From assembly GCA_947627725.1 (NCBI GenBank), contig CANQXE010000012.1, positions 1 to 64,000 on the forward strand: a stretch of 64,000 nucleotides of DNA, read 5' to 3'. Positions 1-64,000 of the stretch are shown one piece after another; position 1 is the stretch's first letter; each line of letters starts with the position of its first letter. Made by a program: the position numbers and the translations under genes. The notes beneath the pieces are model-generated. The model saw nothing but the letters and a program-made list of their open reading frames with translations. It had not been told where the DNA came from and ran no database searches. Source of the stretch: an uncultured Clostridia bacterium. GTDB taxonomy: Bacteria > Bacillota > Clostridia > Oscillospirales > Acutalibacteraceae.

Positions 1-62
1 TCAAAAGACCTCTCGAAAGTCTGCAAACCCGCATAAATACTGGGTTTTTACGACTTCTCAAC
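1..62 (-). other. Short hairpin-containing tail downstream of guaA
   Basis: These bases follow the guaA stop codon on the minus strand. They hold an inverted repeat AAACCC (25-30) / GGGTTT (42-47) around an 11-base loop, then a second weak stem. It could be a guaA terminator or part of an integration junction, because the 3' end of guaA is a known insertion site for genomic islands. The window ends here, so neither reading can be tested. Confidence 0.3.
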
Positions 63-1592
63 TTATTCCCACTCGACTGTGCCGGGGGGTTTTGAGGTTA
101 TATCATATACCACTCGGTTTACGTGGCTGACCTCATTTGTAATTCTGTTTGACACCTTTGCGAGAATATCATATGGGATTTTTGCCCAATCAGCTGTCAT
201 AAAATCATCAGTCGTAACGGCTCTGATTGCTATAAGATGGTCGTACGTTCTGTGATCACCCATAACACCTACCGTTTTAACGCACGGAAGTACGCAGAAG
301 AACTGAGCGAGATTTTTTTCATATCCGTTCTTTGCCATTTCGTCACGAAGAACCCAGTCAGCCTCCTGTAATACCTTAATCTTATCCGCGGTAATTTCAC
401 CGATTATTCTTACTCCGAGACCGGGACCGGGAAACGGCTGGCGCCACACAAGCTCTTTGGGAATACCGAGCATTTCACCGACACGTCTTACCTCATCTTT
501 GAACAAATCGCAAAGCGGTTCAATAACTCCGAGAAATTCAACGTCGTCGGGAATTTTAACCCTGTTGTGGTGAGTTTTAATAACGTCCGCATCACCCTTG
601 CCCGACTCAATGCAGTCGGGATAAATAGTACCCTGGGCAAAGTATCCAAGCTCGTCCTGCTGTCTGATTTCATTCCAGAACACATTAAAAAATTCCGTTC
701 CGATAATATGCCGCTTTTTTTCAGGGTCAACAACGCCCTTAAGCTTTTCAAGGAAAAGCTCACCGCAATTAATACGCAGGAAATTCATATCAAAGAGTGA
801 CGTAAATGTTTTTTCAACAAAATCGCCCTCATTCTTGCGCATAAGTCCCTGGTCAACAAAAACACAGGTGAGCTGTTTGCCGACAGCTCTTGAAAGCAGA
901 CCGGCTGCAACCGACGAATCAACACCGCCGGAAAGACCGAGTATAACCTTTTTATCGCCTATTTGTTCTCTGAGCTTAGCGACCGTATTTTCAATAAAAT
1001 TATCCATTACCCAGTCGCCGGAACAATGACAAATCTCGTAAAGAAAATTAAATAGTATCTGTGAGCCGAACTGTGAGTGGGTTACCTCGGGATGAAACTG
1101 AACGGCGTATATGCTTTTTTCAGTATTCTCCATAGCGGCGCATGGGCAGTTGCTTGTTGTTCCGGAGATTTCAAAGCCCATCGGAGGAGTTGAGATATAG
1201 TCCGTGTGGCTCATCCAGACAATTGATTTTTTATCAACTTTTTTAAAGAGCTTAGACTTTTTATCAGCGGTAAATTCGATTTTTCCGTACTCGCTTACCG
1301 GAGCAGTCTTTACCTCGCCGTCAGCCATCCACGCAATTAGCTGGCAGCCGTAGCATATACCTAAAATAGGAACGCCCAAATCAAGAATATCTTTTGTATA
1401 ATGCGGAGAATTCATATCGTAAACGGAGTTTGGTCCGCCCGTAAAAATAATACCCTTGTAGCCATTGCTTTTAATTGTGTCAATAGGCGTTGTATACGGA
1501 AGAATTTCAGCGTAAACATGATGATCGCGGACTCGCCTTGCGATTAGCTGATTATACTGACCGCCGAAGTCCAGAACAAGAATTTTCTCCAT
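63..1592 (-). CDS. guaA: GMP synthase (glutamine-hydrolysing)
   Basis: Converts XMP to GMP with ATP and glutamine, the last step of guanine nucleotide synthesis in the cytoplasm. The N-terminal class I glutamine amidotransferase domain (about 1-190) has the nucleophile Cys80 in GICYGC and the His-Pro-Glu of the triad at 168-170. The PP-loop SGGVDS (221-226) starts the ATP-pyrophosphatase domain, and the C-terminal dimerisation domain ends in the family-typical PPGTVEWE. At 509 residues it is full length. The ATG follows an AGGAGG-like site, and a TTGCAT-17-TATAAT promoter lies just upstream. purA is the next gene upstream on the same strand but has its own terminator, so the two are probably separate units. 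Confidence 0.98.
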   Translation of the reverse strand: MEKILVLDFGGQYNQLIARRVRDHHVYAEILPYTTPIDTIKSNGYKGIIFTGGPNSVYDMNSPHYTKDILDLGVPILGICYGCQLIAWMADGEVKTAPVSEYGKIEFTADKKSKLFKKVDKKSIVWMSHTDYISTPPMGFEISGTTSNCPCAAMENTEKSIYAVQFHPEVTHSQFGSQILFNFLYEICHCSGDWVMDNFIENTVAKLREQIGDKKVILGLSGGVDSSVAAGLLSRAVGKQLTCVFVDQGLMRKNEGDFVEKTFTSLFDMNFLRINCGELFLEKLKGVVDPEKKRHIIGTEFFNVFWNEIRQQDELGYFAQGTIYPDCIESGKGDADVIKTHHNRVKIPDDVEFLGVIEPLCDLFKDEVRRVGEMLGIPKELVWRQPFPGPGLGVRIIGEITADKIKVLQEADWVLRDEMAKNGYEKNLAQFFCVLPCVKTVGVMGDHRTYDHLIAIRAVTTDDFMTADWAKIPYDILAKVSNRITNEVSHVNRVVYDITSKPPGTVEWE

Positions 1593-1631
1593 TTATATCC
1601 TCCTCAAAATACATAAATTCAGATTGTGACT

Positions 1632-1660
1632 ATTATATACAATTTGCATATTCAATGCAA
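1632..1660 (-). promoter_or_regulatory. Probable guaA promoter
   Basis: On the minus strand there is a -35 TTGCAT (1655-1660), a 17-base spacer and a consensus -10 TATAAT (1632-1637), about 40 bases before the guaA start. No purine riboswitch fits in this short leader. Confidence 0.65.
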
Positions 1661-1712
1661 GCTGTTATATTTTTAAAGCGGGGATGTTAAAACTGTACCC
1701 TGTTTAGTTTAG

Positions 1713-1750
1713 AAAAGGCACAATGTGGGTTTTTCCGCATTGTGCTTTTA
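1713..1750 (-). terminator. Intrinsic terminator of purA
   Basis: An inverted repeat GCACAATG (1718-1725) / CATTGTGC (1738-1745) is followed on the minus strand by a short T-rich run. It lies directly after the purA stop and before the guaA promoter. Confidence 0.75.
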
Positions 1751-1754
1751 TAGT

Positions 1755-3038
1755 TTAATGATTATTTCTGTAAATGATTGCCTCTCGTTCGGGACCGTTT
1801 GAAACCATTGTGATAGGGAAGCCTATCTCTTTTTCAATGAACTCAACATAATCCTTAGTTTCCTGCGGAAGCTCGTCATAATTTTTAATTCCGCGTATGT
1901 CGCAGTGCCAGCCCTTCATTGTTTTAAGCACGGGTCTGCATTTTTTAAGCACGGGTGTGGTAGGGAAATCCTTAATTATTTTTCCGTCAACCTCATAGGC
2001 TGTGCAAATTTTGATTTCCTCAAGATATGAGAGACAGTCAAGCGCTGTCATAACAACCTGAGTTGCTCCTTGACATTCAACACCGTAGCGTGTAGCGACG
2101 CAGTCAAACCATCCGACACGTCTCGGTCTGCCTGTTGTTGCGCCGAACTCACCCTTGTCACCGCCGTGGATGCGAAGCTCCTGCGCCTCGTCCTCATCAA
2201 GAATTTCAGATACAAATTCGCCCGCGCCGACAGCGGAGGAATAAGCCTTTGTTACAACCACAATATCCTCAATGCTGTGCGGAGGAAGACCCGCTCCCAC
2301 TGCACCGTAGCCCGCAAGGGTTGATGATGAAGTAACCATAGGATAGATACCGAAATCAGGGTCCTTAAGCGTGCCCAGCTGACCCTCAAGAAGAATATTT
2401 TTGCCCTGCTTGAGCGCGTTCATCAGATAGGTGTGGGTGTCACAAACGTACGGAGCAATCTTATCTCTGTATTCCATACAGGTTTTGTAAAGTTCCTCTT
2501 CATCAAGCAGAGGCTTGTTATAAACATATTTCAAGGTAAGATTTTTAAGTGTGCATATATTTTTAATTTTAGCTTTAAGCGTATCGTCATCAAAAAGCTC
2601 ATTTACCTGTATGCCGATTTTAGCATATTTATCGCTGAAGAAAGGAGCAATACCCGATTTTGTTGAGCCGAACGCGTTTTTGCCGAGCCTCTCCTCCTCA
2701 TACTCGTCAAGAAGAATGTGATACGGCATAAGTATCTGTGCTCTTTCGCTTACTAAAAGCTTTGGGTTAAGTCCCGCTTTTTTTACATCCTCAAGCTCAT
2801 TAAAAAACTTGTTGATATCAAGCGCCACACCGTTGCCTATGATACATGTTGTGTGGTCGTAGCAAACACCTGACGGCATAAGGTGAAATGCAAATCTGCC
2901 GTGTTCGTTAATAATTGTGTGACCCGCGTTCGCGCCACCCTGAAAACGAATCACAATGTCACTTTGTCCGGCAAACATATCGGTGATTTTTCCTTTACCT
3001 TCATCGCCCCAGTTTGCGCCTACAATTGCTCTTACCAT
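1755..3038 (-). CDS. purA: Adenylosuccinate synthase
   Basis: Catalyses GTP-dependent condensation of IMP and aspartate to adenylosuccinate, the first committed step to AMP. The N-terminus reads MVRAIVGANWGDEGKGK and contains the GTP-binding GDEGKGK at residues 11-17. GGANAGHTI and the TGRPRRVGW segment are also family hallmarks. The frame is open 19 codons further upstream, but the ATG at 3038 is chosen because AGGAG lies 7-8 bases before it and the protein then starts as the family does (427 residues). It lies on the same strand as guaA, so two branches of purine synthesis are adjacent. Confidence 0.97.
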   Translation of the reverse strand: MVRAIVGANWGDEGKGKITDMFAGQSDIVIRFQGGANAGHTIINEHGRFAFHLMPSGVCYDHTTCIIGNGVALDINKFFNELEDVKKAGLNPKLLVSERAQILMPYHILLDEYEEERLGKNAFGSTKSGIAPFFSDKYAKIGIQVNELFDDDTLKAKIKNICTLKNLTLKYVYNKPLLDEEELYKTCMEYRDKIAPYVCDTHTYLMNALKQGKNILLEGQLGTLKDPDFGIYPMVTSSSTLAGYGAVGAGLPPHSIEDIVVVTKAYSSAVGAGEFVSEILDEDEAQELRIHGGDKGEFGATTGRPRRVGWFDCVATRYGVECQGATQVVMTALDCLSYLEEIKICTAYEVDGKIIKDFPTTPVLKKCRPVLKTMKGWHCDIRGIKNYDELPQETKDYVEFIEKEIGFPITMVSNGPEREAIIYRNNH

Positions 3039-3196
3039 TGATTTAATCTCCTGATTATTAAAGAAAAAATTAAAAACCGCAGCAGATAAAACCACCGCCG
3101 CCTTTATTAATTATATTATAAGGTATAGATAATGTCAATGTAATTATTGTTTAACTCTTTTACGGAGACAGGCGCGATTTTTAGTTATTATTTCGG

Positions 3197-3225
3197 TTGT
3201 AAAGCTATATTTTTTATGATATGAT
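3197..3225 (+). promoter_or_regulatory. Probable promoter of the GH28 gene
   Basis: TTGTAA (3197-3202), a 17-base spacer and TATGAT (3220-3225) lie 35 bases before the GH28 start codon. Confidence 0.5.
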
Positions 3226-3259
3226 ATAAAAAATAAGACAAAATTAAGAGGTTAAAAAT

Positions 3260-4639
3260 ATGAAAATATATAACGTAATGCAGTATGGTGCGAAGGGTGA
3301 CGGCGTTACGAATGACGCTTTTGCGATTCAGCACGCTATTGACGACTGCGCAAAAAACGGAGGCGGTCAGGTTGTTTTAACAAGCGGTCATATTTTCTAT
3401 TCCGAATCAATAAGACTCAGAGCGAATGTGGACCTTCATATTCAAAAGGGCGCTAAAATTAAAGCAACGGGAAATATTGACGGTTATATAAGACCCAACA
3501 AACTGATAAATGACCCGAAAACAGCGCTTATCGGAAATCCTGTTACAGGCAAGCCGAGCTTTGTATTTATCTATGGTTATGAGGCGGATAACTGCACAAT
3601 CAGCGGCGAGGGAACAATTGACGCAAACGGTCACGCATTTGTTCAGCGTAAGGATCAATACTATGTAACAGGTGATTTTTACCCACGCCCCACAGTTATG
3701 TATATTGAAAAAAGCAATCATATTACTTTTAAGGATTTTACTGTTGTTGACGCGCCGTTCTGGACACTTCATCCGGCAGGCTGTGATGATGTGCTTATTG
3801 ATAGAATAAGGATTTTAAATGACCTTGATGTCGCGAACAGCGACGGTATTGACCCTGACCATTGCTCTAATGTAAGGATTCTCGGCTGCCACGTTACGTG
3901 TGCCGACGACTGCATTTGTCTTAAAGCCTCTAAGGGTAACGCCGAATACGGTCCGTGCGAGAATATTATTATTGACGGATGTACGCTTATTTCAACCTCG
4001 GCTGCGGTAAAGATAGGCACTGAAGGTGTAGGCGATTTCAGAAATATTATAGTTTCAAACTGCGTTATCAGTAAGTCTAACAGGGGACTTTCAATTCAAA
4101 TTCGTGACGGCGGTAATGTTGAAAATGTGACATATCAGAATATTATTATTGAGACGCGCCGATTCTGCCCCGACTGGTGGGGTACCGCCGAGCCGATTGT
4201 TATGACTACTTTTAACCGGGATGAGAATACTAAAAGCGGAACAATCAGAAATATCCGCTTTTTCAACGTCACGGCTAAGGGCGAAAACGGTGTGCTTATT
4301 CACGGTAACTCCGAAAATATAATTGAAGATGTCTCTTTTGAGAACTGCCGTATTGAGCTGACAAAAACAAGCAAGTGGCATTGCGGTCTGTATGACCTGC
4401 GCCCCTGTCTTGACTGGGGTGTGGAGGAATACAATAATTCCGCGTTCTTTATCAGATACGCAAAAAATATAAGAATTGAAAAAACAAAAACACGCTGGGG
4501 CAGAATTTGCGACAGTTATAAGCACGCTATTGATGCTGAAAATGTTGAAAATCTGGAGCTTGTACGTTTCAGCGGACACGCTGTTGACCCGAGCGTTGAG
4601 GACTATAAATTTAACAATGTAAAACTTACAGAGGTGTAA
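3260..4639 (+). CDS. Glycoside hydrolase family 28 (polygalacturonase-like)
   Basis: GH28 enzymes hydrolyse pectic polysaccharides or oligosaccharides on a right-handed beta-helix. The start NVMQYGAKGDGVTNDAFAIQ is the usual N-terminal pectate-lyase-like strand. The catalytic acid region is NSDGIDPDHC (about 194-203), followed by ADDCICLK with the Asp pair. The usual Gly-His-Gly motif is not seen; its place is taken by SAAVKIGTE, as in subfamilies with other substrates. No signal peptide is visible, so it probably acts in the cytoplasm on imported oligogalacturonides or rhamnogalacturonides. The start ATG follows AAGAGG. A SecB-like gene begins two bases after its stop, so the two are co-transcribed. 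The family is clear; the exact substrate is not. Confidence 0.9.
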   Translation: MKIYNVMQYGAKGDGVTNDAFAIQHAIDDCAKNGGGQVVLTSGHIFYSESIRLRANVDLHIQKGAKIKATGNIDGYIRPNKLINDPKTALIGNPVTGKPSFVFIYGYEADNCTISGEGTIDANGHAFVQRKDQYYVTGDFYPRPTVMYIEKSNHITFKDFTVVDAPFWTLHPAGCDDVLIDRIRILNDLDVANSDGIDPDHCSNVRILGCHVTCADDCICLKASKGNAEYGPCENIIIDGCTLISTSAAVKIGTEGVGDFRNIIVSNCVISKSNRGLSIQIRDGGNVENVTYQNIIIETRRFCPDWWGTAEPIVMTTFNRDENTKSGTIRNIRFFNVTAKGENGVLIHGNSENIIEDVSFENCRIELTKTSKWHCGLYDLRPCLDWGVEEYNNSAFFIRYAKNIRIEKTKTRWGRICDSYKHAIDAENVENLELVRFSGHAVDPSVEDYKFNNVKLTEV

Positions 4640-4641
4640 TT

Positions 4642-5046
4642 ATGGTAGAGCTTAAAGGTTATAAGGTAAACAGGCTTGAAATTGAAAACAGGGCAAAGCC
4701 CGGTACTCAGTTAAAACTGCAAAATCAGCTGAAGTACAACGTGAATTATATGGATGATAACAAAACCTGCGTTGGAATGATGGAGTTGAGAATTATGGAC
4801 GCCGACCTCAATCCGTTTGAGATTAAAATAGAAATGGTGGCTGAATTCTCCTATGGAGCAGATGACGAAAAGGCGGATATTCATACTACGTCGTTTGACC
4901 AGCTTTTCCCGTTTGTAAGGCAGATTGTGAATACTGCAACATCCTTTACGGGTATGCCGGGACTGATGATTCCGATTATGAGGCTTAATAAGGATACGGT
5001 ACGTGTCAACGAGCCTAATAAAAACGAATCCTCACCGCTGAACTGA
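4642..5046 (+). CDS. SecB-like chaperone-fold protein
   Basis: A 134-residue protein starting two bases after the GH28 stop, so it is probably translated from the same transcript. The segment LFPFVRQIVNTATSFTGMPG followed by IPIMRL resembles the C-terminal helix and loop of SecB-family proteins (compare LFPY.R..I....T..AG.P....PP in SecB). The N-terminal half is predicted beta, as in SecB. SecB-family proteins bind unfolded preproteins or guard toxin-antitoxin pairs; no antitoxin is adjacent here. The family call rests on pattern recognition only, and a role linked to GH28 is inference from position. Confidence 0.5.
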   Translation: MVELKGYKVNRLEIENRAKPGTQLKLQNQLKYNVNYMDDNKTCVGMMELRIMDADLNPFEIKIEMVAEFSYGADDEKADIHTTSFDQLFPFVRQIVNTATSFTGMPGLMIPIMRLNKDTVRVNEPNKNESSPLN

Positions 5047-5050
5047 ATAT

Positions 5051-5081
5051 AAAAAAGGGGCTGTAAAAGCCCCTTTTTTTA
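5051..5081. terminator. Bidirectional intrinsic terminator
   Basis: A GC-rich stem (GGGGCT / AGCCCC) flanked by six A on the left and a T-run on the right sits between convergent genes and can stop transcription from both sides. Confidence 0.9.
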
Positions 5082-5083
5082 TG

Positions 5084-5833
5084 CTATTTCATATTTACAG
5101 TTGTTACAATCTTATCATCGCTGAGAGAAAACAGCTCGCTGATTTCAACTTCTAATGGAGTTGACGCATCTCTTAAAACATAAGCCTTTTTGACGTCCTT
5201 TGTAACACCCGGCTTGATTTCAACATCAACTAAATCTGTATCCTCATCAAGAACGGCGGTTTCAAGTCCTACACCGTCCTGATAAACGGAGTCGCTTAAA
5301 GCAACATCAAAGCTGGTAGCGTCGCTTGCATTATTTGTGAACTCATATGTGATAAGAACAGCGTCCTTACCCGCATAGTCCTTGCAAAGCTTCGCCTCTT
5401 TAACAACGCATTTGTAATCACCTATAACATTATCAGATGTATCGGATGAGTCATCCCCTGTATTTGCGTCAACTTCATCATCATATTTTTCGGAATATGA
5501 TGAATCGTTCATTGTTTCATCAACAGCTTTACTGAACAATGCCCCTGATGTTGCCGTAATGATAACAGTTAAAACGATATTGATAATAAAGCTGACCAAT
5601 GCGCATATTCCGCACGCTTTTGCGGTTTTCGGTTTTTTATCCTTTTTTACAATGAATAAAATTAAACCCACAAGCGGAATAATAAAGGACAATATTGCAA
5701 GTCCTACGCTTGCCTTCTCCTCCTGCGGGGGCATATTGCCGTTAAACTGATTATATCCCTGCGGCGGTTGAGGCGGATAAGTCTGATTATCCTGCGGTGG
5801 AGTGTAATACTGATTATTATTTTCGTCTGCCAT
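5084..5833 (-). CDS. DUF5067-type membrane-anchored protein
   Basis: Function unknown. The N-terminal 38 residues are rich in Pro, Gln, Tyr and Asn. Two hydrophobic segments follow (about 43-63 and 75-97), separated by a short Lys-rich turn. After an acidic Ser/Asp linker comes a C-terminal domain (about 135-249) with IGDYKCVVKEAKL and DAVLITYEFTNNA, matching DUF5067, an immunoglobulin-like domain of exported Firmicute proteins. The topology suggests an outside-facing sensor or binding domain. The AGGAGG site lies eight bases before ATG. It is divergent from an XRE regulator, and the shared region holds two repeated sites, so regulation by that protein is likely. Confidence 0.75.
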   Translation of the reverse strand: MADENNNQYYTPPQDNQTYPPQPPQGYNQFNGNMPPQEEKASVGLAILSFIIPLVGLILFIVKKDKKPKTAKACGICALVSFIINIVLTVIITATSGALFSKAVDETMNDSSYSEKYDDEVDANTGDDSSDTSDNVIGDYKCVVKEAKLCKDYAGKDAVLITYEFTNNASDATSFDVALSDSVYQDGVGLETAVLDEDTDLVDVEIKPGVTKDVKKAYVLRDASTPLEVEISELFSLSDDKIVTTVNMK

Positions 5834-5864
5834 TTTGCAAACCTCCTTAAATTATTATAGCTTT

Positions 5865-5916
5865 ATATTAACACATAAGTGTTCAAATTGTCAACATATG
5901 TATTCAAACATAATTA
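5865..5916. promoter_or_regulatory. Divergent promoters overlapping two direct operator-like repeats
   Basis: The 15-base sequences at 5873-5887 and 5894-5908 (ACATAnGTnTTCAAA) agree at 13 of 15 positions and are 21 bases apart, two turns of DNA on the same face. Leftward, TTGACA (5889-5894) and TAATAT (5865-5870) form a promoter for the DUF5067 gene. Rightward, TTGTCA (5888-5893), a 17-base spacer and TAATTA (5911-5916) can serve the XRE gene. The repeats overlap both promoters, so a bound regulator could repress both. Binding by the neighbouring XRE protein is inferred. Confidence 0.5.
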
Positions 5917-5950
5917 TTTTTTAGCATACACTAATTATGAGGTGATGCTA

Positions 5951-6187
5951 ATGTTTGTACCAACACTTGACGCGAAAATTGTAGGCAGAGTAATTGCGGA
6001 AATCAGAAAGGAAAAAGGAATATCACAGGAGGTTCTCAGCGGTCTTGCTGATATCGGCAGGACGCATCTTTCGGCAATTGAAAGAGGGGAGAGAAAGCCT
6101 ACCCTTGAAACACTTTACCGCATCTCCTGCGCTTTGGGAATAAAAATGAGCGATATAGTAAAGCAGATTGAAAACCGTATAAATTAA
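5951..6187 (+). CDS. XRE-family helix-turn-helix regulator (small)
   Basis: A 78-residue protein that is essentially one HTH_3 domain: IAEIRKEKGISQEVLSGLADIGRTHLSAIERGERKPTLETLYRISCALGI. The Gln in the first helix and SAIERGERKPTLETLYRI are typical of lambda-repressor-like proteins. The frame is open further upstream, but the ATG at 5951 is preceded by GAGGTGAT at proper distance. It carries no sensor domain, so it is probably a simple repressor of itself and of the divergent DUF5067 gene. A strong hairpin follows its stop codon. Confidence 0.85.
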   Translation: MFVPTLDAKIVGRVIAEIRKEKGISQEVLSGLADIGRTHLSAIERGERKPTLETLYRISCALGIKMSDIVKQIENRIN

Positions 6188-6218
6188 CAATGCCTGACAT
6201 TTTTCTGTCAGGCATTGT
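6187..6218. terminator. Strong hairpin terminator between convergent genes
   Basis: A perfect 13-bp stem (6187-6199 with 6206-6218) around a six-base loop follows the XRE gene and faces the end of the convergent membrane protein gene. Confidence 0.8.
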
Positions 6219-6226
6219 GTTATGTA

Positions 6227-6985
6227 TTATATATTTTTTTCTTTTACCGATTTCTTTTTCTTCAGCACGTAAAAGGCAATGAAGAAGAAAACGTAAATTG
6301 CTATCCAGCAGTAATAACTCCTGCTTATATGATTGCCCTGTGCAAGATTAATGACGATTGCGCAAACGCGCCTTCCGAAATTAAGCAGTAAAGCCGTTAA
6401 CTGAAAATCAACTATCAGCTTTGCGCTCAGTTTGTTTGACCTTGCTGCAACAAAAAGCAAAATTATCATTGAAAGGGAGTAGAAAATAAAGGCGGAAAAA
6501 TAGCTATAAATCATATTGCCGTTTGCGATTGAATTTATGTATATTGAAATTTCCTCCTGAATATCTGTGAAAAACGGCACGACAAATACAGTGCAGAGAA
6601 TAGGAAAGGCTTTAAGCTCTTTCGGTTTTTCCTGCTGTTCATAGAGCCACAGCACAGCAGCGGCAAAAATAATGATTGAGAATTTTTTTACAAGAAAATA
6701 AACAATATTTGCCTCAGGACTGAGATTTTCAAAGTTATTAATAATGGGTGGCATCATTCTCAGCCCGAATATTGCCGTAAGGATTCCGTAAAAGGTTTCC
6801 TTGGATTTTGTTACCAAGAAAAATACGATTACAGTTGCCAGACTGAAAACAATTGCCTCAATTATCGCAAACTCTCTTGTTATATCCAGGCAAATATTAA
6901 GAATTCTTTGAATGATATATGAGCCGAAAATTATTGCAACGGATATTAAGCAATAAATTTTGCCGACAGACATTTTTTCGCGCAT
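6227..6985 (-). CDS. Polytopic membrane protein, unknown function
   Basis: I do not recognise the family. The 252-residue protein has about seven hydrophobic helices spread over its whole length and a Lys-rich C-terminal tail (KKKKSVKEK), which would be cytoplasmic. There are no enzyme motifs. A TTG codon at 6991 is in frame, but the ATG at 6985 is preferred because GGGGGG lies seven bases before it. It has its own leader after a gap from the next membrane gene upstream. Confidence 0.6.
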   Translation of the reverse strand: MREKMSVGKIYCLISVAIIFGSYIIQRILNICLDITREFAIIEAIVFSLATVIVFFLVTKSKETFYGILTAIFGLRMMPPIINNFENLSPEANIVYFLVKKFSIIIFAAAVLWLYEQQEKPKELKAFPILCTVFVVPFFTDIQEEISIYINSIANGNMIYSYFSAFIFYSLSMIILLFVAARSNKLSAKLIVDFQLTALLLNFGRRVCAIVINLAQGNHISRSYYCWIAIYVFFFIAFYVLKKKKSVKEKNI

Positions 6986-7069
6986 AAACAATCCCCCCTT
7001 AATATAATTTAATTATATATTAAAGGAAAATAAATGTCAATTTTAACAAAAAAAACCGGGTCCATTGAT

Positions 7070-7573
7070 TTATTCTTCTATGCCATTTGAATTATTTTTT
7101 AATCCATAAAATTTACTTTCTGTTTTTCTTCCTGATATTAAACATAAATATCTAATAAAATCCTCTAAAATATAACATAATGACATTCTAAAGAAAACAA
7201 CTTCAAGCGTGGTATCAAAAACAGTAAATATGGGATAATCAATAAAAGTGAAAAACGAATTGCTAATTGACATTGGAATCCATCCGCCAACTTTAGAATT
7301 ATAAACCACTAACGCAGCCATTATTTCGCTGAAAATCATTGATAATATGAAATTTATTAAAAATATTTTATTATCATAATTTTTAAATAATAACTTTCCT
7401 ATTATCCTGAAAAACAATATCATTAAAACTAACTGAACAATATAAAAAACGACCCAACCTATACCATGTTCGCCGAAAATCATATGTATAGGCAGATAAA
7501 TTACAAGAATTAAGAGATTAAATAAAATTGTAATCAATTGTAATTTTAAAATTGGAAATAAAAATTTTTTCAT
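7070..7573 (-). CDS. Small AT-rich membrane protein, unknown function
   Basis: A 167-residue protein with about four hydrophobic segments and a polar C-terminal tail. It is noticeably AT-rich compared with neighbouring genes. It starts with ATG but no strong ribosome-binding site is visible. It lies just downstream, on the same strand, of degraded YD-repeat (RHS-like) sequence, so it could be an orphan immunity protein of a lost toxin; that is inference from position alone. Confidence 0.5.
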   Translation of the reverse strand: MKKFLFPILKLQLITILFNLLILVIYLPIHMIFGEHGIGWVVFYIVQLVLMILFFRIIGKLLFKNYDNKIFLINFILSMIFSEIMAALVVYNSKVGGWIPMSISNSFFTFIDYPIFTVFDTTLEVVFFRMSLCYILEDFIRYLCLISGRKTESKFYGLKNNSNGIEE

Positions 7574-7784
7574 TTGAATTACCCATATAAATTATATTTT
7601 GCTTTTTCCACCAATACTTTTAACAAATTTTGTTAAGTAATCACGAATTACCTTTCTTGTTGCAAGGTTCACAGCTTGACAGATGACCTTTTGAACTTAT
7701 TTTTGTCTTTGATTTGTCATACCAAACAACGGTCTTTCACCTGATTAAATAGAAAATATTTTTTCGTAATTTTACTTGTCCGCT

Positions 7785-8039
7785 TTATTGACCACTGTTA
7801 TTATCGTATTCGTAATGAATGGACTGACCGTTGGTATAAACCTCATTTATTAATTGATAATCCTCATCATAATTATAAGGCAAAGCGTTTACACAGTCAA
7901 CGCAAACCTTTGTTAAATTGCCCTTAACATCATAATTATACTTATTAATATCAAAACACGCTGTTACTTTTGTAATATTACCGCTTTCGTCTGTATACTC
8001 AACTCTTTTAAAGTATTTGTAGTCTTTTATTAAACAGGA
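7785..8039 (-). pseudogene. Remnant of a YD-repeat (RHS-like) protein tail
   Basis: On the minus strand an open stretch of about 80 codons has no start codon and begins right after a stop. It encodes VEYTDESGNIT, YNYDVKGNLTKVC and IHYEYDNNSGQ, close to the YD-repeat consensus of RHS and wall-associated proteins. A further 35-codon start-less fragment lies at 7592-7696. The whole interval 7574-8240 therefore looks like decayed coding DNA, with no intact gene. Confidence 0.45.
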
Positions 8040-8130
8040 AAATCAAAAAATAAAAGTATATGTGAAATTATGTAAAAAACAGGCATTACCGAATAAAACA
8101 TTTTCTTAAAATATTTATGGCGAATTAAAA

Positions 8131-8170
8131 TAAAAAGGCTTAGGAGCAATGAATAACTCCTAAGCCTGAA
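8131..8170 (-). terminator. Terminator of the GGGtGRT operon
   Basis: An 11-bp stem (8136-8146 with 8157-8167) is followed on the minus strand by a T-rich run, 70 bases past the GGGtGRT stop codon. Confidence 0.8.
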
Positions 8171-8240
8171 AACTATTACAAAGTAGAAATGGGTAAAATT
8201 TCAATATAAAAATCAAAGCCCGCTAACAGTTTAAATCAGT

Positions 8241-9248
8241 CTATTCAGCAGCTTCCTCAACTGCAACCGCGCAGGCTACTGTTGCGCCTACCATTGGGTT
8301 GTTGCCCATACCGATAAGTCCCATCATTTCAACGTGAGCAGGAACGGAAGATGAGCCTGCAAACTGAGCGTCTCCGTGCATTCTGCCCATAGAGTCTGTA
8401 AGACCGTATGATGCAGGACCGGCAGCCATATTATCGGGATGGAGCGTACGTCCCGTACCGCCGCCTGACGCAACTGAGAAATAGGTTTTTCCGTTTTCAA
8501 GAGCCCACTTCTTGTAAGTGCCTGCTACAAGATGCTGAAAACGTGTCGGGTTAGTTGAGTTACCTGTAATGGAAACGTCAACGCCCTCATGCTTCATAAT
8601 TGCAACGCCCTCGAGAACGTCATTAGCGCCGTAGCATTTTACAGCCGCCCTTTCACCTTCCGAGAAAGCCTTTTCCTCTTCAATCTTAAGGTCGCCGGTG
8701 TAAAAATCATAATCGGTTTTTACATAGGTAAAGCCGTTGATACGTGAAATGATATAGGCCGCGTCCTTACCAAGACCGTTAAGGATAACCTTGAGCGGTT
8801 CCTTACGGACCTTATTCGCTGTTCTTGCAATACCGATTGCGCCCTCGGCGGCGGCAAAGGATTCGTGACCCGCAAGAAACGCAAAGCACTTTGTCTCCTC
8901 GCTGAGGAGCTTAGCGCCGAGATTACCGTGACCTAAACCAACGTTTCTCTGCTCTGCGACCGAGCCGGGAATACAGAATGCCTGAAGACCGATACCGATT
9001 GCGGCGGCGGCTTCAGACGCCGTTTTAACACCTTTTTGAATTGCAACGGCAACACCGAGTGTATATGCCCAGCTTGCATTTTCAAAAGCTATCGGCTGAA
9101 CGCCTTTTACGATAGCGTCAACGTCAATACCCTTTGATAAGCATAAATCTCTTGCTTCCTCAAGACTTGAAAGACCATATTCAGCAAGACATTTTTCAAT
9201 TTTGGCAAGTCTTCTTTCCTTGCCTTCAAATTTTACATCATTTGCCAT
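8241..9248 (-). CDS. GGGtGRT protein
   Basis: A 335-residue member of the conserved GGGtGRT family, named after the motif seen here as SVASGGGTGRTLHPDN near residue 262. The GLGHGNLGAKLL and FLAGHESFAAAEGAIGIART segments are also well conserved in my recollection of the family. No biochemical role is established. The gene lies 18 bases downstream of a NifU-like gene, and this pairing recurs in anaerobic Firmicutes, so a role in iron-sulfur or related cofactor chemistry is plausible. The absence of a signal peptide points to the cytoplasm. Confidence 0.85.
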   Translation of the reverse strand: MANDVKFEGKERRLAKIEKCLAEYGLSSLEEARDLCLSKGIDVDAIVKGVQPIAFENASWAYTLGVAVAIQKGVKTASEAAAAIGIGLQAFCIPGSVAEQRNVGLGHGNLGAKLLSEETKCFAFLAGHESFAAAEGAIGIARTANKVRKEPLKVILNGLGKDAAYIISRINGFTYVKTDYDFYTGDLKIEEEKAFSEGERAAVKCYGANDVLEGVAIMKHEGVDVSITGNSTNPTRFQHLVAGTYKKWALENGKTYFSVASGGGTGRTLHPDNMAAGPASYGLTDSMGRMHGDAQFAGSSSVPAHVEMMGLIGMGNNPMVGATVACAVAVEEAAE

Positions 9249-9266
9249 TTTACTGCCCTCCCTATC

Positions 9267-9959
9267 TTATTCTTCTCTCGGGTCGATATACTTTGCGGCA
9301 TTGGCAAAGCGACCGTAGTTGCCGATATTTGCTTTATAAGCCTCATCGGGAGTTTTACCGTGACGGATATCCTCAAGCATTTTACCAAGCTTGACGAATT
9401 CATATCCGATAACTTCTCCGTCCTCGTCAAGCGCCATACGTGTAACATAGCCCTCAGCCATTTCCATATAACGAACACCTTTGAGCTTTGTTGAGAACAT
9501 TGTACCAACCTGTGAGCGAAGTCCCTTGCCGAGATCCTCAAGAGCCGCGCCGATTACAAGACCGTCCTCAGAGAAAGCTGACTGTGAGCGACCGTAAGCA
9601 AGCTGCTTAAAGATTTCTCTCATAGCAACGTTGATAGCGTCGCATACAAGGTCGGTGTTAAGACATTCAAGCAGAGTCTTGCCGGGAAGAATTTCAGCAG
9701 CCATAGCGGCTGAATGGGTCATTCCTGAGCAACCGATTGTTTCCACAAGAGCCTCTTCAACGATACCGTTTTTAACATTAAGGCTGATTTTGCAGGCACC
9801 CTGCTGAGGCGCACACCAGCCGATACCGTGTGAAAAACCGCTGATGTCGGAAATTTGATAAGATTTTACCCATTTGCCTTCTTCAGGGATGGGTGCCGGG
9901 CCGTGATGCGGACCTTTTTTTACGGTACACATCTGCTCAACTTCATTTGAATAGACCAT
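9267..9959 (-). CDS. NifU-like iron-sulfur cluster assembly scaffold protein
   Basis: A 230-residue protein whose central part resembles the IscU/NifU N-terminal fold. Cysteines appear in GIGWCAPQQGACKISL, ETIGCSGMTHSAAMAAE and TDLVCDAIN, in the order expected for scaffold Cys residues. The family is longer than IscU, and the extra C-terminal region (from about 135) has no recognised motif. It is the first gene of an operon with the GGGtGRT gene. It probably holds or transfers an Fe-S cluster for that partner; the client is unknown. Confidence 0.75.
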   Translation of the reverse strand: MVYSNEVEQMCTVKKGPHHGPAPIPEEGKWVKSYQISDISGFSHGIGWCAPQQGACKISLNVKNGIVEEALVETIGCSGMTHSAAMAAEILPGKTLLECLNTDLVCDAINVAMREIFKQLAYGRSQSAFSEDGLVIGAALEDLGKGLRSQVGTMFSTKLKGVRYMEMAEGYVTRMALDEDGEVIGYEFVKLGKMLEDIRHGKTPDEAYKANIGNYGRFANAAKYIDPREE

Positions 9960-10294
9960 ATGTTTACTCCTTCCAAATAGATTTGCAAAAGAGAAATAAA
10001 CTGCTTTTGCAAGTCAATAGTATATATAATTATAAAAAATTATTAAAAATATTATAACCAATTTAATATACATCTTCAAGAGCAAAAAGATATTTTTGAC
10101 ATATTTTAACACATTTTGTTTTTAGTTATATAAAATATTCGTGTTTTTAACTAAAAAAATTATTAAATTTTTATTAAATTTTAGTTATTACTATTACAAT
10201 AACTATATATTAAATAATATAATATATTAAGCAATATTATATTACATTATATAATACTAAATATTATACTAAAGAAAGGGGATAAGTCTTATTT
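9960..10294. other. AT-rich divergent intergenic region
   Basis: About 335 bases without a gene, very AT-rich (long TATTA/ATTAAA runs), between the divergent NifU-like and surface-protein genes. It must hold promoters for both. A TTGACA occurs at about 10095, but no -10 at ideal distance is convincing. The only clear site is the AAAGGGG ribosome-binding sequence before 10295. Confidence 0.5.
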
Positions 10295-11158
10295 ATGAAA
10301 AAGTATTTTAAGAGGAGTATCGCACTGATTTTATCTGTCCTGATGCTGACATGCAATTTACCTTTTGTATCATTCGCGGCAGAGAATGAGGGAATTAAAA
10401 TTTCTTCAAATATCAGTGTATCGGATGTCGAAATAGACAGCGGTATAGAATTTACATACTATATTGAAATTGACGGGCAGCCGTACAACGGAACTGCGTC
10501 CGGCAGCGACGCTGAAACTTATGACGTTACCGACGGTTATCTCACAATGCCGTACAACGTAAGCGCTGTTATCAGCGACATTCCTGACGGCGCGTATTAT
10601 AGCGTTAAGAGGCTCGCGTACGACAATGACAAGTATGCTCTTATTAAGGAAACCGATCCTCAGGAGGGCGAATTTTCAAATAAGGAATATTTTGTAACTG
10701 TTGACGGCGGTGAAAGACAGCGAATCACTTCGGCTGAATATAATGCGGCAACAGGCGGTGAGGATAAAACCGTTACGCTTTACCAGGATGAAGAAGGCAA
10801 GACATATGATGAAGATAAGCTTACATCTGTTAAGGCTTGGGATGCGGTTCAGACAAAGAATGCTCTTGGTAATAACGAATATTCTGTTGAGGAAAAGGAC
10901 TTTACCTATGTAACCGATTCTCTTGAAGAATATGATATAACCTACAGTATTGATAAGAGTTATAAAAAGAGTTTTATTACTAATATATTCAGCGCCAATG
11001 TTACAATCGGAATTGAAGGTTATGAGCTTGGCGCAGATGTTGAAACAAGCAATAAACCGGCAGACGGCAACAGCACAACCAAGAAAACCGCGAGAGAAGC
11101 TATTATTAACAATGTTAAGACAAGTATGATAAAGGCTTGCGTACAGAGTTCTCACTGA
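10295..11158 (+). CDS. Exported Cna-B-type surface protein, N-terminal part (frameshifted)
   Basis: Begins with a clear signal peptide (KKYFKRSIALILSVLMLTCNLPFVSFAA) and continues as a beta-rich extracellular region to residue 287. Reading stops at 11156-11158 with the tail CVQSSH. The reading frame that continues the protein (AYRVLTENIKALTGKTAVLD) is open from 11133 in another frame and leads into the next entry. Removing a single T near 11138 would join the two into a protein of about 1,380 residues. So this is probably the 5' part of one broken gene, or a sequencing error. Starts after AAAGGGG. Confidence 0.75.
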   Translation: MKKYFKRSIALILSVLMLTCNLPFVSFAAENEGIKISSNISVSDVEIDSGIEFTYYIEIDGQPYNGTASGSDAETYDVTDGYLTMPYNVSAVISDIPDGAYYSVKRLAYDNDKYALIKETDPQEGEFSNKEYFVTVDGGERQRITSAEYNAATGGEDKTVTLYQDEEGKTYDEDKLTSVKAWDAVQTKNALGNNEYSVEEKDFTYVTDSLEEYDITYSIDKSYKKSFITNIFSANVTIGIEGYELGADVETSNKPADGNSTTKKTAREAIINNVKTSMIKACVQSSH

Positions 11159-11231
11159 AAATATTAAGGCTTTAACAGGCAAAACGGCTGTTCTGGATAT
11201 TGATGTTACTTCTCTGCTTCCTGACCAGAGC

Positions 11232-14200
11232 ATGTGGAGCGATGACACGGAAACCCTTACATACACAGCAAAGGCGCACGGCTTTAAAGAGGTTACAGAG
11301 CATACATATGTTTATGAGTCCGAATCTGTTTCGGCTCTCAAGGATATAGCCTTTGACGCCGTGTTTGCTCCTGCGCCTACAGGCAGCTTTACAGTTGATT
11401 TTATGCTTTATGACGGAGCTCTTCCCGTAGCTTATGACGGTGCGAACTTTGAGGTTCGTGACAGCGACGGAAAGCTTCTTACTCCGGTTAATGAGGAGAC
11501 CGGAATTGGAGATTATACTCTTGAAGTAAAAAATGACAGCTACAATATACCGATTTTAGGCTCTATCGGATTTACAAAGTATATATTTTCCGGCTTGAAG
11601 TACGGTACATACACAATTCAGCAGACTTCCAGTGAAGATGGATTTGTAGTTGATAAGACAGCGTACGAGTTTAACGTCGCGAGAGAGGACGGAGCTGTAA
11701 CAGGTGATAAATTTGCAAAATCCAGTTTTGGCTCTTATACAGCGTTAACCAATAATACCTACAGCTTTGGGGCAACCTTTAAGGTATTTAAAAACAACAG
11801 CATCTCAATCAGCTTCCATAAGGTTGACCAGAATGACGAGCCGGTAGTGGGCGCGGATTTCTTGCTGATTGACAGAGACGGTCTTATTCAGTTTGTAAAA
11901 GATTTGGCAGGCGCGGCGCCTGACATCGTTGGCGGATTGGATTTTAACAGCATTCTTGAGCAGCTTTCGGGTACAGACTGGTCCAACATTGATGTCGGAA
12001 CGATTATCGGTCTTATTCTTTCAATTGCGACTATAAATCCTTCACTTCTTCCTGAAATTACAATACCGGCAATTTTAACATCAACCTCTGACGAAAACGG
12101 TCTTGTTGAGCTGAACAATTCCAAAAATATGTTAAATACACTTGGTACTGTTCTGGACAGCGGCGTTGTTTCAGGTGAGCAGCTTGCGCAGGTAATTGAG
12201 TCGGTTTTCGGCAATGTTATTCCGGAAGAATATTTACCGCTGCTTACTAAGCTTGCTGAAATGAGCGATAATATTAATGTTACAACAGGCTTTAAAGCAG
12301 GCTCATATATTATGATTGAGACTTCGGCTCCCTTTGGCTATGATAGAAATTCTACAATTCTTACATTTACGCTCAATAATGACGGAACGGCATATGTAAG
12401 CACAGGTGTTATCTTCCCCGTAATTGTTGACGCTCTTAACAATCGTTTTGATATTGATATAACCGAGTTCATTGTTACAGAGGAGCAATTTGAACAGTAC
12501 AAAGAGCAAATCGGAAATGCATTTACTGATTTTAATGAATATGCTGATTATGTACTCGGAAATGTTATTGATTTCGTCGGTGAAATATTCGGAGAAGACA
12601 ATCAGGTTTCAAACGTTCTTGATAATATCAGAAATAATTTAGACGGTTATTATAACAGGTATGAAAATCTTGCAGACGCAATCGGCGGACTTGTTAAGGA
12701 AGTAAACAACGCTATATCTCAGGATATAAATGAAGATTTCCGTTATATCGACACAAGATATTTTGTTAATATTGATATTAATATAGCTGATTGTAAAGGC
12801 AACGCGATAGATAATGTTCAATACACTGTTACTGATTCAGAGGGAAATGAGATTGAGCTTAACGAGGATGGAGTATCGGTTACAGTTCCGTTTGGTGATT
12901 ATTCAATAGCTGTTACCGCTCCTGAAGGATATTCACTTGATGATGAATCTGCAGTGACAACTGTAACAGTTAACGACGCTAAAAAAACGTACTCATTTGA
13001 TTTATCTTATCACAAACTCGGTGAGCCTGTTTACGACAGAATAGAGCCGACTTGTGAAGAGGGAGCTTCCGATATAACGAGAGTTTATTGTTCACTTTGC
13101 GAAGCGCTTGTTTCTAAGGTGATTACTCCTGATAAATCAGCTCCCGCGCTTGGTCACGATTACAAGGGCACAGTTACACAGGGTACTGACGGTGAGAACC
13201 ATACAGTACAGTGTACAAGATGCGACAGCACAACGCAAGTTCCATGTACATGGGATGAGATAGATTCGGGATTTGCTCCGAAAGTCGGTGTACCCGGTAA
13301 GGAAGCTGTTTACCAGTGTACTGTTTGCGGTCAGACAAAGGGAGGCAATGAAATTCCCGCTCTTAATCCGAATGTAACAATCGTTTCCAAGCCGCTTGGC
13401 TCAACGGAAGTTAAGTACTACAAAAACGGTGTTCTTACCACCGAAAGTGTTCCGGCAGCCGAGTACGGCACAGCTAACCTGAATATTCATGCTGATTATG
13501 ATACACAGATTGTTCTTACAGCTACACCTGTTGACGGTTCCTCCTTTGTTGGCTGGATGGTTAACACCGCGCTTTTAGGCGGTGGAAAAAACAATAATCC
13601 TCATAGCGCAACAGTTCTTGCCGATATCACATATGAGCCTATATTCCAGGAGGATGAATCTTCAGAGTTTACAGTTGTATTTGCGGATAAGTATGGCAAT
13701 ATTTTCAATACGCAGACTGTAACAAGCGGTGATGAAATTGTAATTCCCGATGGTCCTGTTGTAGCAGGTCAGACATTTACCGGATGGTCATTAACAGATG
13801 AGCAGATTCATGCTCTTACATCAGCCGCAACAATCTATGCTAATTATGAGATAAATGCAGATCAAACATATACAGTGACCGCAGTCGGAGCAACCATTTC
13901 AACTCCTGACAGTGAAGCTCAGGATGAGCTTGACGGAATCATTTACAGTGCTCTGGTAACGGTAACAGCGCCCGGTGCAAAGGCTTGGAAAATAGGCGAC
14001 GCAATCGTTGCTTACGGCGAGTCATATACCTTCTATTTAGGCGCGGATGTTACACTCACATTTGAAACTGAAAGTGTAACAGAAACCCCTGCGGTAGCGG
14101 CTGTTTCTACAACCCAAATCGGCGCGGATGGCAATATCAAGGCATCATTTCTTGCTACGCGTACAATGGTAGAGGGTTATACATATGTAAATGCCGGTTT

Positions 14201-14438
14201 CATATACAGTACCAGTGCTGACACCGGCGAGCTTACCCTTGGCAACGTAGACCAGTCATCTATCAAAGCCTGCTATTGCACAACAGAGGTAGAGCAATTT
14301 GCGTTGAACTTAGGTCGTACATCACAGGCAGGTAAGATTTATGCAAGAGCATTCCTTGCTTACGTTGATCAGTCAGGTTCAGGTGCAACAGAAATTGTTT
14401 ATACCGATTTTGACCCATTTGATTACGACGTATTATAA
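11232..14438 (+). CDS. Surface protein with SpaA/Cna-B and InlB-type repeats, C-terminal part
   Basis: This frame is open from 11133; the 11232 ATG is only the first in-frame ATG and has no good ribosome-binding site. Seen in order: Cna-B/SpaA-like modules (SFTVDFMLYDGALPVAYDGA near the start, ISISFHKVDQNDEPVVGADF about 195-215, ending at IMIETSAPFGYD with the Glu used in isopeptide bonds); a third Cna-B-like stretch near 520; Cys-pair segments (CSLCEALV, CTRCDS, CTVCGQ); then an InlB-type repeat (VVFADKYGNIF...FTGWSL). There is no LPXTG motif or C-terminal membrane anchor. It is probably an exported adhesin or matrix protein, non-functional unless the frameshift is bypassed. A leader-like peptide gene follows 29 bases later. 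Confidence 0.75.
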   Translation: MWSDDTETLTYTAKAHGFKEVTEHTYVYESESVSALKDIAFDAVFAPAPTGSFTVDFMLYDGALPVAYDGANFEVRDSDGKLLTPVNEETGIGDYTLEVKNDSYNIPILGSIGFTKYIFSGLKYGTYTIQQTSSEDGFVVDKTAYEFNVAREDGAVTGDKFAKSSFGSYTALTNNTYSFGATFKVFKNNSISISFHKVDQNDEPVVGADFLLIDRDGLIQFVKDLAGAAPDIVGGLDFNSILEQLSGTDWSNIDVGTIIGLILSIATINPSLLPEITIPAILTSTSDENGLVELNNSKNMLNTLGTVLDSGVVSGEQLAQVIESVFGNVIPEEYLPLLTKLAEMSDNINVTTGFKAGSYIMIETSAPFGYDRNSTILTFTLNNDGTAYVSTGVIFPVIVDALNNRFDIDITEFIVTEEQFEQYKEQIGNAFTDFNEYADYVLGNVIDFVGEIFGEDNQVSNVLDNIRNNLDGYYNRYENLADAIGGLVKEVNNAISQDINEDFRYIDTRYFVNIDINIADCKGNAIDNVQYTVTDSEGNEIELNEDGVSVTVPFGDYSIAVTAPEGYSLDDESAVTTVTVNDAKKTYSFDLSYHKLGEPVYDRIEPTCEEGASDITRVYCSLCEALVSKVITPDKSAPALGHDYKGTVTQGTDGENHTVQCTRCDSTTQVPCTWDEIDSGFAPKVGVPGKEAVYQCTVCGQTKGGNEIPALNPNVTIVSKPLGSTEVKYYKNGVLTTESVPAAEYGTANLNIHADYDTQIVLTATPVDGSSFVGWMVNTALLGGGKNNNPHSATVLADITYEPIFQEDESSEFTVVFADKYGNIFNTQTVTSGDEIVIPDGPVVAGQTFTGWSLTDEQIHALTSAATIYANYEINADQTYTVTAVGATISTPDSEAQDELDGIIYSALVTVTAPGAKAWKIGDAIVAYGESYTFYLGADVTLTFETESVTETPAVAAVSTTQIGADGNIKASFLATRTMVEGYTYVNAGFIYSTSADTGELTLGNVDQSSIKACYCTTEVEQFALNLGRTSQAGKIYARAFLAYVDQSGSGATEIVYTDFDPFDYDVL

Positions 14439-14467
14439 CTATATTAAAAAAGGAGAACACAAATAAA

Positions 14468-14581
14468 ATGAAAGAGTTTTATACAAAGCCTTCAACTGAG
14501 GTGCAAAAGTTTAATACAGTTGATTTTGTTACAACAAGCGGCGGTAAAATTGAGGATCTTGTTCCACCGGATGAAGTATAA
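14468..14581 (+). CDS. Leader-like 37-residue peptide, possible RiPP precursor
   Basis: Starts with ATG after AAGGAGAA, 29 bases past the surface protein, and ends just before a strong terminator, so it is a translated gene. The peptide has M-K-E-x-Y-x-K-P at its start, Glu11, Phe15, then Thr-Val-Asp (17-19) and T-T-S-G-G (22-26), and ends in an acidic, Pro-containing tail (from Gly26). A second peptide with the same spacing of these residues lies at 41365-41490. A PqqD-family protein is encoded 180 bases downstream. No Cys is present. A modified-peptide precursor is a reasonable reading but unproven. Confidence 0.65.
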   Translation: MKEFYTKPSTEVQKFNTVDFVTTSGGKIEDLVPPDEV

Positions 14582-14590
14582 TAATTAAAA

Positions 14591-14617
14591 AGGGCGGCAG
14601 AAATGCCGCTCTTTTTA
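14591..14617 (+). terminator. Intrinsic terminator after the short peptide
   Basis: A 9-bp GC-rich stem (14591-14599 with 14604-14612) and a run of T follow the peptide stop by ten bases. Confidence 0.9.
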
Positions 14618-14705
14618 GTTAGGGAGTGTAATATAAAAAATGAAAGGAATAATTTGAACGATTGCACACAGACTTGTAATACCGCTCTTGGTGTAATAAT
14701 AGCTA

Positions 14706-14734
14706 TTGAAATTTATAAAATTTTTTGGTAAAAT
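14706..14734 (+). promoter_or_regulatory. Probable promoter of the PqqD-family gene
   Basis: TTGAAA (14706-14711), a 17-base spacer and TAAAAT (14729-14734) lie about 30 bases before the start codon, so the gene is transcribed independently of the peptide. Confidence 0.6.
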
Positions 14735-14763
14735 TTATATAATAATCAGTGAGGTTAATGTTT

Positions 14764-15030
14764 ATGAAAATAAAAGACGGATTCGCAAAAAGAAATATAG
14801 CGGGAGAAGAAATAGTTGTTCCCGTTGGAAAAACGGCGAAGAATTTTAACGGAATGATTACGCTTAATGAAAGCGGCGCATTTTTCTGGGATTGCTTTTG
14901 CAATGACATTTCAATTGATGACGCTGTGAAAATGGTAACCGATGAATATGAGGTTGATGAGGAAACGGCGAGAAGGGATATCCAGAACTTTGTTAAAATG
15001 CTCAAGGATAATGACCTTGTTGTTGAGTGA
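14764..15030 (+). CDS. PqqD-family protein (RiPP recognition element fold)
   Basis: An 88-residue protein of the PqqD superfamily. Features are a start FAKRNIAGEEIVVPVG, the central LNESGAFFWDCF segment typical of these small winged-helix proteins, and a C-terminal helix pair (DDAVKMVTDEYEVDEETARRDI). In RiPP pathways this fold binds the leader of a precursor peptide. Three in-frame starts exist; the ATG at 14764 has GAGGT at the best distance. No radical-SAM or cyclase gene is adjacent in this window. Binding to the upstream peptide is inferred from position and fold. Confidence 0.8.
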   Translation: MKIKDGFAKRNIAGEEIVVPVGKTAKNFNGMITLNESGAFFWDCFCNDISIDDAVKMVTDEYEVDEETARRDIQNFVKMLKDNDLVVE

Positions 15031-15053
15031 TTTTTCATAAAAACAAGAGAACG

Positions 15054-15097
15054 CCCTGCATAATTTCTCTCGCAGTTTATTATGCGGGGTTATTTTG
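15054..15097 (+). terminator. Terminator of the PqqD-family gene
   Basis: An 11-bp stem with one G-T pair (15054-15064 with 15079-15089) is followed by TTATTTTG. Confidence 0.75.
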
Positions 15098-15145
15098 TAT
15101 ACATAGACGGCAAGGGGATAGGTTGGTGAAACGCTAATGACAAAA
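15097..15145 (+). repeat. Fragment duplicated from the GNAT gene at 17.4 kb
   Basis: About 45 bases here closely match 17425-17470 within the GNAT gene, encoding YIDGK-IGW-NAND in both places, with a stop in place of Cys here. It is a degenerate duplicate or the remains of a second copy. Confidence 0.5.
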
Positions 15146-15321
15146 GAAGAAATGGTTAATGCAATTATATATGCCGATATAACCTGCCCCGAACTAAAAA
15201 CGGCGGCGGATAATTAATTGAAAACGGTGTTAAATATTGCGATTGTCCTGCCTGTATAGCGGCAAAGCGGTTGATAGACAATAAAGAAATGTTTTTAAAG
15301 TTCAGAGGTAAAAATGACTAA
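15137..15321 (+). pseudogene. Broken small Cys-containing protein
   Basis: ATG at 15137 opens a frame that ends at 15217 (MTKEEMVNAIIYADITCPEL...). Shifting by one base near 15212 continues as LIENGVKYCDCPACIAAKRLIDNKE and ends at 15321, overlapping the DUF4037 start codon as coupled genes do. The intact protein would have about 61 residues with a Cys-x-Cys-x-x-Cys cluster. A one-base deletion is the simplest explanation. The family is not recognised. Confidence 0.45.
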
Positions 15322-16402
15322 ATTTATAAAAGGGTTGGAATTGTGCGAGGAATTTTTTAATGAATGTGCAAAGCCTATTATTGGTAAATATTTTCCGAAT
15401 CTTCAATATTCAGCAGGGTTAATTGGTTACGGCTCTGATGTTCTCGGCTATGATGACGAGGTTTCCCGTGACCATATGTGGGGACCTCGTTTCTACATGT
15501 TTCTGAGTGAAAACGATATAGACAAAAAGGACGAAATATTCAATAAATTTGCAGAAAATCTGCCATATGCGTATATGGGTTATAGTGTGAATTTCACTGA
15601 GCCTGATCCAAATGATTGCGGTGTTCAGCACCCACAATTTATTGACAGTGGCAAAGTTAATCCATTGATATTTATTCAAACCTTTGATGAGTTCCTTATT
15701 GATGAAATAGGTACTGCTGATTTAGATGACATCACACCATCAGATTGGCTTACATTTTCAGAGCATAGGTTATTATCTTTGGTTTCTGGCAAATTGTTTG
15801 TAGACAAGCTGAATATTAGAAAACAGACAGATAAAATTAAGTTTTATCCTGATACGGTTAAGTTATATCTTATCGCGTCGCAATGGAACATAATCGCATC
15901 TGAACAAGCTTTTGTTAAGCGCTGCGGTGAGGTCAATGATGAAATAGGCTCTCAAATGATTTGTGCAAGAATTTCCGAAAGATTAATGAGATTGTGTTTT
16001 TTGTATAAAGATACATACGCACCATATAGCAAATGGCTTGGAACAGCTTTCGGCAAGTTAGATATTGATGAAACCATTAAGGGAAAAATCAATTCCGCTC
16101 TAAAAGCAAATGACTTGACACAACGGGAAAATAATCTTGTTGAAGCGCAGGCACTTGTTGCGGATTTGCATAATGCAAGCGGGCTCACGGACAAGATTGA
16201 GTATAGTGTTGAATCTTATTTTGGCAGAGATATAAAGGTTATCTTTGCAGATAAGTTCGTTGACGCAACCGTTGAGAAACTAAAAGGTACAGTATTTGAA
16301 AACATACCGCTTATAGGAACAATGAGCCAATTCGGCGGATTATCCGATTTTGCAGACGAAAAAGCTTACTATGAGCAGATAAAGAAAATTTATGGAGTTT
16401 AA
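15314..16402 (+). CDS. DUF4037 nucleotidyltransferase-like protein
   Basis: A 362-residue protein with GLELCEEFFNECAKPI at the start and the DUF4037 signature GYGSDVLGYDDEVSRDHMWGPR (about 38-59), which resembles the Gly-Ser...Asp-x-Asp metal site of nucleotidyltransferases. The remainder is mostly helical. Members are linked to transfer of nucleotides to small molecules, but no substrate is established. It lies first in a run of small enzymes of accessory character. Start ATG overlaps the broken upstream frame; GAGGT lies eight bases before it. Confidence 0.85.
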   Translation: MTKFIKGLELCEEFFNECAKPIIGKYFPNLQYSAGLIGYGSDVLGYDDEVSRDHMWGPRFYMFLSENDIDKKDEIFNKFAENLPYAYMGYSVNFTEPDPNDCGVQHPQFIDSGKVNPLIFIQTFDEFLIDEIGTADLDDITPSDWLTFSEHRLLSLVSGKLFVDKLNIRKQTDKIKFYPDTVKLYLIASQWNIIASEQAFVKRCGEVNDEIGSQMICARISERLMRLCFLYKDTYAPYSKWLGTAFGKLDIDETIKGKINSALKANDLTQRENNLVEAQALVADLHNASGLTDKIEYSVESYFGRDIKVIFADKFVDATVEKLKGTVFENIPLIGTMSQFGGLSDFADEKAYYEQIKKIYGV

Positions 16403-16404
16403 TT

Positions 16405-16569
16405 ATGATTGAGATAAGATATGCGACTATGGCAGATAAGGAAATGCTTTTGAGCAGGGACAGTCATATTAAGGAACATATTTGGGAAGAATCAATTGAA
16501 AGCAACCGTGAAATTATTATGCTTGTTGATGGTGACATTGAGGTTGTTGAAATAGTAGAGGAAATATGA
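16405..16569 (+). pseudogene. Truncated GNAT acetyltransferase N-terminus
   Basis: A 54-residue frame starting two bases after the DUF4037 stop and ending two bases before the next gene. MIEIRYATMADKEMLLSRD and IIMLVDGDIEV match the first third of GNAT acetyltransferases (compare IRxATxxD at the start and VxxxDGxxVG). The acetyl-CoA-binding region is missing, so it is a fragment that still reads through. Confidence 0.5.
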
Positions 16570-16570
16570 T

Positions 16571-17098
16571 ATGAACAATTATGTGGTTATAGCAAGATTT
16601 GATAATGCAACAGATAAAAAGCTGAATCAATTAAGAAAATCTTTTGAAAATGCAGGCTATTCTGTTCCCGAATGGCCTGTACATATTACTATTGCTGCAT
16701 ATGAAGGTATTGACGAAAAACAGATTTGTGATTGGACGCAAGAATTTTGTAAAAGTCATAAAAAGGTCATTGTTAATCTTTGCTCAGTAGGAATATTTCC
16801 GCCCAATAAAAGCCGTAATGTTATATATCTTGCTCCGGCATATTCAAAAATATTTGTTGATTTCTATTATGATTTTCACCAAAGATATGGGGAATACTGC
16901 ACAGGCATTGGTAGGTATAACTCAATCGTGAATGACAGTCCGTCAATACATTGCACTATTGCGGAAATTAATACTGACGATTTGCAAAACGCAATAAAAT
17001 TAGTGTTTAATAGCAAGTGTTTTGAAAAATCAAAAATCACCGCATTAGAAGTGTACACTTATCCTATGAGATTGCTAAAAAAATTTGAGTTAAAATAA
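16571..17098 (+). CDS. 2H phosphoesterase (2'-5' RNA ligase family)
   Basis: A 175-residue protein with the two H-x-T motifs of the family: VHITIAAY (about residue 37) and IHCTIAEI (about 119). Such proteins cleave or ligate 2'-5' phosphodiester bonds or cyclic phosphates in RNA or small nucleotides. Spacing of the motifs and total length fit. The physiological substrate cannot be read from sequence. The gene lies within a run of short accessory enzymes. Confidence 0.85.
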   Translation: MNNYVVIARFDNATDKKLNQLRKSFENAGYSVPEWPVHITIAAYEGIDEKQICDWTQEFCKSHKKVIVNLCSVGIFPPNKSRNVIYLAPAYSKIFVDFYYDFHQRYGEYCTGIGRYNSIVNDSPSIHCTIAEINTDDLQNAIKLVFNSKCFEKSKITALEVYTYPMRLLKKFELK

Positions 17099-17111
17099 CA
17101 GAGGCATAGTT

Positions 17112-17156
17112 ATGACTAAAGAAATAGGCTATTGTAGTAATTATTGTAAATATTAA
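17112..17156 (+). pseudogene. Fourteen-codon gene-start fragment
   Basis: ATG at 17112 encodes MTKEIGYCSNYCKY before a stop. The Cys pattern resembles the first residues of DUF3795-like proteins, but nothing else of such a gene remains. Probably a relic. Confidence 0.25.
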
Positions 17157-17199
17157 TAATTTCATCAAAATTCTCGGTAATTTTAAGGAGTGATAATTC

Positions 17200-17790
17200 A
17201 TGCAAATTAAAATACATAAATTAACGCCTGAAAGACTTGGGGATTATTTATACTTTTTTGAAAACGTAGCTCATACCGATAATAAGAAATGGGACAGATG
17301 CTATTGTATTGATTATTGTGCTGCGCACAATAACCGCACAGCAAAAAAATTTGCAATCCCTGATGTCAGAAAAAAGTATGCAACTGAATATGTCAACAGC
17401 GGACTAATACAGGGCTATCTAGCATACATAGACGGCAAGGTGATAGGATGGTGCAATGCAAATGACAGAAACGACTGTCTGCATTGCTACGGATGGAAAA
17501 AACATATTGAAAGTAAAGAGATAAAAAAGAAAACAAAGGAAAAAATTAAATCTGTTTTCTGTTTTACTGTTGCTCCGGATTACAGAGGCAAGGGTGTTTC
17601 AACTGCAATGCTTGAAAGAGTTATAAATGATGCAAAGAAAGACGGTTACGATTTTATTGAGGCATATCCCAACAAGGAAGATACAGATATGTATTATAAC
17701 TATGTAGGTCCGATTGGCTTATATAAAAAGCTTGGCTTTGAAAATTGTACCGAAACAAAATGGCGCCTTGTCATGCGTAAAAAGTTATAA
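17200..17790 (+). CDS. GNAT-family N-acetyltransferase
   Basis: A 196-residue acetyltransferase. The N-terminal half carries WDRCYCIDYC and QGYLAYIDGKVIGWCNANDR (about 72-91). The acetyl-CoA motif appears as VFCFTVAPDYRGKGVSTAML (about 123-142), with R-G-K-G-V as the pyrophosphate loop. The C-terminal LYKKLGFENCTETKW is the usual last strand. Substrate unknown. A piece of this gene is duplicated at about 15.1 kb. Start ATG follows AAGGAG. Confidence 0.9.
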   Translation: MQIKIHKLTPERLGDYLYFFENVAHTDNKKWDRCYCIDYCAAHNNRTAKKFAIPDVRKKYATEYVNSGLIQGYLAYIDGKVIGWCNANDRNDCLHCYGWKKHIESKEIKKKTKEKIKSVFCFTVAPDYRGKGVSTAMLERVINDAKKDGYDFIEAYPNKEDTDMYYNYVGPIGLYKKLGFENCTETKWRLVMRKKL

Positions 17791-17850
17791 ATCAGAAATA
17801 AAGTAATTATAAAAAACATAGTAATTTTTGGTATCAGCAGAGGAATAAAA

Positions 17851-18216
17851 ATGCCTGATTTAAAAAAATACATATTTGATTACGTTAATAAAAAATATTT
17901 AAGTGAGCCGGAATATCTTTGGCTTAAATATCCCGGTTATGCCGTATTAAGGAATAAAGATAATTCAAAGTGGTATGCCGTAATAATGAATGTTGAAAGA
18001 AACAGACTCAAAGTTGGCGGAAACGGCATGGTGGATGTTCTTGATGTAAAATGCGACAAGGCTTTAATCGGCTCGCTTCTCGGCAGGAAGGGCTATATTC
18101 CCGCTTATCATATGAGCAAGTCAAATTGGATTAGTGTTTTACTTGACGGCTCTGTTTCGAAGGAAGACATAACTTATCTTATTGATTTAAGTTATGAGCT
18201 GACTGCAGGTAAATGA
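17851..18216 (+). CDS. MmcQ/YjbR-family protein
   Basis: A 121-residue member of the MmcQ/YjbR family, a cyclic alpha-beta double-wing fold often labelled DNA-binding. Seen: PEYLWLKYPGYAVLRNKDNSKWYAVIM and YHMSKSNWISVLLDGSVS, the two conserved blocks. Usual length. Exact role is unknown in any organism I can name. Preceded by GAGGAAT and followed by a terminator shared with the convergent CotH gene. Confidence 0.85.
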   Translation: MPDLKKYIFDYVNKKYLSEPEYLWLKYPGYAVLRNKDNSKWYAVIMNVERNRLKVGGNGMVDVLDVKCDKALIGSLLGRKGYIPAYHMSKSNWISVLLDGSVSKEDITYLIDLSYELTAGK

Positions 18217-18255
18217 GATGACTTTATAAAAGTAAAGATGAAATTATAATAACAT

Positions 18256-18294
18256 CCCCCGAACAGTTGAATTTTAACTGCTCGGGGGCTTTAG
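18256..18294. terminator. Bidirectional terminator
   Basis: Stem CCCCCGAACAGTT (18256-18268) with AACTGCTCGGGGG (18276-18288), one A-C mismatch, lies between the convergent YjbR and CotH genes. Confidence 0.85.
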
Positions 18295-18301
18295 TTATGT
18301 T

Positions 18302-21300
18302 TTATTTGTATGTAAATTCCGAGGTTTCAGAGTTTATAAAGTTCTTAAAGAACTGCTTAATGCTGTCATATTTGCTGTCCTTATTTATCATAGCATAATC
18401 CTTAGCATTGACGTAACCGTCATTATTTACATCAAATACGAGAACGGGGATATTGATTGTTTCGTCGCCCAAAACCTGTTTTGTAACAGTTCGGTCTACT
18501 ATACCGTCCTTACTTAGGGTAATTTCATATGTCCTGTTATTTTCAAGCTCCATTGTAAGATTACCCTGATCGTCTGTTGTACCCTTAAGGTCTCCGTCAA
18601 CATAAACATTAACACCGCCGAATGCGATATTGCCTGTTTCCGAGTCGGGAGTTTCAAGAACCGTTGAATTAACAGATACCGTGCTCACCATCGGAATACC
18701 GTTTATTTCAATTGAGTTGATACCTGTGTTGCCCTTTGTTACAAGCTCAAGCTCTGTACCGTCAACGCTCTCTCCGCCGTTGATGAATACCTTGATATAA
18801 AGCTTTTCCTGATTACTGCATTCATCGGGAAGAGGGAGATTGCCGTATGTTTCAACAGTATCCGTCGATGAATCATTGCTGATTGCGCGTGCATTTGAAT
18901 TTTCAACATATTTATAGCTTCTGCCGTCAAGGCTGTATGCAATACCCCAGTCACGAGGACCTTTGTTTGAGCTGAGCTGCTCAAGGTTAAGAGTAAGGTC
19001 ATTATAACCGAGCGTGCTTGTTTCAATGAGCCAATAGCCGTTATCATTAGGATTATCAAGCTTTTTACTTGCAACGTATGGATTTAACGCATCCCAAGCA
19101 ACCTTAACACCGTAAGTTCCCGTGTAGTCAAGAATTGCCGGAGCAGAGGCATTCGGATACATTGAAAGAGTACCTTTATTTGCACCGCTTGAATTTGATA
19201 CAGAAAGGAAGTCGGAGCTTACATAATCAGTAAAGAGCTTTGTTGTGCTGTTATAATTAAACTTAACAACGGTATCGCCTTTATAGTAATATGTTTTTCT
19301 GTTTACAATGCTTGAGTCCTCGTCTTCAACAGCGCTGATTATTACAGTATACGCTTCCTGTGTGCCGTTTCTGAAGCCGTTGACGGTTGAAAGCTGAATA
19401 CCTGTCGAAGGATATGTACCGCTCTGAACGATAGTATCGTGGCTGTCAATAACCGCGTACTGCATCGGCAATGAGTCGGGACTGTAATATTCAATTACTC
19501 CGTTATTTCCGAAATAGCTTGTTGATTTGTTTGTATACGGCATTTTGTATGTACCGTTATCCTCGCCTGCGATTATAACATCGTTTACGTAAAGGTTACC
19601 CTTTGATTCATTGTTGAAAAGCGATGTACCGCTGAAGGTGGAATTTTCGGTAGTCGCAAGGCGTATGTAAAGCTCAGCTAAATTACCGCAAGCGGCAGGA
19701 AGCTTGGTTGTGAGAAATACCTGCTCAAGCGTTGCGTTTGCGTTAAGCGCAACATTTGTTTTTACATCAATAAATTTAATGCCGTCTGTACTGTACTGAA
19801 GAGTAATGCTCTTAGGACCGTAGTTTGTTGTGTAAGCCTTACACGAAAAATTGATGTTATCATATCCCGCTGTGCTTACCTTATATGTAAATCCTGAGCT
19901 GTTGCTCCACTTCGCGCCGTCATCAGGTGATATGCAGAAGGAGCCGTTATCAGCTCGCCAGAGCGGAACATACTGAGATACTCCGTCAGTATATGCCGTC
20001 ATTCTTCCGCTTTGACCGTATGTACCGCCTGTTGACGCAACTTCGCCCGATGTTACGTCTGCGCTGTAATCCTCATAGGTGAAGTTAATAATATCCACAC
20101 CGCCGAAGGTGAAGGTGCTTGAGGCAGTAGGGCTTACAATATCCCCAAACTGTGAATAAGCGGTAATTGCTACGGTGTCGCCGACCTTTGCGGTTTTGGC
20201 ATCAAAGGGATTGAAAGGTCCGCTGTAAAGAGAGGGCTCTGAGCCGTTTACTGTATAGAATACGTCCGCACCGCCGTTATTGTCGGTAATAGTGATTAAA
20301 CTGTCATTATAAACGGGCTCGCTTCCTGTAATCGTCGGCTCATAAAGCTCTGTTACTACTGAGAGTGACGAGCCTGTGACCCTGATGTTGTTTACGGCGG
20401 CGTCACCGCTTGTCTGATTAACAACTGTGCTTGTACCGTTAATAGCAATATCCGCGAAAACTACCATTCTTATATACACTTTTCTCTGGTTGTTACAATC
20501 GGCGGGAAGCATTACATTGTCAAATGCAAGCTCCATATTCTTATTGTTAATTATTGAATAGGACGCGTTCGCAATATCAGTATAATCACTGCCGTCAAGG
20601 CTGTACTGAAGCTTCCAGTCTCTCGGAGCTTTCTTTGTACCGCCGAGCTTTGCGCTGAATTTAATATTTTCAAATCCCGCAGTGGAAACGACTGTTTCAA
20701 AATACGGATAGGTACCCCAAGCAAGCGAGTCGGTTTTAGATGTACCCATTATAGGCGCCTGGTCGGACATAACTGTGTTTAAGTCATTATCATATAAATC
20801 CGCTGTGCCTGACCATTTTATTTTTGCGATGTCAGTTGCGTTTACGGAAGCATAGAGATTTGCGGAGCTTTGATTTTCTCCGCCGGTTGCCCTGTAATAA
20901 TACTCCGCACCCGTAGGATCTGCCGTAACAAGTGCAGTGCTGTCTGCCGTATAGTCATAATCCCACGAAGCGATTGTTTTTGTATAGCCTGTCGGTCTGT
21001 CTCCCGCAAGCACTGTGCAGGTGTTGGAGGTTACACTTCCCGTTAAATTTGTTCCGTCGCCTGTTGCAATCACAGTCAGCGCCGTTCCTACATCATCGGC
21101 AGTTGTAATATAACTGCTTGAGGTTGCGCCGTTAATTGCCGTGTTGTCCCTGTACCATTGATAATTTACGGATTTTTCAATATTCTTACCGTTTGCATCG
21201 GTCAGAGTTGCCAAAAGCTCCGTATTTGTGTAGGCATTGCTTTCAATAGTCAGCGTACCGCCCGAAATATCCGATTTAACGATCTGGAAGGTTTTATTTA

Positions 21301-23485
21301 CGGAACCTGTATATGTTCCTGTACCTGTTATTGTTACTGTTGCTGTACCGACATTGATATTGTTATCGTATGTAAGCTTGTAGTCAAGACCTTCCTGAAG
21401 TGTTTCCGCTCCCTGACCTGTAACAGTAATGCTTGGTGTGATTTCCTCACCCGTATAATGCTGATCCGGTATTGTACCAAATGAGGCAGTGTTTATGTCT
21501 GTCTTTTCAATCTGGCTGTCAATCCACTGTGAACGCTCATTAAACCACGTCGTCATTAAGCTTATATGATTATCCGTGTCATAATCTGCGAGGTCAAGCC
21601 GAAGCGCATCCATTATCGCGCTTTTCTCAACGGTTTTAATGTATTCCTGTGCTGACTTTAAAGTACCTGTTTTATCTTCGGCTTTGCCTGTAATAATTTG
21701 AACGGCAGGCTCAATGTATGCGTACCAGTATTTCTCAGCCATTGTCCAGAAATCCGAACAGTTTGTGGCAAGCGCGCCGTAGAATGAAAGCGGTGACTGA
21801 TTATCACTTGAATAGCTTGTTGAACTGTCTTTTGATCTCCAGCGGTAAATTCGTGTGTTTTTTGTGTACCAGCCGTCCGTTGATGTCCAGCTATGACCCC
21901 AGCGCGAGCCGCTTGTTCCGTAACCGATAGAATTATCCATATCCCACATCGGTCCTGCATAAAGCTTTGAGTCGATGGAATCGGAATCCTTATAAAAATA
22001 GGTGGAAGAAGTAGAGGAGTCCATATTTTTAAAGAATTCCTGCGTCCAGTAATATTTTACCGCTGAATCTGCGTCAAGCAGATCACTCCATGCCATTCCC
22101 TGATATTGAACTGCGGGAGCAGGATTTGTTATAGAGCGCGGACCGTAAGTTAATTCCGAAAGTGAACTAAGTCCAGAACAATTTGTTGTAACAGACGCGC
22201 TCGGAACAATACCGTTGTTATATAATGATGAACCAAGCGCATAGAGCAAATCGTAACTATAGTTTACCATATTTTCAGACGTATAGTCGGCGCTTTTGAT
22301 AACCCAGCCCTGTCTGTTAAACGCACAGAAACCCGCGTTTTCCTCAACCCATCGGTTGCTGATTTCAAGCTCATAAAGGTAACCGCCTGTGTAATCGGAC
22401 GGTTCTGTAAGAGAAGGGGAATATCTCTTTGAGCTTACGCTGTGGTCGGGTAAATTAGTTATATTTGTTCCGATTGAGTTCGGGTTATATGTCGTTACCG
22501 CAGTACCTGTCAGATCTCCGGGAATAACCGCTCCCGTTGTATCATCTACTGTGCCGTTTGCAATTTCAAGATTTTCGTAAGCGTCCGTAACGTCAATTCT
22601 GTTTGATTTGATTTCCACTCTTTCGGAAAGCTGATAGGAGCCTATGTACTGCTGATTGACATAAAGGTCAACGGGCTTACAAATCGGCTGATATTTCACT
22701 CCGATATATTTTGCGAAATCATATGTAAGCTGATTTTTAACGAGTGAACTGTCAGTGGTATTTGCAAGCAGGCACCATTTTTTAGCGGCGCCCATATTTA
22801 AAAGAGATGTGGATTTTGCAAGCTTGATATTATATGGATTCTTTTTGTTGTCTGTACTCCATGTGCCGTTACCGCGTCCGGACATTTTTTCCATAACACC
22901 CATATAGTCAACCTTGCCGTTTGGCTGCACGACCATTATTGTACCTGCCTCTGAAGCGGAGTGGTCGCCGCTGTTTGTTATTGTTTTGAGCGAGCCGGAT
23001 TCTGTGTCAATATAGACAGTACCTACATCACCGCTCTTGAGGACGGTTACATCATAATCAGTACCGTTAACGGTAAATGTAGCCGACTCGGTTACTCCGC
23101 CGGCGTCAATACCGGCAAAAATATCTGTTGTCATACCGCTCGTGAGTTCAGTACCGTTTATTGAAGCCGTGCCCTCAAACCAGAATCTGAGCGCGGACAA
23201 ATCAGCGTTTGACGGTAAAAATAAATAATACTTAGTTGAGCTTGTACTTCTCTTATACGGCTGAATACCTCCGAGAGCCGCAAGCTTGTTTCCGTTAGCG
23301 GAAAAATCAGTTATATCCTGCTGATTCAATACATTTTCGGGATCAGCCCAAATACTTATGTTTGAGTCTTCCAGCGTTAACGGAGATTGGGCTGCTGACG
23401 CGTTGATAGGTGAAATCAGTAATGTTGTAAAAAGCATTACTGATACGATCAGCAGAGAAACCGATTTTTTTAATATCCCTTTCAT
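18302..23485 (-). CDS. Large exported CotH-kinase-family protein with C-terminal dockerin-like motif
   Basis: A 1,727-residue secreted protein. A signal peptide (1-32) is followed by a CotH domain (about 150-660) with GRGNGTWSTDNKKNPYNIKL, KKWCLLANTTDSSLVKNQL and the acidic active-site-like WDMDNSIGYG. CotH proteins are atypical kinases first described on spore-coat proteins. After that come Ig-like domains (HYTGEEITPSITVTG onward), three related beta-sandwich modules (each with LQYSxDG or similar), a chitobiase-type module (FYTVNGSEPSLYSGPF), and a carboxypeptidase-regulatory-like domain. The end carries one dockerin-type calcium loop (DVNNDGYVNAKDYAMI). It is the last gene of a four-gene unit with VTC, DUF4956 and a carbohydrate-binding protein. 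AGGAGG precedes ATG. Confidence 0.9.
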   Translation of the reverse strand: MKGILKKSVSLLIVSVMLFTTLLISPINASAAQSPLTLEDSNISIWADPENVLNQQDITDFSANGNKLAALGGIQPYKRSTSSTKYYLFLPSNADLSALRFWFEGTASINGTELTSGMTTDIFAGIDAGGVTESATFTVNGTDYDVTVLKSGDVGTVYIDTESGSLKTITNSGDHSASEAGTIMVVQPNGKVDYMGVMEKMSGRGNGTWSTDNKKNPYNIKLAKSTSLLNMGAAKKWCLLANTTDSSLVKNQLTYDFAKYIGVKYQPICKPVDLYVNQQYIGSYQLSERVEIKSNRIDVTDAYENLEIANGTVDDTTGAVIPGDLTGTAVTTYNPNSIGTNITNLPDHSVSSKRYSPSLTEPSDYTGGYLYELEISNRWVEENAGFCAFNRQGWVIKSADYTSENMVNYSYDLLYALGSSLYNNGIVPSASVTTNCSGLSSLSELTYGPRSITNPAPAVQYQGMAWSDLLDADSAVKYYWTQEFFKNMDSSTSSTYFYKDSDSIDSKLYAGPMWDMDNSIGYGTSGSRWGHSWTSTDGWYTKNTRIYRWRSKDSSTSYSSDNQSPLSFYGALATNCSDFWTMAEKYWYAYIEPAVQIITGKAEDKTGTLKSAQEYIKTVEKSAIMDALRLDLADYDTDNHISLMTTWFNERSQWIDSQIEKTDINTASFGTIPDQHYTGEEITPSITVTGQGAETLQEGLDYKLTYDNNINVGTATVTITGTGTYTGSVNKTFQIVKSDISGGTLTIESNAYTNTELLATLTDANGKNIEKSVNYQWYRDNTAINGATSSSYITTADDVGTALTVIATGDGTNLTGSVTSNTCTVLAGDRPTGYTKTIASWDYDYTADSTALVTADPTGAEYYYRATGGENQSSANLYASVNATDIAKIKWSGTADLYDNDLNTVMSDQAPIMGTSKTDSLAWGTYPYFETVVSTAGFENIKFSAKLGGTKKAPRDWKLQYSLDGSDYTDIANASYSIINNKNMELAFDNVMLPADCNNQRKVYIRMVVFADIAINGTSTVVNQTSGDAAVNNIRVTGSSLSVVTELYEPTITGSEPVYNDSLITITDNNGGADVFYTVNGSEPSLYSGPFNPFDAKTAKVGDTVAITAYSQFGDIVSPTASSTFTFGGVDIINFTYEDYSADVTSGEVASTGGTYGQSGRMTAYTDGVSQYVPLWRADNGSFCISPDDGAKWSNSSGFTYKVSTAGYDNINFSCKAYTTNYGPKSITLQYSTDGIKFIDVKTNVALNANATLEQVFLTTKLPAACGNLAELYIRLATTENSTFSGTSLFNNESKGNLYVNDVIIAGEDNGTYKMPYTNKSTSYFGNNGVIEYYSPDSLPMQYAVIDSHDTIVQSGTYPSTGIQLSTVNGFRNGTQEAYTVIISAVEDEDSSIVNRKTYYYKGDTVVKFNYNSTTKLFTDYVSSDFLSVSNSSGANKGTLSMYPNASAPAILDYTGTYGVKVAWDALNPYVASKKLDNPNDNGYWLIETSTLGYNDLTLNLEQLSSNKGPRDWGIAYSLDGRSYKYVENSNARAISNDSSTDTVETYGNLPLPDECSNQEKLYIKVFINGGESVDGTELELVTKGNTGINSIEINGIPMVSTVSVNSTVLETPDSETGNIAFGGVNVYVDGDLKGTTDDQGNLTMELENNRTYEITLSKDGIVDRTVTKQVLGDETINIPVLVFDVNNDGYVNAKDYAMINKDSKYDSIKQFFKNFINSETSEFTYK

Positions 23486-23534
23486 TTTTAACCTCCTGTA
23501 AGGCAGTAGAATTTTGACATCAATAATTTATATA

Positions 23535-25499
23535 TCAGAAGGACACCGTACCCAAATTTGCGTTCCAGGTTATATCCTTTGTACTGCCGCTTGAGCTTGT
23601 TACACGGTTCACACTTACAGGTGAACATATAAACGCGTTTGCACTTTCTGATTTTACGTTACCTACTGTAAAGACGCAAGGCTTTGATGAAGCGGAAGAG
23701 GTAGTAACCAATACTGTTTTCTGAGAGCCGTTTTGGGGTTTGGTGTTCTGATTACCCGACGCGGTTACCTTGCCGCCGTTAATTCTGAAAATCCCCTTGG
23801 GATTTCCCTTTATCACCTTTCTTACTTTAAGAGCGTATTTTCCTCTGGTAAGAGCCGATACGTCAAGTGTGCCGCCTGTTATAAGTATTATCTCGTCTGA
23901 GTCAATACCGTCCGCGCAATTCGTTTCGTTAAACGACATGATTTTGATTTTAGCCTCAGGTGCTGTTTCGGTCTTGGCGCCCTCAAATTCAAATTTATTG
24001 CAGTGAATGCCGTCGCCTGTTGATTCAATATTTAAATTTGCGCCTGCTTCAACTGTTACTTTCTTATCACAGGAAATACCCTGTTTTGCCTTGCTGATAA
24101 TATTTAAAGAAGCATTTTTAATCGTTATTGATTCGGTTGAGCAGATACCGCTCAGGCTTTCGCCGCCGTCAATTTTAGCTGTGCCGTGTCCTTTGATACC
24201 GAGCTTGCATTCGCTGTAAATTGTACCGTTTTTACCGCTTCCGCCCGCTCTGAAACTGTTATTGTCGCCTGTAATGGAAAATTCAACGCTCGGTGCGGCG
24301 GTAACGGTTGATGAGCCTGTTGTTCCGCCTACACCCGTTTCCTCGCCGTCGGATTCCTTATCCTTTTCGGCATCCGCGTTTGTAAATTTGATTGCGGTTT
24401 TTTTAGAGGTTGAAATATTTACGTTATAAACCTTGACTTCAACATCCTCTTCAACTGAAAATCTGAATTCAAGCTGTCCTGCAAAAACGTCTGTCCGGGA
24501 TGTTACATAATATTTGCTGAATTCTCCGGCGCCGTTTACAATTACTTCCGTGCCGCCGTTTACGGCAGATGCCTCTTTAACCGTGACGTTTGAAGCGTTG
24601 CAATCGACCTTACCGTTATCTTTTAAAACAATAGGAATGTAGTCAATCTGTTCCTGAGGAGAGGTCGGATTATTGCTTCCGCTGTTTCCGCCCTGATTCT
24701 GACTGCCGCTGTTATTCCCGTTACTGTTACCGCTGTTGTTATTACTGTTATTACTGCCGCCGTTATTCTGAGATGAAGGCTTTTTATTTGTTGAAGGCGT
24801 TTCCTTTTTTGCATCTTCAACAACCTGAGAAAGATTTTTTGAGTTTTTTGAATCCGATGCCTCTGTTTTTTTGCCGTTCTCATCAACAACTGTTGTGGTC
24901 TTTTTATCCTGCGACTTTTCAACAGTTACGTTAATCAGCTTGCCCTTTTCATCCTTTTCAAGCTTAATGAAAAGATTTTTATGGCTGTCAAGCTTTGTAG
25001 TTACCTTGAAATATTCCTGTGTGTTCTTGTCACGGTCGATATCAATTGTATCCTGAATAGCGATTATATATCCGTTTTTATCACTAAGCGCTGTCATTGT
25101 GACAAGCTTGTTGTCGGATGAATATCTAAGAGAGCAGTTTTTTTCCTTGTCTACGTTAAGAGCAACAACCATTTTGATATATGGATAGGTTTTCTGGGTG
25201 AGCGCCTTGCCGTTTTTATCCTTTGCGGATTCGATATATCCGGCAACAACTGAAACTCCGTCTGTATTATAAACGGGTAAAATAGTTAAAACATTTCCCG
25301 ATTTATCCTTAAGCTCAATTGTGGATTCTTCTTCGTCATCAATCGTAACCTTTACTGCATCGTCCTTGTCCTTAACCTCAACAACTTTTGATGTAGTTGA
25401 CGCTGCCATCTCGTCAGCCTTTTTTGGTGAACAGGCAGTAAGAACAGCGCATAAAATCGAGACAGTCAGTAAAACCGCTATAGTCTTTTTAATTGTCAT
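23535..25499 (-). CDS. Carbohydrate-binding lipoprotein (Cthe_2159-like)
   Basis: A 654-residue lipoprotein with lipobox LTAC (Cys23). The first 200 residues are beta-rich, followed by a long low-complexity Ser/Asn/Gly linker (about 230-285). The C-terminal 350 residues form a parallel beta-helix-like region: GTAKIDGGESLSGICSTESITIKNASLNI, GISCDKKVTVEAG and NCADGIDSDEIILITGGTLDVSA. These match the Cthe_2159 family, whose founding member binds cellulose and polygalacturonate. It may also bind calcium through the Asp-rich turns. Lies between the CotH and DUF4956 genes on one transcript, so the four proteins probably work together at the cell surface. Confidence 0.8.
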   Translation of the reverse strand: MTIKKTIAVLLTVSILCAVLTACSPKKADEMAASTTSKVVEVKDKDDAVKVTIDDEEESTIELKDKSGNVLTILPVYNTDGVSVVAGYIESAKDKNGKALTQKTYPYIKMVVALNVDKEKNCSLRYSSDNKLVTMTALSDKNGYIIAIQDTIDIDRDKNTQEYFKVTTKLDSHKNLFIKLEKDEKGKLINVTVEKSQDKKTTTVVDENGKKTEASDSKNSKNLSQVVEDAKKETPSTNKKPSSQNNGGSNNSNNNSGNSNGNNSGSQNQGGNSGSNNPTSPQEQIDYIPIVLKDNGKVDCNASNVTVKEASAVNGGTEVIVNGAGEFSKYYVTSRTDVFAGQLEFRFSVEEDVEVKVYNVNISTSKKTAIKFTNADAEKDKESDGEETGVGGTTGSSTVTAAPSVEFSITGDNNSFRAGGSGKNGTIYSECKLGIKGHGTAKIDGGESLSGICSTESITIKNASLNIISKAKQGISCDKKVTVEAGANLNIESTGDGIHCNKFEFEGAKTETAPEAKIKIMSFNETNCADGIDSDEIILITGGTLDVSALTRGKYALKVRKVIKGNPKGIFRINGGKVTASGNQNTKPQNGSQKTVLVTTSSASSKPCVFTVGNVKSESANAFICSPVSVNRVTSSSGSTKDITWNANLGTVSF

Positions 25500-25520
25500 T
25501 GTACTGTTTACCTTCCTGAA

Positions 25521-26231
25521 TTACTGAAAATGAAAGTTCTTAACAGCGGGGACTTCGGTTGACAGCATAATTTTAAGATTTCCGTTCATTTTTCTCAGTT
25601 CGTCAATCATTTCACGCATCTGCTTATCGTCTTTCAAATCAACACTGAAGGAAAGCTCAAACAAAGCTCCGAAATCAACTGATTTAACTCTTGTAAGCTT
25701 AAATTTGTTAGTGTATTTTTTTAGTGTTTCGTCAAACGCACCGACATAATTGAGGGTTTCGGGAACGGTGATGCTTAATGTGTATGTATCGCCCTTTTTA
25801 CTCGCAAAGTTTGTAAGATACAGCACAATGATGAGTACGCATATAACAATTGTTGCAATGCCTGCATACAGCCAGTAGCCCATACCGCAGGCAAGACCCA
25901 TAACAACGCTGAGGAAAACGAAAGCGATATCCTTGGGATCTCCGGGCGCGCTGCGGAAACGGATAAGCGCGAATGCGCCCGCAAGGCTGAAGGCTCTTGC
26001 AACATTGTTTCCTATAAGCAGTATTACCATGCCGACAATCGGCGCAAGTAAAATGAGAGCAACACAAAATGCTTGGCTGTAGCCCTCTTTCCTGTGTGTA
26101 ATCAAATAAACGACGCTGATAACAGCTCCGATTACAATTGATGAAAGCAAAATCTCAAGAACGCTTGTAATTGTCAGTGATTCTGCAATTTCCCCTGTTG
26201 CCGCTGATGCGAAAAAGTCATTAAAGCTCAT
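25521..26231 (-). CDS. DUF4956 membrane protein
   Basis: A 236-residue protein with about four hydrophobic segments in its first 145 residues and a soluble C-terminal domain. The conserved DUF4956 block is AFSLAGAFALIRFRSAPGDPKDIAFVFLSVVMGLACGMG (about 85-122). The family is unannotated functionally but is regularly encoded beside VTC-type polyphosphate polymerases and CotH proteins, as here. The stop of the VTC gene is 11 bases upstream. A role in supplying or exporting the VTC product is plausible, not shown. Confidence 0.85.
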   Translation of the reverse strand: MSFNDFFASAATGEIAESLTITSVLEILLSSIVIGAVISVVYLITHRKEGYSQAFCVALILLAPIVGMVILLIGNNVARAFSLAGAFALIRFRSAPGDPKDIAFVFLSVVMGLACGMGYWLYAGIATIVICVLIIVLYLTNFASKKGDTYTLSITVPETLNYVGAFDETLKKYTNKFKLTRVKSVDFGALFELSFSVDLKDDKQMREMIDELRKMNGNLKIMLSTEVPAVKNFHFQ

Positions 26232-26242
26232 ATGAATCTCCT

Positions 26243-27019
26243 TTATTTAAAATAGTCAAAATCGACTTCGTTTCCGCCGCTGTCTGTCAAATGGTATTTG
26301 AGCAGTCCGTTCTGCGCGTCCCGCTTGAATTTAACACCGTATTTTGAAAAACCGTGGCTGAACAATTCGTTTTCGCTTAATATATGTGTAAGCCATAAAG
26401 GCATAGCACCGAGAATTTTAATTTCCATAATATATTCGCCGTTTGGAAGAAGCAGTTCATCCTCATCGCTTTCGCCGAAGACAAAGTTATGCCTGCGTGT
26501 GCGGATATTTCTGTCAAAGGTCATTCTGAAATTTTTATCCTCTTTGCCGAAAAGAGCCAGCCTGTCATACTGAACATAAAGTGCGGGATGCACCTTGTTC
26601 ATACTGAAATAATACTGAAGCTCTTTTGCAACCTGAGTTGAAAGATAGTCCTTTGTCTCAGGTAATATTCCTTCGTTTACAAACGGCTCAATCTCTTTAA
26701 TTTTAAGCTTGATTCTTCGTTTATTGCCCTGTCCGTCACATTTTTTCTTTATTTCCATAAAGATTTTGTCCTCAGGGTCTTTAAGGTCATAATAAGAACG
26801 GATTCTCATTTTTTCCTTATAAACAGGCTTTGATGAATTTTGCCTTATAACATCATGGTTATCCGTGTCATAATAAATGCTGTAAATTCTGTATTCATTA
26901 CCGTTTAAGCAGAAAGGGTCAAGCTCCATATGCTCAAGAAGCAAAGGGAGAATTTTATCAAGTTTCTCCTTTGTTATTAAATATTTTTTCTCATAACGCT
27001 TAAAGGTGGCAATTGCCAA
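26243..27019 (-). CDS. VTC-domain polyphosphate polymerase-like protein
   Basis: A 258-residue VTC domain: FKRYEKKYLITKEKLDKIL, YRIYSIYYDTDNHDVIRQNS, EKMRIRSY, FMEIKKKCDG (Lys/Arg lining of the tunnel) and EYIMEIKI at the end. VTC domains make polyphosphate from nucleotide triphosphates in yeast; bacterial members are assigned by homology. Start is TTG at 27017-27019; a GGGGGGG ribosome-binding site six bases before it supports this unusual start, and no ATG fits. First gene of the four-gene unit, downstream of a near-consensus promoter. Confidence 0.85.
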   Translation of the reverse strand: MAIATFKRYEKKYLITKEKLDKILPLLLEHMELDPFCLNGNEYRIYSIYYDTDNHDVIRQNSSKPVYKEKMRIRSYYDLKDPEDKIFMEIKKKCDGQGNKRRIKLKIKEIEPFVNEGILPETKDYLSTQVAKELQYYFSMNKVHPALYVQYDRLALFGKEDKNFRMTFDRNIRTRRHNFVFGESDEDELLLPNGEYIMEIKILGAMPLWLTHILSENELFSHGFSKYGVKFKRDAQNGLLKYHLTDSGGNEVDFDYFK

Positions 27020-27080
27020 ATATATCCCCCCCTTATATCAAAAGCAGTTAAAATGTTAAATTTATGTTAAATACGGTTAG

Positions 27081-27109
27081 ATTATAAATTATAATATATA
27101 AATAGTCAA
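27081..27109 (-). promoter_or_regulatory. Promoter of the VTC-DUF4956-CBP-CotH unit
   Basis: On the minus strand TTGACT (27104-27109), a 17-base spacer and TATAAT (27081-27086) lie about 60 bases before the TTG start. The next gap that could hold another promoter within the unit is no more than 50 bases. Confidence 0.65.
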
Positions 27110-27258
27110 TATATTTATTAAGAATAAATATAATTTTTTATATCATTTTGTCGTTTTTTGTCTATAATAATGACAATTACATTGAATTATCAGCCAAAAA
27201 GTGATATGCTAAAAAATAGCAGGGATTTTGGATTTGAAATTTCAAAAGGGATTAAAAT

Positions 27259-28785
27259 ATGAAAAAAGAGAAAAAGAGAAGCTCAAAAAATCTGAGAATA
27301 AATACAAGAATTGTCCTGACCTCTGTATTGGCAATTGTTATTCCTCTTATAATTATCGCGTCTTTTTCAACGGTATTTATCAATACCATTTCATCATATT
27401 TTAATTTTGCTTCCGTAACGACAAATTCTTACAGCGCAATCAATCAGCTTCAGTGGTCGCAGACAATGTCAGGTATAACCAATGAGCTGACAGAGAATAA
27501 TGACGACAGTCAAAAGCTGAAAAATCTGAGCGATTTTGTTTCTCCGCTTGAGAAATTTAATTCGCTTATTTATATTGAGCGTGACGGCGAGGTGTTCTAT
27601 GCTACGGAAAACGGCGGAGATATCCTCTCAAAAGCAGAGAAGCTTGCCGATATAAGCGGTAAGAAAAATTTAAATTATTTCGGCAGCGACGGACTTTTAA
27701 TCGTCAGCCACGCACAGAAAAATGACAGCTCGCCTTATTACAAAATTGTTATTGTAAACGATGATTACATTGTAAATGACGCATCACAAAGGCTGAGCGC
27801 TCAAAGGCTTACAAATTTACTTTTGGGAAGAACGAGCTTGATTGTTCTGATAATTGTTATGCTGTTTGTCATTGCAATTGCGGTTATTTCCTTCATAACA
27901 ACCCAGACTATCGTTAAACCGATAAAAAAGATATCCCGCGGGGCCGATGAAATTTCAAGAGGCAACCTTGACTATGAAATTGACTATAAATCAACAAACG
28001 AGCTGGGACAGACGGTTGAGAGCTTCAATGAGATGAGGAAAAGGCTAAAGGCTTCAATAGAAAAGCAAAATAAAGCCGAGGAGGAGCGTAAGGTCTTAGT
28101 GGCAGGTATTGCGCACGATTTGCGCACTCCTTTAACGTCGGTTAAGGGTTATGCACAGGGGCTTGCCGACGGTATTGCGGATACACCCGAGAAACAAAAA
28201 CACTATATTAAAACAATCTGCGATTCAATTGACGATACACAGAGAATACTTGATGATTTGCTTACTATTTCAAGGCTTGAGCTAAACGGATATGAGCTTA
28301 ACAAAACGGATGTCAGCGTTAAGGAATTTTTCGGCGACGCAGCAGACGAGATCAAGTATATCTTAGATGATGCGGACTTCAGCTTTGAATATGAAAACAA
28401 ATGCTCAGACGATACGGTAATCTGCATTGATGTTGACAGATTTTCACGTGTAATCAGAAATATTATTTCAAACAGTATCAAGTACAAAAAAGAAGATACA
28501 AAGGGAAGGGTCAGCATTGTTATTGATGAATACGAGCGTTCTGTTATTATTGAAATTTCAGATAACGGAATAGGCGTTGACAAGGAAAGTCTTTCAAAAA
28601 TCTTTGATACAATGTACCGCGCGGATCCAGCGAGAACACATGTTTTTGAAGGTTCAGGTCTGGGGCTTTCGGTCTGCAAGCAGATTGTTGAACTTCATTC
28701 AGGCTCAATCTGGGCGAGAAGTGAAGAGGGGGAGGGTCTTTCAATATTTATTTCTCTTCCTAAGTCGGAATATAAAATGATTTGA
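27259..28785 (+). CDS. Sensor histidine kinase
   Basis: A 508-residue membrane kinase. TM1 at about 17-40, an extracytoplasmic domain at about 41-190, TM2 at about 192-215, HAMP at about 216-268, then HisKA with His286 in AGIAHDLRTPLTSVKGY, and HATPase with NIISNSIKYKK (N-box), DNGIGV and GSGLGLSVCK. The extracellular domain has no recognised family, so the signal is unknown. The response regulator starts 14 bases later. Divergent from the VTC/CotH unit across a 240-base gap, so control of that unit is possible but not shown. Confidence 0.93.
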   Translation: MKKEKKRSSKNLRINTRIVLTSVLAIVIPLIIIASFSTVFINTISSYFNFASVTTNSYSAINQLQWSQTMSGITNELTENNDDSQKLKNLSDFVSPLEKFNSLIYIERDGEVFYATENGGDILSKAEKLADISGKKNLNYFGSDGLLIVSHAQKNDSSPYYKIVIVNDDYIVNDASQRLSAQRLTNLLLGRTSLIVLIIVMLFVIAIAVISFITTQTIVKPIKKISRGADEISRGNLDYEIDYKSTNELGQTVESFNEMRKRLKASIEKQNKAEEERKVLVAGIAHDLRTPLTSVKGYAQGLADGIADTPEKQKHYIKTICDSIDDTQRILDDLLTISRLELNGYELNKTDVSVKEFFGDAADEIKYILDDADFSFEYENKCSDDTVICIDVDRFSRVIRNIISNSIKYKKEDTKGRVSIVIDEYERSVIIEISDNGIGVDKESLSKIFDTMYRADPARTHVFEGSGLGLSVCKQIVELHSGSIWARSEEGEGLSIFISLPKSEYKMI

Positions 28786-28799
28786 TGGAGTAAACTGAT

Positions 28800-29486
28800 A
28801 TGAGCAAAATTCTAATAATTGAAGATGACAATAATATTCTTCAGCTTGAGCGTGATTATCTTGAGGCAAACGGCTTTGAAACAGATTTTGCGCTTGACGG
28901 TAAAACAGGTATTGAAAAGGCATATAATGGTGATTTTTCACTTGTACTGCTTGATATAATGCTTCCTGGAGTTGACGGCTTTAAGGTGTGCAAAGCGATA
29001 AGGGCTGTAAAGGATATCCCCATTTTACTTGTAAGCGCGAAAAAAGAGGATCTTGATAAAATTAACGGGCTCGGTTTTGGGGCGGATGATTATATTGTAA
29101 AGCCGTTTTCACCGGGTGAGCTTGTAGCACGTGTTAAAGCGCATATCAGCAGATACCAACGCCTTACAAATTCACATTCTGCAAGTAATACGACTATTAA
29201 GATTGACGGCTTGAGCATTAATAAGGATTCAGGCGAGGTCAGCCTTAACGGCGCTAAAATAAACCTGACGAAAAAGGAGTTTGAAGTTTTGTATCATATG
29301 GCGTCAAACCCCGATACAATCTTTGGAAAAAATGAGCTTTTTGAGAAAGTATGGGGGTATGATTCGCTTGGCGACACATCTACTCTGACTGTACATATAA
29401 ACCGCCTTCGCGATAAACTCAAAGAGGCAGACCCTGATACGGAATACATAAAAACAATATGGGGCAGGGGTTACAGATTTAAATAA
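28800..29486 (+). CDS. OmpR-family response regulator
   Basis: A 228-residue regulator. Receiver domain with acidic pocket EDD (8-10), phosphoacceptor Asp52 in LLDIMLPG, Ser/Lys switch residues (LLVSAKKED, IVKPFSPGEL), then a winged-helix Trans_reg_C domain with LTKKEFEVLYHMA and TVHINRLRDKL...WGRGYRF. Pairs with the kinase just upstream. A bidirectional terminator follows. Confidence 0.95.
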   Translation: MSKILIIEDDNNILQLERDYLEANGFETDFALDGKTGIEKAYNGDFSLVLLDIMLPGVDGFKVCKAIRAVKDIPILLVSAKKEDLDKINGLGFGADDYIVKPFSPGELVARVKAHISRYQRLTNSHSASNTTIKIDGLSINKDSGEVSLNGAKINLTKKEFEVLYHMASNPDTIFGKNELFEKVWGYDSLGDTSTLTVHINRLRDKLKEADPDTEYIKTIWGRGYRFK

Positions 29487-29489
29487 AAT

Positions 29490-29532
29490 AAAAAAGGTTT
29501 GATTATTAATTAAGAAAATCAAACCTTTTTTA
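29490..29532. terminator. Bidirectional terminator
   Basis: AAAAAAGGTTTGATT paired with AATCAAACCTTTTTT, between the convergent response regulator and ABC transporter genes. Confidence 0.85.
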
Positions 29533-29545
29533 TTTAGTGTTTTAT

Positions 29546-30355
29546 TTATTCGTCCGCTTCGGTTGAGAGGAGAATTCTGTCGTTATCAAATTCTTCGCCC
29601 GATGTGATTTTAAACTTATCAAGCAGGTCTTTTGTTGTTAAGTTTTTCTTTTCCTCACCGGAAACGTCATAGATAATCTTTCCGTCATTCATCATAATAA
29701 GGCGGTTGCCGATTGCAATAGCGTCTTTCATATTATGAGTAATCATAATTGTTGTGAGATTATCCCTCGCGACAATTTTCTCGGTAAGCTCCAGAACCTT
29801 TTTTGCGGTTTTCGGGTCAAGGGCGGCTGTGTGCTCATCAAGAAGAAGAAGTCTCGGTTTTTTTAGAGTTGCCATAAGTAATGTTACCGCCTGCCTCTGA
29901 CCGCCTGAAAGAAGTCCTACCTTTGATGTAAGTCTGCTTTCAAGACCAAGATCAAGGTCTTCAAGAATTTTGACGTATTCAGCTCTTTCCTTTCGGCTGA
30001 CGCCGAATTTGAGCCCCCTTTTCTGTCCGCGTCTTGACGCGAGCGCAAGGTTTTCGTCAATCTGCATATCTGCCGCAGTACCGTTCATAGGGTCCTGAAA
30101 AACCCTTCCGATATATTTTGCCCTCTTATGCTCAGGCAGTTTTGTTACATCGTTTCCGTCTATTTTGATTGTTCCGCAGTCAACAGGATATACTCCGGCA
30201 ATCATATTAAGGATGGTTGATTTACCCGCGCCGTTACCGCCGATAACCGTTACAAAATCGCCTTCGTTAAGAACAAGGTCAATGCCCTTAAGCGCTTTCT
30301 TTTCATTAATTGTTCCCGGGTTAAAGGTCTTGTGAACATTCTTAATTTCAAGCAT
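29546..30355 (-). CDS. ABC transporter ATP-binding protein (TrpZ-like)
   Basis: A 269-residue ATPase with Walker A GGNGAGKST (about 39-47), signature LLSGGQRQA, Walker B LLLLDEHTAALD and the switch His in ITHNMKD. It powers import through the adjacent permease, with whose frame it abuts (stop of permease and start of this gene meet at 30355). The combination of this ATPase, a single branched-chain-type permease and a PF04392 binding protein matches TrpXYZ-type transporters for aromatic amino acids or other small solutes. Substrate is inferred. Confidence 0.9.
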   Translation of the reverse strand: MLEIKNVHKTFNPGTINEKKALKGIDLVLNEGDFVTVIGGNGAGKSTILNMIAGVYPVDCGTIKIDGNDVTKLPEHKRAKYIGRVFQDPMNGTAADMQIDENLALASRRGQKRGLKFGVSRKERAEYVKILEDLDLGLESRLTSKVGLLSGGQRQAVTLLMATLKKPRLLLLDEHTAALDPKTAKKVLELTEKIVARDNLTTIMITHNMKDAIAIGNRLIMMNDGKIIYDVSGEEKKNLTTKDLLDKFKITSGEEFDNDRILLSTEADE

Positions 30356-31254
30356 TATTCCTTGACCTCCTTTGTCTTAACGTGTGCCTGCGCATATCTG
30401 CTTCTCAGGTACGGGATACCTAGGAAGACTGCAACAATCAAAGCCGTTAAAAGTTTTAAGTCATCTGTATTCAGACCCAGACTGATTACAAACTGCATTA
30501 CAATGTAATATATTATTCCGCCAAACAAAACGCTGAGTAATTTTAGAGCGAAATTCTTGAAAATTTTACCGAATACCACTTCGCCTATAATAACGGCGGC
30601 TAGACCGACAACGATTGCTCCTCTGCCCATATTAACATCGGCAAAGCCCTGATACTGCGCAAGAAGTCCGCCTGCAAGGGCAACAAGTCCGTTTGAAAGA
30701 ATAAGGGCAATAATTTTTGTAGCGCTGATGTTGATTCCGTTTGCTCTTGCCATATTCTGATTAGAGCCTGTCGCGCGGATTGAATGACCGATTTCTGTAT
30801 CAAAGAACCAGTAAAGAATCGCGATAATAGCCACAGCAATAATTGCAACCGCAATAAGAGCCTTTGTAACATTAGTCATACTTGCGATAACATTATATTT
30901 ATGTACCGAGAGCGCCTGATTTGATTTGCCGAGTATTCTCAGATTTATTGAATAAAGCGCCAACTGAGTTAAAATACCTGCTAATATCGGCGGTATTCCG
31001 AATGAGGCATTTAAAATTCCTGTTATAAAGCCAGCTATACAGCCCGCTAAAAATGCGAGTATTAAGGCAACATAAACATTTACACCTGACATCATTGACA
31101 TAACGAGAACCGCGCCGCCTGTTGAAAGAGTGCCGTCAACCGTTAAATCTGCGAAGTCAAGCACACGGAAGGTTATGTAAACACCTATTGCCATAATGCC
31201 CCAAATAAGTCCGAGACCTATAGCACCGGGTATGGCATTGAAAAATGCGCTCAT
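30355..31254 (-). CDS. ABC transporter permease (TrpY-like)
   Basis: A 299-residue permease with about nine hydrophobic segments. It resembles the LivH/branched-chain type: GIYxTFRVLDFADLTVDGTLSTGGAV near the start, and RATGSNQNMARANGIN as the coupling segment. Translation is coupled to the ATPase gene. It is separated from the binding-protein gene by a hairpin that probably lowers its expression relative to the binding protein. Confidence 0.88.
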   Translation of the reverse strand: MSAFFNAIPGAIGLGLIWGIMAIGVYITFRVLDFADLTVDGTLSTGGAVLVMSMMSGVNVYVALILAFLAGCIAGFITGILNASFGIPPILAGILTQLALYSINLRILGKSNQALSVHKYNVIASMTNVTKALIAVAIIAVAIIAILYWFFDTEIGHSIRATGSNQNMARANGINISATKIIALILSNGLVALAGGLLAQYQGFADVNMGRGAIVVGLAAVIIGEVVFGKIFKNFALKLLSVLFGGIIYYIVMQFVISLGLNTDDLKLLTALIVAVFLGIPYLRSRYAQAHVKTKEVKE

Positions 31255-31278
31255 AAATGAACCTCTTTTCTAAAAGCA

Positions 31279-31306
31279 AGAGCAATAAGTATTACCTTAT
31301 TGCTCT
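31279..31306 (-). terminator. Intra-operon attenuating hairpin
   Basis: An 11-bp stem (31279-31289 with 31296-31306), followed on the minus strand by TTGCTTTT, lies between the binding protein and permease genes. Such hairpins commonly let a binding protein be made in excess. Confidence 0.6.
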
Positions 31307-31359
31307 TTAAAATTTAAGCTATTTAATATTATAAAATATAATTATTTGTTAGTCAATAA

Positions 31360-32403
31360 TTATTTGGAAGCTTCGGCTTTGTATGCTTTATAGCCGTCAG
31401 GAATTTTTACATTGTATTCCTTAGCTTTTTCTTCATTATAATAATATGTGAGATTGCTTGTCTGCCAAACATTCATTGTTGCAGGGTCTGAGCCGTTGGC
31501 AAGGATATCAAATGCCATTTCGCCTGCCTTCTGACCGATTTCATAGAAGGAGATTGAAAGTGTCGCAACAGCGTTTGTGTTATTAAAAATGCCCTCTTCA
31601 CCGGCGATAATAGGAGTTTTAGCTTCCTCGCATACCGTGGAGATAATGTTGCCGTTTGAAGCTGCTGTATTGTCTGTAGGAATATAGATAACATCTGATT
31701 CCTGAGCCGCCTTTGTAGCTACCGCCTGAATATCGTTCGAGTCGGAGAATGAGTAGAAGTTGCATTTAATACCCTTTGCGTCAAGCGCTTCCTTAACTCC
31801 GTCAACCTGGAACTGTGAGTTAGCCTCTGCCGAGCAGTAGATGCAGCCTACAGTTTTAGTATCGGGGAATAAATCAAGAATCTGCTGCGCCTGTGTTGCG
31901 AGAGGAGCGAGGTCGTTTGTTCCTGTAACATTAATTCCCGTAGCGTCTGTAGAACCCATATCAATATCAAGCGCAACGCCGAAATCCGTAACTGAAGTAG
32001 CAACTACAGGAATTTTTGATGACGCTGTTGCTGTAGCGCAAGCCTGAAGGGCAGGTGTAGCGTTTGCCATAATAAGATCTACGCCGTCAGAAACAAACTG
32101 ATTAGCGATTGTTGTGCAGGCAGGAACATCGTTTGAAGCATTCTGATAATCATACTCAATTGTGATACCCTTATCCTTGGCAAGTTCAGTGAGCTTATCC
32201 TGAAATCCCTTTGTTGCTGCGTCAAGCGCGTCATGCTGTACAAGCTGGCAGATACCAACCTTGAATGATGTTTTAGCGGCATCGGTATTGCCTGATGTAC
32301 TGTCGTCTTTTGCTGTGTTTCCTGATGAACAGCCCGCAAATGCGGATGCGATGAGTACACCCGAAAGAGCGACTGCTGTTACCTTTTTGAAAAACTTGTT
32401 CAT
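31360..32403 (-). CDS. ABC transporter substrate-binding lipoprotein (PF04392, TrpX-like)
   Basis: A 347-residue lipoprotein with lipobox FAGC (Cys25). The binding domain begins FKVGICQLVQHDALDAATKGF, and continues with DYQNASNDVPACTTIANQFVSDGVDLIMANATPALQA and PVVATSVTDFGVALD, the hallmark order of PF04392 proteins (TrpX/YtrF type). Captures the solute outside the cell for the permease and ATPase encoded downstream. Aromatic amino acids are the best-known ligands; not confirmable here. No T-box leader is visible. Confidence 0.9.
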   Translation of the reverse strand: MNKFFKKVTAVALSGVLIASAFAGCSSGNTAKDDSTSGNTDAAKTSFKVGICQLVQHDALDAATKGFQDKLTELAKDKGITIEYDYQNASNDVPACTTIANQFVSDGVDLIMANATPALQACATATASSKIPVVATSVTDFGVALDIDMGSTDATGINVTGTNDLAPLATQAQQILDLFPDTKTVGCIYCSAEANSQFQVDGVKEALDAKGIKCNFYSFSDSNDIQAVATKAAQESDVIYIPTDNTAASNGNIISTVCEEAKTPIIAGEEGIFNNTNAVATLSISFYEIGQKAGEMAFDILANGSDPATMNVWQTSNLTYYYNEEKAKEYNVKIPDGYKAYKAEASK

Positions 32404-32448
32404 AAAAAATACCCTTTCTTTATATGATTGGTTAATTTTAGTAAATAC

Positions 32449-32477
32449 ATTTTAGCACATAAAAGTGTTAAAATCAA
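32449..32477 (-). promoter_or_regulatory. Probable promoter of the ABC transporter operon
   Basis: On the minus strand TTGATT (32472-32477), a 17-base spacer and TAAAAT (32449-32454), about 45 bases before the start codon. Confidence 0.6.
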
Positions 32478-32530
32478 TGGTGAAAAGCAATAAGATTTTA
32501 CCCTGTTTTTTGTGTATTTATACAAAAAAC

Positions 32531-32560
32531 AAAACCGCGCCATAATAATGACACGGTTTT
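32531..32560 (-). terminator. Terminator of the lactate/malate dehydrogenase gene
   Basis: Inverted repeat AAAACCG / CGGTTTT with a T-rich tail on the minus strand, 20 bases past the gene's stop. Confidence 0.6.
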
Positions 32561-32580
32561 TACAGTGATTTTACGGATTC

Positions 32581-33531
32581 TTATATTTTTTCCGCTCTTT
32601 CAATATTTTCTCTTATTACCTTGCAGGTGTATTCAAGCTGTTCCTTTTCGCTGTCTGTAAGCGGCAATTCTATGATATCCTCAATACCGTTTCTGCCGAT
32701 AACACAGGGAACACCGCAGGCAACATCGTACATACCGTATTCTCCGTCAAGAAGAATAGAGGCGGGTATGACTCTCTTTTCGTCATGGAATATTGCCTTG
32801 CATATATCCGCGCAGGCAGCGCCTATACCGAATTCGGTTGAGCCTTTGCCGTTAATAATATCATATCCTATATAGCGTGTTCTCTCAAGTACAAATTCCT
32901 CTGTAAGATTGCCGTATTTATCAGGCTTTTCCTTTTGAAGCTCCTTATAGTGCTTTCCGCCGAGAGTAAGAGTTGAGAACGGAACGAAAGAGGAGTCGCC
33001 GTGTTCACCGATTGCGCAGGTGGTAACGCTTCTTCTGTCCACGTTTGCAAGCTCGCTTACCGTTCTTTTTAATCTTGCCGTATCAAGCGAGGTGCCCGTT
33101 GAAAAACATCTCTCCCTCGGCAAACCTAAATGCTTTCTTGCATAATCCGCGATTATATCGGCAGGGTTTGTAATAGAAACAATAATTCCTTTGAAATCAA
33201 TCGGCTTGAGGTTTTCAACAACGTCCTTAAGCATTATTATGGAATCATCAAGCATTTCAAGTCTTGTCTGACCCGGCTTTCTCGGCATACCGATTGAAAT
33301 GACGATTATATCGGCATCCTTACAATCGTTGTAATCTCCGACGCTTATTTTTGTTGTTGAGCCTAAAAACAGACAGGCATCCGCAACATCATAGCAGTTG
33401 CTGACCGCTTTTGCCTTATCTTTATCAATGAATACGATTTCGTCGCAGGTGCCTTGAAAGCAGAGCGCCATTGCGACGTGCGAGCCAACGTGACCCGCGC
33501 CTATAATTACAACCTTTCTCTTATCAAGCAT
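32581..33531 (-). CDS. L-lactate/malate dehydrogenase family protein
   Basis: A 316-residue NAD-dependent 2-hydroxyacid dehydrogenase. Rossmann motif GAGHVGSHVA (about 11-20), substrate loop GMPRKPGQTRLEM (about 81-93), ITNPADI, and the catalytic His in IGEHGDSSF. The residue that usually separates lactate (Gln) from malate (Arg) enzymes in the loop is Arg here, while the flanking TRLEML is more lactate-type. So oxaloacetate or another branched substrate is possible. Single gene with its own terminator. Database names will probably say L-lactate dehydrogenase. Confidence 0.85.
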   Translation of the reverse strand: MLDKRKVVIIGAGHVGSHVAMALCFQGTCDEIVFIDKDKAKAVSNCYDVADACLFLGSTTKISVGDYNDCKDADIIVISIGMPRKPGQTRLEMLDDSIIMLKDVVENLKPIDFKGIIVSITNPADIIADYARKHLGLPRERCFSTGTSLDTARLKRTVSELANVDRRSVTTCAIGEHGDSSFVPFSTLTLGGKHYKELQKEKPDKYGNLTEEFVLERTRYIGYDIINGKGSTEFGIGAACADICKAIFHDEKRVIPASILLDGEYGMYDVACGVPCVIGRNGIEDIIELPLTDSEKEQLEYTCKVIRENIERAEKI

Positions 33532-33595
33532 AGCTATACCTCACAAAAAGTTAATTTTTAAATATTATACACCTATCAGAAAATATTTCAAGGAA

Positions 33596-34636
33596 TTATA
33601 ATTGCTCCGCGATAGTATATATCATTTCTTTTGTTTTTTCCCAGCCAAGACAAGGGTCGGTAATTGATTTGCCGTACACACCGTCCTCAACCTTCTGACA
33701 TCCGTCCTCTATATACGACTCAATCATAAAGCCCTTTACCATTGATTTTACATCATTGCTGTGGCGCATAGAGTGGAGAACCTCATTGGCAATTCTAACC
33801 TGTTCAAGATATTTTTTTCCTGAATTTGAATGATTCGTATCAACAATAACGGCGGGATTTTCATATCCTCCGTTACAGTACATATCAAATAACTGTTTTA
33901 AATCCTCATAATGATAATTTGCGTGGTTGTTTCCGTGTTTGCTTACGCTTCCTCTAAGGATTGCGTGCGCAAGCGGATTGCCTGTTGATTCAACCTCCCA
34001 TCCTCTGTAAAGGAAGGTGTGACCGCTTTGAGCGGCTTTTATTGAATTAAGCATAATTGAGAGGTCGCCGCTTGTCGGGTTTTTCATACCTACGGGTACA
34101 TCAATGCCCGACGAGACGAGCCTGTGCTCCTGATTTTCCACCGAGCGCGCACCGACCGCAATATAGGAAAGCAAATCGGAAAGATATCTGTAGTTTTGAG
34201 GATAAAGCATTTCGTCCGCACAGGTAAGACCTGTCTGTTCAATCGCGTCCTTGTGAAGCAAACGTATAGCTTTAATGCCCTCAAGCATATCGGGCTTTTT
34301 ATCAGGATCAGGCTGGTGAAGCATACCCTTATAGCCTGAGCCTGTTGTTCTCGGTTTGCCCGTATAAATTCTCGGAATAATAATGATTTTATCCTCAACA
34401 TCAGTCTGAATCAGAGCAAGACGGTGAATATAATCAAGGACCGAATCCGCTCTGTCGGCAGAGCAGGGACCGATTATAAGCAAAAATTTATTGCTCTTGC
34501 CCGTGAAAACATCTGCAATTTGAGCATCCCGCTTTGTTTTTATTTTCTCTGCCTCTACTGACAGGGGCATTTCCTTTTTTATTTCCTGTGGTACAGGCAG
34601 TTTTCGTTTAAACACTGTATTACTCATATTGTCCAT
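33596..34636 (-). CDS. 3-Deoxy-7-phosphoheptulonate synthase (class I DAHP synthase)
   Basis: Condenses PEP and erythrose-4-phosphate in the first step of the shikimate pathway. Seen: LLIIGPCSADRADSVLDYIHRL (about 52-73), KPRTTGSGYKGMLHQPDPD (PEP/metal site), GARSVENQEHR, VGMKNPTSGD and IVDTNHSNSGKK, all in class I order. Length 346 is normal for AroF/G/H. AAGGTG precedes ATG by seven bases. No T-box or other leader regulator is seen, so feedback inhibition may be the main control. The AroF/G/H isozyme type cannot be told. Confidence 0.95.
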   Translation of the reverse strand: MDNMSNTVFKRKLPVPQEIKKEMPLSVEAEKIKTKRDAQIADVFTGKSNKFLLIIGPCSADRADSVLDYIHRLALIQTDVEDKIIIIPRIYTGKPRTTGSGYKGMLHQPDPDKKPDMLEGIKAIRLLHKDAIEQTGLTCADEMLYPQNYRYLSDLLSYIAVGARSVENQEHRLVSSGIDVPVGMKNPTSGDLSIMLNSIKAAQSGHTFLYRGWEVESTGNPLAHAILRGSVSKHGNNHANYHYEDLKQLFDMYCNGGYENPAVIVDTNHSNSGKKYLEQVRIANEVLHSMRHSNDVKSMVKGFMIESYIEDGCQKVEDGVYGKSITDPCLGWEKTKEMIYTIAEQL

Positions 34637-34777
34637 ATTGCATCACCTTAATTTTATTCTAAACCTATTATAAAGCGTAATAAAAATATGTCAATAACAT
34701 GCTTTAAATTGCCATAACACTGTGGATTTTATTTTTCATATGTGGTAATATAAATTTGTTAAAAAAGGAGATTGATT

Positions 34778-35566
34778 ATGGCTGAAAGAAAAAAGCGAAA
34801 AAGAAATAAAACAAAATTCTTAAAGCCGAATGTTCTTATACTTGCCGTTGTATCTGTTTTTATAGCTGCTATGGTTTTGTCCCTGGTCGTCATCACACAT
34901 TCTCACAGGCATCCTCCGCAGACTGCTTATGATTTCGGAAAGCCGGTAGCTCATGGCATTGACGTTTCCGAGCATAACGGTAAAATTGACTGGGAGCGGG
35001 TATCACGGAATTTTGATTTTGCGTTTATCCGTGTAGGATACCGCGGATACGGAAACGGAGAAATACACGAGGATAAATACGCGAAGGACAATCTTAAGGC
35101 CGCCGAAAAGGCGGGAATTCCGTTTGGCGTATATTTTTATTCACAGGCGGTCAGTGACAAGGAGGCAGAGGAAGAGGCGGACTTTGTTCTGAATATCGTA
35201 AAGCATTATAATTTACTGCTGCCTGTTGTAATTGACTTTGAATATCCTACTGACGGTGAGGGAAACGCCATTGGAAGACTGAGTGAAAGCCGGCTTGGAA
35301 TAAAAGAGAATACCGGAATTGTAAATTCCTTTTGCGACAGGGTTGAGAATAAAGGTTATATATCAGGTCTTTACGCGTCTTCAAGCGTTCTTAAGAATAA
35401 CTTTAATATAAATGATATTGATGATACCGTCATATGGGCTGCGGATTATAATGACAGCGTCACCTTTGACGTTGATTATACTATCTGGCAGTATTCAAAA
35501 ACAGGACAGGCTGACGGGGTAAGCAGCAGATATGTTGACCTCAACTACTGGTACGGAAAAAGATAA
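34778..35566 (+). CDS. GH25 lysozyme-like muramidase, membrane-anchored
   Basis: A 262-residue protein. A Lys/Arg-rich start and one hydrophobic segment (about 17-40) form an uncleaved signal anchor. The GH25 domain starts at VAHGIDVSEHNGKIDWERV and contains FAFIRVGYRGYG, the catalytic VVIDFEYP, and ends with IWQYSKTGQ and VDLNYWYG. GH25 enzymes cut the MurNAc-GlcNAc bond of peptidoglycan. A TTG two codons upstream is in frame, but AAGGAG fits the ATG at 34778. Single gene; likely cell-wall turnover, not phage, as no holin is near. Confidence 0.92.
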   Translation: MAERKKRKRNKTKFLKPNVLILAVVSVFIAAMVLSLVVITHSHRHPPQTAYDFGKPVAHGIDVSEHNGKIDWERVSRNFDFAFIRVGYRGYGNGEIHEDKYAKDNLKAAEKAGIPFGVYFYSQAVSDKEAEEEADFVLNIVKHYNLLLPVVIDFEYPTDGEGNAIGRLSESRLGIKENTGIVNSFCDRVENKGYISGLYASSSVLKNNFNINDIDDTVIWAADYNDSVTFDVDYTIWQYSKTGQADGVSSRYVDLNYWYGKR

Positions 35567-35572
35567 TAAACG

Positions 35573-35600
35573 GGGCTGTCTCACGGAAGTGAGGCAGCCC
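35573..35600. terminator. Hairpin terminator between convergent genes
   Basis: 12-bp stem GGGCTGTCTCAC-like (35573-35584 with 35589-35600) between the lysozyme and ThiT genes. Confidence 0.7.
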
Positions 35601-35619
35601 AGTCAATTTTTGTAAGTAT

Positions 35620-36213
35620 TTATGCTTTTCTTTTCTTTAAATTAACCTGGTTGAAATCCAAAACGAAGCTCAGCAATACAACGACGACAACGGAAATAAC
35701 CGCCTCTACCGCCATATATGAGCCGTTGTAACCGAGACTGTATACCCAAACGGATTTCCAGCCGTTTGCGTATTCGCCCCAGATGGTAACGCCCGAAATA
35801 AAGTGGCATATAAAACGAATCAGTGAGCCGACAAAAGCTCCTAAGCCAAGAGCAAGAGATTGATTCTTCACTGATTTTTTAAACATTGCGCCGCCGAGAC
35901 CAAGCGCCATAAAAGCAAAAACGTAATCGGCAAGAATTAAAACCAGATATGCGCCTATTCCTTTAACGTAAGCAAAGTTACCGAGACCCTGAAGGAGCAT
36001 TTCAAGTATACCGTAAATTATACCTGTTGAAATACCCCATTTTGTGCCGTAGCGGTAGCCGACAATTATAATCGGCACCTGGCTGAAAAGAGTAACGGAA
36101 CCGCCCATAGGCAGAGAAAAAATCTGGACATAGGAAAGAGCGACCGCAAGAGCAAGCATTATTGCTGTTTCCGTAAGCCTTCTTGTTGATTTAATTGATG
36201 CTGTTTCAGACAT
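35620..36213 (-). CDS. thiT: Energy-coupled thiamine transporter ThiT
   Basis: The 197-residue S component of an ECF transporter, with six hydrophobic segments. RLTETAIMLALAVALSYVQIFSLPMGGSVTLFSQVPIIIVGYRYG and the GEYANGWKSVWVYSLGYNGSYM segment (Trp, Tyr and Asn of the thiamine site) are diagnostic. It needs the shared EcfAAT module, which is not in this window. A TPP riboswitch and terminator directly upstream confirm the substrate and predict shut-off when thiamine pyrophosphate is plentiful. Confidence 0.95.
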   Translation of the reverse strand: MSETASIKSTRRLTETAIMLALAVALSYVQIFSLPMGGSVTLFSQVPIIIVGYRYGTKWGISTGIIYGILEMLLQGLGNFAYVKGIGAYLVLILADYVFAFMALGLGGAMFKKSVKNQSLALGLGAFVGSLIRFICHFISGVTIWGEYANGWKSVWVYSLGYNGSYMAVEAVISVVVVVLLSFVLDFNQVNLKKRKA

Positions 36214-36256
36214 AGCTTTCTCCTTTCTTATTATTTCCTAACAAGCCAAAAGAAAA

Positions 36257-36277
36257 GCCCCATTCATAGAATGGGGC
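36257..36277 (-). terminator. Riboswitch expression-platform terminator
   Basis: Perfect 8-bp stem GCCCCATT (36257-36264) / AATGGGGC (36270-36277), followed on the minus strand by a T-rich run, between the TPP aptamer and thiT. It should form when TPP is bound. Confidence 0.85.
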
Positions 36278-36289
36278 GGTAATACAAAT

Positions 36290-36375
36290 GAATACATCGT
36301 CTTTGCCGTTCGTGCTAACGTACGGTTCAAAGGGTATAATCTCAGCCGAAAAAATATATTCGGCACCCCTGACTT
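36290..36375 (-). ncRNA. TPP riboswitch (THI element)
   Basis: On the minus strand the order is CAGGGGTGCCG, a stem closed by CGGCTGAGATTATACCC, then TTTGAACC, matching the conserved THI-box core (CUGAGA, AUACCC, GAACC). The 3' box is unusual: GGCAAAGAC replaces the common GUAGGGA, but it can pair as CTTTG/CAAAG, with an inner CCGTnCG/CGnACGG stem. A terminator follows, so control is by premature termination. Downstream gene thiT agrees. Confidence 0.85.
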
Positions 36376-36404
36376 ATTAAGTTGAAATTATTATAATACG
36401 TGAA

Positions 36405-37358
36405 TTAATAGTTGTCAAGCAGGCTCTTATAAAATTCACAGTAATCCCGCCTTTTTTCAGCAGTGAATGCCATTGCTTCACGAGGATGGCGATTAAGCTG
36501 ACCTGTCAGCATATACTGAACGTCATAGCCCCAGACAACTCCGCTCTCCTTAAGCGGAAGAATATAGCTCTCAATAAAGGTTAGCAGGCTGTAAAGGTTA
36601 TATTTAGGATTTTTAAGAAAGCCTAAAAGCAGTTCCATCGCACAGTTTCCCGCGCCCCTGCCCATACCTGATGCCGTTGCGTCCAAATATGATACGCCGT
36701 AGGAAAGCGTTTCTATTGTATTCGCAAAGGCAAGATTCTGGTTGTTGTGTGCGTGAAAACCGATAGCCTTATTGTATTTCTCACCCATTTCAAGATATTT
36801 TTTCGCAAGCTTTCCCGCTGTTTCGGGATAAAGCGCGCCGTAAGAGTCAACAAGATAAATGACGTCAACGCTGCTCTGTCCGAGCATTTCAAGCGCCTCC
36901 TCAACCTGCTCGGTGTTTGCTTGACTGATAGCCATAATATTGCAGGTGGTTTCATAGCCGAGCTTGTGGAAGTGTTCAATCATTTCTATTGCGGCAGGAA
37001 TCTGGTGTATGTAGCAGGCAACACGCACCATATCAATTACAGATTCGCATTTGGGAATGAAATCATCCTTAAAGTCGCATCTGCCGACATCAGCCATAAC
37101 AGAAATTTTCAAATCAGATACGTTGTCGCCTACGATACTTCTGATATCGGCCTCATCGCAGAATTTCCATTTGCCGAAATCCTTGGGATTAAAAAGATTT
37201 TTTGACGCGCGGTAACCAAATTCCATATAGTCGACGCCTGACTTGATATTCGTTTTGTAAAGCTCAGTTACAAATTCGTCTGTAAATTCAAAATTGTTGC
37301 ACAGACCGCCGTCGCGTATCGTTGCGTCGACTACCTTGACATCTGTGCGTACAGACAT
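36405..37358 (-). CDS. HMGL-like aldolase catalytic domain protein
   Basis: A TIM-barrel enzyme of the DRE-TIM metallolyase superfamily: VKVVDATIRDGGLCNNFEF (Arg-Asp-Gly metal and catalytic loop near the start), DVIYLVDSYGALYPE and IGFHAHNNQNLAFANT (metal His-x-His). Relatives include 4-hydroxy-2-oxovalerate aldolases and homocitrate or isopropylmalate synthases; the substrate cannot be chosen. The frame is open eight codons upstream to 37382 (start MAPRKGNL), but the ATG at 37358 has AAGGAA six bases before it. Upstream lie two palindromes that may be operators. Confidence 0.8.
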   Translation of the reverse strand: MSVRTDVKVVDATIRDGGLCNNFEFTDEFVTELYKTNIKSGVDYMEFGYRASKNLFNPKDFGKWKFCDEADIRSIVGDNVSDLKISVMADVGRCDFKDDFIPKCESVIDMVRVACYIHQIPAAIEMIEHFHKLGYETTCNIMAISQANTEQVEEALEMLGQSSVDVIYLVDSYGALYPETAGKLAKKYLEMGEKYNKAIGFHAHNNQNLAFANTIETLSYGVSYLDATASGMGRGAGNCAMELLLGFLKNPKYNLYSLLTFIESYILPLKESGVVWGYDVQYMLTGQLNRHPREAMAFTAEKRRDYCEFYKSLLDNY

Positions 37359-37415
37359 AAGATTTCCTTTTCTCGGTGCCATAATTATTTTTCTCTTCTT
37401 TCATTTTACTTTAGC

Positions 37416-37441
37416 ACTTTAAAGTCTCGTTGCTTTAAAGC
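37416..37441. promoter_or_regulatory. Paired 10-bp palindromes upstream of the aldolase-domain gene
   Basis: ACTTTAAAGT (37416-37425) and GCTTTAAAGC (37432-37441) are each perfect palindromes with the same CTTTAAAG core, centred 16 bases apart, within 60-85 bases of the start codon. This is a reasonable shape for a dimeric repressor operator; the regulator is unknown. Confidence 0.35.
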
Positions 37442-37498
37442 GGTTTTACATATTATAACAGATGAAAAACAAATAATCAAGCCCCAATTTCAAAAAAT

Positions 37499-37530
37499 AA
37501 GGAGACGCACCTGTCAGGTACATCTCCTTA
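37499..37530 (-). terminator. Terminator of the serC-serA operon
   Basis: AAGGAGACGCACCT pairs imperfectly with AGGTACATCTCCTT around a short loop, 15 bases past the serA stop. Confidence 0.7.
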
Positions 37531-37542
37531 AATAAAATCTGT

Positions 37543-38703
37543 TTATTTAATTACTCTGACCTTGATTACTCCGTCAATTGAAGTAATATCGCTGACCACC
37601 TGCTCTGACAGTTCACTGTCTGTATCAATAATTGAGTAAGCATATTCACCGCGGTTTTTGTCCTCAAATGATGCAATGTTAATGCCGTCCTTGCTTATTG
37701 TATCGGTAATGGTTGCAATCATATTCGGCTGATTTTTGTGGATAACCGTTATTCTTGCAACGCCTGCCCTTGCTACTGAAACAGCCGGCATATTAACGGA
37801 GTTTTTGATATTTCCGTTTTCAAGGAAATCTATAAGCTCCAGCGCACCCATTGACGCGCAGTTTTCCTCGCTCTCAGGAGTAGACGCACCGAGATGAGGA
37901 ATTGCGATAACGCCGTCAACGCCGATAAGGTCGGCTGACGGGAAATCGGTAACGTATGCCGCCATTGTGCCGTTTTCAAGCGCTGTAACAATATCGCCTG
38001 AAACAGCAAGGTCGCCTCTTGCGAAGTTCATAATTCTTACTGTATCCTTCATTGAGGAAATTGTGTTTGCACAGATAAGTCCCTTAGTTTCAGGGGTGAG
38101 CGGAACGTGAAGTGTAAGATAATCCGCAACGGGGAAAATTTCGTCAAGATTGTTATTGAGTGTGATGCCTGCTTTCAGCTCGGCATCCTTTGGAAGAAAC
38201 GGGTCATAGCCGATAACGGTCATACCGAGGTCAACTGCCGCTTCGGCAACAAGTCTGCCTATAGCGCCGAGACCGATAACTCCGAGAGTTTTGCCCTTGA
38301 TTTCGGGACCCGCGAAAGCGCTCTTGCCCTTTTCAACAACCTTGCCTACATTATCTCCCTCATCCTTTATTGTTTTGCACCAGTCGATTGCCTTTGTCAC
38401 CTTACGGCTTGAAAGAAGAAGTCCGCAGATAACAAGCTCTTTAACTGCGTTTGCATTTGCTCCGGGCGTATTGAATACTACGATTCCGTTTTGTGCGCAG
38501 TCTGCAACAGGAATGTTGTTTACACCTGCGCCTGCCCTTGCAATAGCGAGAAGAGATTTTGGCATTTCCATATCGTGCATAGACGCGCTTCTTACCATAA
38601 TCGCGTCAGGATTTTCAATATCATTTCCGTATGCATATTTGGAGGTGTCAAACTTCGACAAGCCTACATCGGAAATTTTGTTAAGTGTTTTAATATTAAA
38701 CAT
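37543..38703 (-). CDS. serA: D-3-phosphoglycerate dehydrogenase
   Basis: Oxidises 3-phosphoglycerate to 3-phosphohydroxypyruvate, the entry to serine synthesis. NAD-binding GVIGLGAIGRLVAEAA (about 137-152), the Arg of NFARGDLAV, and the catalytic His in IPHLGASTPESEENC. The C-terminal 70 residues (from about 318, RITVIHKNQPNMIATITDTISKDGINIASF) form an ACT domain, the likely site of serine feedback. At 386 residues it is the short, two-domain-plus-ACT type. 17 bases after serC on the same transcript. Confidence 0.96.
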   Translation of the reverse strand: MFNIKTLNKISDVGLSKFDTSKYAYGNDIENPDAIMVRSASMHDMEMPKSLLAIARAGAGVNNIPVADCAQNGIVVFNTPGANANAVKELVICGLLLSSRKVTKAIDWCKTIKDEGDNVGKVVEKGKSAFAGPEIKGKTLGVIGLGAIGRLVAEAAVDLGMTVIGYDPFLPKDAELKAGITLNNNLDEIFPVADYLTLHVPLTPETKGLICANTISSMKDTVRIMNFARGDLAVSGDIVTALENGTMAAYVTDFPSADLIGVDGVIAIPHLGASTPESEENCASMGALELIDFLENGNIKNSVNMPAVSVARAGVARITVIHKNQPNMIATITDTISKDGINIASFEDKNRGEYAYSIIDTDSELSEQVVSDITSIDGVIKVRVIK

Positions 38704-38720
38704 AATTATTTCTCCATTGA

Positions 38721-39806
38721 TTATTTGTTGTTTTTCTCAAATTCTGCCATAAATTCAACAAGCTTTTCAACACCCTCAATCGGCATAGCGTTATAGATAG
38801 ACGCTCTCATACCGCCCACTGTTCTGTGTCCCTTGAGGTTTATAAAGCCTGCTTCTGTAGCCTCGGCAATAAATTTCTTTTCGAGCTCGTCGTTGCCGAT
38901 AATGAACGGAACATTCATAAGTGAACGGTCCTCAGGTACAACAGTGCCCTTGAACATTTCCGAACTGTCAAGGAAATTATAAAGAATAGCGGCTTTCTTT
39001 TCATTTCTCTCTTTCATCTTCTCAAGACCGCCGATATCGTTTTTAATCCACTCAAGGACGAGCTTGCAGATATAAATTGTCCAGCATGGAGGGGTATTGT
39101 AAAGTGAATCAGCGTCTGCCTGAACTTTATAATTCATCATAACGGGAGTGATATCTCTTGCTTTGCCGAGCAAATCCTCACGGATAATTACAACGACAAG
39201 ACCTGCCGGAGCAACGTTTTTCTGAGCGCCGAAATAAACAACGCCGAATTTGCTGATATCAAGCGGCTGTGAAAGAGCGCAGGATGATACGTCTGCGATA
39301 AGTACCTTGTCACCCACGGGAGGAAGCTCCTTGTAAACCGTGCCGTAAATTGTGTTGTTCATACAGATATAAACATAGTCGGCATCCTCACGGAAATCCT
39401 CAGGCTTTGTCTTAGGAATGTAGCTGAAGGTCTTATCCGCAGATGATGCTGCCGCAACAACGTCGCCGTATTTCTGTGCTTCCTGGTATGCCTTTTTAGC
39501 CCACTGACCTGTGATAATATAATCAGCCTTTCCTGAGCCGTTCATAAAATTAAGCGGAATTGCGGAAAACTGTGCCGAAGCACCGCCCTGTAAAAAAAGC
39601 ACCTTGTAATTATCAGGGATGTTATAAAGCTCTCTCATAAGAGCCTCCGCGTCCTTGATAATCTTGTCAAATACCTTTGAACGATGGCTCATCTCCATAA
39701 CGGACTGACCGCTGCCCTGATAATCCATCATCTCTGCCGCAGCCTGCTCAAGCACCTTTTCAGGAAGGGTTGAGGGACCTGCGCTGAAGTTATAAACTCT
39801 TGCCAT
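38721..39806 (-). CDS. serC: Phosphoserine aminotransferase
   Basis: PLP enzyme turning 3-phosphohydroxypyruvate into phosphoserine. The start MARVYNFSAGPSTLPEKVLEQA is typical; the PLP lysine lies in YFGAQKNVAPAGL; HRTVGGMRASIYNAMP closes the active site. The frame is open ten codons upstream, but AGGAG lies seven bases before the ATG at 39806. It heads the serC-serA operon under a near-consensus promoter. No serB-type phosphatase is in the operon. Confidence 0.96.
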   Translation of the reverse strand: MARVYNFSAGPSTLPEKVLEQAAAEMMDYQGSGQSVMEMSHRSKVFDKIIKDAEALMRELYNIPDNYKVLFLQGGASAQFSAIPLNFMNGSGKADYIITGQWAKKAYQEAQKYGDVVAAASSADKTFSYIPKTKPEDFREDADYVYICMNNTIYGTVYKELPPVGDKVLIADVSSCALSQPLDISKFGVVYFGAQKNVAPAGLVVVIIREDLLGKARDITPVMMNYKVQADADSLYNTPPCWTIYICKLVLEWIKNDIGGLEKMKERNEKKAAILYNFLDSSEMFKGTVVPEDRSLMNVPFIIGNDELEKKFIAEATEAGFINLKGHRTVGGMRASIYNAMPIEGVEKLVEFMAEFEKNNK

Positions 39807-39855
39807 AATTTTTCTCCTAAAAAATAAATTTTGCATTTTAAAAATTGTGCTATTT

Positions 39856-39883
39856 CATTATAGTATTGTTTAATGTTTTGTCA
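39856..39883 (-). promoter_or_regulatory. Promoter of serC-serA
   Basis: Consensus TTGACA (39878-39883), a 16-base spacer and consensus TATAAT (39856-39861) on the minus strand, 50 bases before serC. Confidence 0.75.
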
Positions 39884-39952
39884 ATGACTGATTAAAAACT
39901 TTGTTGAAAATAACAATGAATTGACAATGTTTTAACAAAGATTAAATAAAAA

Positions 39953-39994
39953 CAAGATAAGATTGAGAATATTTGGCATTTCAATCTTATCTTG
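39953..39994 (-). terminator. Terminator of the esterase gene
   Basis: Perfect 14-bp stem (39953-39966 with 39981-39994) followed on the minus strand by TTTTTATTT. Confidence 0.85.
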
Positions 39995-40057
39995 TATCCA
40001 TTTCAATTAAAAAAGGCTGATTCGCTCTTTAAGCAAAACTACTGATGTTTCTGTATA

Positions 40058-41194
40058 TTATTTGTTTTCTATTGCGTTTCTGTAAAATTCAATCGCTTTG
40101 TCAATTGCTGTTTTTCCCGCCTCATCATACGGCTCAAGAACGCTGAATACATGTACGAGTTTTTTACCGTCAACCTTTCCGTAATCTGCTATTTCACACG
40201 GAAAACCCTTGCTGTCAAGCAGCTCGTAAGCCTTAACCGTCTGGTCGTGGGCAAGTGAATCACCGCTGCTTGTGATGAGATATGTGGGAGGCATTTCCTG
40301 TGCGTAATCTATAATTTCGTCAAGATTCATATAATCATATGTAGCCTTGTCTTTATAATCCCTGCCCCACAGTATTTTGGTGTAAACGCTTAGAGGGCTA
40401 TCGCTCTTCATATACGCGACAGGTGATGTAAGCACAAGCGCGGTTAAATCCATATCAACATCAACGACGCCGAAAATTTCGCGCAGCTCGGGACTTTGAA
40501 GCAGGACTGCGGCGTAAACGGAAAGCTGACCGCCTGCGGAATCGCCGGTAAGCATAATATTCTGTGCGTCACAAGGATATTCGGACATATTTTCGCTAAT
40601 CCATTTTAGCGCGCAGGCAACATCCTGTATCTGTTCGTTGACTGTTACATCGGGTACTAATCTGTAGCTCAGGTTGAAAACAACAAAACCTCTGTCAGCA
40701 AGGCTGAGGCAGTAGTTTTCATTCAGGTCCTTTGTTGAATACATCCAGCCGCCGCCGTGAATATCAATAATTACAGGCAGTTTTTCTCCCGGTTCAATAT
40801 CTTCGGGATACAGAACATCAAGCTGATGATAGGAATTGCCGTCGTCTATGTAGGGGATATCCTTTACCCTGGCGATGTTTTCAGGCGCTGTCTGTTTTTC
40901 GTGAACCTTAGCGTCGCTTGTTTCGCAGCATCTCCAGACAAACTGCATAAATTTGATGACAAAATTATTTTCAAGACCTTTCGCGCTTTCAGCCTTATAA
41001 TCTATTGTGTCGGATACACGAAGTCCGCCGACGGAAGGCGCATTATCAAGCGTATCGGACACAGGCTTTGTCATTATGTTAATAACAATAATTGCGGCAA
41101 CAGCGATAACAACGATAACTGTAACAATTATTCCGACAATTTTTAAACCCTTGTGTTTTTTTGTCTTTTTTTCTTCAACCTTTACATCAGCCAT
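40058..41194 (-). CDS. Membrane-anchored alpha/beta hydrolase (HSL/BD-FAE-type esterase)
   Basis: A 378-residue protein. Lys-rich start, then one hydrophobic segment (about 19-43) that anchors the enzyme outside the membrane. The hydrolase domain has the oxyanion HGGGW (about 148), the nucleophile in GDSAGGQ, and a C-terminal catalytic His in LVHVF. The pattern is that of hormone-sensitive-lipase-like or carbohydrate-esterase-like enzymes. Substrate not known; a deacetylase for plant sugars or peptidoglycan is possible. Single gene with its own terminator. Confidence 0.85.
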   Translation of the reverse strand: MADVKVEEKKTKKHKGLKIVGIIVTVIVVIAVAAIIVINIMTKPVSDTLDNAPSVGGLRVSDTIDYKAESAKGLENNFVIKFMQFVWRCCETSDAKVHEKQTAPENIARVKDIPYIDDGNSYHQLDVLYPEDIEPGEKLPVIIDIHGGGWMYSTKDLNENYCLSLADRGFVVFNLSYRLVPDVTVNEQIQDVACALKWISENMSEYPCDAQNIMLTGDSAGGQLSVYAAVLLQSPELREIFGVVDVDMDLTALVLTSPVAYMKSDSPLSVYTKILWGRDYKDKATYDYMNLDEIIDYAQEMPPTYLITSSGDSLAHDQTVKAYELLDSKGFPCEIADYGKVDGKKLVHVFSVLEPYDEAGKTAIDKAIEFYRNAIENK

Positions 41195-41310
41195 AATTTT
41201 TCCTCCGTATTTATTCAGATATTAAAGAATATATTCAATGTCAATTTAAGATAACAGTTTTGAATCTTTTAAGATATGAATTTTAAATATGATTTTTTAT
41301 CCTTAGAAAA

Positions 41311-41347
41311 GTCAGCCTGTCAACGAGGTAAAAATTGACAGGCTGAC
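41311..41347 (-). terminator. Terminator of the second short peptide gene
   Basis: Perfect 13-bp stem (41311-41323 with 41335-41347) followed on the minus strand by TTTTCT, 18 bases after the peptide stop. Confidence 0.85.
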
Positions 41348-41364
41348 TGTTAAAACTATTTCCG

Positions 41365-41490
41365 CTAACCTAAATCTTCATCTCCGCCGTCAACATGACC
41401 TTCACCGCCGTCGCCGTAGCTTGTTGTAATTACATCAACGGTTTTAAATTCATCAAGTTCTGCAACAGGCTTTAAATACGTTTCTTTCAT
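41365..41490 (-). CDS. Leader-like 41-residue peptide, relative of the 14.47 kb peptide
   Basis: ATG at 41490 follows GGAGGTG by seven bases; the gene ends before a strong terminator, so it is a free-standing expressed unit. It shares with the other peptide M-K-E-x-Y-x-K-P, Glu11, Phe15, Thr-Val-Asp at 17-19 and Thr-Thr-Ser at 22-24. After this block the tail is very different: rich in Gly and Asp with one His (from Tyr25). A conserved leader with a variable acidic tail is what one expects of modified-peptide precursors or secreted signals. No maturation gene is adjacent; an IS remnant lies upstream. Confidence 0.6.
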   Translation of the reverse strand: MKETYLKPVAELDEFKTVDVITTSYGDGGEGHVDGGDEDLG

Positions 41491-41614
41491 TTTTTACACC
41501 TCCATTGTAATTTGAAAATTTGAAAAAATATATTTCTGCTTAAATAATATCATAAAAAAATTTATATAACAAGATAAATATCATTTTAAATTTTTTAGTT
41601 CATAAAGATACAAC

Positions 41615-42340
41615 GCACCCCTCAGCTTGTCGAAAAAGGTCCGGCAAAAAGCCGGGTTGTTTGTGTGTTTATGGTAAAATAGAAATGGTGATGAAAAATG
41701 ATAGTAAAGGGCAGAGAAAACCGTGAGCAGTTCGAAATATTCAGTATAGAGGAGTTTGTGCTGTCAGAGCATTTGTTAAGGCAAATAGACAGCACGGTAG
41801 ATTTCACACATATATATGAAATAATAGAAGATTTGTACTGTTCGGACAAGATTAGACCGAGTATAGACCCTGTAGTTATCTTCAAAATGGTATGGAGTGT
41901 TTCATAAGGAAGAGCAAAAATGCTTTGCATATACAGAACAGATCGACTGTGACAAAAACGGATATGTGCCGGATGTTACGGTAAATCCGGGGAAGGTACA
42001 CGACAGCACAGCTTTTGATGTATTTATGTTCGGTTATCTTGAAACAGTTGAAGACATTAGGCATACACCTGAATACCAAACGTTGTACGAACGGCGAAAA
42101 AAACAATTGAACGGGTATTCGCTGATGCGAAAGAGAAATACTCGATGCGTTATATGCCATACCGGGGCTTAACGCAAGTTACAAATTGGGTCAGGCTTAA
42201 ATTTGCTGCTATGAATCTTAAAAAGTATGCAATATACAGGTGGAATATGACCAATCCTCCTGCTTTTGCAGATATTATCAGCATATTTTTCATATATCTT
42301 AAAAATTTAACCCTAAATCCAATCCGAATTTAGGGTTTTT
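41615..42340 (+). mobile_element. Degenerate IS1182-family insertion sequence
   Basis: Transposase pieces fill most of this interval and a terminal hairpin (AACCCTAAAT 42309-42318 with ATTTAGGGTT 42327-42336) closes it. A second hairpin CCGGC/GCCGG lies at the left side near 41643. Ends are approximate. It lies beside a tRNA cluster. Confidence 0.7.
41698..42333 (+). pseudogene. IS1182-type transposase, internally deleted and frameshifted
   Basis: Three pieces of one transposase remain. The N-terminal DUF772-like piece (41698-41907) has LSEHLLRQIDSTVDFTHIYE and RPSIDPVVIFKMV. The catalytic middle, including the first Asp region, is missing. The second piece (about 41900-42120) reads CDKNGYVPDVTVNPGKVHDSTAFDVF. 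The third, in another frame to 42333, reads YSMRYMPYRGLTQVTNWVRLKFAAMNLKK. These are the normal order in IS1182 proteins. The gene cannot make active transposase. Confidence 0.85.
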
Positions 42341-42378
42341 CTCGTCCTGCTTGTCACGGTGTTTTTCATAATATAAAT

Positions 42379-42404
42379 AAAGCGCTTGCAGGAGCAAGCG
42401 CTTT
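42379..42404 (-). terminator. Terminator of the tRNA cluster
   Basis: Perfect 11-bp stem AAAGCGCTTGC (42379-42389) / GCAAGCGCTTT (42394-42404), just past the tRNA-Arg gene on the minus strand. Confidence 0.8.
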
Positions 42405-42407
42405 GTA

Positions 42408-42484
42408 TGGCGTCCCCGGCGGGATTCGAACCCACGGCCTTTCGCTTAGGAGGCGAACGCTCTATCCTGCTGAGCTACGGAGAC
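42408..42484 (-). tRNA. tRNA-Arg (CCT)
   Basis: 77 bases with encoded CCA. Acceptor stem GTCTCCG/CGGGGAC, D arm AGCTCAG...., anticodon stem TTCGC/GCGAA around loop CTCCTAA giving anticodon CCT, and T arm with GGTTCGAATCC. Last gene of a three-tRNA cluster. Confidence 0.95.
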
Positions 42485-42506
42485 ATTTTTATTTCATTAA
42501 GAAAGA

Positions 42507-42531
42507 GACACCTGAAGTTTTCAGGTGTCTT
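42507..42531 (-). terminator. Hairpin between tRNA-Glu and tRNA-Arg
   Basis: 11-bp stem AGACACCTGAA (42507-42517) / TTCAGGTGTCT (42521-42531). It may be a processing or attenuation hairpin; there is no long T-run on the minus strand. Confidence 0.45.
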
Positions 42532-42532
42532 T

Positions 42533-42607
42533 TGGTGACCCGGACGGGAATTGAACCCGTGTTACCGCCGTGAAAGGGCGGTGTCTTAACCTCTTGACCA
42601 CCGGGCC
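42533..42607 (-). tRNA. tRNA-Glu (TTC)
   Basis: 75 bases with encoded CCA. Acceptor GGCCCGG/CCGGGTC, anticodon stem CCGCC/GGCGG around CTTTCAC giving TTC, and T arm GGTTCAATTCC. Lies three bases from tRNA-Met. Confidence 0.95.
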
Positions 42608-42609
42608 GT

Positions 42610-42686
42610 TGGTGGCTTTAACTGGATTCGAACCAGTGACACCGCGGGTATGAACCGCGTGCTCTAGCCAACTGAGCTATAAAGCC
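42610..42686 (-). tRNA. tRNA-Met (CAT), elongator-type
   Basis: 77 bases with encoded CCA. Acceptor GGCTTTA/TAAAGCC is fully paired, unlike initiator tRNA. Anticodon stem CGCGG/CCGCG around TTCATAC gives CAT. A tRNA-Ile with modified CAT cannot be fully excluded by eye. Confidence 0.9.
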
Positions 42687-42815
42687 ATACAGTTTTTGTG
42701 CAAGCAAAATTATATCTTATTAATCATTATTTGTCAACACTTTTTTTATATGCATATCAAGTGTTATGCCTATAATACGGAATTTCAGTTGCCGTTTATG
42801 CAATTATTTTAAATA

Positions 42816-42855
42816 GGTACAAATGTTTGACACGCATTATATATAATGTTATTAT
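42816..42855 (+). promoter_or_regulatory. lexA promoter with a possible SOS box
   Basis: Consensus TTGACA (42827-42832), a 17-base spacer and TATTAT (42850-42855). The sequence TACAAATGTTT (42818-42828) overlaps the -35 and resembles the Gram-positive SOS box GAACnnnnGTTC with one changed base per half. Autorepression by LexA would be expected. Confidence 0.5.
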
Positions 42856-42880
42856 ATATATGGATTGACAGGAGGCTCAT

Positions 42881-43468
42881 ATGGAAAAAATAAATGAAAA
42901 GCAAAGTGATATTTTTAATTACATAAAGGAAATAATATCTGAGAGAGGAGTCGCGCCGTCCGTAAGGGAAATAGGCGAGGCGGTCGGTCTTCGTTCGACG
43001 TCATCTGTTCAGTACAATCTTAATGCGCTTGAAGACGCAGGATACATTAAGCGTGATGCCAATCTGAAAAGGACGATCCGTATCTGCGCAAGCGCCGCAA
43101 ATGTCAGCCACATTCCGCTTATCGGTACTGTTACGGCAGGAACGCCCATACTTGCAACTCAGCAGATTGAGGACTATATTGCTCTGTCAGGTGTAAGCGG
43201 AAATAATCTTTTTGCGCTTCATGTAAAAGGTGACTCAATGATAAACGCCGGGATTTTTGACGGGGATATAGTTGTTGTTGAGCAGACGCCTGTCGCGGAT
43301 AACGGAGAAATCGTTGTTGCGCTTATTGATAATGAGGCAACAGTAAAGCGTTTTTATAAGGAAAACGGTCATTTCAGATTACAGCCGGAAAATGACAAAT
43401 ATGCTCCGATTATTGTTGATGAATGCGCTGTTCTCGGAAGAGTAAAAACGCTTGTGCGTTCCTATTGA
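42881..43468 (+). CDS. lexA: LexA repressor
   Basis: SOS repressor of 195 residues. The N-terminal winged helix has VAPSVREIGEAVGLRSTSSVQYNLNALEDAGYI; cleavage site Ala86-Gly87 in GTVTAGTPI; catalytic Ser119 in KGDSM and Lys156 in ATVKRF. All parts for RecA-stimulated self-cleavage are present. AGGAGG precedes ATG. Followed at 52 bases by mrp on the same strand. Confidence 0.97.
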   Translation: MEKINEKQSDIFNYIKEIISERGVAPSVREIGEAVGLRSTSSVQYNLNALEDAGYIKRDANLKRTIRICASAANVSHIPLIGTVTAGTPILATQQIEDYIALSGVSGNNLFALHVKGDSMINAGIFDGDIVVVEQTPVADNGEIVVALIDNEATVKRFYKENGHFRLQPENDKYAPIIVDECAVLGRVKTLVRSY

Positions 43469-43520
43469 TATTTTAAATTCAATATGCTAAAATCATTAAA
43501 AATTACAAAGGGTGATATAA

Positions 43521-44348
43521 ATGAGTGAATGTTCACACGATTGTTCAAGCTGTAAGGAAAGCTGTTCCTCAAGAGAAATGACCAAAGAGGATTTTCTTAA
43601 GCCTATGAATAAATATTCAAATATAAAAAAGGTTATCGGAGTTGTAAGCGGTAAGGGCGGTGTCGGAAAAAGCTTAGTTTCCTGTATGCTGGCGTCAATG
43701 TGCGCAAAGGCAGGGCTTAAGATAGGCATACTTGACGCCGATATCACAGGTCCGTCAGTTCCTAAATCCTTTGGTATAACATCACGTGCCATGCAGGATG
43801 AGGAATGTCTGCTACCTGCCGTTACGGACGGAGGAATTAAGGTTATGAGCATTAATCTTCTTCTTGAGGATGTTAATTCTCCCGTTGTATGGCGCGGTCC
43901 TGTTATCAGCGGCGTTATTGAGCAGTTCTGGAGCGATGTGCGCTGGGGAGAGCTTGACTATCTTTTTGTTGATATGCCTCCCGGAACGGGTGATGTCGCG
44001 TTGACCGTTTTTCAAAGTATTCCTGTTGACGGAATTGTTATTGTATCTACTCCTCAGGATCTCGTTAAAATGATTGTCAGCAAGGCATACAATATGGCTA
44101 AGATGATGGATGTTCCCGTCCTCGGATTAATTGAGAATATGAGTTATTATATCTGTGAGGACTGTAAAAAGAAAATATATATTTTCGGTGAATCAAAAAT
44201 TGACGAAACGGCAAATGAATTAAACGTGCCTGTTCTTGCAAAGCTTCCTATTAATCCTGAAATTAATAAGCTGGTTGATGAAGGCAGAATTTATGATGCC
44301 GGTTGTGAGGAGCTTAGCGAATTTGTTTCTGCATTAAAGGGAGAATAA
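43521..44348 (+). CDS. Mrp/NBP35-family iron-sulfur carrier ATPase
   Basis: A 275-residue P-loop ATPase that binds and passes on Fe-S clusters. Cys-rich start (CSHDCSSCKESC), deviant Walker A GKGGVGKS (44-51), DADITGPSVP, Walker B-like VDMPPGTGD (150-158), and the cluster-binding C-x-x-C at Cys212/Cys215. All family features are present. The extra N-terminal cysteines resemble those of NBP35-type members. The dCMP deaminase gene begins six bases after its stop. Confidence 0.95.
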   Translation: MSECSHDCSSCKESCSSREMTKEDFLKPMNKYSNIKKVIGVVSGKGGVGKSLVSCMLASMCAKAGLKIGILDADITGPSVPKSFGITSRAMQDEECLLPAVTDGGIKVMSINLLLEDVNSPVVWRGPVISGVIEQFWSDVRWGELDYLFVDMPPGTGDVALTVFQSIPVDGIVIVSTPQDLVKMIVSKAYNMAKMMDVPVLGLIENMSYYICEDCKKKIYIFGESKIDETANELNVPVLAKLPINPEINKLVDEGRIYDAGCEELSEFVSALKGE

Positions 44349-44354
44349 ACGAAT

Positions 44355-44852
44355 ATGGCTAAAAGAGAAGGATATATTAACTGGGACGAATACTTTATGG
44401 GTGTTGCAATTCTCGCTTCCCAGAGAAGTAAGGATCCGAGCACACAGGTGGGTGCCTGCATTGTAAACGATGACAACAAGATAATGTCAGTAGGCTATAA
44501 CGGTTTTCCGCGGGGATGCAGCGATGACGAATTTCCGTGGGACCGCAGCGGTGAAAGGGAGAGTAATACAAAATATCCTTACGTTTGCCACGCCGAACTG
44601 AACGCGATTTTAAACGCGGGAGGGAACAGCCTTAAAAACTGCCGGATTTATGTGGCTCTTTTCCCGTGTAATGAATGCGCCAAGGCAATTATTCAGTGCG
44701 GTATAAAAGAGGTTATTTACATAAGCGATAAGTATAAGGACACGGATTTGGTGCAGGCGAGCAAAAGAATGCTTAACTGCGCAGGTGTAAAGCTTACTCA
44801 TTTTGAATCTGATAAATCGCTGACAATAGATTTTAACAGCGAGGGTATATGA
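44355..44852 (+). CDS. dCMP deaminase-family protein
   Basis: A 165-residue zinc deaminase: His-Ala-Glu (79-81) with Glu as proton shuttle and the P-C-N-E-C motif (Cys105, Cys108) for zinc. [20 protein letters not shown] is typical of deoxycytidylate deaminases of the ComE/Dcd group, which supply dUMP for thymidylate synthesis. It overlaps the next gene by four bases (ATGA), so they are co-translated. Confidence 0.92.
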
Positions 44853-45457
44853 CATATATGGATATTGATATTTACGATTTTGATAAAACCATTGTTCCGT
44901 TTGACAGCGGCTCTCTTTTTTGCGGATACTGTTTTTTGCATTATCCTTATCTTATTCTGCTGCTGCCGATAGCTGTGCCTATACTGCTTATTGCGATGCT
45001 TCTTATGCAAATACGCATTATCAGCTTTACTGATTTTAAAAAGATTTGCTTTATGTTTGTTCCTTTCATTCCGCTTGAAAAGGCGGTAAACGGCTTTTGG
45101 GACAGGCACGAAAAAGAGGTACATAAATGGTTTCATAACAGAAAGAGATATTCGGTTATTATAAGCGCGTCCCCTGATTTTCTCCTTAATGAAATTCAAA
45201 AAAGGCTCGGTTTTGAAAAGCTCATCTGCACAAAGCATAACAGGAAAACAGGCGCGATTATAGGCGAAAACTGCCGAGGCGATGAGAAGGTAAGAAGGCT
45301 TTATCAGGAGCTTGACAAGGAAAACATACATGTTATAGATGTTTATTCTGATTCAATTTATCACGACAGACCGATATTTTCTTTGGGTCAGAACTGTTAT
45401 CATATTGTAAAGGGTAAAAAAATACCTTTTAAATTTGACGAGGTATATAAAGACTAA
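44849..45457 (+). CDS. HAD-IB family phosphatase
   Basis: A 202-residue haloacid dehalogenase-like protein. Motif [16 protein letters not shown] (Asp nucleophile near residue 10), a hydrophobic stretch at about 28-50 that may be membrane-associated, motif [10 protein letters not shown], and motif [19 protein letters not shown]. Phosphoserine phosphatase and lipid-phosphate phosphatase relatives share this pattern. The hydrophobic region would fit a phosphatidylglycerophosphate-type substrate, but that is inference. Co-translated with the deaminase gene. Confidence 0.85.
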
Positions 45458-45471
45458 TTTGAGGGATAGCT

Positions 45472-46788
45472 ATGAAGAAATCAATTACAATAATTGCCTT
45501 ACTGCTTATTGCGGTGACAGGCATATTTGTTTTTTCATATCAGTACAGAAATCAAAAGATTGAAAATCAAACCTCTGACATATCTATGTCCTTCAGAACA
45601 ACCGAAAAAGAGGAAGAGGCACAAGCGGCAGAAAGCAACGGTCAAAAACAGCTTCTTGTTGAGGACAGGAAAAACGATTATCAGCTTTATTATGACGGAA
45701 AAAAGGTTACTATCGTACATGGAGAGAACAAAAGAGAATTTGAATCATGGTCCTATTCTGTCAAATGTGAAACGCCTAAAATTTTCTGCAGGGATTATGA
45801 CGGTGACGGCGAAAAGGAACTGCTTATTAAAATAGTGAACGGTAAGCAGGAGAAAAAGGACAAAGACGGAAAGACCAAGTATACGTACGCTCTTTATATG
45901 TTCAAGCCTGTAACTCAAAGAACGGGTGAAAAAACCTTTTCTTCCATAGCTGCATCTACTGATACATGGAAGGTTCCTTTTGACGAGGCTATTAAGTGTG
46001 AGATGACTCAGCTTAAGGAATGTAAAAAATTTTTGCAGTTTACGATGGACGATATAGAGGAGGAAATATCGTACAATGAAAAGACGGGAATAACCGATAA
46101 TGAGCATGTCGGATACGCGCGCGCATTAGCTGATGTTAAAAATAAATATTATACTTTGAAAAGCTGGAACAAGGGCGCAGGTATATATAATCTCAATGAA
46201 AAAAACGGTGATATTACGCTTGATATCCAGGTTCTTGCTAACTATGAAGAGACAGCGGATACGCAGTATATAGGCGATATTCACTGCAATATGAATATAT
46301 TAAACGGCAGTTTTACGATTGTTCCTAAAACGATTGTTTTCAGAGCAAATGCGGATTATAAAGTCAATGACCCGAGAGATTCAGCCAAAAGCAAATGGAG
46401 CTGTGAAATCAGCAACGCAAGTAAAAATACAAACTTTGTCAGTACCGATATTGACTGGATTGAGACAGAGCTTTCATTAAGCAATACAGCAAGCAAGAAC
46501 ACACAGTATTTTGAAACTCTTCCAAGTAAAATCAAGTGCGTGGATACTGTAAAATTTACTCAGAGCTCCGTCGTATTCACCGCGAAGAAAGGATATACCT
46601 TTTCTAAAAATATGGCGGATGCGGGCATTTTTTCCGTTTTATTTAATTACGGAGAAAAAAATGAGATGAATATTGCATATACTTGTAGTGTTAAGTATGA
46701 TAAAAACGGCAGTACGCTCACAATTAACTTTGACAAAACGTATGACAAAGAGGATTTTGACAAGGTATTTATAAAATTCGGTGTGTAG
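45472..46788 (+). CDS. Exported protein of unknown function
   Basis: A 438-residue protein with an N-terminal hydrophobic segment (4-24), so it is anchored or secreted. No lipobox. A repeat-like FCRDYDGDGEKELLIKI (about 103-119) resembles a calcium-binding FG-GAP/VCBS loop. The rest is Lys-rich beta sequence without a recognised family. Follows the HAD gene by 14 bases and may belong to its operon. Confidence 0.65.
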   Translation: MKKSITIIALLLIAVTGIFVFSYQYRNQKIENQTSDISMSFRTTEKEEEAQAAESNGQKQLLVEDRKNDYQLYYDGKKVTIVHGENKREFESWSYSVKCETPKIFCRDYDGDGEKELLIKIVNGKQEKKDKDGKTKYTYALYMFKPVTQRTGEKTFSSIAASTDTWKVPFDEAIKCEMTQLKECKKFLQFTMDDIEEEISYNEKTGITDNEHVGYARALADVKNKYYTLKSWNKGAGIYNLNEKNGDITLDIQVLANYEETADTQYIGDIHCNMNILNGSFTIVPKTIVFRANADYKVNDPRDSAKSKWSCEISNASKNTNFVSTDIDWIETELSLSNTASKNTQYFETLPSKIKCVDTVKFTQSSVVFTAKKGYTFSKNMADAGIFSVLFNYGEKNEMNIAYTCSVKYDKNGSTLTINFDKTYDKEDFDKVFIKFGV

Positions 46789-46822
46789 CTTATAAACAAT
46801 TTCTAAACTTAATTAATTGAAG

Positions 46823-46851
46823 TTGATTATTGGGCTTTCGTATGCTATTAT
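46823..46851 (+). promoter_or_regulatory. Probable promoter of the DegV gene
   Basis: TTGATT (46823-46828), a 17-base spacer and TATTAT (46846-46851), 31 bases before the GTG start. Confidence 0.6.
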
Positions 46852-46882
46852 ACTTCAATAAAAGGATGGGAGGATTAATAAA

Positions 46883-47737
46883 GTGAAAGACGTTGTCATT
46901 ACGGCTGATTCGACGTGTGATTTGCCGCCTCATATTATTGAAAAAAATAATATTATTATTACTCCTCTTTCCGTGCTTTTAGGTGACAAATCATATTTGG
47001 ACGGAATAGATGTTTTTCCAGATGATATTTATAAATATGTGGAAAAGACGGGTATCCTGCCCAAAACGTCGGCAGTTACCCCGGCGCAGTATTATGAGGT
47101 TTTTGAAAAGGCGTCGCAGGAGGGAAAGGCTGTTGTTCATATCGGTCTTTCGTCCGCCATATCCTCAAGCTATCAGAATGCCTGCATTGCGGCGTCGGAG
47201 TTTGACAATATTTATTGTGTTGATTCAAAGAGTCTTTGCACAGCTATGGGACTTCTTGTTTTAAAGGCGTGTGATTTCAGAGCGAAGGGTTTTGATGCAA
47301 AAAAAATAGCAAACAGAGTTAATTCTCTTGTGCCAAAGGTCAGCACAACCTTTGTTCTTGACAACCTTGAGTATCTTCATAAGGGAGGCAGATGTTCCGG
47401 CGTCGCGAAATTCAGCGCGAATGTTCTCGGTATCAAGCCGAGCATCGCGGTCGACCCTAAGACAGGCAAGCTTGATGTAGCAAAAAAATACCGCGGTAAA
47501 ATGGATGTTGTCTATAAGCAGTATATAAACGACAGCTTGAAGGATATAAATAAAATAGACACATCACGAATTGTTATTGCTAACAGCGGAGGTATCAGCC
47601 CCGATATTATCAGCTTCGCAAAGGGTGTTATTGAGGGAAAAGCTAATTTCGGCGAGATTATCCTTGCAGATGCAAAATGTACGATTTCATCCCATTGCGG
47701 TCCGAAAACGCTTGCAATTTTTTATATAAGAAAATAA
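46883..47737 (+). CDS. DegV-family fatty-acid-binding protein
   Basis: A 284-residue DegV protein: VVITADSTCDLPPHII at the start, KTSAVTPAQYYEVFE, VHIGLSSAISSSYQNA, and LDNLEYLHKGGRCSG. DegV proteins (FakB) hold a fatty acid for the FakA kinase; no fakA is in this window. Starts with GTG after GGGAGG; there is no in-frame ATG nearby. A terminator hairpin follows. Confidence 0.95.
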   Translation: MKDVVITADSTCDLPPHIIEKNNIIITPLSVLLGDKSYLDGIDVFPDDIYKYVEKTGILPKTSAVTPAQYYEVFEKASQEGKAVVHIGLSSAISSSYQNACIAASEFDNIYCVDSKSLCTAMGLLVLKACDFRAKGFDAKKIANRVNSLVPKVSTTFVLDNLEYLHKGGRCSGVAKFSANVLGIKPSIAVDPKTGKLDVAKKYRGKMDVVYKQYINDSLKDINKIDTSRIVIANSGGISPDIISFAKGVIEGKANFGEIILADAKCTISSHCGPKTLAIFYIRK

Positions 47738-47741
47738 AATC

Positions 47742-47769
47742 AAGCGCCTTGTATTTTAGGCGCTTTTGT
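47742..47769 (+). terminator. Terminator of the DegV gene
   Basis: 7-bp stem AAGCGCC (47742-47748) / GGCGCTT (47759-47765) followed by TTTG. Confidence 0.75.
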
Positions 47770-47810
47770 TATATACTGATTGTAAACCGTATAAGAAAAA
47801 GAGGTAAACA

Positions 47811-48752
47811 ATGAGCTTTAAAAATGATATTTTGTCAGAACTTCTTAAAAGCGAAGAATATGTAAGCGGGCAGGAGCTTGCCGAAAAATTCGGTAAAAGC
47901 CGTGCCGCTGTCTGGAAAGCGGTAAAAAATCTTATCAAGGACGGATATGAAATTGACGCGGTTACTAACAGAGGATACAGACTGACTGAAAATAACGACA
48001 CAATTTCCGCACGGAAAATAAAATCAAATCTGAAAACGGAGCTTGATGTTTTTTATTATCCGTCGCTTGATTCAACAAATAATTGCTGTAAGCGGATGCT
48101 TGCGGACGGAAAACAGGGAACATTTTTAGTCACCGCAGACAGCCAGACGGCAGGCAGAGGCAGACAGGGAAAAAGCTTTTACTCACCTGCGCTTACAGGC
48201 GTTTATTTCAGCCTTGTTATCAGACCTCATTCGAGTTTGCAAAACGCCGTCACAGCGACAACGGCGGCAGCGGTTGCGGTTTGCAGGGCTATTGAACGGC
48301 TAACTGACCGAAAACCGAAAATCAAATGGGTAAACGACGTTTACCTCGACGGAAAAAAGATTTGCGGAATTTTAACGGAAGCAATTACAAATTTTGAAGA
48401 GGGAACCGTTGAAAGCGTTATTATCGGTATAGGTATTAATATAAAAACCGATGATTTTCCCGATGATGTTGAGAGCGCCGGCTGTCTCGGTGCGGGAATC
48501 AGCAGAAGCCGTCTTATTGCCGAGGTCACAAATGAGCTTCTTAATATAGCAGTCGGTGATTATGAAAGTTTTATTGATTATTACCGCAGTCATTCACTTG
48601 TAATCGGTCAAAGGATTAAGTTTATTCAAAACGGCAGAGTAACGCCCGCGACAGCAGTCGCAATAGACGAAACGGGAGGACTTGAAGTAGAGCTTGAAAA
48701 CGGAGAGCATACAGTCCTGCGAAGCGGAGAAATAAGTATAAGAAAAATATAA
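47811..48752 (+). CDS. birA: Biotin-protein ligase / biotin operon repressor
   Basis: A 313-residue bifunctional BirA. An N-terminal helix-turn-helix (ILSELLKSEEYVSGQELAEKFGKSRAAVWKAVKNL), then the ligase with YYPSLDSTNNCCKRM, biotinyl-AMP loop GRGRQGKSFYSP, KWVNDVYLDGKKICGIL and a C-terminal SH3-like domain. It attaches biotin to carboxylases and likely represses biotin genes. GAGGT precedes ATG. Confidence 0.96.
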   Translation: MSFKNDILSELLKSEEYVSGQELAEKFGKSRAAVWKAVKNLIKDGYEIDAVTNRGYRLTENNDTISARKIKSNLKTELDVFYYPSLDSTNNCCKRMLADGKQGTFLVTADSQTAGRGRQGKSFYSPALTGVYFSLVIRPHSSLQNAVTATTAAAVAVCRAIERLTDRKPKIKWVNDVYLDGKKICGILTEAITNFEEGTVESVIIGIGINIKTDDFPDDVESAGCLGAGISRSRLIAEVTNELLNIAVGDYESFIDYYRSHSLVIGQRIKFIQNGRVTPATAVAIDETGGLEVELENGEHTVLRSGEISIRKI

Positions 48753-48765
48753 ATCTGTTAAAAGC

Positions 48766-48800
48766 AAAAAAGTAAAGCACAAAAAATGCTTTACTTTTTT
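48766..48800. terminator. Terminator after birA
   Basis: Perfect 14-bp stem AAAAAAGTAAAGCA (48766-48779) / TGCTTTACTTTTTT (48787-48800). Confidence 0.9.
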
Positions 48801-48972
48801 ATTATTCATTTTTCTTTCGTATAATGACTTGCAAAAAATATTTCTTTACTATTACTAGCACTTGACTTTTAATTCGAGTTAACATCTTTAATAATAAAAT
48901 ACTCATTTTCACTATTATTTACTGCAATAGTAGCATAAATAATACGAGGATATTAATACTTCCAAATTTAAT

Positions 48973-49050
48973 TTAAAAAATGAATAATGAAAAAAAGATA
49001 AACAATATTACTGACAAAGCTGCAATAGTTATTGTGGTTTTATAGTTCAT
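48973..49050 (-). CDS. Possible 25-residue hydrophobic peptide
   Basis: ATG at 49050, eight bases after the stop of the next gene upstream, encodes MNYKTTITIAALSVILFIFFSLFIF, a single predicted membrane helix. The ribosome-binding site is weak, so it may not be real. The rest of 48801-49057 is AT-rich and I see nothing else in it. Confidence 0.3.
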   Translation of the reverse strand: MNYKTTITIAALSVILFIFFSLFIF

Positions 49051-49057
49051 TTTTATT

Positions 49058-49555
49058 TTACCAGCTCCCAACACATACGCTCCTTTCCATTATCGTTACA
49101 AGTAATGTTGTGACAGCATTACATAAAATTATTATACAGACTAATTTTAATTTGTTATCGGTATCATTTTTCAGCATAAAATATACGACAGGAATTTCAG
49201 CAAGCAGTGTCATCACGAGATATGAGGCGCAAACAGTGTATGAAGGTGTATTTTCAATCATTCCTTTAAAGTCATAAGGCGTACCAAAGCAGAACATCAA
49301 AATATATGGAACAGCAAATGACAACCAATTTGCAAGCAGCACACATGTCAATACCTTTGGTGAATTTTTAATTTTAGCACATTTTAAAATCATTATTGTT
49401 TCTATTGCAATGGTAGCAACGCAAGCTATCGGCAGTATATAAATCGGTCTTGCATCAGTCAGCCAGTGCCATGAGGAGTTTGCGCGTGATAATGCGGGAA
49501 AAAACAGACAAGTGTAAAATAATATTAATATAAAATTAGAAATTTTATACTTCAA
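49058..49555 (-). CDS. Four-helix membrane protein, unknown function
   Basis: A 165-residue protein with about four hydrophobic segments and no family I recognise. It starts with TTG (49553-49555); AAGGA lies nine to ten bases upstream and the only nearby ATG is out of frame. It follows the YdcF gene by 14 bases on the same strand, so it is probably the last or next-to-last gene of that operon. Confidence 0.55.
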   Translation of the reverse strand: MKYKISNFILILFYTCLFFPALSRANSSWHWLTDARPIYILPIACVATIAIETIMILKCAKIKNSPKVLTCVLLANWLSFAVPYILMFCFGTPYDFKGMIENTPSYTVCASYLVMTLLAEIPVVYFMLKNDTDNKLKLVCIIILCNAVTTLLVTIMERSVCVGSW

Positions 49556-49569
49556 TACTCATATTCCTT

Positions 49570-50373
49570 CTATCTTATTATAAATTCCTTTACCACACCG
49601 AGCATATCCCTTAAATAAAAGGTCGGCCTCTCAAAGCGCGTGGAGCGCGCGCTGATTCGGCGGACATTTTTAAATCCGTTCTTTTCGCAAATCATTGTCG
49701 CCCTTTTCAAATGATAATCTGAGGATACGACTGCAATATCCGTATCAAGATTATTTTTTTCAATAATCTGTTTAGAATAAGCAATGTTTTCGCTTGTGTT
49801 TTTACTGTTTTCCTCCAGATAAAGCCTTGCAGGGTCAATACCTTTTTCGGTTAAAATATCAAACATACATTGCGCCTCGGTGATGCTTTCACCGTTTCCC
49901 TGTCCGCCTGAAAGGACGGCTACGCTTTCAGGGTTTTCGTTCATATAGTTATATGCGGTGTTTATTCTTCTTTTGAGCGTGTAGCTTGGTGTTGTACCGC
50001 GCACCGCACAGCCGAGAACGATTACGGTATTCTGATTTTCCGCGTTTGTTTTGGAGGCTGAAAGCATACTTCCCAAGGTTAAGGAAAAGCAGATTATACC
50101 GATGCCAAAAACAGTAAATATAATGTTTAATACGGTTTTACCCTTTTTTGTTTTATAATGCTTTTTGCAAAAGGCAATTATTTGCTTGAGAAAAATTCCG
50201 GCGAGTATGGCAATAAGCGACAGCAATGCCCCGATAATAGTCCCGATATTAAATATAACTCCGAATGCAGGCGCTACAAACATATACATATAATAGCTGC
50301 CCGCAATGATAAGCAAAAGCTGTATCAGTATTCTGATTAAAGTTTTAAAGTTAATTTTCTTTATCTTTTCCAT
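49570..50373 (-). CDS. YdcF-family (DUF218) protein
   Basis: A 267-residue protein. Two to three N-terminal membrane segments (about 12-60 and 80-100), then the DUF218 domain: VIVLGCAVRGTTPSYTLKRRI, VLSGGQGNGESITEA, LEENSKNTSENI and VVSSDYHLKRA. SanA/YdcF proteins are linked to envelope integrity; the reaction is not established. Its start overlaps the end of the XRE-membrane regulator gene by 23 bases, showing co-translation. Confidence 0.9.
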   Translation of the reverse strand: MEKIKKINFKTLIRILIQLLLIIAGSYYMYMFVAPAFGVIFNIGTIIGALLSLIAILAGIFLKQIIAFCKKHYKTKKGKTVLNIIFTVFGIGIICFSLTLGSMLSASKTNAENQNTVIVLGCAVRGTTPSYTLKRRINTAYNYMNENPESVAVLSGGQGNGESITEAQCMFDILTEKGIDPARLYLEENSKNTSENIAYSKQIIEKNNLDTDIAVVSSDYHLKRATMICEKNGFKNVRRISARSTRFERPTFYLRDMLGVVKEFIIR

Positions 50374-51037
50374 TTTTATGCTTCCTTTTTTTATAGATAA
50401 ATATAGTGAACGACACGAATATGATAATACAAGAAATTATATAAATATAAAAAATCGGCAGACTGTACCAGTGAAGTATTCTGAAAAGAGCGAAGAAAGG
50501 CATTATAATAGAAAACACGGTGAATAAATAAACCTCAGACAGGTGTGAGTTTTTTATACCGTCCATCTCAGAGGAATATTTTACAAAGCCTGTGAAAAAG
50601 ATAATCAGGGAAACCGTAAAAAGAATCAGGCATAACACTAAGAGATAAACCTCAATAAAAACATAAAACGGTCTTACGTTAAACAGCTTCAGTTCAAGCA
50701 CGCCGCCTATTATGTTTGACGCGAGAGCAAGGGAGAAAGCGATTATCTCTGATATTAAAAATTTTGCCCTGCTCTTTTTTTCTTCATTTATGCTCGGCGC
50801 TTTTTCAATTTCTATTATAACAGGTTCGGGTTTTACTCCCGTTAAAAGCTCGTCGATTGTTAATTCGAGTGATTTTGATATTTCCGGCAAAAGCGTGATA
50901 TCGGGAAAGCCGTCGCCGTTTTCCCATTTTGAAACTGCTCTGTTGCTTACGTTCAGCATCTCGGCAAGCTGTATTTGAGTAAGTCCCTTTTCTTTACGTG
51001 CGGAGCTGATAATTTTTCCTGTTAGCTTTGCGTCCAT
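50351..51037 (-). CDS. XRE regulator with C-terminal membrane domain
   Basis: A 228-residue protein. Helix-turn-helix IISSARKEKGLTQIQLAEMLNVSNRAVSKWENGDGFPDITLLPEISKSL at the start, a linker, then four hydrophobic segments (from about 95). Such proteins sense the membrane or a neighbouring membrane protein and regulate their own operon. AGGAGG is six bases before the ATG at 51037; an ATG two codons upstream would touch the ribosome-binding site. Overlaps the YdcF gene. Confidence 0.85.
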   Translation of the reverse strand: MDAKLTGKIISSARKEKGLTQIQLAEMLNVSNRAVSKWENGDGFPDITLLPEISKSLELTIDELLTGVKPEPVIIEIEKAPSINEEKKSRAKFLISEIIAFSLALASNIIGGVLELKLFNVRPFYVFIEVYLLVLCLILFTVSLIIFFTGFVKYSSEMDGIKNSHLSEVYLFTVFSIIMPFFALFRILHWYSLPIFYIYIISCIIIFVSFTIFIYKKRKHKNGKDKEN

Positions 51038-51309
51038 AAACATCCTCCTTTACGGGAAAATTCAATTATATTAATATTAGTTTGAAATTGTTTTTTCTCT
51101 GTAATTTTATTTTAGCAGATATGACGAAAAAAGACAATGTACGCTTAAAGGAAGAGTTCCACGTTGCGTGGAATTCTTAAAAAACCGCCTGTATAAGGCA
51201 AAAAAATCCTATGCCTACATAGAGTGTAACGGATATTCTTATAAATGCCGAATTTTAAATATTTTTAAATAGAACGGCATACAAGCTAAAAAAACTTTTT
51301 AAAATGGTG
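51038..51309. other. Divergent intergenic region with hairpins
   Basis: About 270 bases between the XRE/YdcF operon and the TetR cluster. It contains a stem (51152-51162 with 51168-51178) and a terminator-like sequence at 51181-51207. No gene is seen. Confidence 0.5.
51181..51207. repeat. Left copy of a flanking repeat
   Basis: AAACCGC, a short variable part, then TATAAGGCAAAAAAAT. A near copy, two bases shorter in the variable part, lies at 57138-57161 at the other end of the flavin cluster. Read on the minus strand this copy can form a short GCCT/AGGC hairpin with a T-run, so it may be an old terminator. Confidence 0.5.
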
Positions 51310-51360
51310 TTGACACGATGTCAGAATAGTACTATACTAATATATGATGACACGGTGTCA
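51310..51360 (+). promoter_or_regulatory. Promoter of the flavin cluster with two TetR-type operators
   Basis: Consensus TTGACA (51310-51315), a 17-base spacer and TATACT (51333-51338). Two 13-bp palindromes TGACACnnTGTCA lie at 51311-51323 (overlapping the -35; one mismatch) and 51348-51360 (just after the start of transcription; perfect), 37 bases apart. The TetR regulator encoded in the same operon is the probable ligand. Confidence 0.8.
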
Positions 51361-51393
51361 GAACAGATTAGTAAGTCAGGAGGTAATGGAACA

Positions 51394-51948
51394 ATGAAGA
51401 AAAATGTCGGATCATTGCTTGCGCTTTATCCAACGCCGGTAACGGTAATTGGCGCTATGAACGGCGATAAACCTACATGGACCTTGGTCGCCCATATCGG
51501 CATTATCGGTCATGATCGGGTATTGGTTAGCCTTGCCGCTCCGCATTTTATCAACGGGTGCATCAAGGAAACGAAAAAACTTTCAATCAACCTTGTGAAT
51601 GAGGCTATGCTGCCGGAGACCGACTATGTAGGCTCGGTCAGCGGTGCGAAGGCAGACAAGTCCGCTGTTTTTGAATTTGACCTTGGAGATGCGGGAGCGC
51701 CGATTATCCGTAAATCTCCCCTGACAATGGAGTGCAGTGTTGCGGATATTTACAATACCCCGAATTTTGAGAGCTTCATTTGCACAATTGACAACACCTA
51801 TGTCGCGGAGGAACATTTGAATGAAAAGGGTAAGGTTGACTATGGCACTTTGAAGCCGGTGCTGTTTGAGTTTCCTACCTATCAATATCTGAAAACCGGC
51901 GACGTAATCGGAAAATGTCTGTCTTTCAAAAATACGTCGGAAAAATGA
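51394..51948 (+). CDS. Flavin reductase-like (flavoredoxin family) protein
   Basis: A 184-residue FMN-binding split-barrel protein: SLLALYPTPVTVIGAMNGDKPTWTLVAHIGII, RVLVSLAAPHFINGCIKETKKLSIN and the flavin-contacting GSVSGAKADKSAVF. Such proteins pass electrons from reduced flavin or ferredoxin to low-potential acceptors. The frame extends upstream through the operators, but the ATG at 51394 follows GGAGG and gives the family N-terminus. First gene of the TetR-controlled cluster. Confidence 0.88.
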   Translation: MKKNVGSLLALYPTPVTVIGAMNGDKPTWTLVAHIGIIGHDRVLVSLAAPHFINGCIKETKKLSINLVNEAMLPETDYVGSVSGAKADKSAVFEFDLGDAGAPIIRKSPLTMECSVADIYNTPNFESFICTIDNTYVAEEHLNEKGKVDYGTLKPVLFEFPTYQYLKTGDVIGKCLSFKNTSEK

Positions 51949-51960
51949 GGAGAACATAAA

Positions 51961-52590
51961 ATGCCGAAGGGATCACCTGAGCTGACAGAGGCTCGCAGAG
52001 AGGAAATCATCAATGCCTGCGAAAAGCTTTATCAGACGATGAGTTTTAAGGAAATCACCATTAAGGAAATCGGGAACGCAACCAGCTTTACAAGAACATC
52101 AATTTACAACTACTTTCAGACGAAAGAGGAAATCTTTTTGGCTCTGCTGAAACGTGAGTACGAGCTGTGGAGTGTGTCATTGAAACGGGCAATGGAGCAG
52201 GTTGACACAATGACAAGGGAAGAATTTGCCGATATGCTGGCGCAGTCCTTGGAAAAGCGCGCGCAGCTTTTGAAAATTATGTCTATGAACCACTACGATA
52301 TGGAAAGCGGCAGCCGTCCGGAGCATTTGTCGGCGTTCAAGGTTGCGTACGGAGAATCTATCCGCACGGTGCTGTTCGGTCTTAACAAATACTTCCCGGA
52401 TATGAATGTAGAACAAAAACAAAATTTTATTTACACATTTTTTCCGTTTATGTTCGGAATCTATCCCTATACTTTCGTAACCGAAAAGCAACGGACAGCG
52501 ATGGAAGAAGCGGGAGTCAATTATGTGTTTATGTCGATTTATGAGATTACCTATAACTGCGTAAGAAAGCTGTTAGGGGGCGGAAAATGA
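51961..52590 (+). CDS. TetR/AcrR-family regulator
   Basis: A 209-residue regulator. HTH in EEIINACEKLYQTMSFKEITIKEIGNATSFTRTSIYNYFQTKEEIFLALL (about 13-62), then a helical ligand-binding domain. Follows the flavin reductase by 12 bases and overlaps the next gene by four bases, so it is made from the promoter it is expected to repress. The ligand may be an electrophile or quinone, judged from the cluster's redox enzymes; that is inference. Confidence 0.93.
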   Translation: MPKGSPELTEARREEIINACEKLYQTMSFKEITIKEIGNATSFTRTSIYNYFQTKEEIFLALLKREYELWSVSLKRAMEQVDTMTREEFADMLAQSLEKRAQLLKIMSMNHYDMESGSRPEHLSAFKVAYGESIRTVLFGLNKYFPDMNVEQKQNFIYTFFPFMFGIYPYTFVTEKQRTAMEEAGVNYVFMSIYEITYNCVRKLLGGGK

Positions 52591-53120
52591 AAATCGTAAT
52601 CATCAAGAGCAGTCCTCACAAAAAGGGTTCCTCAAATATGCTGGCGGAACAGTTCGCAAAAGGAGCGCAGGAGGCGGGGCATACTGTCGTGGAGATGGAC
52701 GCGGCACATATGAACATCAGTCCCTGCCTTGGATGTGAGCATTGCGGAATGGACGGACCGTGCGCCCAAAAGGATGATATGCGGCAAATCAGGGACGCCC
52801 TGCTCTCTGCGGATATGGCGGTGTTCGTCACGCCGGTTTATTATTTTGGAATGTCGGCGCAGCTTAAAATGGTAATTGACCGTTTTTACAGCTATACCGT
52901 GAAGCTCTCCGCAAAGCGCCTTAAAACGGCGCTGATTGCAACCGCATGGGATTCCGGCGCGGATGTTATGCCCTATCTTGTGAAGCATTATAAAAAGCTG
53001 TGCCGTTATATGAATTTTACCGATTGCGGGCAGATTTTAGGAACAGGCTGCGGAACTCCGACTATGACAAAAAGCAGCCGTCATATGAAAGAAGCCTATC
53101 GGCTCGGAAAATCTTTATAA
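52587..53120 (+). CDS. NAD(P)H-dependent FMN reductase / flavodoxin-fold protein
   Basis: A 177-residue flavoprotein. The FMN phosphate loop is SSPHKKGSSNMLAEQF (about 8-23); C-x-G-C-E-H-C-x-x-D-G-P-C (about 49-61) is the Cys segment common to iron-sulfur flavoprotein-like members; PVYYFGMSAQLKMVIDRFYS is the flavin ring loop. Some relatives bind a 4Fe-4S cluster through these Cys. Overlaps the TetR gene by ATGA. Confidence 0.88.
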   Translation: MKIVIIKSSPHKKGSSNMLAEQFAKGAQEAGHTVVEMDAAHMNISPCLGCEHCGMDGPCAQKDDMRQIRDALLSADMAVFVTPVYYFGMSAQLKMVIDRFYSYTVKLSAKRLKTALIATAWDSGADVMPYLVKHYKKLCRYMNFTDCGQILGTGCGTPTMTKSSRHMKEAYRLGKSL

Positions 53121-53188
53121 TGAATTAGAGGAGATTTTCAAAAACAACTTGTAAAAATACAAATCAACTTATTATAAGGAGAAAAACC

Positions 53189-54223
53189 ATGACAACTTCA
53201 AATTCTAACGAAACAAAGGCAATCAATTACGGCGCTATGAAGGATATGACAATTCATATCGAGCCGCTTACCCTCACTGAAGAATGGGATAAAGTATTCC
53301 CACTCAGTGATGAAGTGAATCATAAGAAGGTCACTTTCGTCAATCACTTTGGCATTACTTTAGCCGCTGATTTGTATGAGCCTAAGGCGTATAGCGGCAA
53401 GCTGCCCGGAATTGCGGTCTGCGGACCGTTTGGCGCTGTAAAGGAGCAAAGCTCAGGTCTTCATGCTCAGGAAATGGCTAAAAGAGGATTCCTCGCAATC
53501 GCCTTTGATCCCTCCTTTACGGGCGAAAGCGGCGGCTATCCGCGGGCGTTCAATTCTCCCGACATCAATGTTGAGGATTATCAGGCGGCTGTTGACTTCC
53601 TTTCGACGCAGGACAATGCAGACCCTGAGAAAATAGGAATTATTGGTATTTGCGGCTGGGGCGGAATGGCTGTTCAGGTTGCCGCTCTGGATACAAGAAT
53701 AAAAGCTACGGCTGCAATGACTATGTATGATATGAGCCGCAATACTGCCTTGGGATATTTTGATTCCATAGATGAAAACGGCAGATATGAGGCGCGTACC
53801 GCTTACAATAAACAAAGAACAGAAGAATACAAGACAGGAACGTATGCCCTTGTAGGCGGACTTCCGAAAGAAGCCCCGGAAGAAGCTCCTCAGTTTTTAA
53901 AGGATTATGTTGCCTATTATATGAGAGAACGCGGTTACCATCCGCGGTCTATCAACTCTACTACGGGATGGGCTGTGACGGCAAGCGGCTCTCTTATGAA
54001 TATGCGTCTGTTTGAGTATGCACCGGAAATAAGGAGCGCTGTTCTCCTGGTACATGGCGAAAATGCTCATTCTTTGATGTACAGCCGGGAGGCATATAAA
54101 CTGCTGAAAGGCGATAACAAGGAATTGATGGTCATTCCCGGCGCTAACCACACCGACCTTTATGACAGAATGGATATAATTCCTTTCGATAAGCTGGAGC
54201 AGTTTTTTAAGGAAAACTTATAA
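53189..54223 (+). CDS. Alpha/beta hydrolase with Cys at the nucleophile position
   Basis: A 344-residue hydrolase: KVTFVNHFGITLAADLYEP, PGIAVCGPFGAVKEQSSGL, AFDPSFTGESGG, the nucleophile elbow GICGWGGMA (about 155-163) with Cys instead of Ser, and a C-terminal Asp/His pair (LLVHGENAHS, PGANHTDLYD). Relatives (YcjY, dienelactone hydrolase-like) also use Cys or Ser. Substrate unknown. Cytoplasmic. AAGGAG precedes ATG; 66 bases after the FMN reductase. Confidence 0.85.
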   Translation: MTTSNSNETKAINYGAMKDMTIHIEPLTLTEEWDKVFPLSDEVNHKKVTFVNHFGITLAADLYEPKAYSGKLPGIAVCGPFGAVKEQSSGLHAQEMAKRGFLAIAFDPSFTGESGGYPRAFNSPDINVEDYQAAVDFLSTQDNADPEKIGIIGICGWGGMAVQVAALDTRIKATAAMTMYDMSRNTALGYFDSIDENGRYEARTAYNKQRTEEYKTGTYALVGGLPKEAPEEAPQFLKDYVAYYMRERGYHPRSINSTTGWAVTASGSLMNMRLFEYAPEIRSAVLLVHGENAHSLMYSREAYKLLKGDNKELMVIPGANHTDLYDRMDIIPFDKLEQFFKENL

Positions 54224-54235
54224 AGGGAGGATTGT

Positions 54236-54823
54236 ATGAAAAGGTTGATTCCGGCAGTTGTAGCCTTTACGCTTTTGTTTTGTATGACTGCTTGCGTGAA
54301 TACAAACCATCAGCCGACGGATGTTTCGCAAAGCGAATCCGGTGTAAACGAAAACGGGAATAGCAATTCCGTTACCGATGATAAGCCGAGCGACTCTGTA
54401 AGCGACACAGCGGGCAATCAAACGGAGTCTGTATCTTCCGAAACCAAAGAAAGTACGGAGGAGATACCTGAAATGAAAATGACCGTTCAAATAGGAACCG
54501 CTACGTTTACTGCTACTTTAGAGGACAATATTGCGGCACGGGAATTTATTGAAATGATGAAAGAGGCGCCGGTATCTATAGATATGAGCGACTATTCCGG
54601 ATTTGAAAAGGTCGGCTCTCTTGGAAGAAGCCTTACTGCCGATAACCATCAGACAACGACCAACGCGGGTGACATTGTTTTATACAATGGCAGCAATATC
54701 GTTATGTTCTACGGCTCTAATTCATGGAGCTATACAAGAATAGGTCATATTGACAATCTGACCGGCTGGGAGGATGCACTCGGCAATGGCAGTATCACAG
54801 CGGTATTCACTGTCGCAGATTAA
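54236..54823 (+). CDS. Lipoprotein with cyclophilin-like fold domain
   Basis: A 195-residue lipoprotein with lipobox MTAC (Cys20), a Ser/Asn/Glu-rich linker to about 80, then a cyclophilin-like domain: MKMTVQIGTATFTATLEDNIAAREFIEMM, MSDYSGFEKVGSLGRSLTADNHQTTTNAGDIVLYNGSNIVMFYGSNSWSYTRIG. Domains of this type frequently accompany flavodoxin-like and hydrolase genes in gut bacteria; the activity is not established. Sits 12 bases after the hydrolase. Confidence 0.85.
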   Translation: MKRLIPAVVAFTLLFCMTACVNTNHQPTDVSQSESGVNENGNSNSVTDDKPSDSVSDTAGNQTESVSSETKESTEEIPEMKMTVQIGTATFTATLEDNIAAREFIEMMKEAPVSIDMSDYSGFEKVGSLGRSLTADNHQTTTNAGDIVLYNGSNIVMFYGSNSWSYTRIGHIDNLTGWEDALGNGSITAVFTVAD

Positions 54824-54892
54824 AAAGCTCGGTTTTCTTCGTAAAGCCGAAGGTTGTTTATAAATAAAACAAAAAGAATGGAGAGAATGAAC

Positions 54893-55372
54893 ATGAGTAA
54901 GACATTAGTAGCATATTTCAGCGCCGGCGGAACAACGGCGCGTGCAGCAAAAGAACTTGCAGAGGCAGCTGGAGCGGATCTTTATGAAATCAAGCCCTCT
55001 GTACCGTACACGAAGGCAGACCTGAACTGGATGGATAAGAAATCCCGCAGCTCCGTAGAGATGAATGACAGGAGCAGCCGTCCCGCGCTGGCGGATCAAA
55101 ACGCCGATATTGCGGCGTATGATACCATCCTGCTGGGTTTTCCCATCTGGTGGTATGTGGCACCGACAATTATCAACAGCTTTTTGGAAAGCTATGATTT
55201 TTCCGGAAAAAAGATTGTGTTGTTCGCCACCTCGGGCGGCAGCGGATTCGGAAAAACTGTGGACGGATTGAAGCCATCCGTTGCGGCGGACACTGTTATC
55301 ACGGAAGGAAAGATGCTAAACGGTAGGCAGACGGCGGTCGGTCTGAAAAAATGGATTGAAACAATTCTTTAA
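54893..55372 (+). CDS. Flavodoxin-family protein
   Basis: A 159-residue flavodoxin. FMN phosphate loop SAGGTTARAA (about 9-18), TILLGFPIWWYVAPTIINSFLESYDFSGKKIVLFATSGGSGFG around the isoalloxazine ring. The ATG at 54893 follows GGAG; codons upstream to 54854 are open but lack a start context. Close relative of the exported flavodoxin encoded at 56344. Cytoplasmic. Confidence 0.88.
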   Translation: MSKTLVAYFSAGGTTARAAKELAEAAGADLYEIKPSVPYTKADLNWMDKKSRSSVEMNDRSSRPALADQNADIAAYDTILLGFPIWWYVAPTIINSFLESYDFSGKKIVLFATSGGSGFGKTVDGLKPSVAADTVITEGKMLNGRQTAVGLKKWIETIL

Positions 55373-55591
55373 ATATGTATAGATTATTTCAAATGTGACC
55401 GTCTCAGTGGCAGGCGCAACGAATTTTTCCCGCGTGGAGAGGTTGTAAAGACAGCGGAGACGGAATGGAAACAGTATCAATCAGCCTTTTGGGGGATTTG
55501 TATGTTTCTCACGCTTTTGTTGGCGTGATTGTGCAGAACGAAAAGCAGAGGGCTGAAAATATAATATAAAAAAATAACGGGAGGAAAACAT

Positions 55592-56347
55592 ATGGAAAAA
55601 ATCACTCAGACAGCCGGCAGAAATCAACTCGGCGATTTTGCGCCGGATTTCGCCCATTTCAACGACGATATTCTCTTTGGCGAAAACTGGAACAATCAGG
55701 ACATTGACTTAAAGACACGGTGCGTTCTTACCGTGGTGGCGCTGATGTCCTCCGGGATTACGGATTCCTCGCTGGTGTATCATCTGGAAAACGCAAAGGC
55801 ACACGGTGTGACGAAGAAGGAGATAGCCGCTATCGTGACCCATGTAGGCTTTTATGTCGGCTGGCCGAAGGCTTGGGCGGTGTTCCGCCTCGCAAAGGAC
55901 GTGTGGAACGAGACAGAGCAGGGATTGACAGAAAAGGATAGGTATCAGAATACAATTCTTTTCCCGATTGGCGAGCCGAATGACGGCTATGCGCAGTATT
56001 TTACAGGGAAGAGCTATCTTTCACCCGTGTCAAAAGAGCAGGTTGGTATTTTCAACGTGACCTTTGAGCCCGGCTGCCGCAATAATTGGCATATACACCA
56101 TGCTGACAAAGGCGGCGGGCAAATTCTTATCTGTATCGGCGGACGCGGATATTATCAGGAGTGGGGCAAGGAGCCTGTGGAAATGAAACCGGGCGACTGC
56201 ATCAATATCCCTGAGGGTGTGAAGCACTGGCACGGTGCCGCGCTGGATAGCTGGTTCAGCCATCTTGCTGTTGAGGTACCGGGAGAAAACGGCTCAAATG
56301 AGTGGTTGGAGCCGGTCGATGATAAACAATATGGAGGCTTGAAATGA
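55592..56347 (+). CDS. Carboxymuconolactone decarboxylase-like and cupin fusion
   Basis: A 251-residue fusion. The N-terminal AhpD/CMD domain (about 10-112) has FGENWNNQDIDLKTRCVLTVVALMSSGITDSSLVYHLENAKAHGVTKKEI, but lacks the Cys-x-x-Cys of active AhpD. The C-terminal cupin (about 140-230) has FEPGCRNNWHIHHADKGGGQILICIGGRGYYQEWGKEP and the metal His cluster (H-I-H-H, later H-W-H). Similar fusions are annotated as gamma-carboxymuconolactone decarboxylases. A 218-base gap precedes it (55373-55591), holding only a start-less coding-like relic. Overlaps the next gene by four bases. Confidence 0.88.
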   Translation: MEKITQTAGRNQLGDFAPDFAHFNDDILFGENWNNQDIDLKTRCVLTVVALMSSGITDSSLVYHLENAKAHGVTKKEIAAIVTHVGFYVGWPKAWAVFRLAKDVWNETEQGLTEKDRYQNTILFPIGEPNDGYAQYFTGKSYLSPVSKEQVGIFNVTFEPGCRNNWHIHHADKGGGQILICIGGRGYYQEWGKEPVEMKPGDCINIPEGVKHWHGAALDSWFSHLAVEVPGENGSNEWLEPVDDKQYGGLK

Positions 56348-57006
56348 AAATAAAAAAGATTGCCTTATTTTTGCTGGCGGTAGTTATGGTGCTTTCCCTT
56401 TCCGCTTGTGCCGAAGGTAATGAAACGGCGGAAAATGGCGGCAATACCGACTCTTCTCAAAGTAATACGGAAGAATCTCAAACGCAGGAGGTTTCTGCCT
56501 CCGAGCCGGACAATGGGACAAAAGACAATAAGATTCTTGTAGCCTATTTCTCAGCGACAAACAATACTGAGGGCGTGGCACAGAAATTAGCTGACGGGCT
56601 TGATGCCGACCTTTATGAAATAACGCCGCAACAGCCCTATACGGACAAGGATTTGGAATACGGCAATTCAAAGAGCCGCACATCGGTGGAGATGAACGAT
56701 CCCGATGCCCGTCCCGCAATTTCCGGCTCTGTGGAAAATATGGAGCAGTACGATGTTGTGTTTATCGGTTATCCAATTTGGTGGGGCGAAGCGCCGCGTA
56801 TTATGAGTACCTTTATAGAAAGCTATGATTTCACCGGTAAAAAAATAGCTCCATTCTGTACCTCCGCAAGCAGCGGATTCGGCAGCAGCGATTCGGCTTT
56901 GAGATCAGCCGCAAGCGGTGCCGTCTGGCTTGACGGACAGCGCTTTTCTGCCGGAGCTTCCGCTGACGATATACTTGCGTGGGCAAACGGGCTTGGAATC
57001 AACTAA
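56344..57006 (+). CDS. Exported flavodoxin-domain lipoprotein
   Basis: A 220-residue lipoprotein with lipobox LSAC (Cys22), a low-complexity Ser/Glu/Asn linker to about 60, and a flavodoxin domain: LVAYFSATNNTEGVAQKLA (FMN loop), VFIGYPIWWGEAPRIMSTFIESYDFTGKKIAPFCTSASSGFG. Flavodoxins are normally cytoplasmic, so an outer-face location suggests a role in extracellular or membrane-proximal electron transfer. Co-translated with the cupin fusion. A long perfect hairpin follows. Confidence 0.88.
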   Translation: MKIKKIALFLLAVVMVLSLSACAEGNETAENGGNTDSSQSNTEESQTQEVSASEPDNGTKDNKILVAYFSATNNTEGVAQKLADGLDADLYEITPQQPYTDKDLEYGNSKSRTSVEMNDPDARPAISGSVENMEQYDVVFIGYPIWWGEAPRIMSTFIESYDFTGKKIAPFCTSASSGFGSSDSALRSAASGAVWLDGQRFSAGASADDILAWANGLGIN

Positions 57007-57050
57007 ACGAAAGTATAATAGCTTTATTGTAAAATTGATTTTTACACAGT

Positions 57051-57085
57051 GAAAGCCGCTTGAATTTGCTTTTCAAGCGGCTTTC
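57051..57085. terminator. Hairpin after the flavin cluster
   Basis: 14-bp stem GAAAGCCGCTTGAA (57051-57064) / TTCAAGCGGCTTTC (57072-57085). The T-run is short, so it may partly terminate. Confidence 0.65.
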
Positions 57086-57137
57086 GGCGTTTGGACTTTT
57101 TTATACGTTGAGGATTCAACGATGAGTGTAATTTTAG

Positions 57138-57161
57138 AAACCGCATATAAGGCAAAAAAAT
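57138..57161. repeat. Right copy of the flanking repeat
   Basis: AAACCGC-A-TATAAGGCAAAAAAAT, near copy of 51181-51207. Confidence 0.5.
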
Positions 57162-57190
57162 AACTCCCCGCAAAAATGCGGGGAGTTATT
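57160..57190 (-). terminator. Terminator of the small membrane protein gene
   Basis: Perfect 14-bp stem AATAACTCCCCGCA (57160-57173) / TGCGGGGAGTTATT (57177-57190), followed on the minus strand by TTTTTTT. It lies eight bases past the stop of the 31-residue gene. Confidence 0.9.
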
Positions 57191-57197
57191 TCAATAA

Positions 57198-57293
57198 TTA
57201 ATTTAAAAATCCGATTATTCCGACGCTTAAACCGCTTACTGCCATAAGCAATGCGAGGATAATCGCTGTGATTTTAACCCATTTTCTGTCCAT
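57198..57293 (-). CDS. 31-residue membrane peptide
   Basis: ATG at 57293 follows AAAGGAGACTAAA; the peptide MDRKWVKITAIILALLMAVSG then LSVGIIGFLN is one positively charged start plus one membrane helix. A perfect terminator follows. It lies 75 bases after the phosphohexomutase stop and may be co-transcribed with it. Similar tiny proteins are recorded as DUF4044 in Firmicutes; I am not sure of the family. Confidence 0.6.
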   Translation of the reverse strand: MDRKWVKITAIILALLMAVSGLSVGIIGFLN

Positions 57294-57368
57294 TTTAGTC
57301 TCCTTTATTTCATAGCAAGGCAAATGAAAGCTCCAATTATCGTTTAAATAACACAGTCTTTTGGGCGG

Positions 57369-59096
57369 TTAAGATTTGCTTTGCATAATTAAATCTGCTT
57401 CCGATATCAGTTTGTCGGCGATTGACTCAGCCTCTGCCTTGTCTTTTCCGATAGCTGTAATATACGCTTTAATTTTCGGCTCGGTGCCTGACGGGCGCAC
57501 GATAATTTTATTACCGCCTGTCAATGTATAGGCAAGTACATTCGATTTGGGCAAATCGATTTCACTCGTACTGCCGTCTGCCGTATTTGTTGAAACAGAT
57601 GTTTTATAATCATCAATTAAAGTGATTTTCATACCGCCGAAGCTTTTGGGGGTATTTTCTCTTAAACCGTCCATAATATCTGCCATTTTTTCCATACCCG
57701 ACGCACCCTCAAAGGTGTAGCTTGAAACGGTATTGAAGTAATATCCGAACTCATTGTATATGCTGTCCATAACCTCCGCAAGGCTTTTACCCTGCGACTT
57801 GTAATATGCAGCCATCTCACATATAAGCATTGAGGCAACAACGGCGTCCTTATCTCTTGCGTGCGTGCCCGCGAGGTATCCGTATGATTCCTCAAAGCCC
57901 ATAACAAAGTCATTTGCTCTTCCCTGTGTCTCAAGCTGAGTGATAAGCTCTCCTATGTATTTAAAGCCCGTAAGAAGATTTTTAAAGGTGCAGTTATATT
58001 TTTTTGCGATAACCTCAGCAAGATCGGTCGAAACGAAGGATTTAACAGCGATACTGTTTTCTGAAAGAGTACCCTTTTCCTTTTTCTGTGAAAGAAGGTA
58101 GTTGAGCATCATAGCGCCGACCTCATTGCCGCTCATAAGCTTATATCCGCCATTGCCTTCTTTAACTGCAATGCCAACACGGTCACAGTCGGGATCTGTT
58201 GCGAGAAGCAAATCGGGCTTGATTTTCTCTGCCATTTTAAGCGCGCATTCAAAGGCCTGCTTTATTTCGGGATTAGGGAACGGACAAGTCGGGAAATTTC
58301 CGTCAGGCATTTCCTGCTCGGGCACCACGAAAACATCTTTAACACCTATTCTGTCAAGAATTTTTCTTACCGGCTTGTTGCCTGTTCCGTTAAGCGGAGT
58401 GTAAATGACCTTAAGACCTGCTTTTTTAACAACATCAGGATTGACGCACTGCTTGATAACCTCGTCAAGGAATTTGTCAATTACCTCGTCGCCCATATAT
58501 TCAATAAGATCGTTTGAGACAGCATCGTCAAAATCCATTGTTTTGATGCCCGTGAAGTAGTCGACCTTTTTTATATATTCATATGTTTCGCCCGCTTCCT
58601 CGTCGGTCATTTGATAGCCGTTAGAATTATAGCATTTGTAACCGTTATATTTTGCCGGATTGTGAGACGCGGTAAGAATAATACCGCTCGACGTCTTAAA
58701 ATACCTGATAGCAAAAGAGAGGCAGGGTGTCGGCTGAAGCTCATTGTAAAGATAAACCTTAATGCCGTTTGCAGCCAGAACCTTTGCTGCCTCTATTGAA
58801 AAATATTCAGACTTAATTCGTGAATCATATCCTATCGCGATTGACGGATTTTCAAAATGATTATTAAGAAAATCGGAAAGTCCTTGTGTCGCGCGGCATA
58901 CGGTGTAATAGTTCATTCTGTTTGTACCGGCGCCGATAATTCCGCGAAGTCCCGCCGTACCGAATTCAAGAGAACGATAAAATCTGTCAAGAATTTCATC
59001 CTTGTTTCCTTTTATACTTTCAAGCTCCTCTATTAAATCAGGATCTATTACGGCTTTTTCAAGCCATTCATTGTAGAGTGTATTAATATCATCCAT
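57369..59096 (-). CDS. Phosphoglucomutase/phosphomannomutase
   Basis: A 575-residue alpha-D-phosphohexomutase. FGTAGLRGIIG (about 45-55), active-site Ser144 in TASHNPAKYNGYK, metal-binding DPDCDRVG, sugar-specific GFEESYGYLAG and phosphate-binding RPSGTEPK at the end. The length is that of the long PgcA type that interconverts glucose-1- and glucose-6-phosphate. The frame extends ten codons upstream, but AAAGGA fits the ATG at 59096. Single gene plus the small membrane gene. Confidence 0.94.
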   Translation of the reverse strand: MDDINTLYNEWLEKAVIDPDLIEELESIKGNKDEILDRFYRSLEFGTAGLRGIIGAGTNRMNYYTVCRATQGLSDFLNNHFENPSIAIGYDSRIKSEYFSIEAAKVLAANGIKVYLYNELQPTPCLSFAIRYFKTSSGIILTASHNPAKYNGYKCYNSNGYQMTDEEAGETYEYIKKVDYFTGIKTMDFDDAVSNDLIEYMGDEVIDKFLDEVIKQCVNPDVVKKAGLKVIYTPLNGTGNKPVRKILDRIGVKDVFVVPEQEMPDGNFPTCPFPNPEIKQAFECALKMAEKIKPDLLLATDPDCDRVGIAVKEGNGGYKLMSGNEVGAMMLNYLLSQKKEKGTLSENSIAVKSFVSTDLAEVIAKKYNCTFKNLLTGFKYIGELITQLETQGRANDFVMGFEESYGYLAGTHARDKDAVVASMLICEMAAYYKSQGKSLAEVMDSIYNEFGYYFNTVSSYTFEGASGMEKMADIMDGLRENTPKSFGGMKITLIDDYKTSVSTNTADGSTSEIDLPKSNVLAYTLTGGNKIIVRPSGTEPKIKAYITAIGKDKAEAESIADKLISEADLIMQSKS

Positions 59097-59203
59097 AAAA
59101 ACACATCCTTTAATATCTATTTTCATACACCTATCATTTTAAACCTATTAAAAAACATTGTCAATAATGACCTTAAATGTTATAATATGGTCGGTGATGA
59201 ATT

Positions 59204-60739
59204 ATGTATGCAAGGGTGAAAAGTCTCGGCATTTTTGGTCTGGATTCTTTCAGCGTTACGGTTGAATGTGATGTAAGCCAGGGTTTGCCCCGTTTCGATT
59301 TGGTCGGACTGCCTGATGCTGTTGTTAAGGAAAGCCGTGAACGTGTACGGGCGTCAATCAAAAATTGTCATCTTGACTTTCCGGTATCACGAATCACGGT
59401 AAACATTGCGCCTGCCGATATAAAAAAGGAAGGCTCGCTTTACGATTTACCTGTATTTGTTGCCATACTTAAGGCAAGCAGGCAGTTAAACGGCAATGTT
59501 GAAAATTATGCATTTATCGGCGAGCTCTCACTTGACGGAGATATCAGACGCGTCAACGGAGTTCTTCCCATGCTTTTAAAGGCAAGGGAAGAGGGTATAT
59601 CGGCTGTGTTTATACCATATGAAAATATGCTTGAGGGCAGCGTTCTGGACGGGATTGATGTTCTTCCCGTCAAAAATGTGTTTGAGGTTATGAGGCATAT
59701 TTCGGGTCAGGAAAAAATCAGTCCCTGCTATAACGGCTCTTTTACGGAAACGATAATAAATTACAATGTGGACTTTTCAGATGTTAAGGGTCAGACTGAG
59801 GCAAAGCGGGCTCTTGAAATTGCGGCGGCAGGAGGTCATAACTGTATTATGATAGGTCCTCCGGGTGCGGGCAAGTCAATGCTCGCAAAGCGGCTGCCAA
59901 CGATTTTGCCTGATATGACTTTTGATGAAAAACTTGAAACTACAAAGCTTTATTCAATAGCGGGAGCTATTCCGAAGGACAAGGCGATAATTGACAAAAG
60001 ACCTTTTCGCTCACCTCACCATACTGTTTCGGCTCAAGCGCTTACAGGCGGAGGCGTAACCATCAGACCCGGTGAAATAAGCCTTTCCCATAACGGCGTT
60101 ATGTTTATGGATGAATTTCCTGAGTTTGACAGACGGTGTAAGGAAGCGCTGCGCCAGCCTATTGAGGATGGAATTGTGAATATTTCAAGAACGTCAGGCT
60201 CAGTTACATATCCCTCAAATATTATGCTCGTCGCGGCAATGAATCCCTGTCCCTGCGGCTTTTACGGTCATCCGACAAAGGAATGTAAATGTACTCCTGC
60301 GGCAAGGAAAAGATATATGGATAAGGTGTCGGGTCCGATACTTGACAGAATCGATATTCATATTGAGGTTGCGCCGGTTGAATATGACAGTCTCTCCGGC
60401 AAAAAAGACGAGGAGTCCTCTGCGGAAATTAAAAAGCGTGTTGACAAGGCGAGAGCCGTTCAGCTTGAAAGATTTCGGGGTACGGATATTAGCTGCAATG
60501 CAAAGATGACACCGAGAATGACGAAGGAATTTTGTATACTTACCGATGAGGCGGATTCTCTGCTTAGAATGAGCTTTGAAAGCCTCGGACTTTCCGCCAG
60601 GGCGTATGACAAAATATTGCGTATATCAAGGACTATAGCCGATCTTGACGGCAGCAGGGATATTGAGGTCAGCCATATTGCTGAGGCGCTTCAGTATCGC
60701 TGCCTTGACAGAAAATACTGGAATAATGATGAGATATAA
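59204..60739 (+). CDS. YifB/ComM-family Mg-chelatase-like AAA ATPase
   Basis: A 511-residue protein. N-terminal Lon-like domain (SVTVECDVSQGLPRFDLVGLPDAVVKESRERVRASI), AAA core with Walker A GPPGAGKS (about 223-230) and Walker B MFMDEFPEF, HHTVSAQALTGGG, zinc-like MNPCPCGFYGHP...CKCTP, and a C-terminal helical domain. In Gram-negatives ComM is a branch-migration helicase for DNA uptake; the role in Firmicutes is untested. The LUD gene follows by 17 bases. Confidence 0.95.
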   Translation: MYARVKSLGIFGLDSFSVTVECDVSQGLPRFDLVGLPDAVVKESRERVRASIKNCHLDFPVSRITVNIAPADIKKEGSLYDLPVFVAILKASRQLNGNVENYAFIGELSLDGDIRRVNGVLPMLLKAREEGISAVFIPYENMLEGSVLDGIDVLPVKNVFEVMRHISGQEKISPCYNGSFTETIINYNVDFSDVKGQTEAKRALEIAAAGGHNCIMIGPPGAGKSMLAKRLPTILPDMTFDEKLETTKLYSIAGAIPKDKAIIDKRPFRSPHHTVSAQALTGGGVTIRPGEISLSHNGVMFMDEFPEFDRRCKEALRQPIEDGIVNISRTSGSVTYPSNIMLVAAMNPCPCGFYGHPTKECKCTPAARKRYMDKVSGPILDRIDIHIEVAPVEYDSLSGKKDEESSAEIKKRVDKARAVQLERFRGTDISCNAKMTPRMTKEFCILTDEADSLLRMSFESLGLSARAYDKILRISRTIADLDGSRDIEVSHIAEALQYRCLDRKYWNNDEI

Positions 60740-60756
60740 GTATAAGGAGTGGTTAT

Positions 60757-61395
60757 ATGAATATTAATAAGGTGATGAAAAATCTGGGAAGAAACGGTAT
60801 CAAGCCGTATTTTGTCGAAACAAAAGAAGAGGTTGTGCCGCTGGTTAAAACTCTTATTAATAAGGGGGAAAGTGTTTCAAACGGCGGCTCCGAAACGCTT
60901 AAGGAAACAGGAGTTTCGGAGCTTTTGAAATGCGGCGATTATGACTTTATTGACAGAACAGGACTTGCGGGAGAAGAACTGAGGCAGTCATATATCAGAG
61001 CCTTTGGATGCGACACCTATTTCTGTTCGTCTAATGCTGTTACTGAAAACGGTGAGCTTTACAATGTTGATGGCAATTCTAACCGTGTTGCCTGCATTGT
61101 ATTCGGACCCCGTCAGGTAATTATGGTTGTTGGAATTAATAAAATTGTCAAAGATATAAATGAGGCTGTTTTACGTTTAAAGGAAAAGGCGGCGCCTTTG
61201 AATACAAAAAGACTTTCCTGTAAGACGCCTTGCGAGGCAATGGGCAGATGTATAAGTCTGAATAAGGAAGATCCGCTTATGTGTGACGGCTGTATGAGTC
61301 CTCAGCGTATTTGCTGTAATTATGTTGTGTCTGCAAAGCAGCGCCAAAAGGACAGAATAAAGGTTATTATTGTTAATGAAAGCTTAGGCTATTAA
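60757..61395 (+). CDS. LUD-domain protein (LutC/YkgG-like)
   Basis: A 212-residue LUD-domain protein: VSNGGSETLKETGVSELLKCGDYDFIDR, FCSSNAVTENGELYNVDGNSNRVACIVFGPRQVIMVVGINKIV. The C-terminus has Cys clusters (CKTPCEAMGRCIS, CDGCMSPQRICCNY) that would suit a metal site. Such DUF162 proteins are found beside other genes in anaerobes without the LutAB partners; that is so here. Lactate use is thus not certain. AAGGAG precedes ATG. Confidence 0.88.
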   Translation: MNINKVMKNLGRNGIKPYFVETKEEVVPLVKTLINKGESVSNGGSETLKETGVSELLKCGDYDFIDRTGLAGEELRQSYIRAFGCDTYFCSSNAVTENGELYNVDGNSNRVACIVFGPRQVIMVVGINKIVKDINEAVLRLKEKAAPLNTKRLSCKTPCEAMGRCISLNKEDPLMCDGCMSPQRICCNYVVSAKQRQKDRIKVIIVNESLGY

Positions 61396-61467
61396 GTATT
61401 GATTTTTTAAATAATACTTATTATAATTTTAATGCAGAGTAAAATAATTACTAAGGGGGTTATTTTT

Positions 61468-62361
61468 ATGAACAAAACCAAAAAGCTTGTAATTTTAATT
61501 GTTTGTATCGTTGCCGCTGTCGCGGTAATCGGAGGCGGGGCTGCCGCATATGCAATAAACATTGCCGAAAAAAACTCAATAGGTGAGGACAAGGCACTTG
61601 AAATCGCGCTTGCCGATGCCGGTGTTACTAAGGAGGAGGCAAGTCGTCAAAGGGCGCATTTATCATTAGAGGACGGTATTCTTGTATACGATGTTGAATT
61701 TAATGTTAATACGGCAGAATTTGATTATGAGCTTAAAGCGTCGGACGGAGCAATAATCAAAAAGGATATTGACGGAGAATATTACGATAACACTGAACCT
61801 GCTCCGGAAACAAGCAATATGACAACAAGTCAGCAAAATAATAATCAGACGACCGCAGCAAGCGCGCAAAGCACAACACAGCCCGAAAACGCAATATCAT
61901 TGGATAAGGCTAAGGCAATAGCTCTTGAGCACGCAAAAGTAAACAGCAATGACGCGGCATTTACAAAAGCGGGACAGGACTATGATAACGGCGTATTTCA
62001 ATACGAAATAGATTTTACCGCAAACGGATATAAGTATGATTATGAAATCGGCGCTGACGGAACAGTTCTCTCCTGGAGTGCGGATAAAATAAAATCAAAT
62101 AAAAATACTACGTCCAAAGTTTCTTCAGCAAAAACTGAAAATTCACAGTACATCGGTGAGGAAAAGGCTAAGTCGACAGCTCTTTCACACAGCAAGGTAA
62201 AGGAAAGCAATGCCACCTTTACGAAGGTAAAGCTTGAAAGAGATGACGGTCGCTGGATATATGATATTGAATTTGTTGTATCACAAACGGAATATGATTA
62301 TGAGGTAGACGCACTCAACGGAAATATTCTGAAGTACAGTTCGGAACCGGTTTATGATTAA
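61468..62361 (+). CDS. Membrane-anchored protein with three PepSY-like domains
   Basis: A 297-residue protein with an N-terminal membrane segment (about 5-30). Three PepSY-like modules follow: ALEIALADAGVTKEEA...DVEFN, KAIALEHAKVNSNDA...YEIDFTANGYKYDYEI, and STALSHSKVKESNA...YDIEF...YDYEVDAL. A Thr/Gln/Asn-rich linker separates the first from the second. PepSY domains inhibit or bind peptidases outside the cell. The ATG at 61468 follows AAGGGGG; the upstream ATG at 61432 has no such site. Preceded by an own leader of 70 bases. Confidence 0.9.
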   Translation: MNKTKKLVILIVCIVAAVAVIGGGAAAYAINIAEKNSIGEDKALEIALADAGVTKEEASRQRAHLSLEDGILVYDVEFNVNTAEFDYELKASDGAIIKKDIDGEYYDNTEPAPETSNMTTSQQNNNQTTAASAQSTTQPENAISLDKAKAIALEHAKVNSNDAAFTKAGQDYDNGVFQYEIDFTANGYKYDYEIGADGTVLSWSADKIKSNKNTTSKVSSAKTENSQYIGEEKAKSTALSHSKVKESNATFTKVKLERDDGRWIYDIEFVVSQTEYDYEVDALNGNILKYSSEPVYD

Positions 62362-62374
62362 AGTTTAATATATA

Positions 62375-62416
62375 AAAGGAGCAGGGCTGCTTTTTATGGC
62401 AGCCCTGCTCCTTTTG
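62375..62416. terminator. Long bidirectional terminator
   Basis: Perfect 17-bp stem (62375-62391 with 62400-62416) with A-rich and T-rich flanks between convergent genes. Confidence 0.95.
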
Positions 62417-62477
62417 CGTAAATGTTCGGTTTTTTATTACTAATATGAAGCTATGCGGCATAAACGGTGGATTTATA

Positions 62478-64000
62478 TTACTGTTGCTCTTTCGTAATTG
62501 TGTTTTTAAATATATTCTTTTCTGTTTCGTTTATTATTCCGTCATGATTCAGGTCGTATATTTTTATATTGTCAATATCATTTTTTGACAGCATTGCATA
62601 ATCTTTGGAATTAATAACGCCGTCTTTGTGCCAGTCGCATGCAATTACCGCAATATCGTCAACTGATATAGACCCGTCGTTAATAGTGAAAGTAAAGCTT
62701 CTGTCAATTCCGTTAGGATGAGTGATATACGCAGTATATTCACCGTTTACAAGATTAGCTGAAAAGATACCTGTTTCATCTGTTACTGCAACCAAATCGT
62801 TATTTATCGTGATATTCGCATTTGCCAACGGATAAGAATTAGGAGCGTTGTACTCACTGTCTTCAGCCGTGATAATTCTGCCTGTAACAGTATTAGAAGC
62901 TAACGCGGGAAGAATTATATCGGGGAATTTTGTATTACAGTTCAAACAGGTAACAGCCTTTCGCCCCGTTCTTGATAATGTAGGATAACGTGTTATCCTA
63001 TAACTGAATTCGTGAGGTTGTAATGTGTCGCCCGTTATATCTGTATATGTATAACCGCATTTTTCACAGGTGAATACCTTATGTTCATATGCAGTGCAGG
63101 TTGCGCTGTAGAATGTGCAGATATATTGGTGTGGCAGAATAGAAGGATATTCTTTATACGTGTAATAGCAGTCAGGGCATTGATAAACAACAAGACCTTC
63201 CTTTGTACAGGTACTGTCTATATTTTTTATAATTTCTATGTTTGGATGTTCGCATACCGATTCCTCTGTTGTGATAAGAGGAATATTGTTTTCCATTGCC
63301 CAATTTGCCATAGAGCTTCCGTCAGGTGCAGTAATTGTTAAATGATTACAGTTATAAAATGTCCTTGAAGCAAATGAAATATCATCATCAGTGGTTTTAA
63401 TTGATTTTAATTTTTCACAGCCGAAAAACGCGTGATTGCAGATTTGTGTAAGCACTCCGAGTTTTGCCGTTTCAAGTGATTTGCAATTTTTAAATAAACC
63501 GGTATTTGCGGTTGTCAGATAAGGGATATTAACCTCGGTGAGATTTTCGCAGTCATAAAAAGCGTATTTGTCGCATTCTGTTACACCAAGCGCAATAACA
63601 TTTTTCAGATTTGGACAGTTTGCAAAGGCATATGCGTTAATTTTTTTAATGCTTTCAGGTATAATAATTGTTTCCACCGTTTGGTTTCCCATAAAGCAAA
63701 ATTCACCGATTTCCTGTATTTCATAATTAATCCCAAAAAAATTAATTTCTTCCGGAACTTCAATTATTTTGCTGTTTAAGTTGCAATAGGAAACGGTATT
63801 ATAATCTTGTGAATCGTCGGATTTAGTTAGTGTAAAACCGCCGTTTTTGTTATTATTAGGCACCATTATAAATTCTGTATGACTTTTTGCTTTACCGGGT
63901 GCATATGCACATAGAGCCAAAGAACGATATCCGCCAAAATTAAGGGTTGTACCTTTTTCATATAAATAATCATATTCAGCAGGTCTTTGATAATCCTTAA
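62478..64000 (-). CDS. Leucine-rich-repeat surface protein with dockerin, 5' end outside window
   Basis: The frame is open to the right edge, so at least 507 residues are visible and the start lies outside. In order: an unknown domain, BspA-type leucine-rich repeats (FCFMGNQTVETIIIPESIKKINAYAFANCPNLKNVIALGVTECDKYAFYDC), two Cys-x-x-Cys segments (CPDCYYTY, CEKCGYTY), a carboxypeptidase-regulatory-like domain, and a C-terminal dockerin with two calcium loops (DWHKDGVINSKDYAML, DLNHDGIINETEKNIF). The dockerin should bind a cohesin of a scaffold, or an analogous partner. The CotH protein ends in a similar single loop. A signal peptide is not in view. Confidence 0.85.
   Translation of the reverse strand, partial: KDYQRPAEYDYLYEKGTTLNFGGYRSLALCAYAPGKAKSHTEFIMVPNNNKNGGFTLTKSDDSQDYNTVSYCNLNSKIIEVPEEINFFGINYEIQEIGEFCFMGNQTVETIIIPESIKKINAYAFANCPNLKNVIALGVTECDKYAFYDCENLTEVNIPYLTTANTGLFKNCKSLETAKLGVLTQICNHAFFGCEKLKSIKTTDDDISFASRTFYNCNHLTITAPDGSSMANWAMENNIPLITTEESVCEHPNIEIIKNIDSTCTKEGLVVYQCPDCYYTYKEYPSILPHQYICTFYSATCTAYEHKVFTCEKCGYTYTDITGDTLQPHEFSYRITRYPTLSRTGRKAVTCLNCNTKFPDIILPALASNTVTGRIITAEDSEYNAPNSYPLANANITINNDLVAVTDETGIFSANLVNGEYTAYITHPNGIDRSFTFTINDGSISVDDIAVIACDWHKDGVINSKDYAMLSKNDIDNIKIYDLNHDGIINETEKNIFKNTITKEQQ

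Follow-up and report, generated by a model that had tools for sequence, protein, structure and literature searches.

Linear polyphosphorylated peptides (LPPs) are a RiPP family that was described in May 2026 from the lpp cluster of Paenibacillus alginolyticus (PMC13381572). As set out in the main text of that paper, residues Asp70 and Asn33 of LppB hold the leader Tyr and Pro, the phosphoserine of LppA stands at Tyr+18 and its E-2 at Tyr+14 distance. The biological role of LPPs is given there as unknown, and the main text uses none of the terms Clostridi-, Ruminococc-, 'secreted' and 'surface' (PMC13381572); a literature search on the family recognized no other paper, and other literature may exist. 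The system that we describe here has the component kinds presented for LPP, namely a precursor, a discrete RRE, an HprK-like kinase, an SpI-like peptidase, an NTP transferase and an MsbA-like exporter, and it shares the Tyr-x-x-Pro leader, the RRE residues Asn33 and Asp70, the acid at −2 and the Ser just behind it (PMC13381572). It differs from the published account in that the leader is without the Px9Fx[T/A] motif of Bacilli precursors, the spacing between Tyr and Ser exceeds that of LppA by one residue, about a dozen precursors are dispersed, compared with one to three per LPP cluster, the enzymes of the source genome are spread over four loci and the precursors are paired with secreted proteins (PMC13381572). 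Paeninodin-like lasso peptides, as treated in the same text, also combine a kinase, an NTP transferase, a discrete RRE and a Y/WxxP leader (PMC13381572), whereas here no B2 was found in 16 genomes, the leaders carry Tyr and the RRE residues are of the LPP type. Prochlorosins, in the account of PMC10783134, likewise have one modifying enzyme for many precursors, but are lanthipeptides made by ProcM, with enzymes unrelated to those here.

We analysed a stretch of 64,000 nucleotides from an uncultured Clostridia bacterium (the window; its genome is called the source genome below) that contains the following features.

10295..11158, + strand: first reading frame of a secreted protein gene, with an N terminus that by eye resembles a signal peptide
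11232..14438, + strand: main frame of the same gene, with a SpaA domain and weak InlB-type repeats
14001..14435, + strand: C-terminal domain (A6) common to the secreted partners
14468..14581, + strand: LPP-like precursor peptide gene, 37 aa
14582..14621, + strand: terminator-like hairpin that closes the unit of secreted protein and peptide
14764..15030, + strand: PqqD-type discrete RRE (LppB-like), 88 aa from ATG
41365..41490, − strand: second precursor relative, 41 aa, standing alone

A sequence-only reading of this DNA had proposed a 37-residue peptide gene with a ribosome-binding site and a terminator, followed by a PqqD-family gene, as a possible new RiPP system. The genes that it observed are confirmed, and its interpretation is supported in part. 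AGGAG precedes the peptide ORF (14468-14581) at a longish spacer, and the hairpin directly 3′ of it is stable (−25.3 kcal/mol, z = −7.8 against 200 shuffles). The peptide matched no family in Pfam or NCBIfam at E values up to 1 and, judged by eye, has no signal peptide. When we searched the source genome with it, 11 places were recovered (the window copy at 8e-21, ten others at 6e-6 to 0.002), comprising 10 intact genes of 34–41 codons, window copy included, and one start-less fragment; the weak match at C5:53542 and the fragment at C1:145049 were left out of the study. Together with a copy on C6 that was found through the partner domain (see below), the source genome holds at least 11 intact relatives. 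All have the leader in common and vary in their acidic tails; ten positions (M1, K2, Y5, K7, P8, F15, D19, T22, T23 and S24) are invariant in the 10 aligned intact copies, and YxxP is present in the window peptide and the 10 aligned source-genome copies. Since the search returned 11 places and 10 invariant positions, the peptide is no chance ORF. Its parts are a leader of residues ~1–20 with Tyr5 and Pro8, a candidate phospho-Ser24 and an acidic tail (25–37). Prochlorosin precursors are reportedly scattered too, and we know of no link of prochlorosins to secreted proteins.

A looser search of 120 genomes of the family and 295 of the order (148 genera) detected relatives in 16 and 74 of them, respectively, with up to 12 matches per genome. 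Among 86 distinct leaders, all carry the Tyr, 83 the Pro, 77 an acid at Tyr+14 and 70 a Ser at Tyr+19, counts that are conditional on the collecting pattern [YW]xx[PL] and on the Tyr leaders with which the search model was trained. None of 90 precursor ORFs, some of which are the same gene twice, has the Px9Fx[T/A] motif of Bacilli. Going by this absence and by the residues of leader and RRE, we regard the system as LPP-like in its working, though not a strict member, and probably a sister branch. In the tails, a Trp or Phe lies within the last five residues in 56 of 84 cases, compared with 29.4 ± 4.1 after shuffling (maximum 42), and this is a firmer signal than the tail signature D[ND]?[DEN].{1,7}[WF], which we set aside as weak (28/84 against 18.1 ± 3.4) because 1000 shuffles reach 29. 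Sequence conservation also bears on the idea that the peptide ORF, as the short last frame of its transcription unit, is a regulatory or translational element tuning expression or termination. Its place, with a long gene in front and a strong hairpin behind, would suit such a role, but the amino acids are conserved across an order, one source copy stands alone and others lie among enzyme genes, and we regard this explanation as very improbable.

The sequence-only reading had also described a PqqD gene with its own promoter 180 bases behind the peptide gene. The gene is there: its ORF (14764-15030) starts 182 bp downstream and matches PF05402 at 1.3e-16. The promoter did not hold up, as the consensus match (10/12 at 14706-14734) is not above chance in a region with 3 such sites against 2.6 expected. 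Asn35 and Asp72 of the window RRE correspond to Asn33 and Asp70 of LppB; the profile aligns them with LppB (9x8z), and in the paeninodin RRE (9x90) these positions are Gly and Gln. Equivalents of both LppB residues were present in 16 of 16 hand-picked RREs, the window RRE included, and in a second set the Asn was kept in 28 of 28 and the Asp in 25 of 28.

These residues count against a lasso precursor, in which a B2 cysteine peptidase, guided by the RRE, would remove the leader before a C protein closes the macrocycle. Resemblance to lasso systems is seen in three respects: the Tyr-x-x-Pro leader, matches of the window RRE to lasso PqqD models (1.9e-9 and 2.6e-9, below their cut-offs) and its predicted fold (pLDDT 89, TM ~0.8 to lasso RRE–leader complexes). 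However, B2 (PF13471) was detected in 0 of 16 precursor genomes at E 0.001, and on this result we rejected a lasso identity; 15 of the 16 have an archaeal/SipW-type SpI peptidase, of which a seed member matches TIGR02228 at 9.5e-5, below its cut-off. All 86 leaders carry Tyr and none Trp, in a search model trained on Tyr leaders. We consider a lasso precursor improbable.

All six kinds of LPP component have counterparts in the source genome, mostly scattered. The earlier suggestion that the modifying enzymes are encoded elsewhere gains indirect support: the HprK-like kinase is on C1, 163 bp behind another precursor; the SpI-like peptidase (1.8e-34 with alignment A3) is on C2, followed 6 bp on by an exporter of the same set (677 bits); and an NTP_transf_5 gene (PF14907, 5.9e-44) adjoins, on C14, the second of the two source RREs, the first being that of the window. 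About 0.8 kb from this second RRE lies a gene (L023 10697-11836, − strand) for a radical SAM protein whose C-terminal end matches a GNAT domain. The kinase was identified via relatives found beside RRE genes, with one in the source genome, and its name is a weak assignment from sub-threshold matches (Pfam Hpr_kinase_C at 0.0036 for one relative and none in another, NCBIfam ScmC at ~1e-6, below cut-off). The source genome does not have the one-cluster layout with one to three precursors. We did detect clustering in G020, G100, G057 and G014, where kinase–RRE–peptidase cassettes have an adjoining precursor and varying subsets of the kinase, PqqD-type RRE, SpI-like peptidase, NTP_transf_5 and MsbA-like exporter lie near the peptide. 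G372 has kinase and RRE adjacent, then genes that by eye resemble the peptidase and exporter, and its precursor is on another contig.

Precursors and enzymes co-occur over genomes. The kinase was found in all 16 precursor genomes of the family set and in 40 of the 104 others, and the RRE in 16/16 against 56/104. Of the 74 precursor genomes of the order set, 66 had the kinase (20 of the 221 others, p 2e-38) and 64 the RRE (21 of the 221, p 2e-35); because the genomes are related, all p values are optimistic. Eight of the 74 precursor genomes were without the kinase and ten without the RRE, some of these genomes being incomplete, and G362, with its 10 precursor matches, had neither. Looking out from 80 named kinase loci, we detected the RRE in 51, the peptidase in 35, the exporter in 21 and the NTP transferase in 10, with kinase, RRE, peptidase and exporter together in 16. 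Only 11 of the 80 loci gave a precursor match, weak in some cases, and the 11 loci closest to the source kinase gave none, which fits dispersed precursors and is no proof of them.

Of the claims made from the sequence, a precursor with leader and core and a PqqD-type RRE as its likely binder gained indirect support. A new kind of RiPP it is not, given the LPP family (PMC13381572). Homologues of the peptide near PqqD genes do exist: among the 150 listed precursors of the order, 17 (in 15 genomes) have an LPP-type PqqD gene no more than 5 kb away, where ~0.8 would be expected for 2-Mb genomes. The local pair in the window is another matter. Orthologues of its PqqD (63 and 70% identical) stand behind the same two upstream genes in G071 and G021. 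No precursor was detected in the 17 kb read in G071, and in G021 there is none up to the point where the contig stops, 156 bases after the PqqD orthologue. With orthologues that have no detected precursor, the PqqD beside the window peptide is probably an incidental neighbour, and most likely a unit of secreted protein and precursor happens to adjoin a conserved RRE gene. That RRE and precursor belong together functionally, with enzymes elsewhere, is well supported by the genome-wide data. Beyond the RRE gene, the window carries on the − strand (18302-27019) a CotH kinase gene with a dockerin match below cut-off, a lipoprotein-like gene, a DUF4956 gene and a VTC-domain gene. G071 has the same gene order, RRE … CotH–lipoprotein–DUF4956–VTC, with 85% identity for VTC and 73% for DUF4956. 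We take the VTC domain to be a polyphosphate polymerase, and a polyphosphate link from this gene to the LPP-like system is tempting.

The telling neighbour of the window peptide, missed by the sequence-only reading, is the secreted protein encoded directly upstream. Because its main open frame begins at ~11133, the gene has a frame break near 11133-11158, for which sequencing error and decay are both candidates. In the source genome, 9 of the 10 intact precursors sit 2–29 bp behind a long gene. The start of seven of these nine reads as a signal peptide; the remaining two are the frame-broken window gene, with a signal-like start in its first frame, and a gene on C29 that is cut by the contig end. 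Of seven source partners that were scanned, six have leucine-rich repeats, five of these being subtilases (PF00082), and the seventh gave weak repeat matches only. We then took 40 regions from further genomes, each the best precursor match of its genome and chosen from the upper part of the precursor ranking, with the high-ranking G018, G121, G353, G383, G369 and G310 left out. Three contig edges, one region without an ORF and two upstream genes open at the contig end reduced these to 34 assessable precursors, of which 25 have an upstream neighbour with a signal-like start (22 within 40 bp), 6 have one without and 3 lack a same-strand neighbour. Signal peptides were called by a crude hydrophobicity rule; the background, partners included, was 152 of 579 ORFs of the loci (p 1e-8).

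The partners have the C-terminal domain A6 in common, for which searches gave nothing in PDB and nothing consistent in Pfam. Its predicted structure is all-beta at low confidence (pLDDT 62, best PDB match at E 0.035) and gives only a hint of an Ig/FN3-like sandwich. An HMM seeded with 8 source partners and iterated on the loci themselves matched 39 of the 68 partner ORFs in the fetched loci and 11 of the remaining 1813 ORFs, or 29 of 58 against the same 11 once the 10 source-genome rows are removed; some DNA is duplicated among the partner loci (window/L024, L131/L206, L088/L190) and among the others (L102/L220), and one of the 11 other ORFs (L312) does precede a precursor. We also searched 15 hand-chosen genomes with the domain only. 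In the source genome, all 10 matches were directly followed by a precursor; nine precede known ones and the tenth, on C6, precedes a precursor so far diverged that searching with the peptide had not revealed it. Matches followed by a precursor numbered 3 of 3 in G021 (with a fourth match truncated where its contig ends), 1 of 1 in G372 and 2 of 3 in G071, where one precursor was newly found in this way, and 1 of 5 in G206 and 0 of 2 in G362. The A6 model found nothing in the precursor genomes G050, G384 and G277, and the iterated model matches two partners in G050; no domain match was obtained in G007, G054, G101, G103, G142 and G208, six genomes that also lack a precursor match. The link between domain and precursor is looser outside the source genome.

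This pairing is also what favours an unmodified small protein that would serve the secreted protein as chaperone, inhibitor or subunit, the co-occurrence with LPP-type enzymes reflecting shared ecology. The tightest physical link is indeed to the secreted protein (10/10 source domain matches) and not to the enzymes, and most source precursors are far from enzyme genes. However, the leader keeps the RRE-binding pattern, precursors adjoin kinase–RRE–peptidase genes in the four genomes with cassettes, co-occurrence with the kinase over the 295 genomes of 148 genera has p 2e-38 (uncorrected for relatedness), and by eye the peptide is without a signal peptide of its own; we judge this explanation unlikely. 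Our preferred reading, to which we give a probability of roughly 0.72, is an LPP-type precursor whose RRE, kinase, peptidase and exporter act in trans as one set for about a dozen precursors, mostly paired with secreted proteins.

From the genes, residues, genome-wide co-occurrence and gene pairing observed here, we infer the biochemical steps, cut site, phosphosite and partnership outside the cell as follows. The PqqD-fold RRE would grip the leader at Tyr5-x-x-Pro8 and present the peptide to the HprK-like kinase, which would put one or more phosphates on Ser24. The SpI-like signal peptidase would cut near residue 20, the MsbA-like exporter would send the acidic core out and the NTP_transf_5 enzyme may add something further; about a dozen precursors would be served by this set in trans. 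Once exported, the peptide would have as its likely partner the C-terminal domain of the large secreted protein encoded directly upstream. A two-gene display module is a tentative extension, in which the exported phosphorylated peptide, perhaps further decorated, would bind or join the C-terminal domain of its partner and so fix, activate or tag it at the cell surface. If true, Clostridia would use LPP-type RiPPs as a system for partnering proteins and not as free natural products, and one enzyme set would serve many protein–peptide pairs. New here are LPP-like precursors as companion genes of secreted proteins, and their pairing with proteins that have a common C-terminal domain is a testable lead on the role of LPPs. 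Many such precursors would escape a search that looks only inside biosynthetic gene clusters or only for the leader motif of Bacilli.

Four precursor genes, two in the source genome (L013 and L021) and two in G021 (L143 and L144), are followed by a small lipoprotein-like gene, which in L013 and L021 ends in DGWI(T/N)KWY, and the unit may therefore have a third member.
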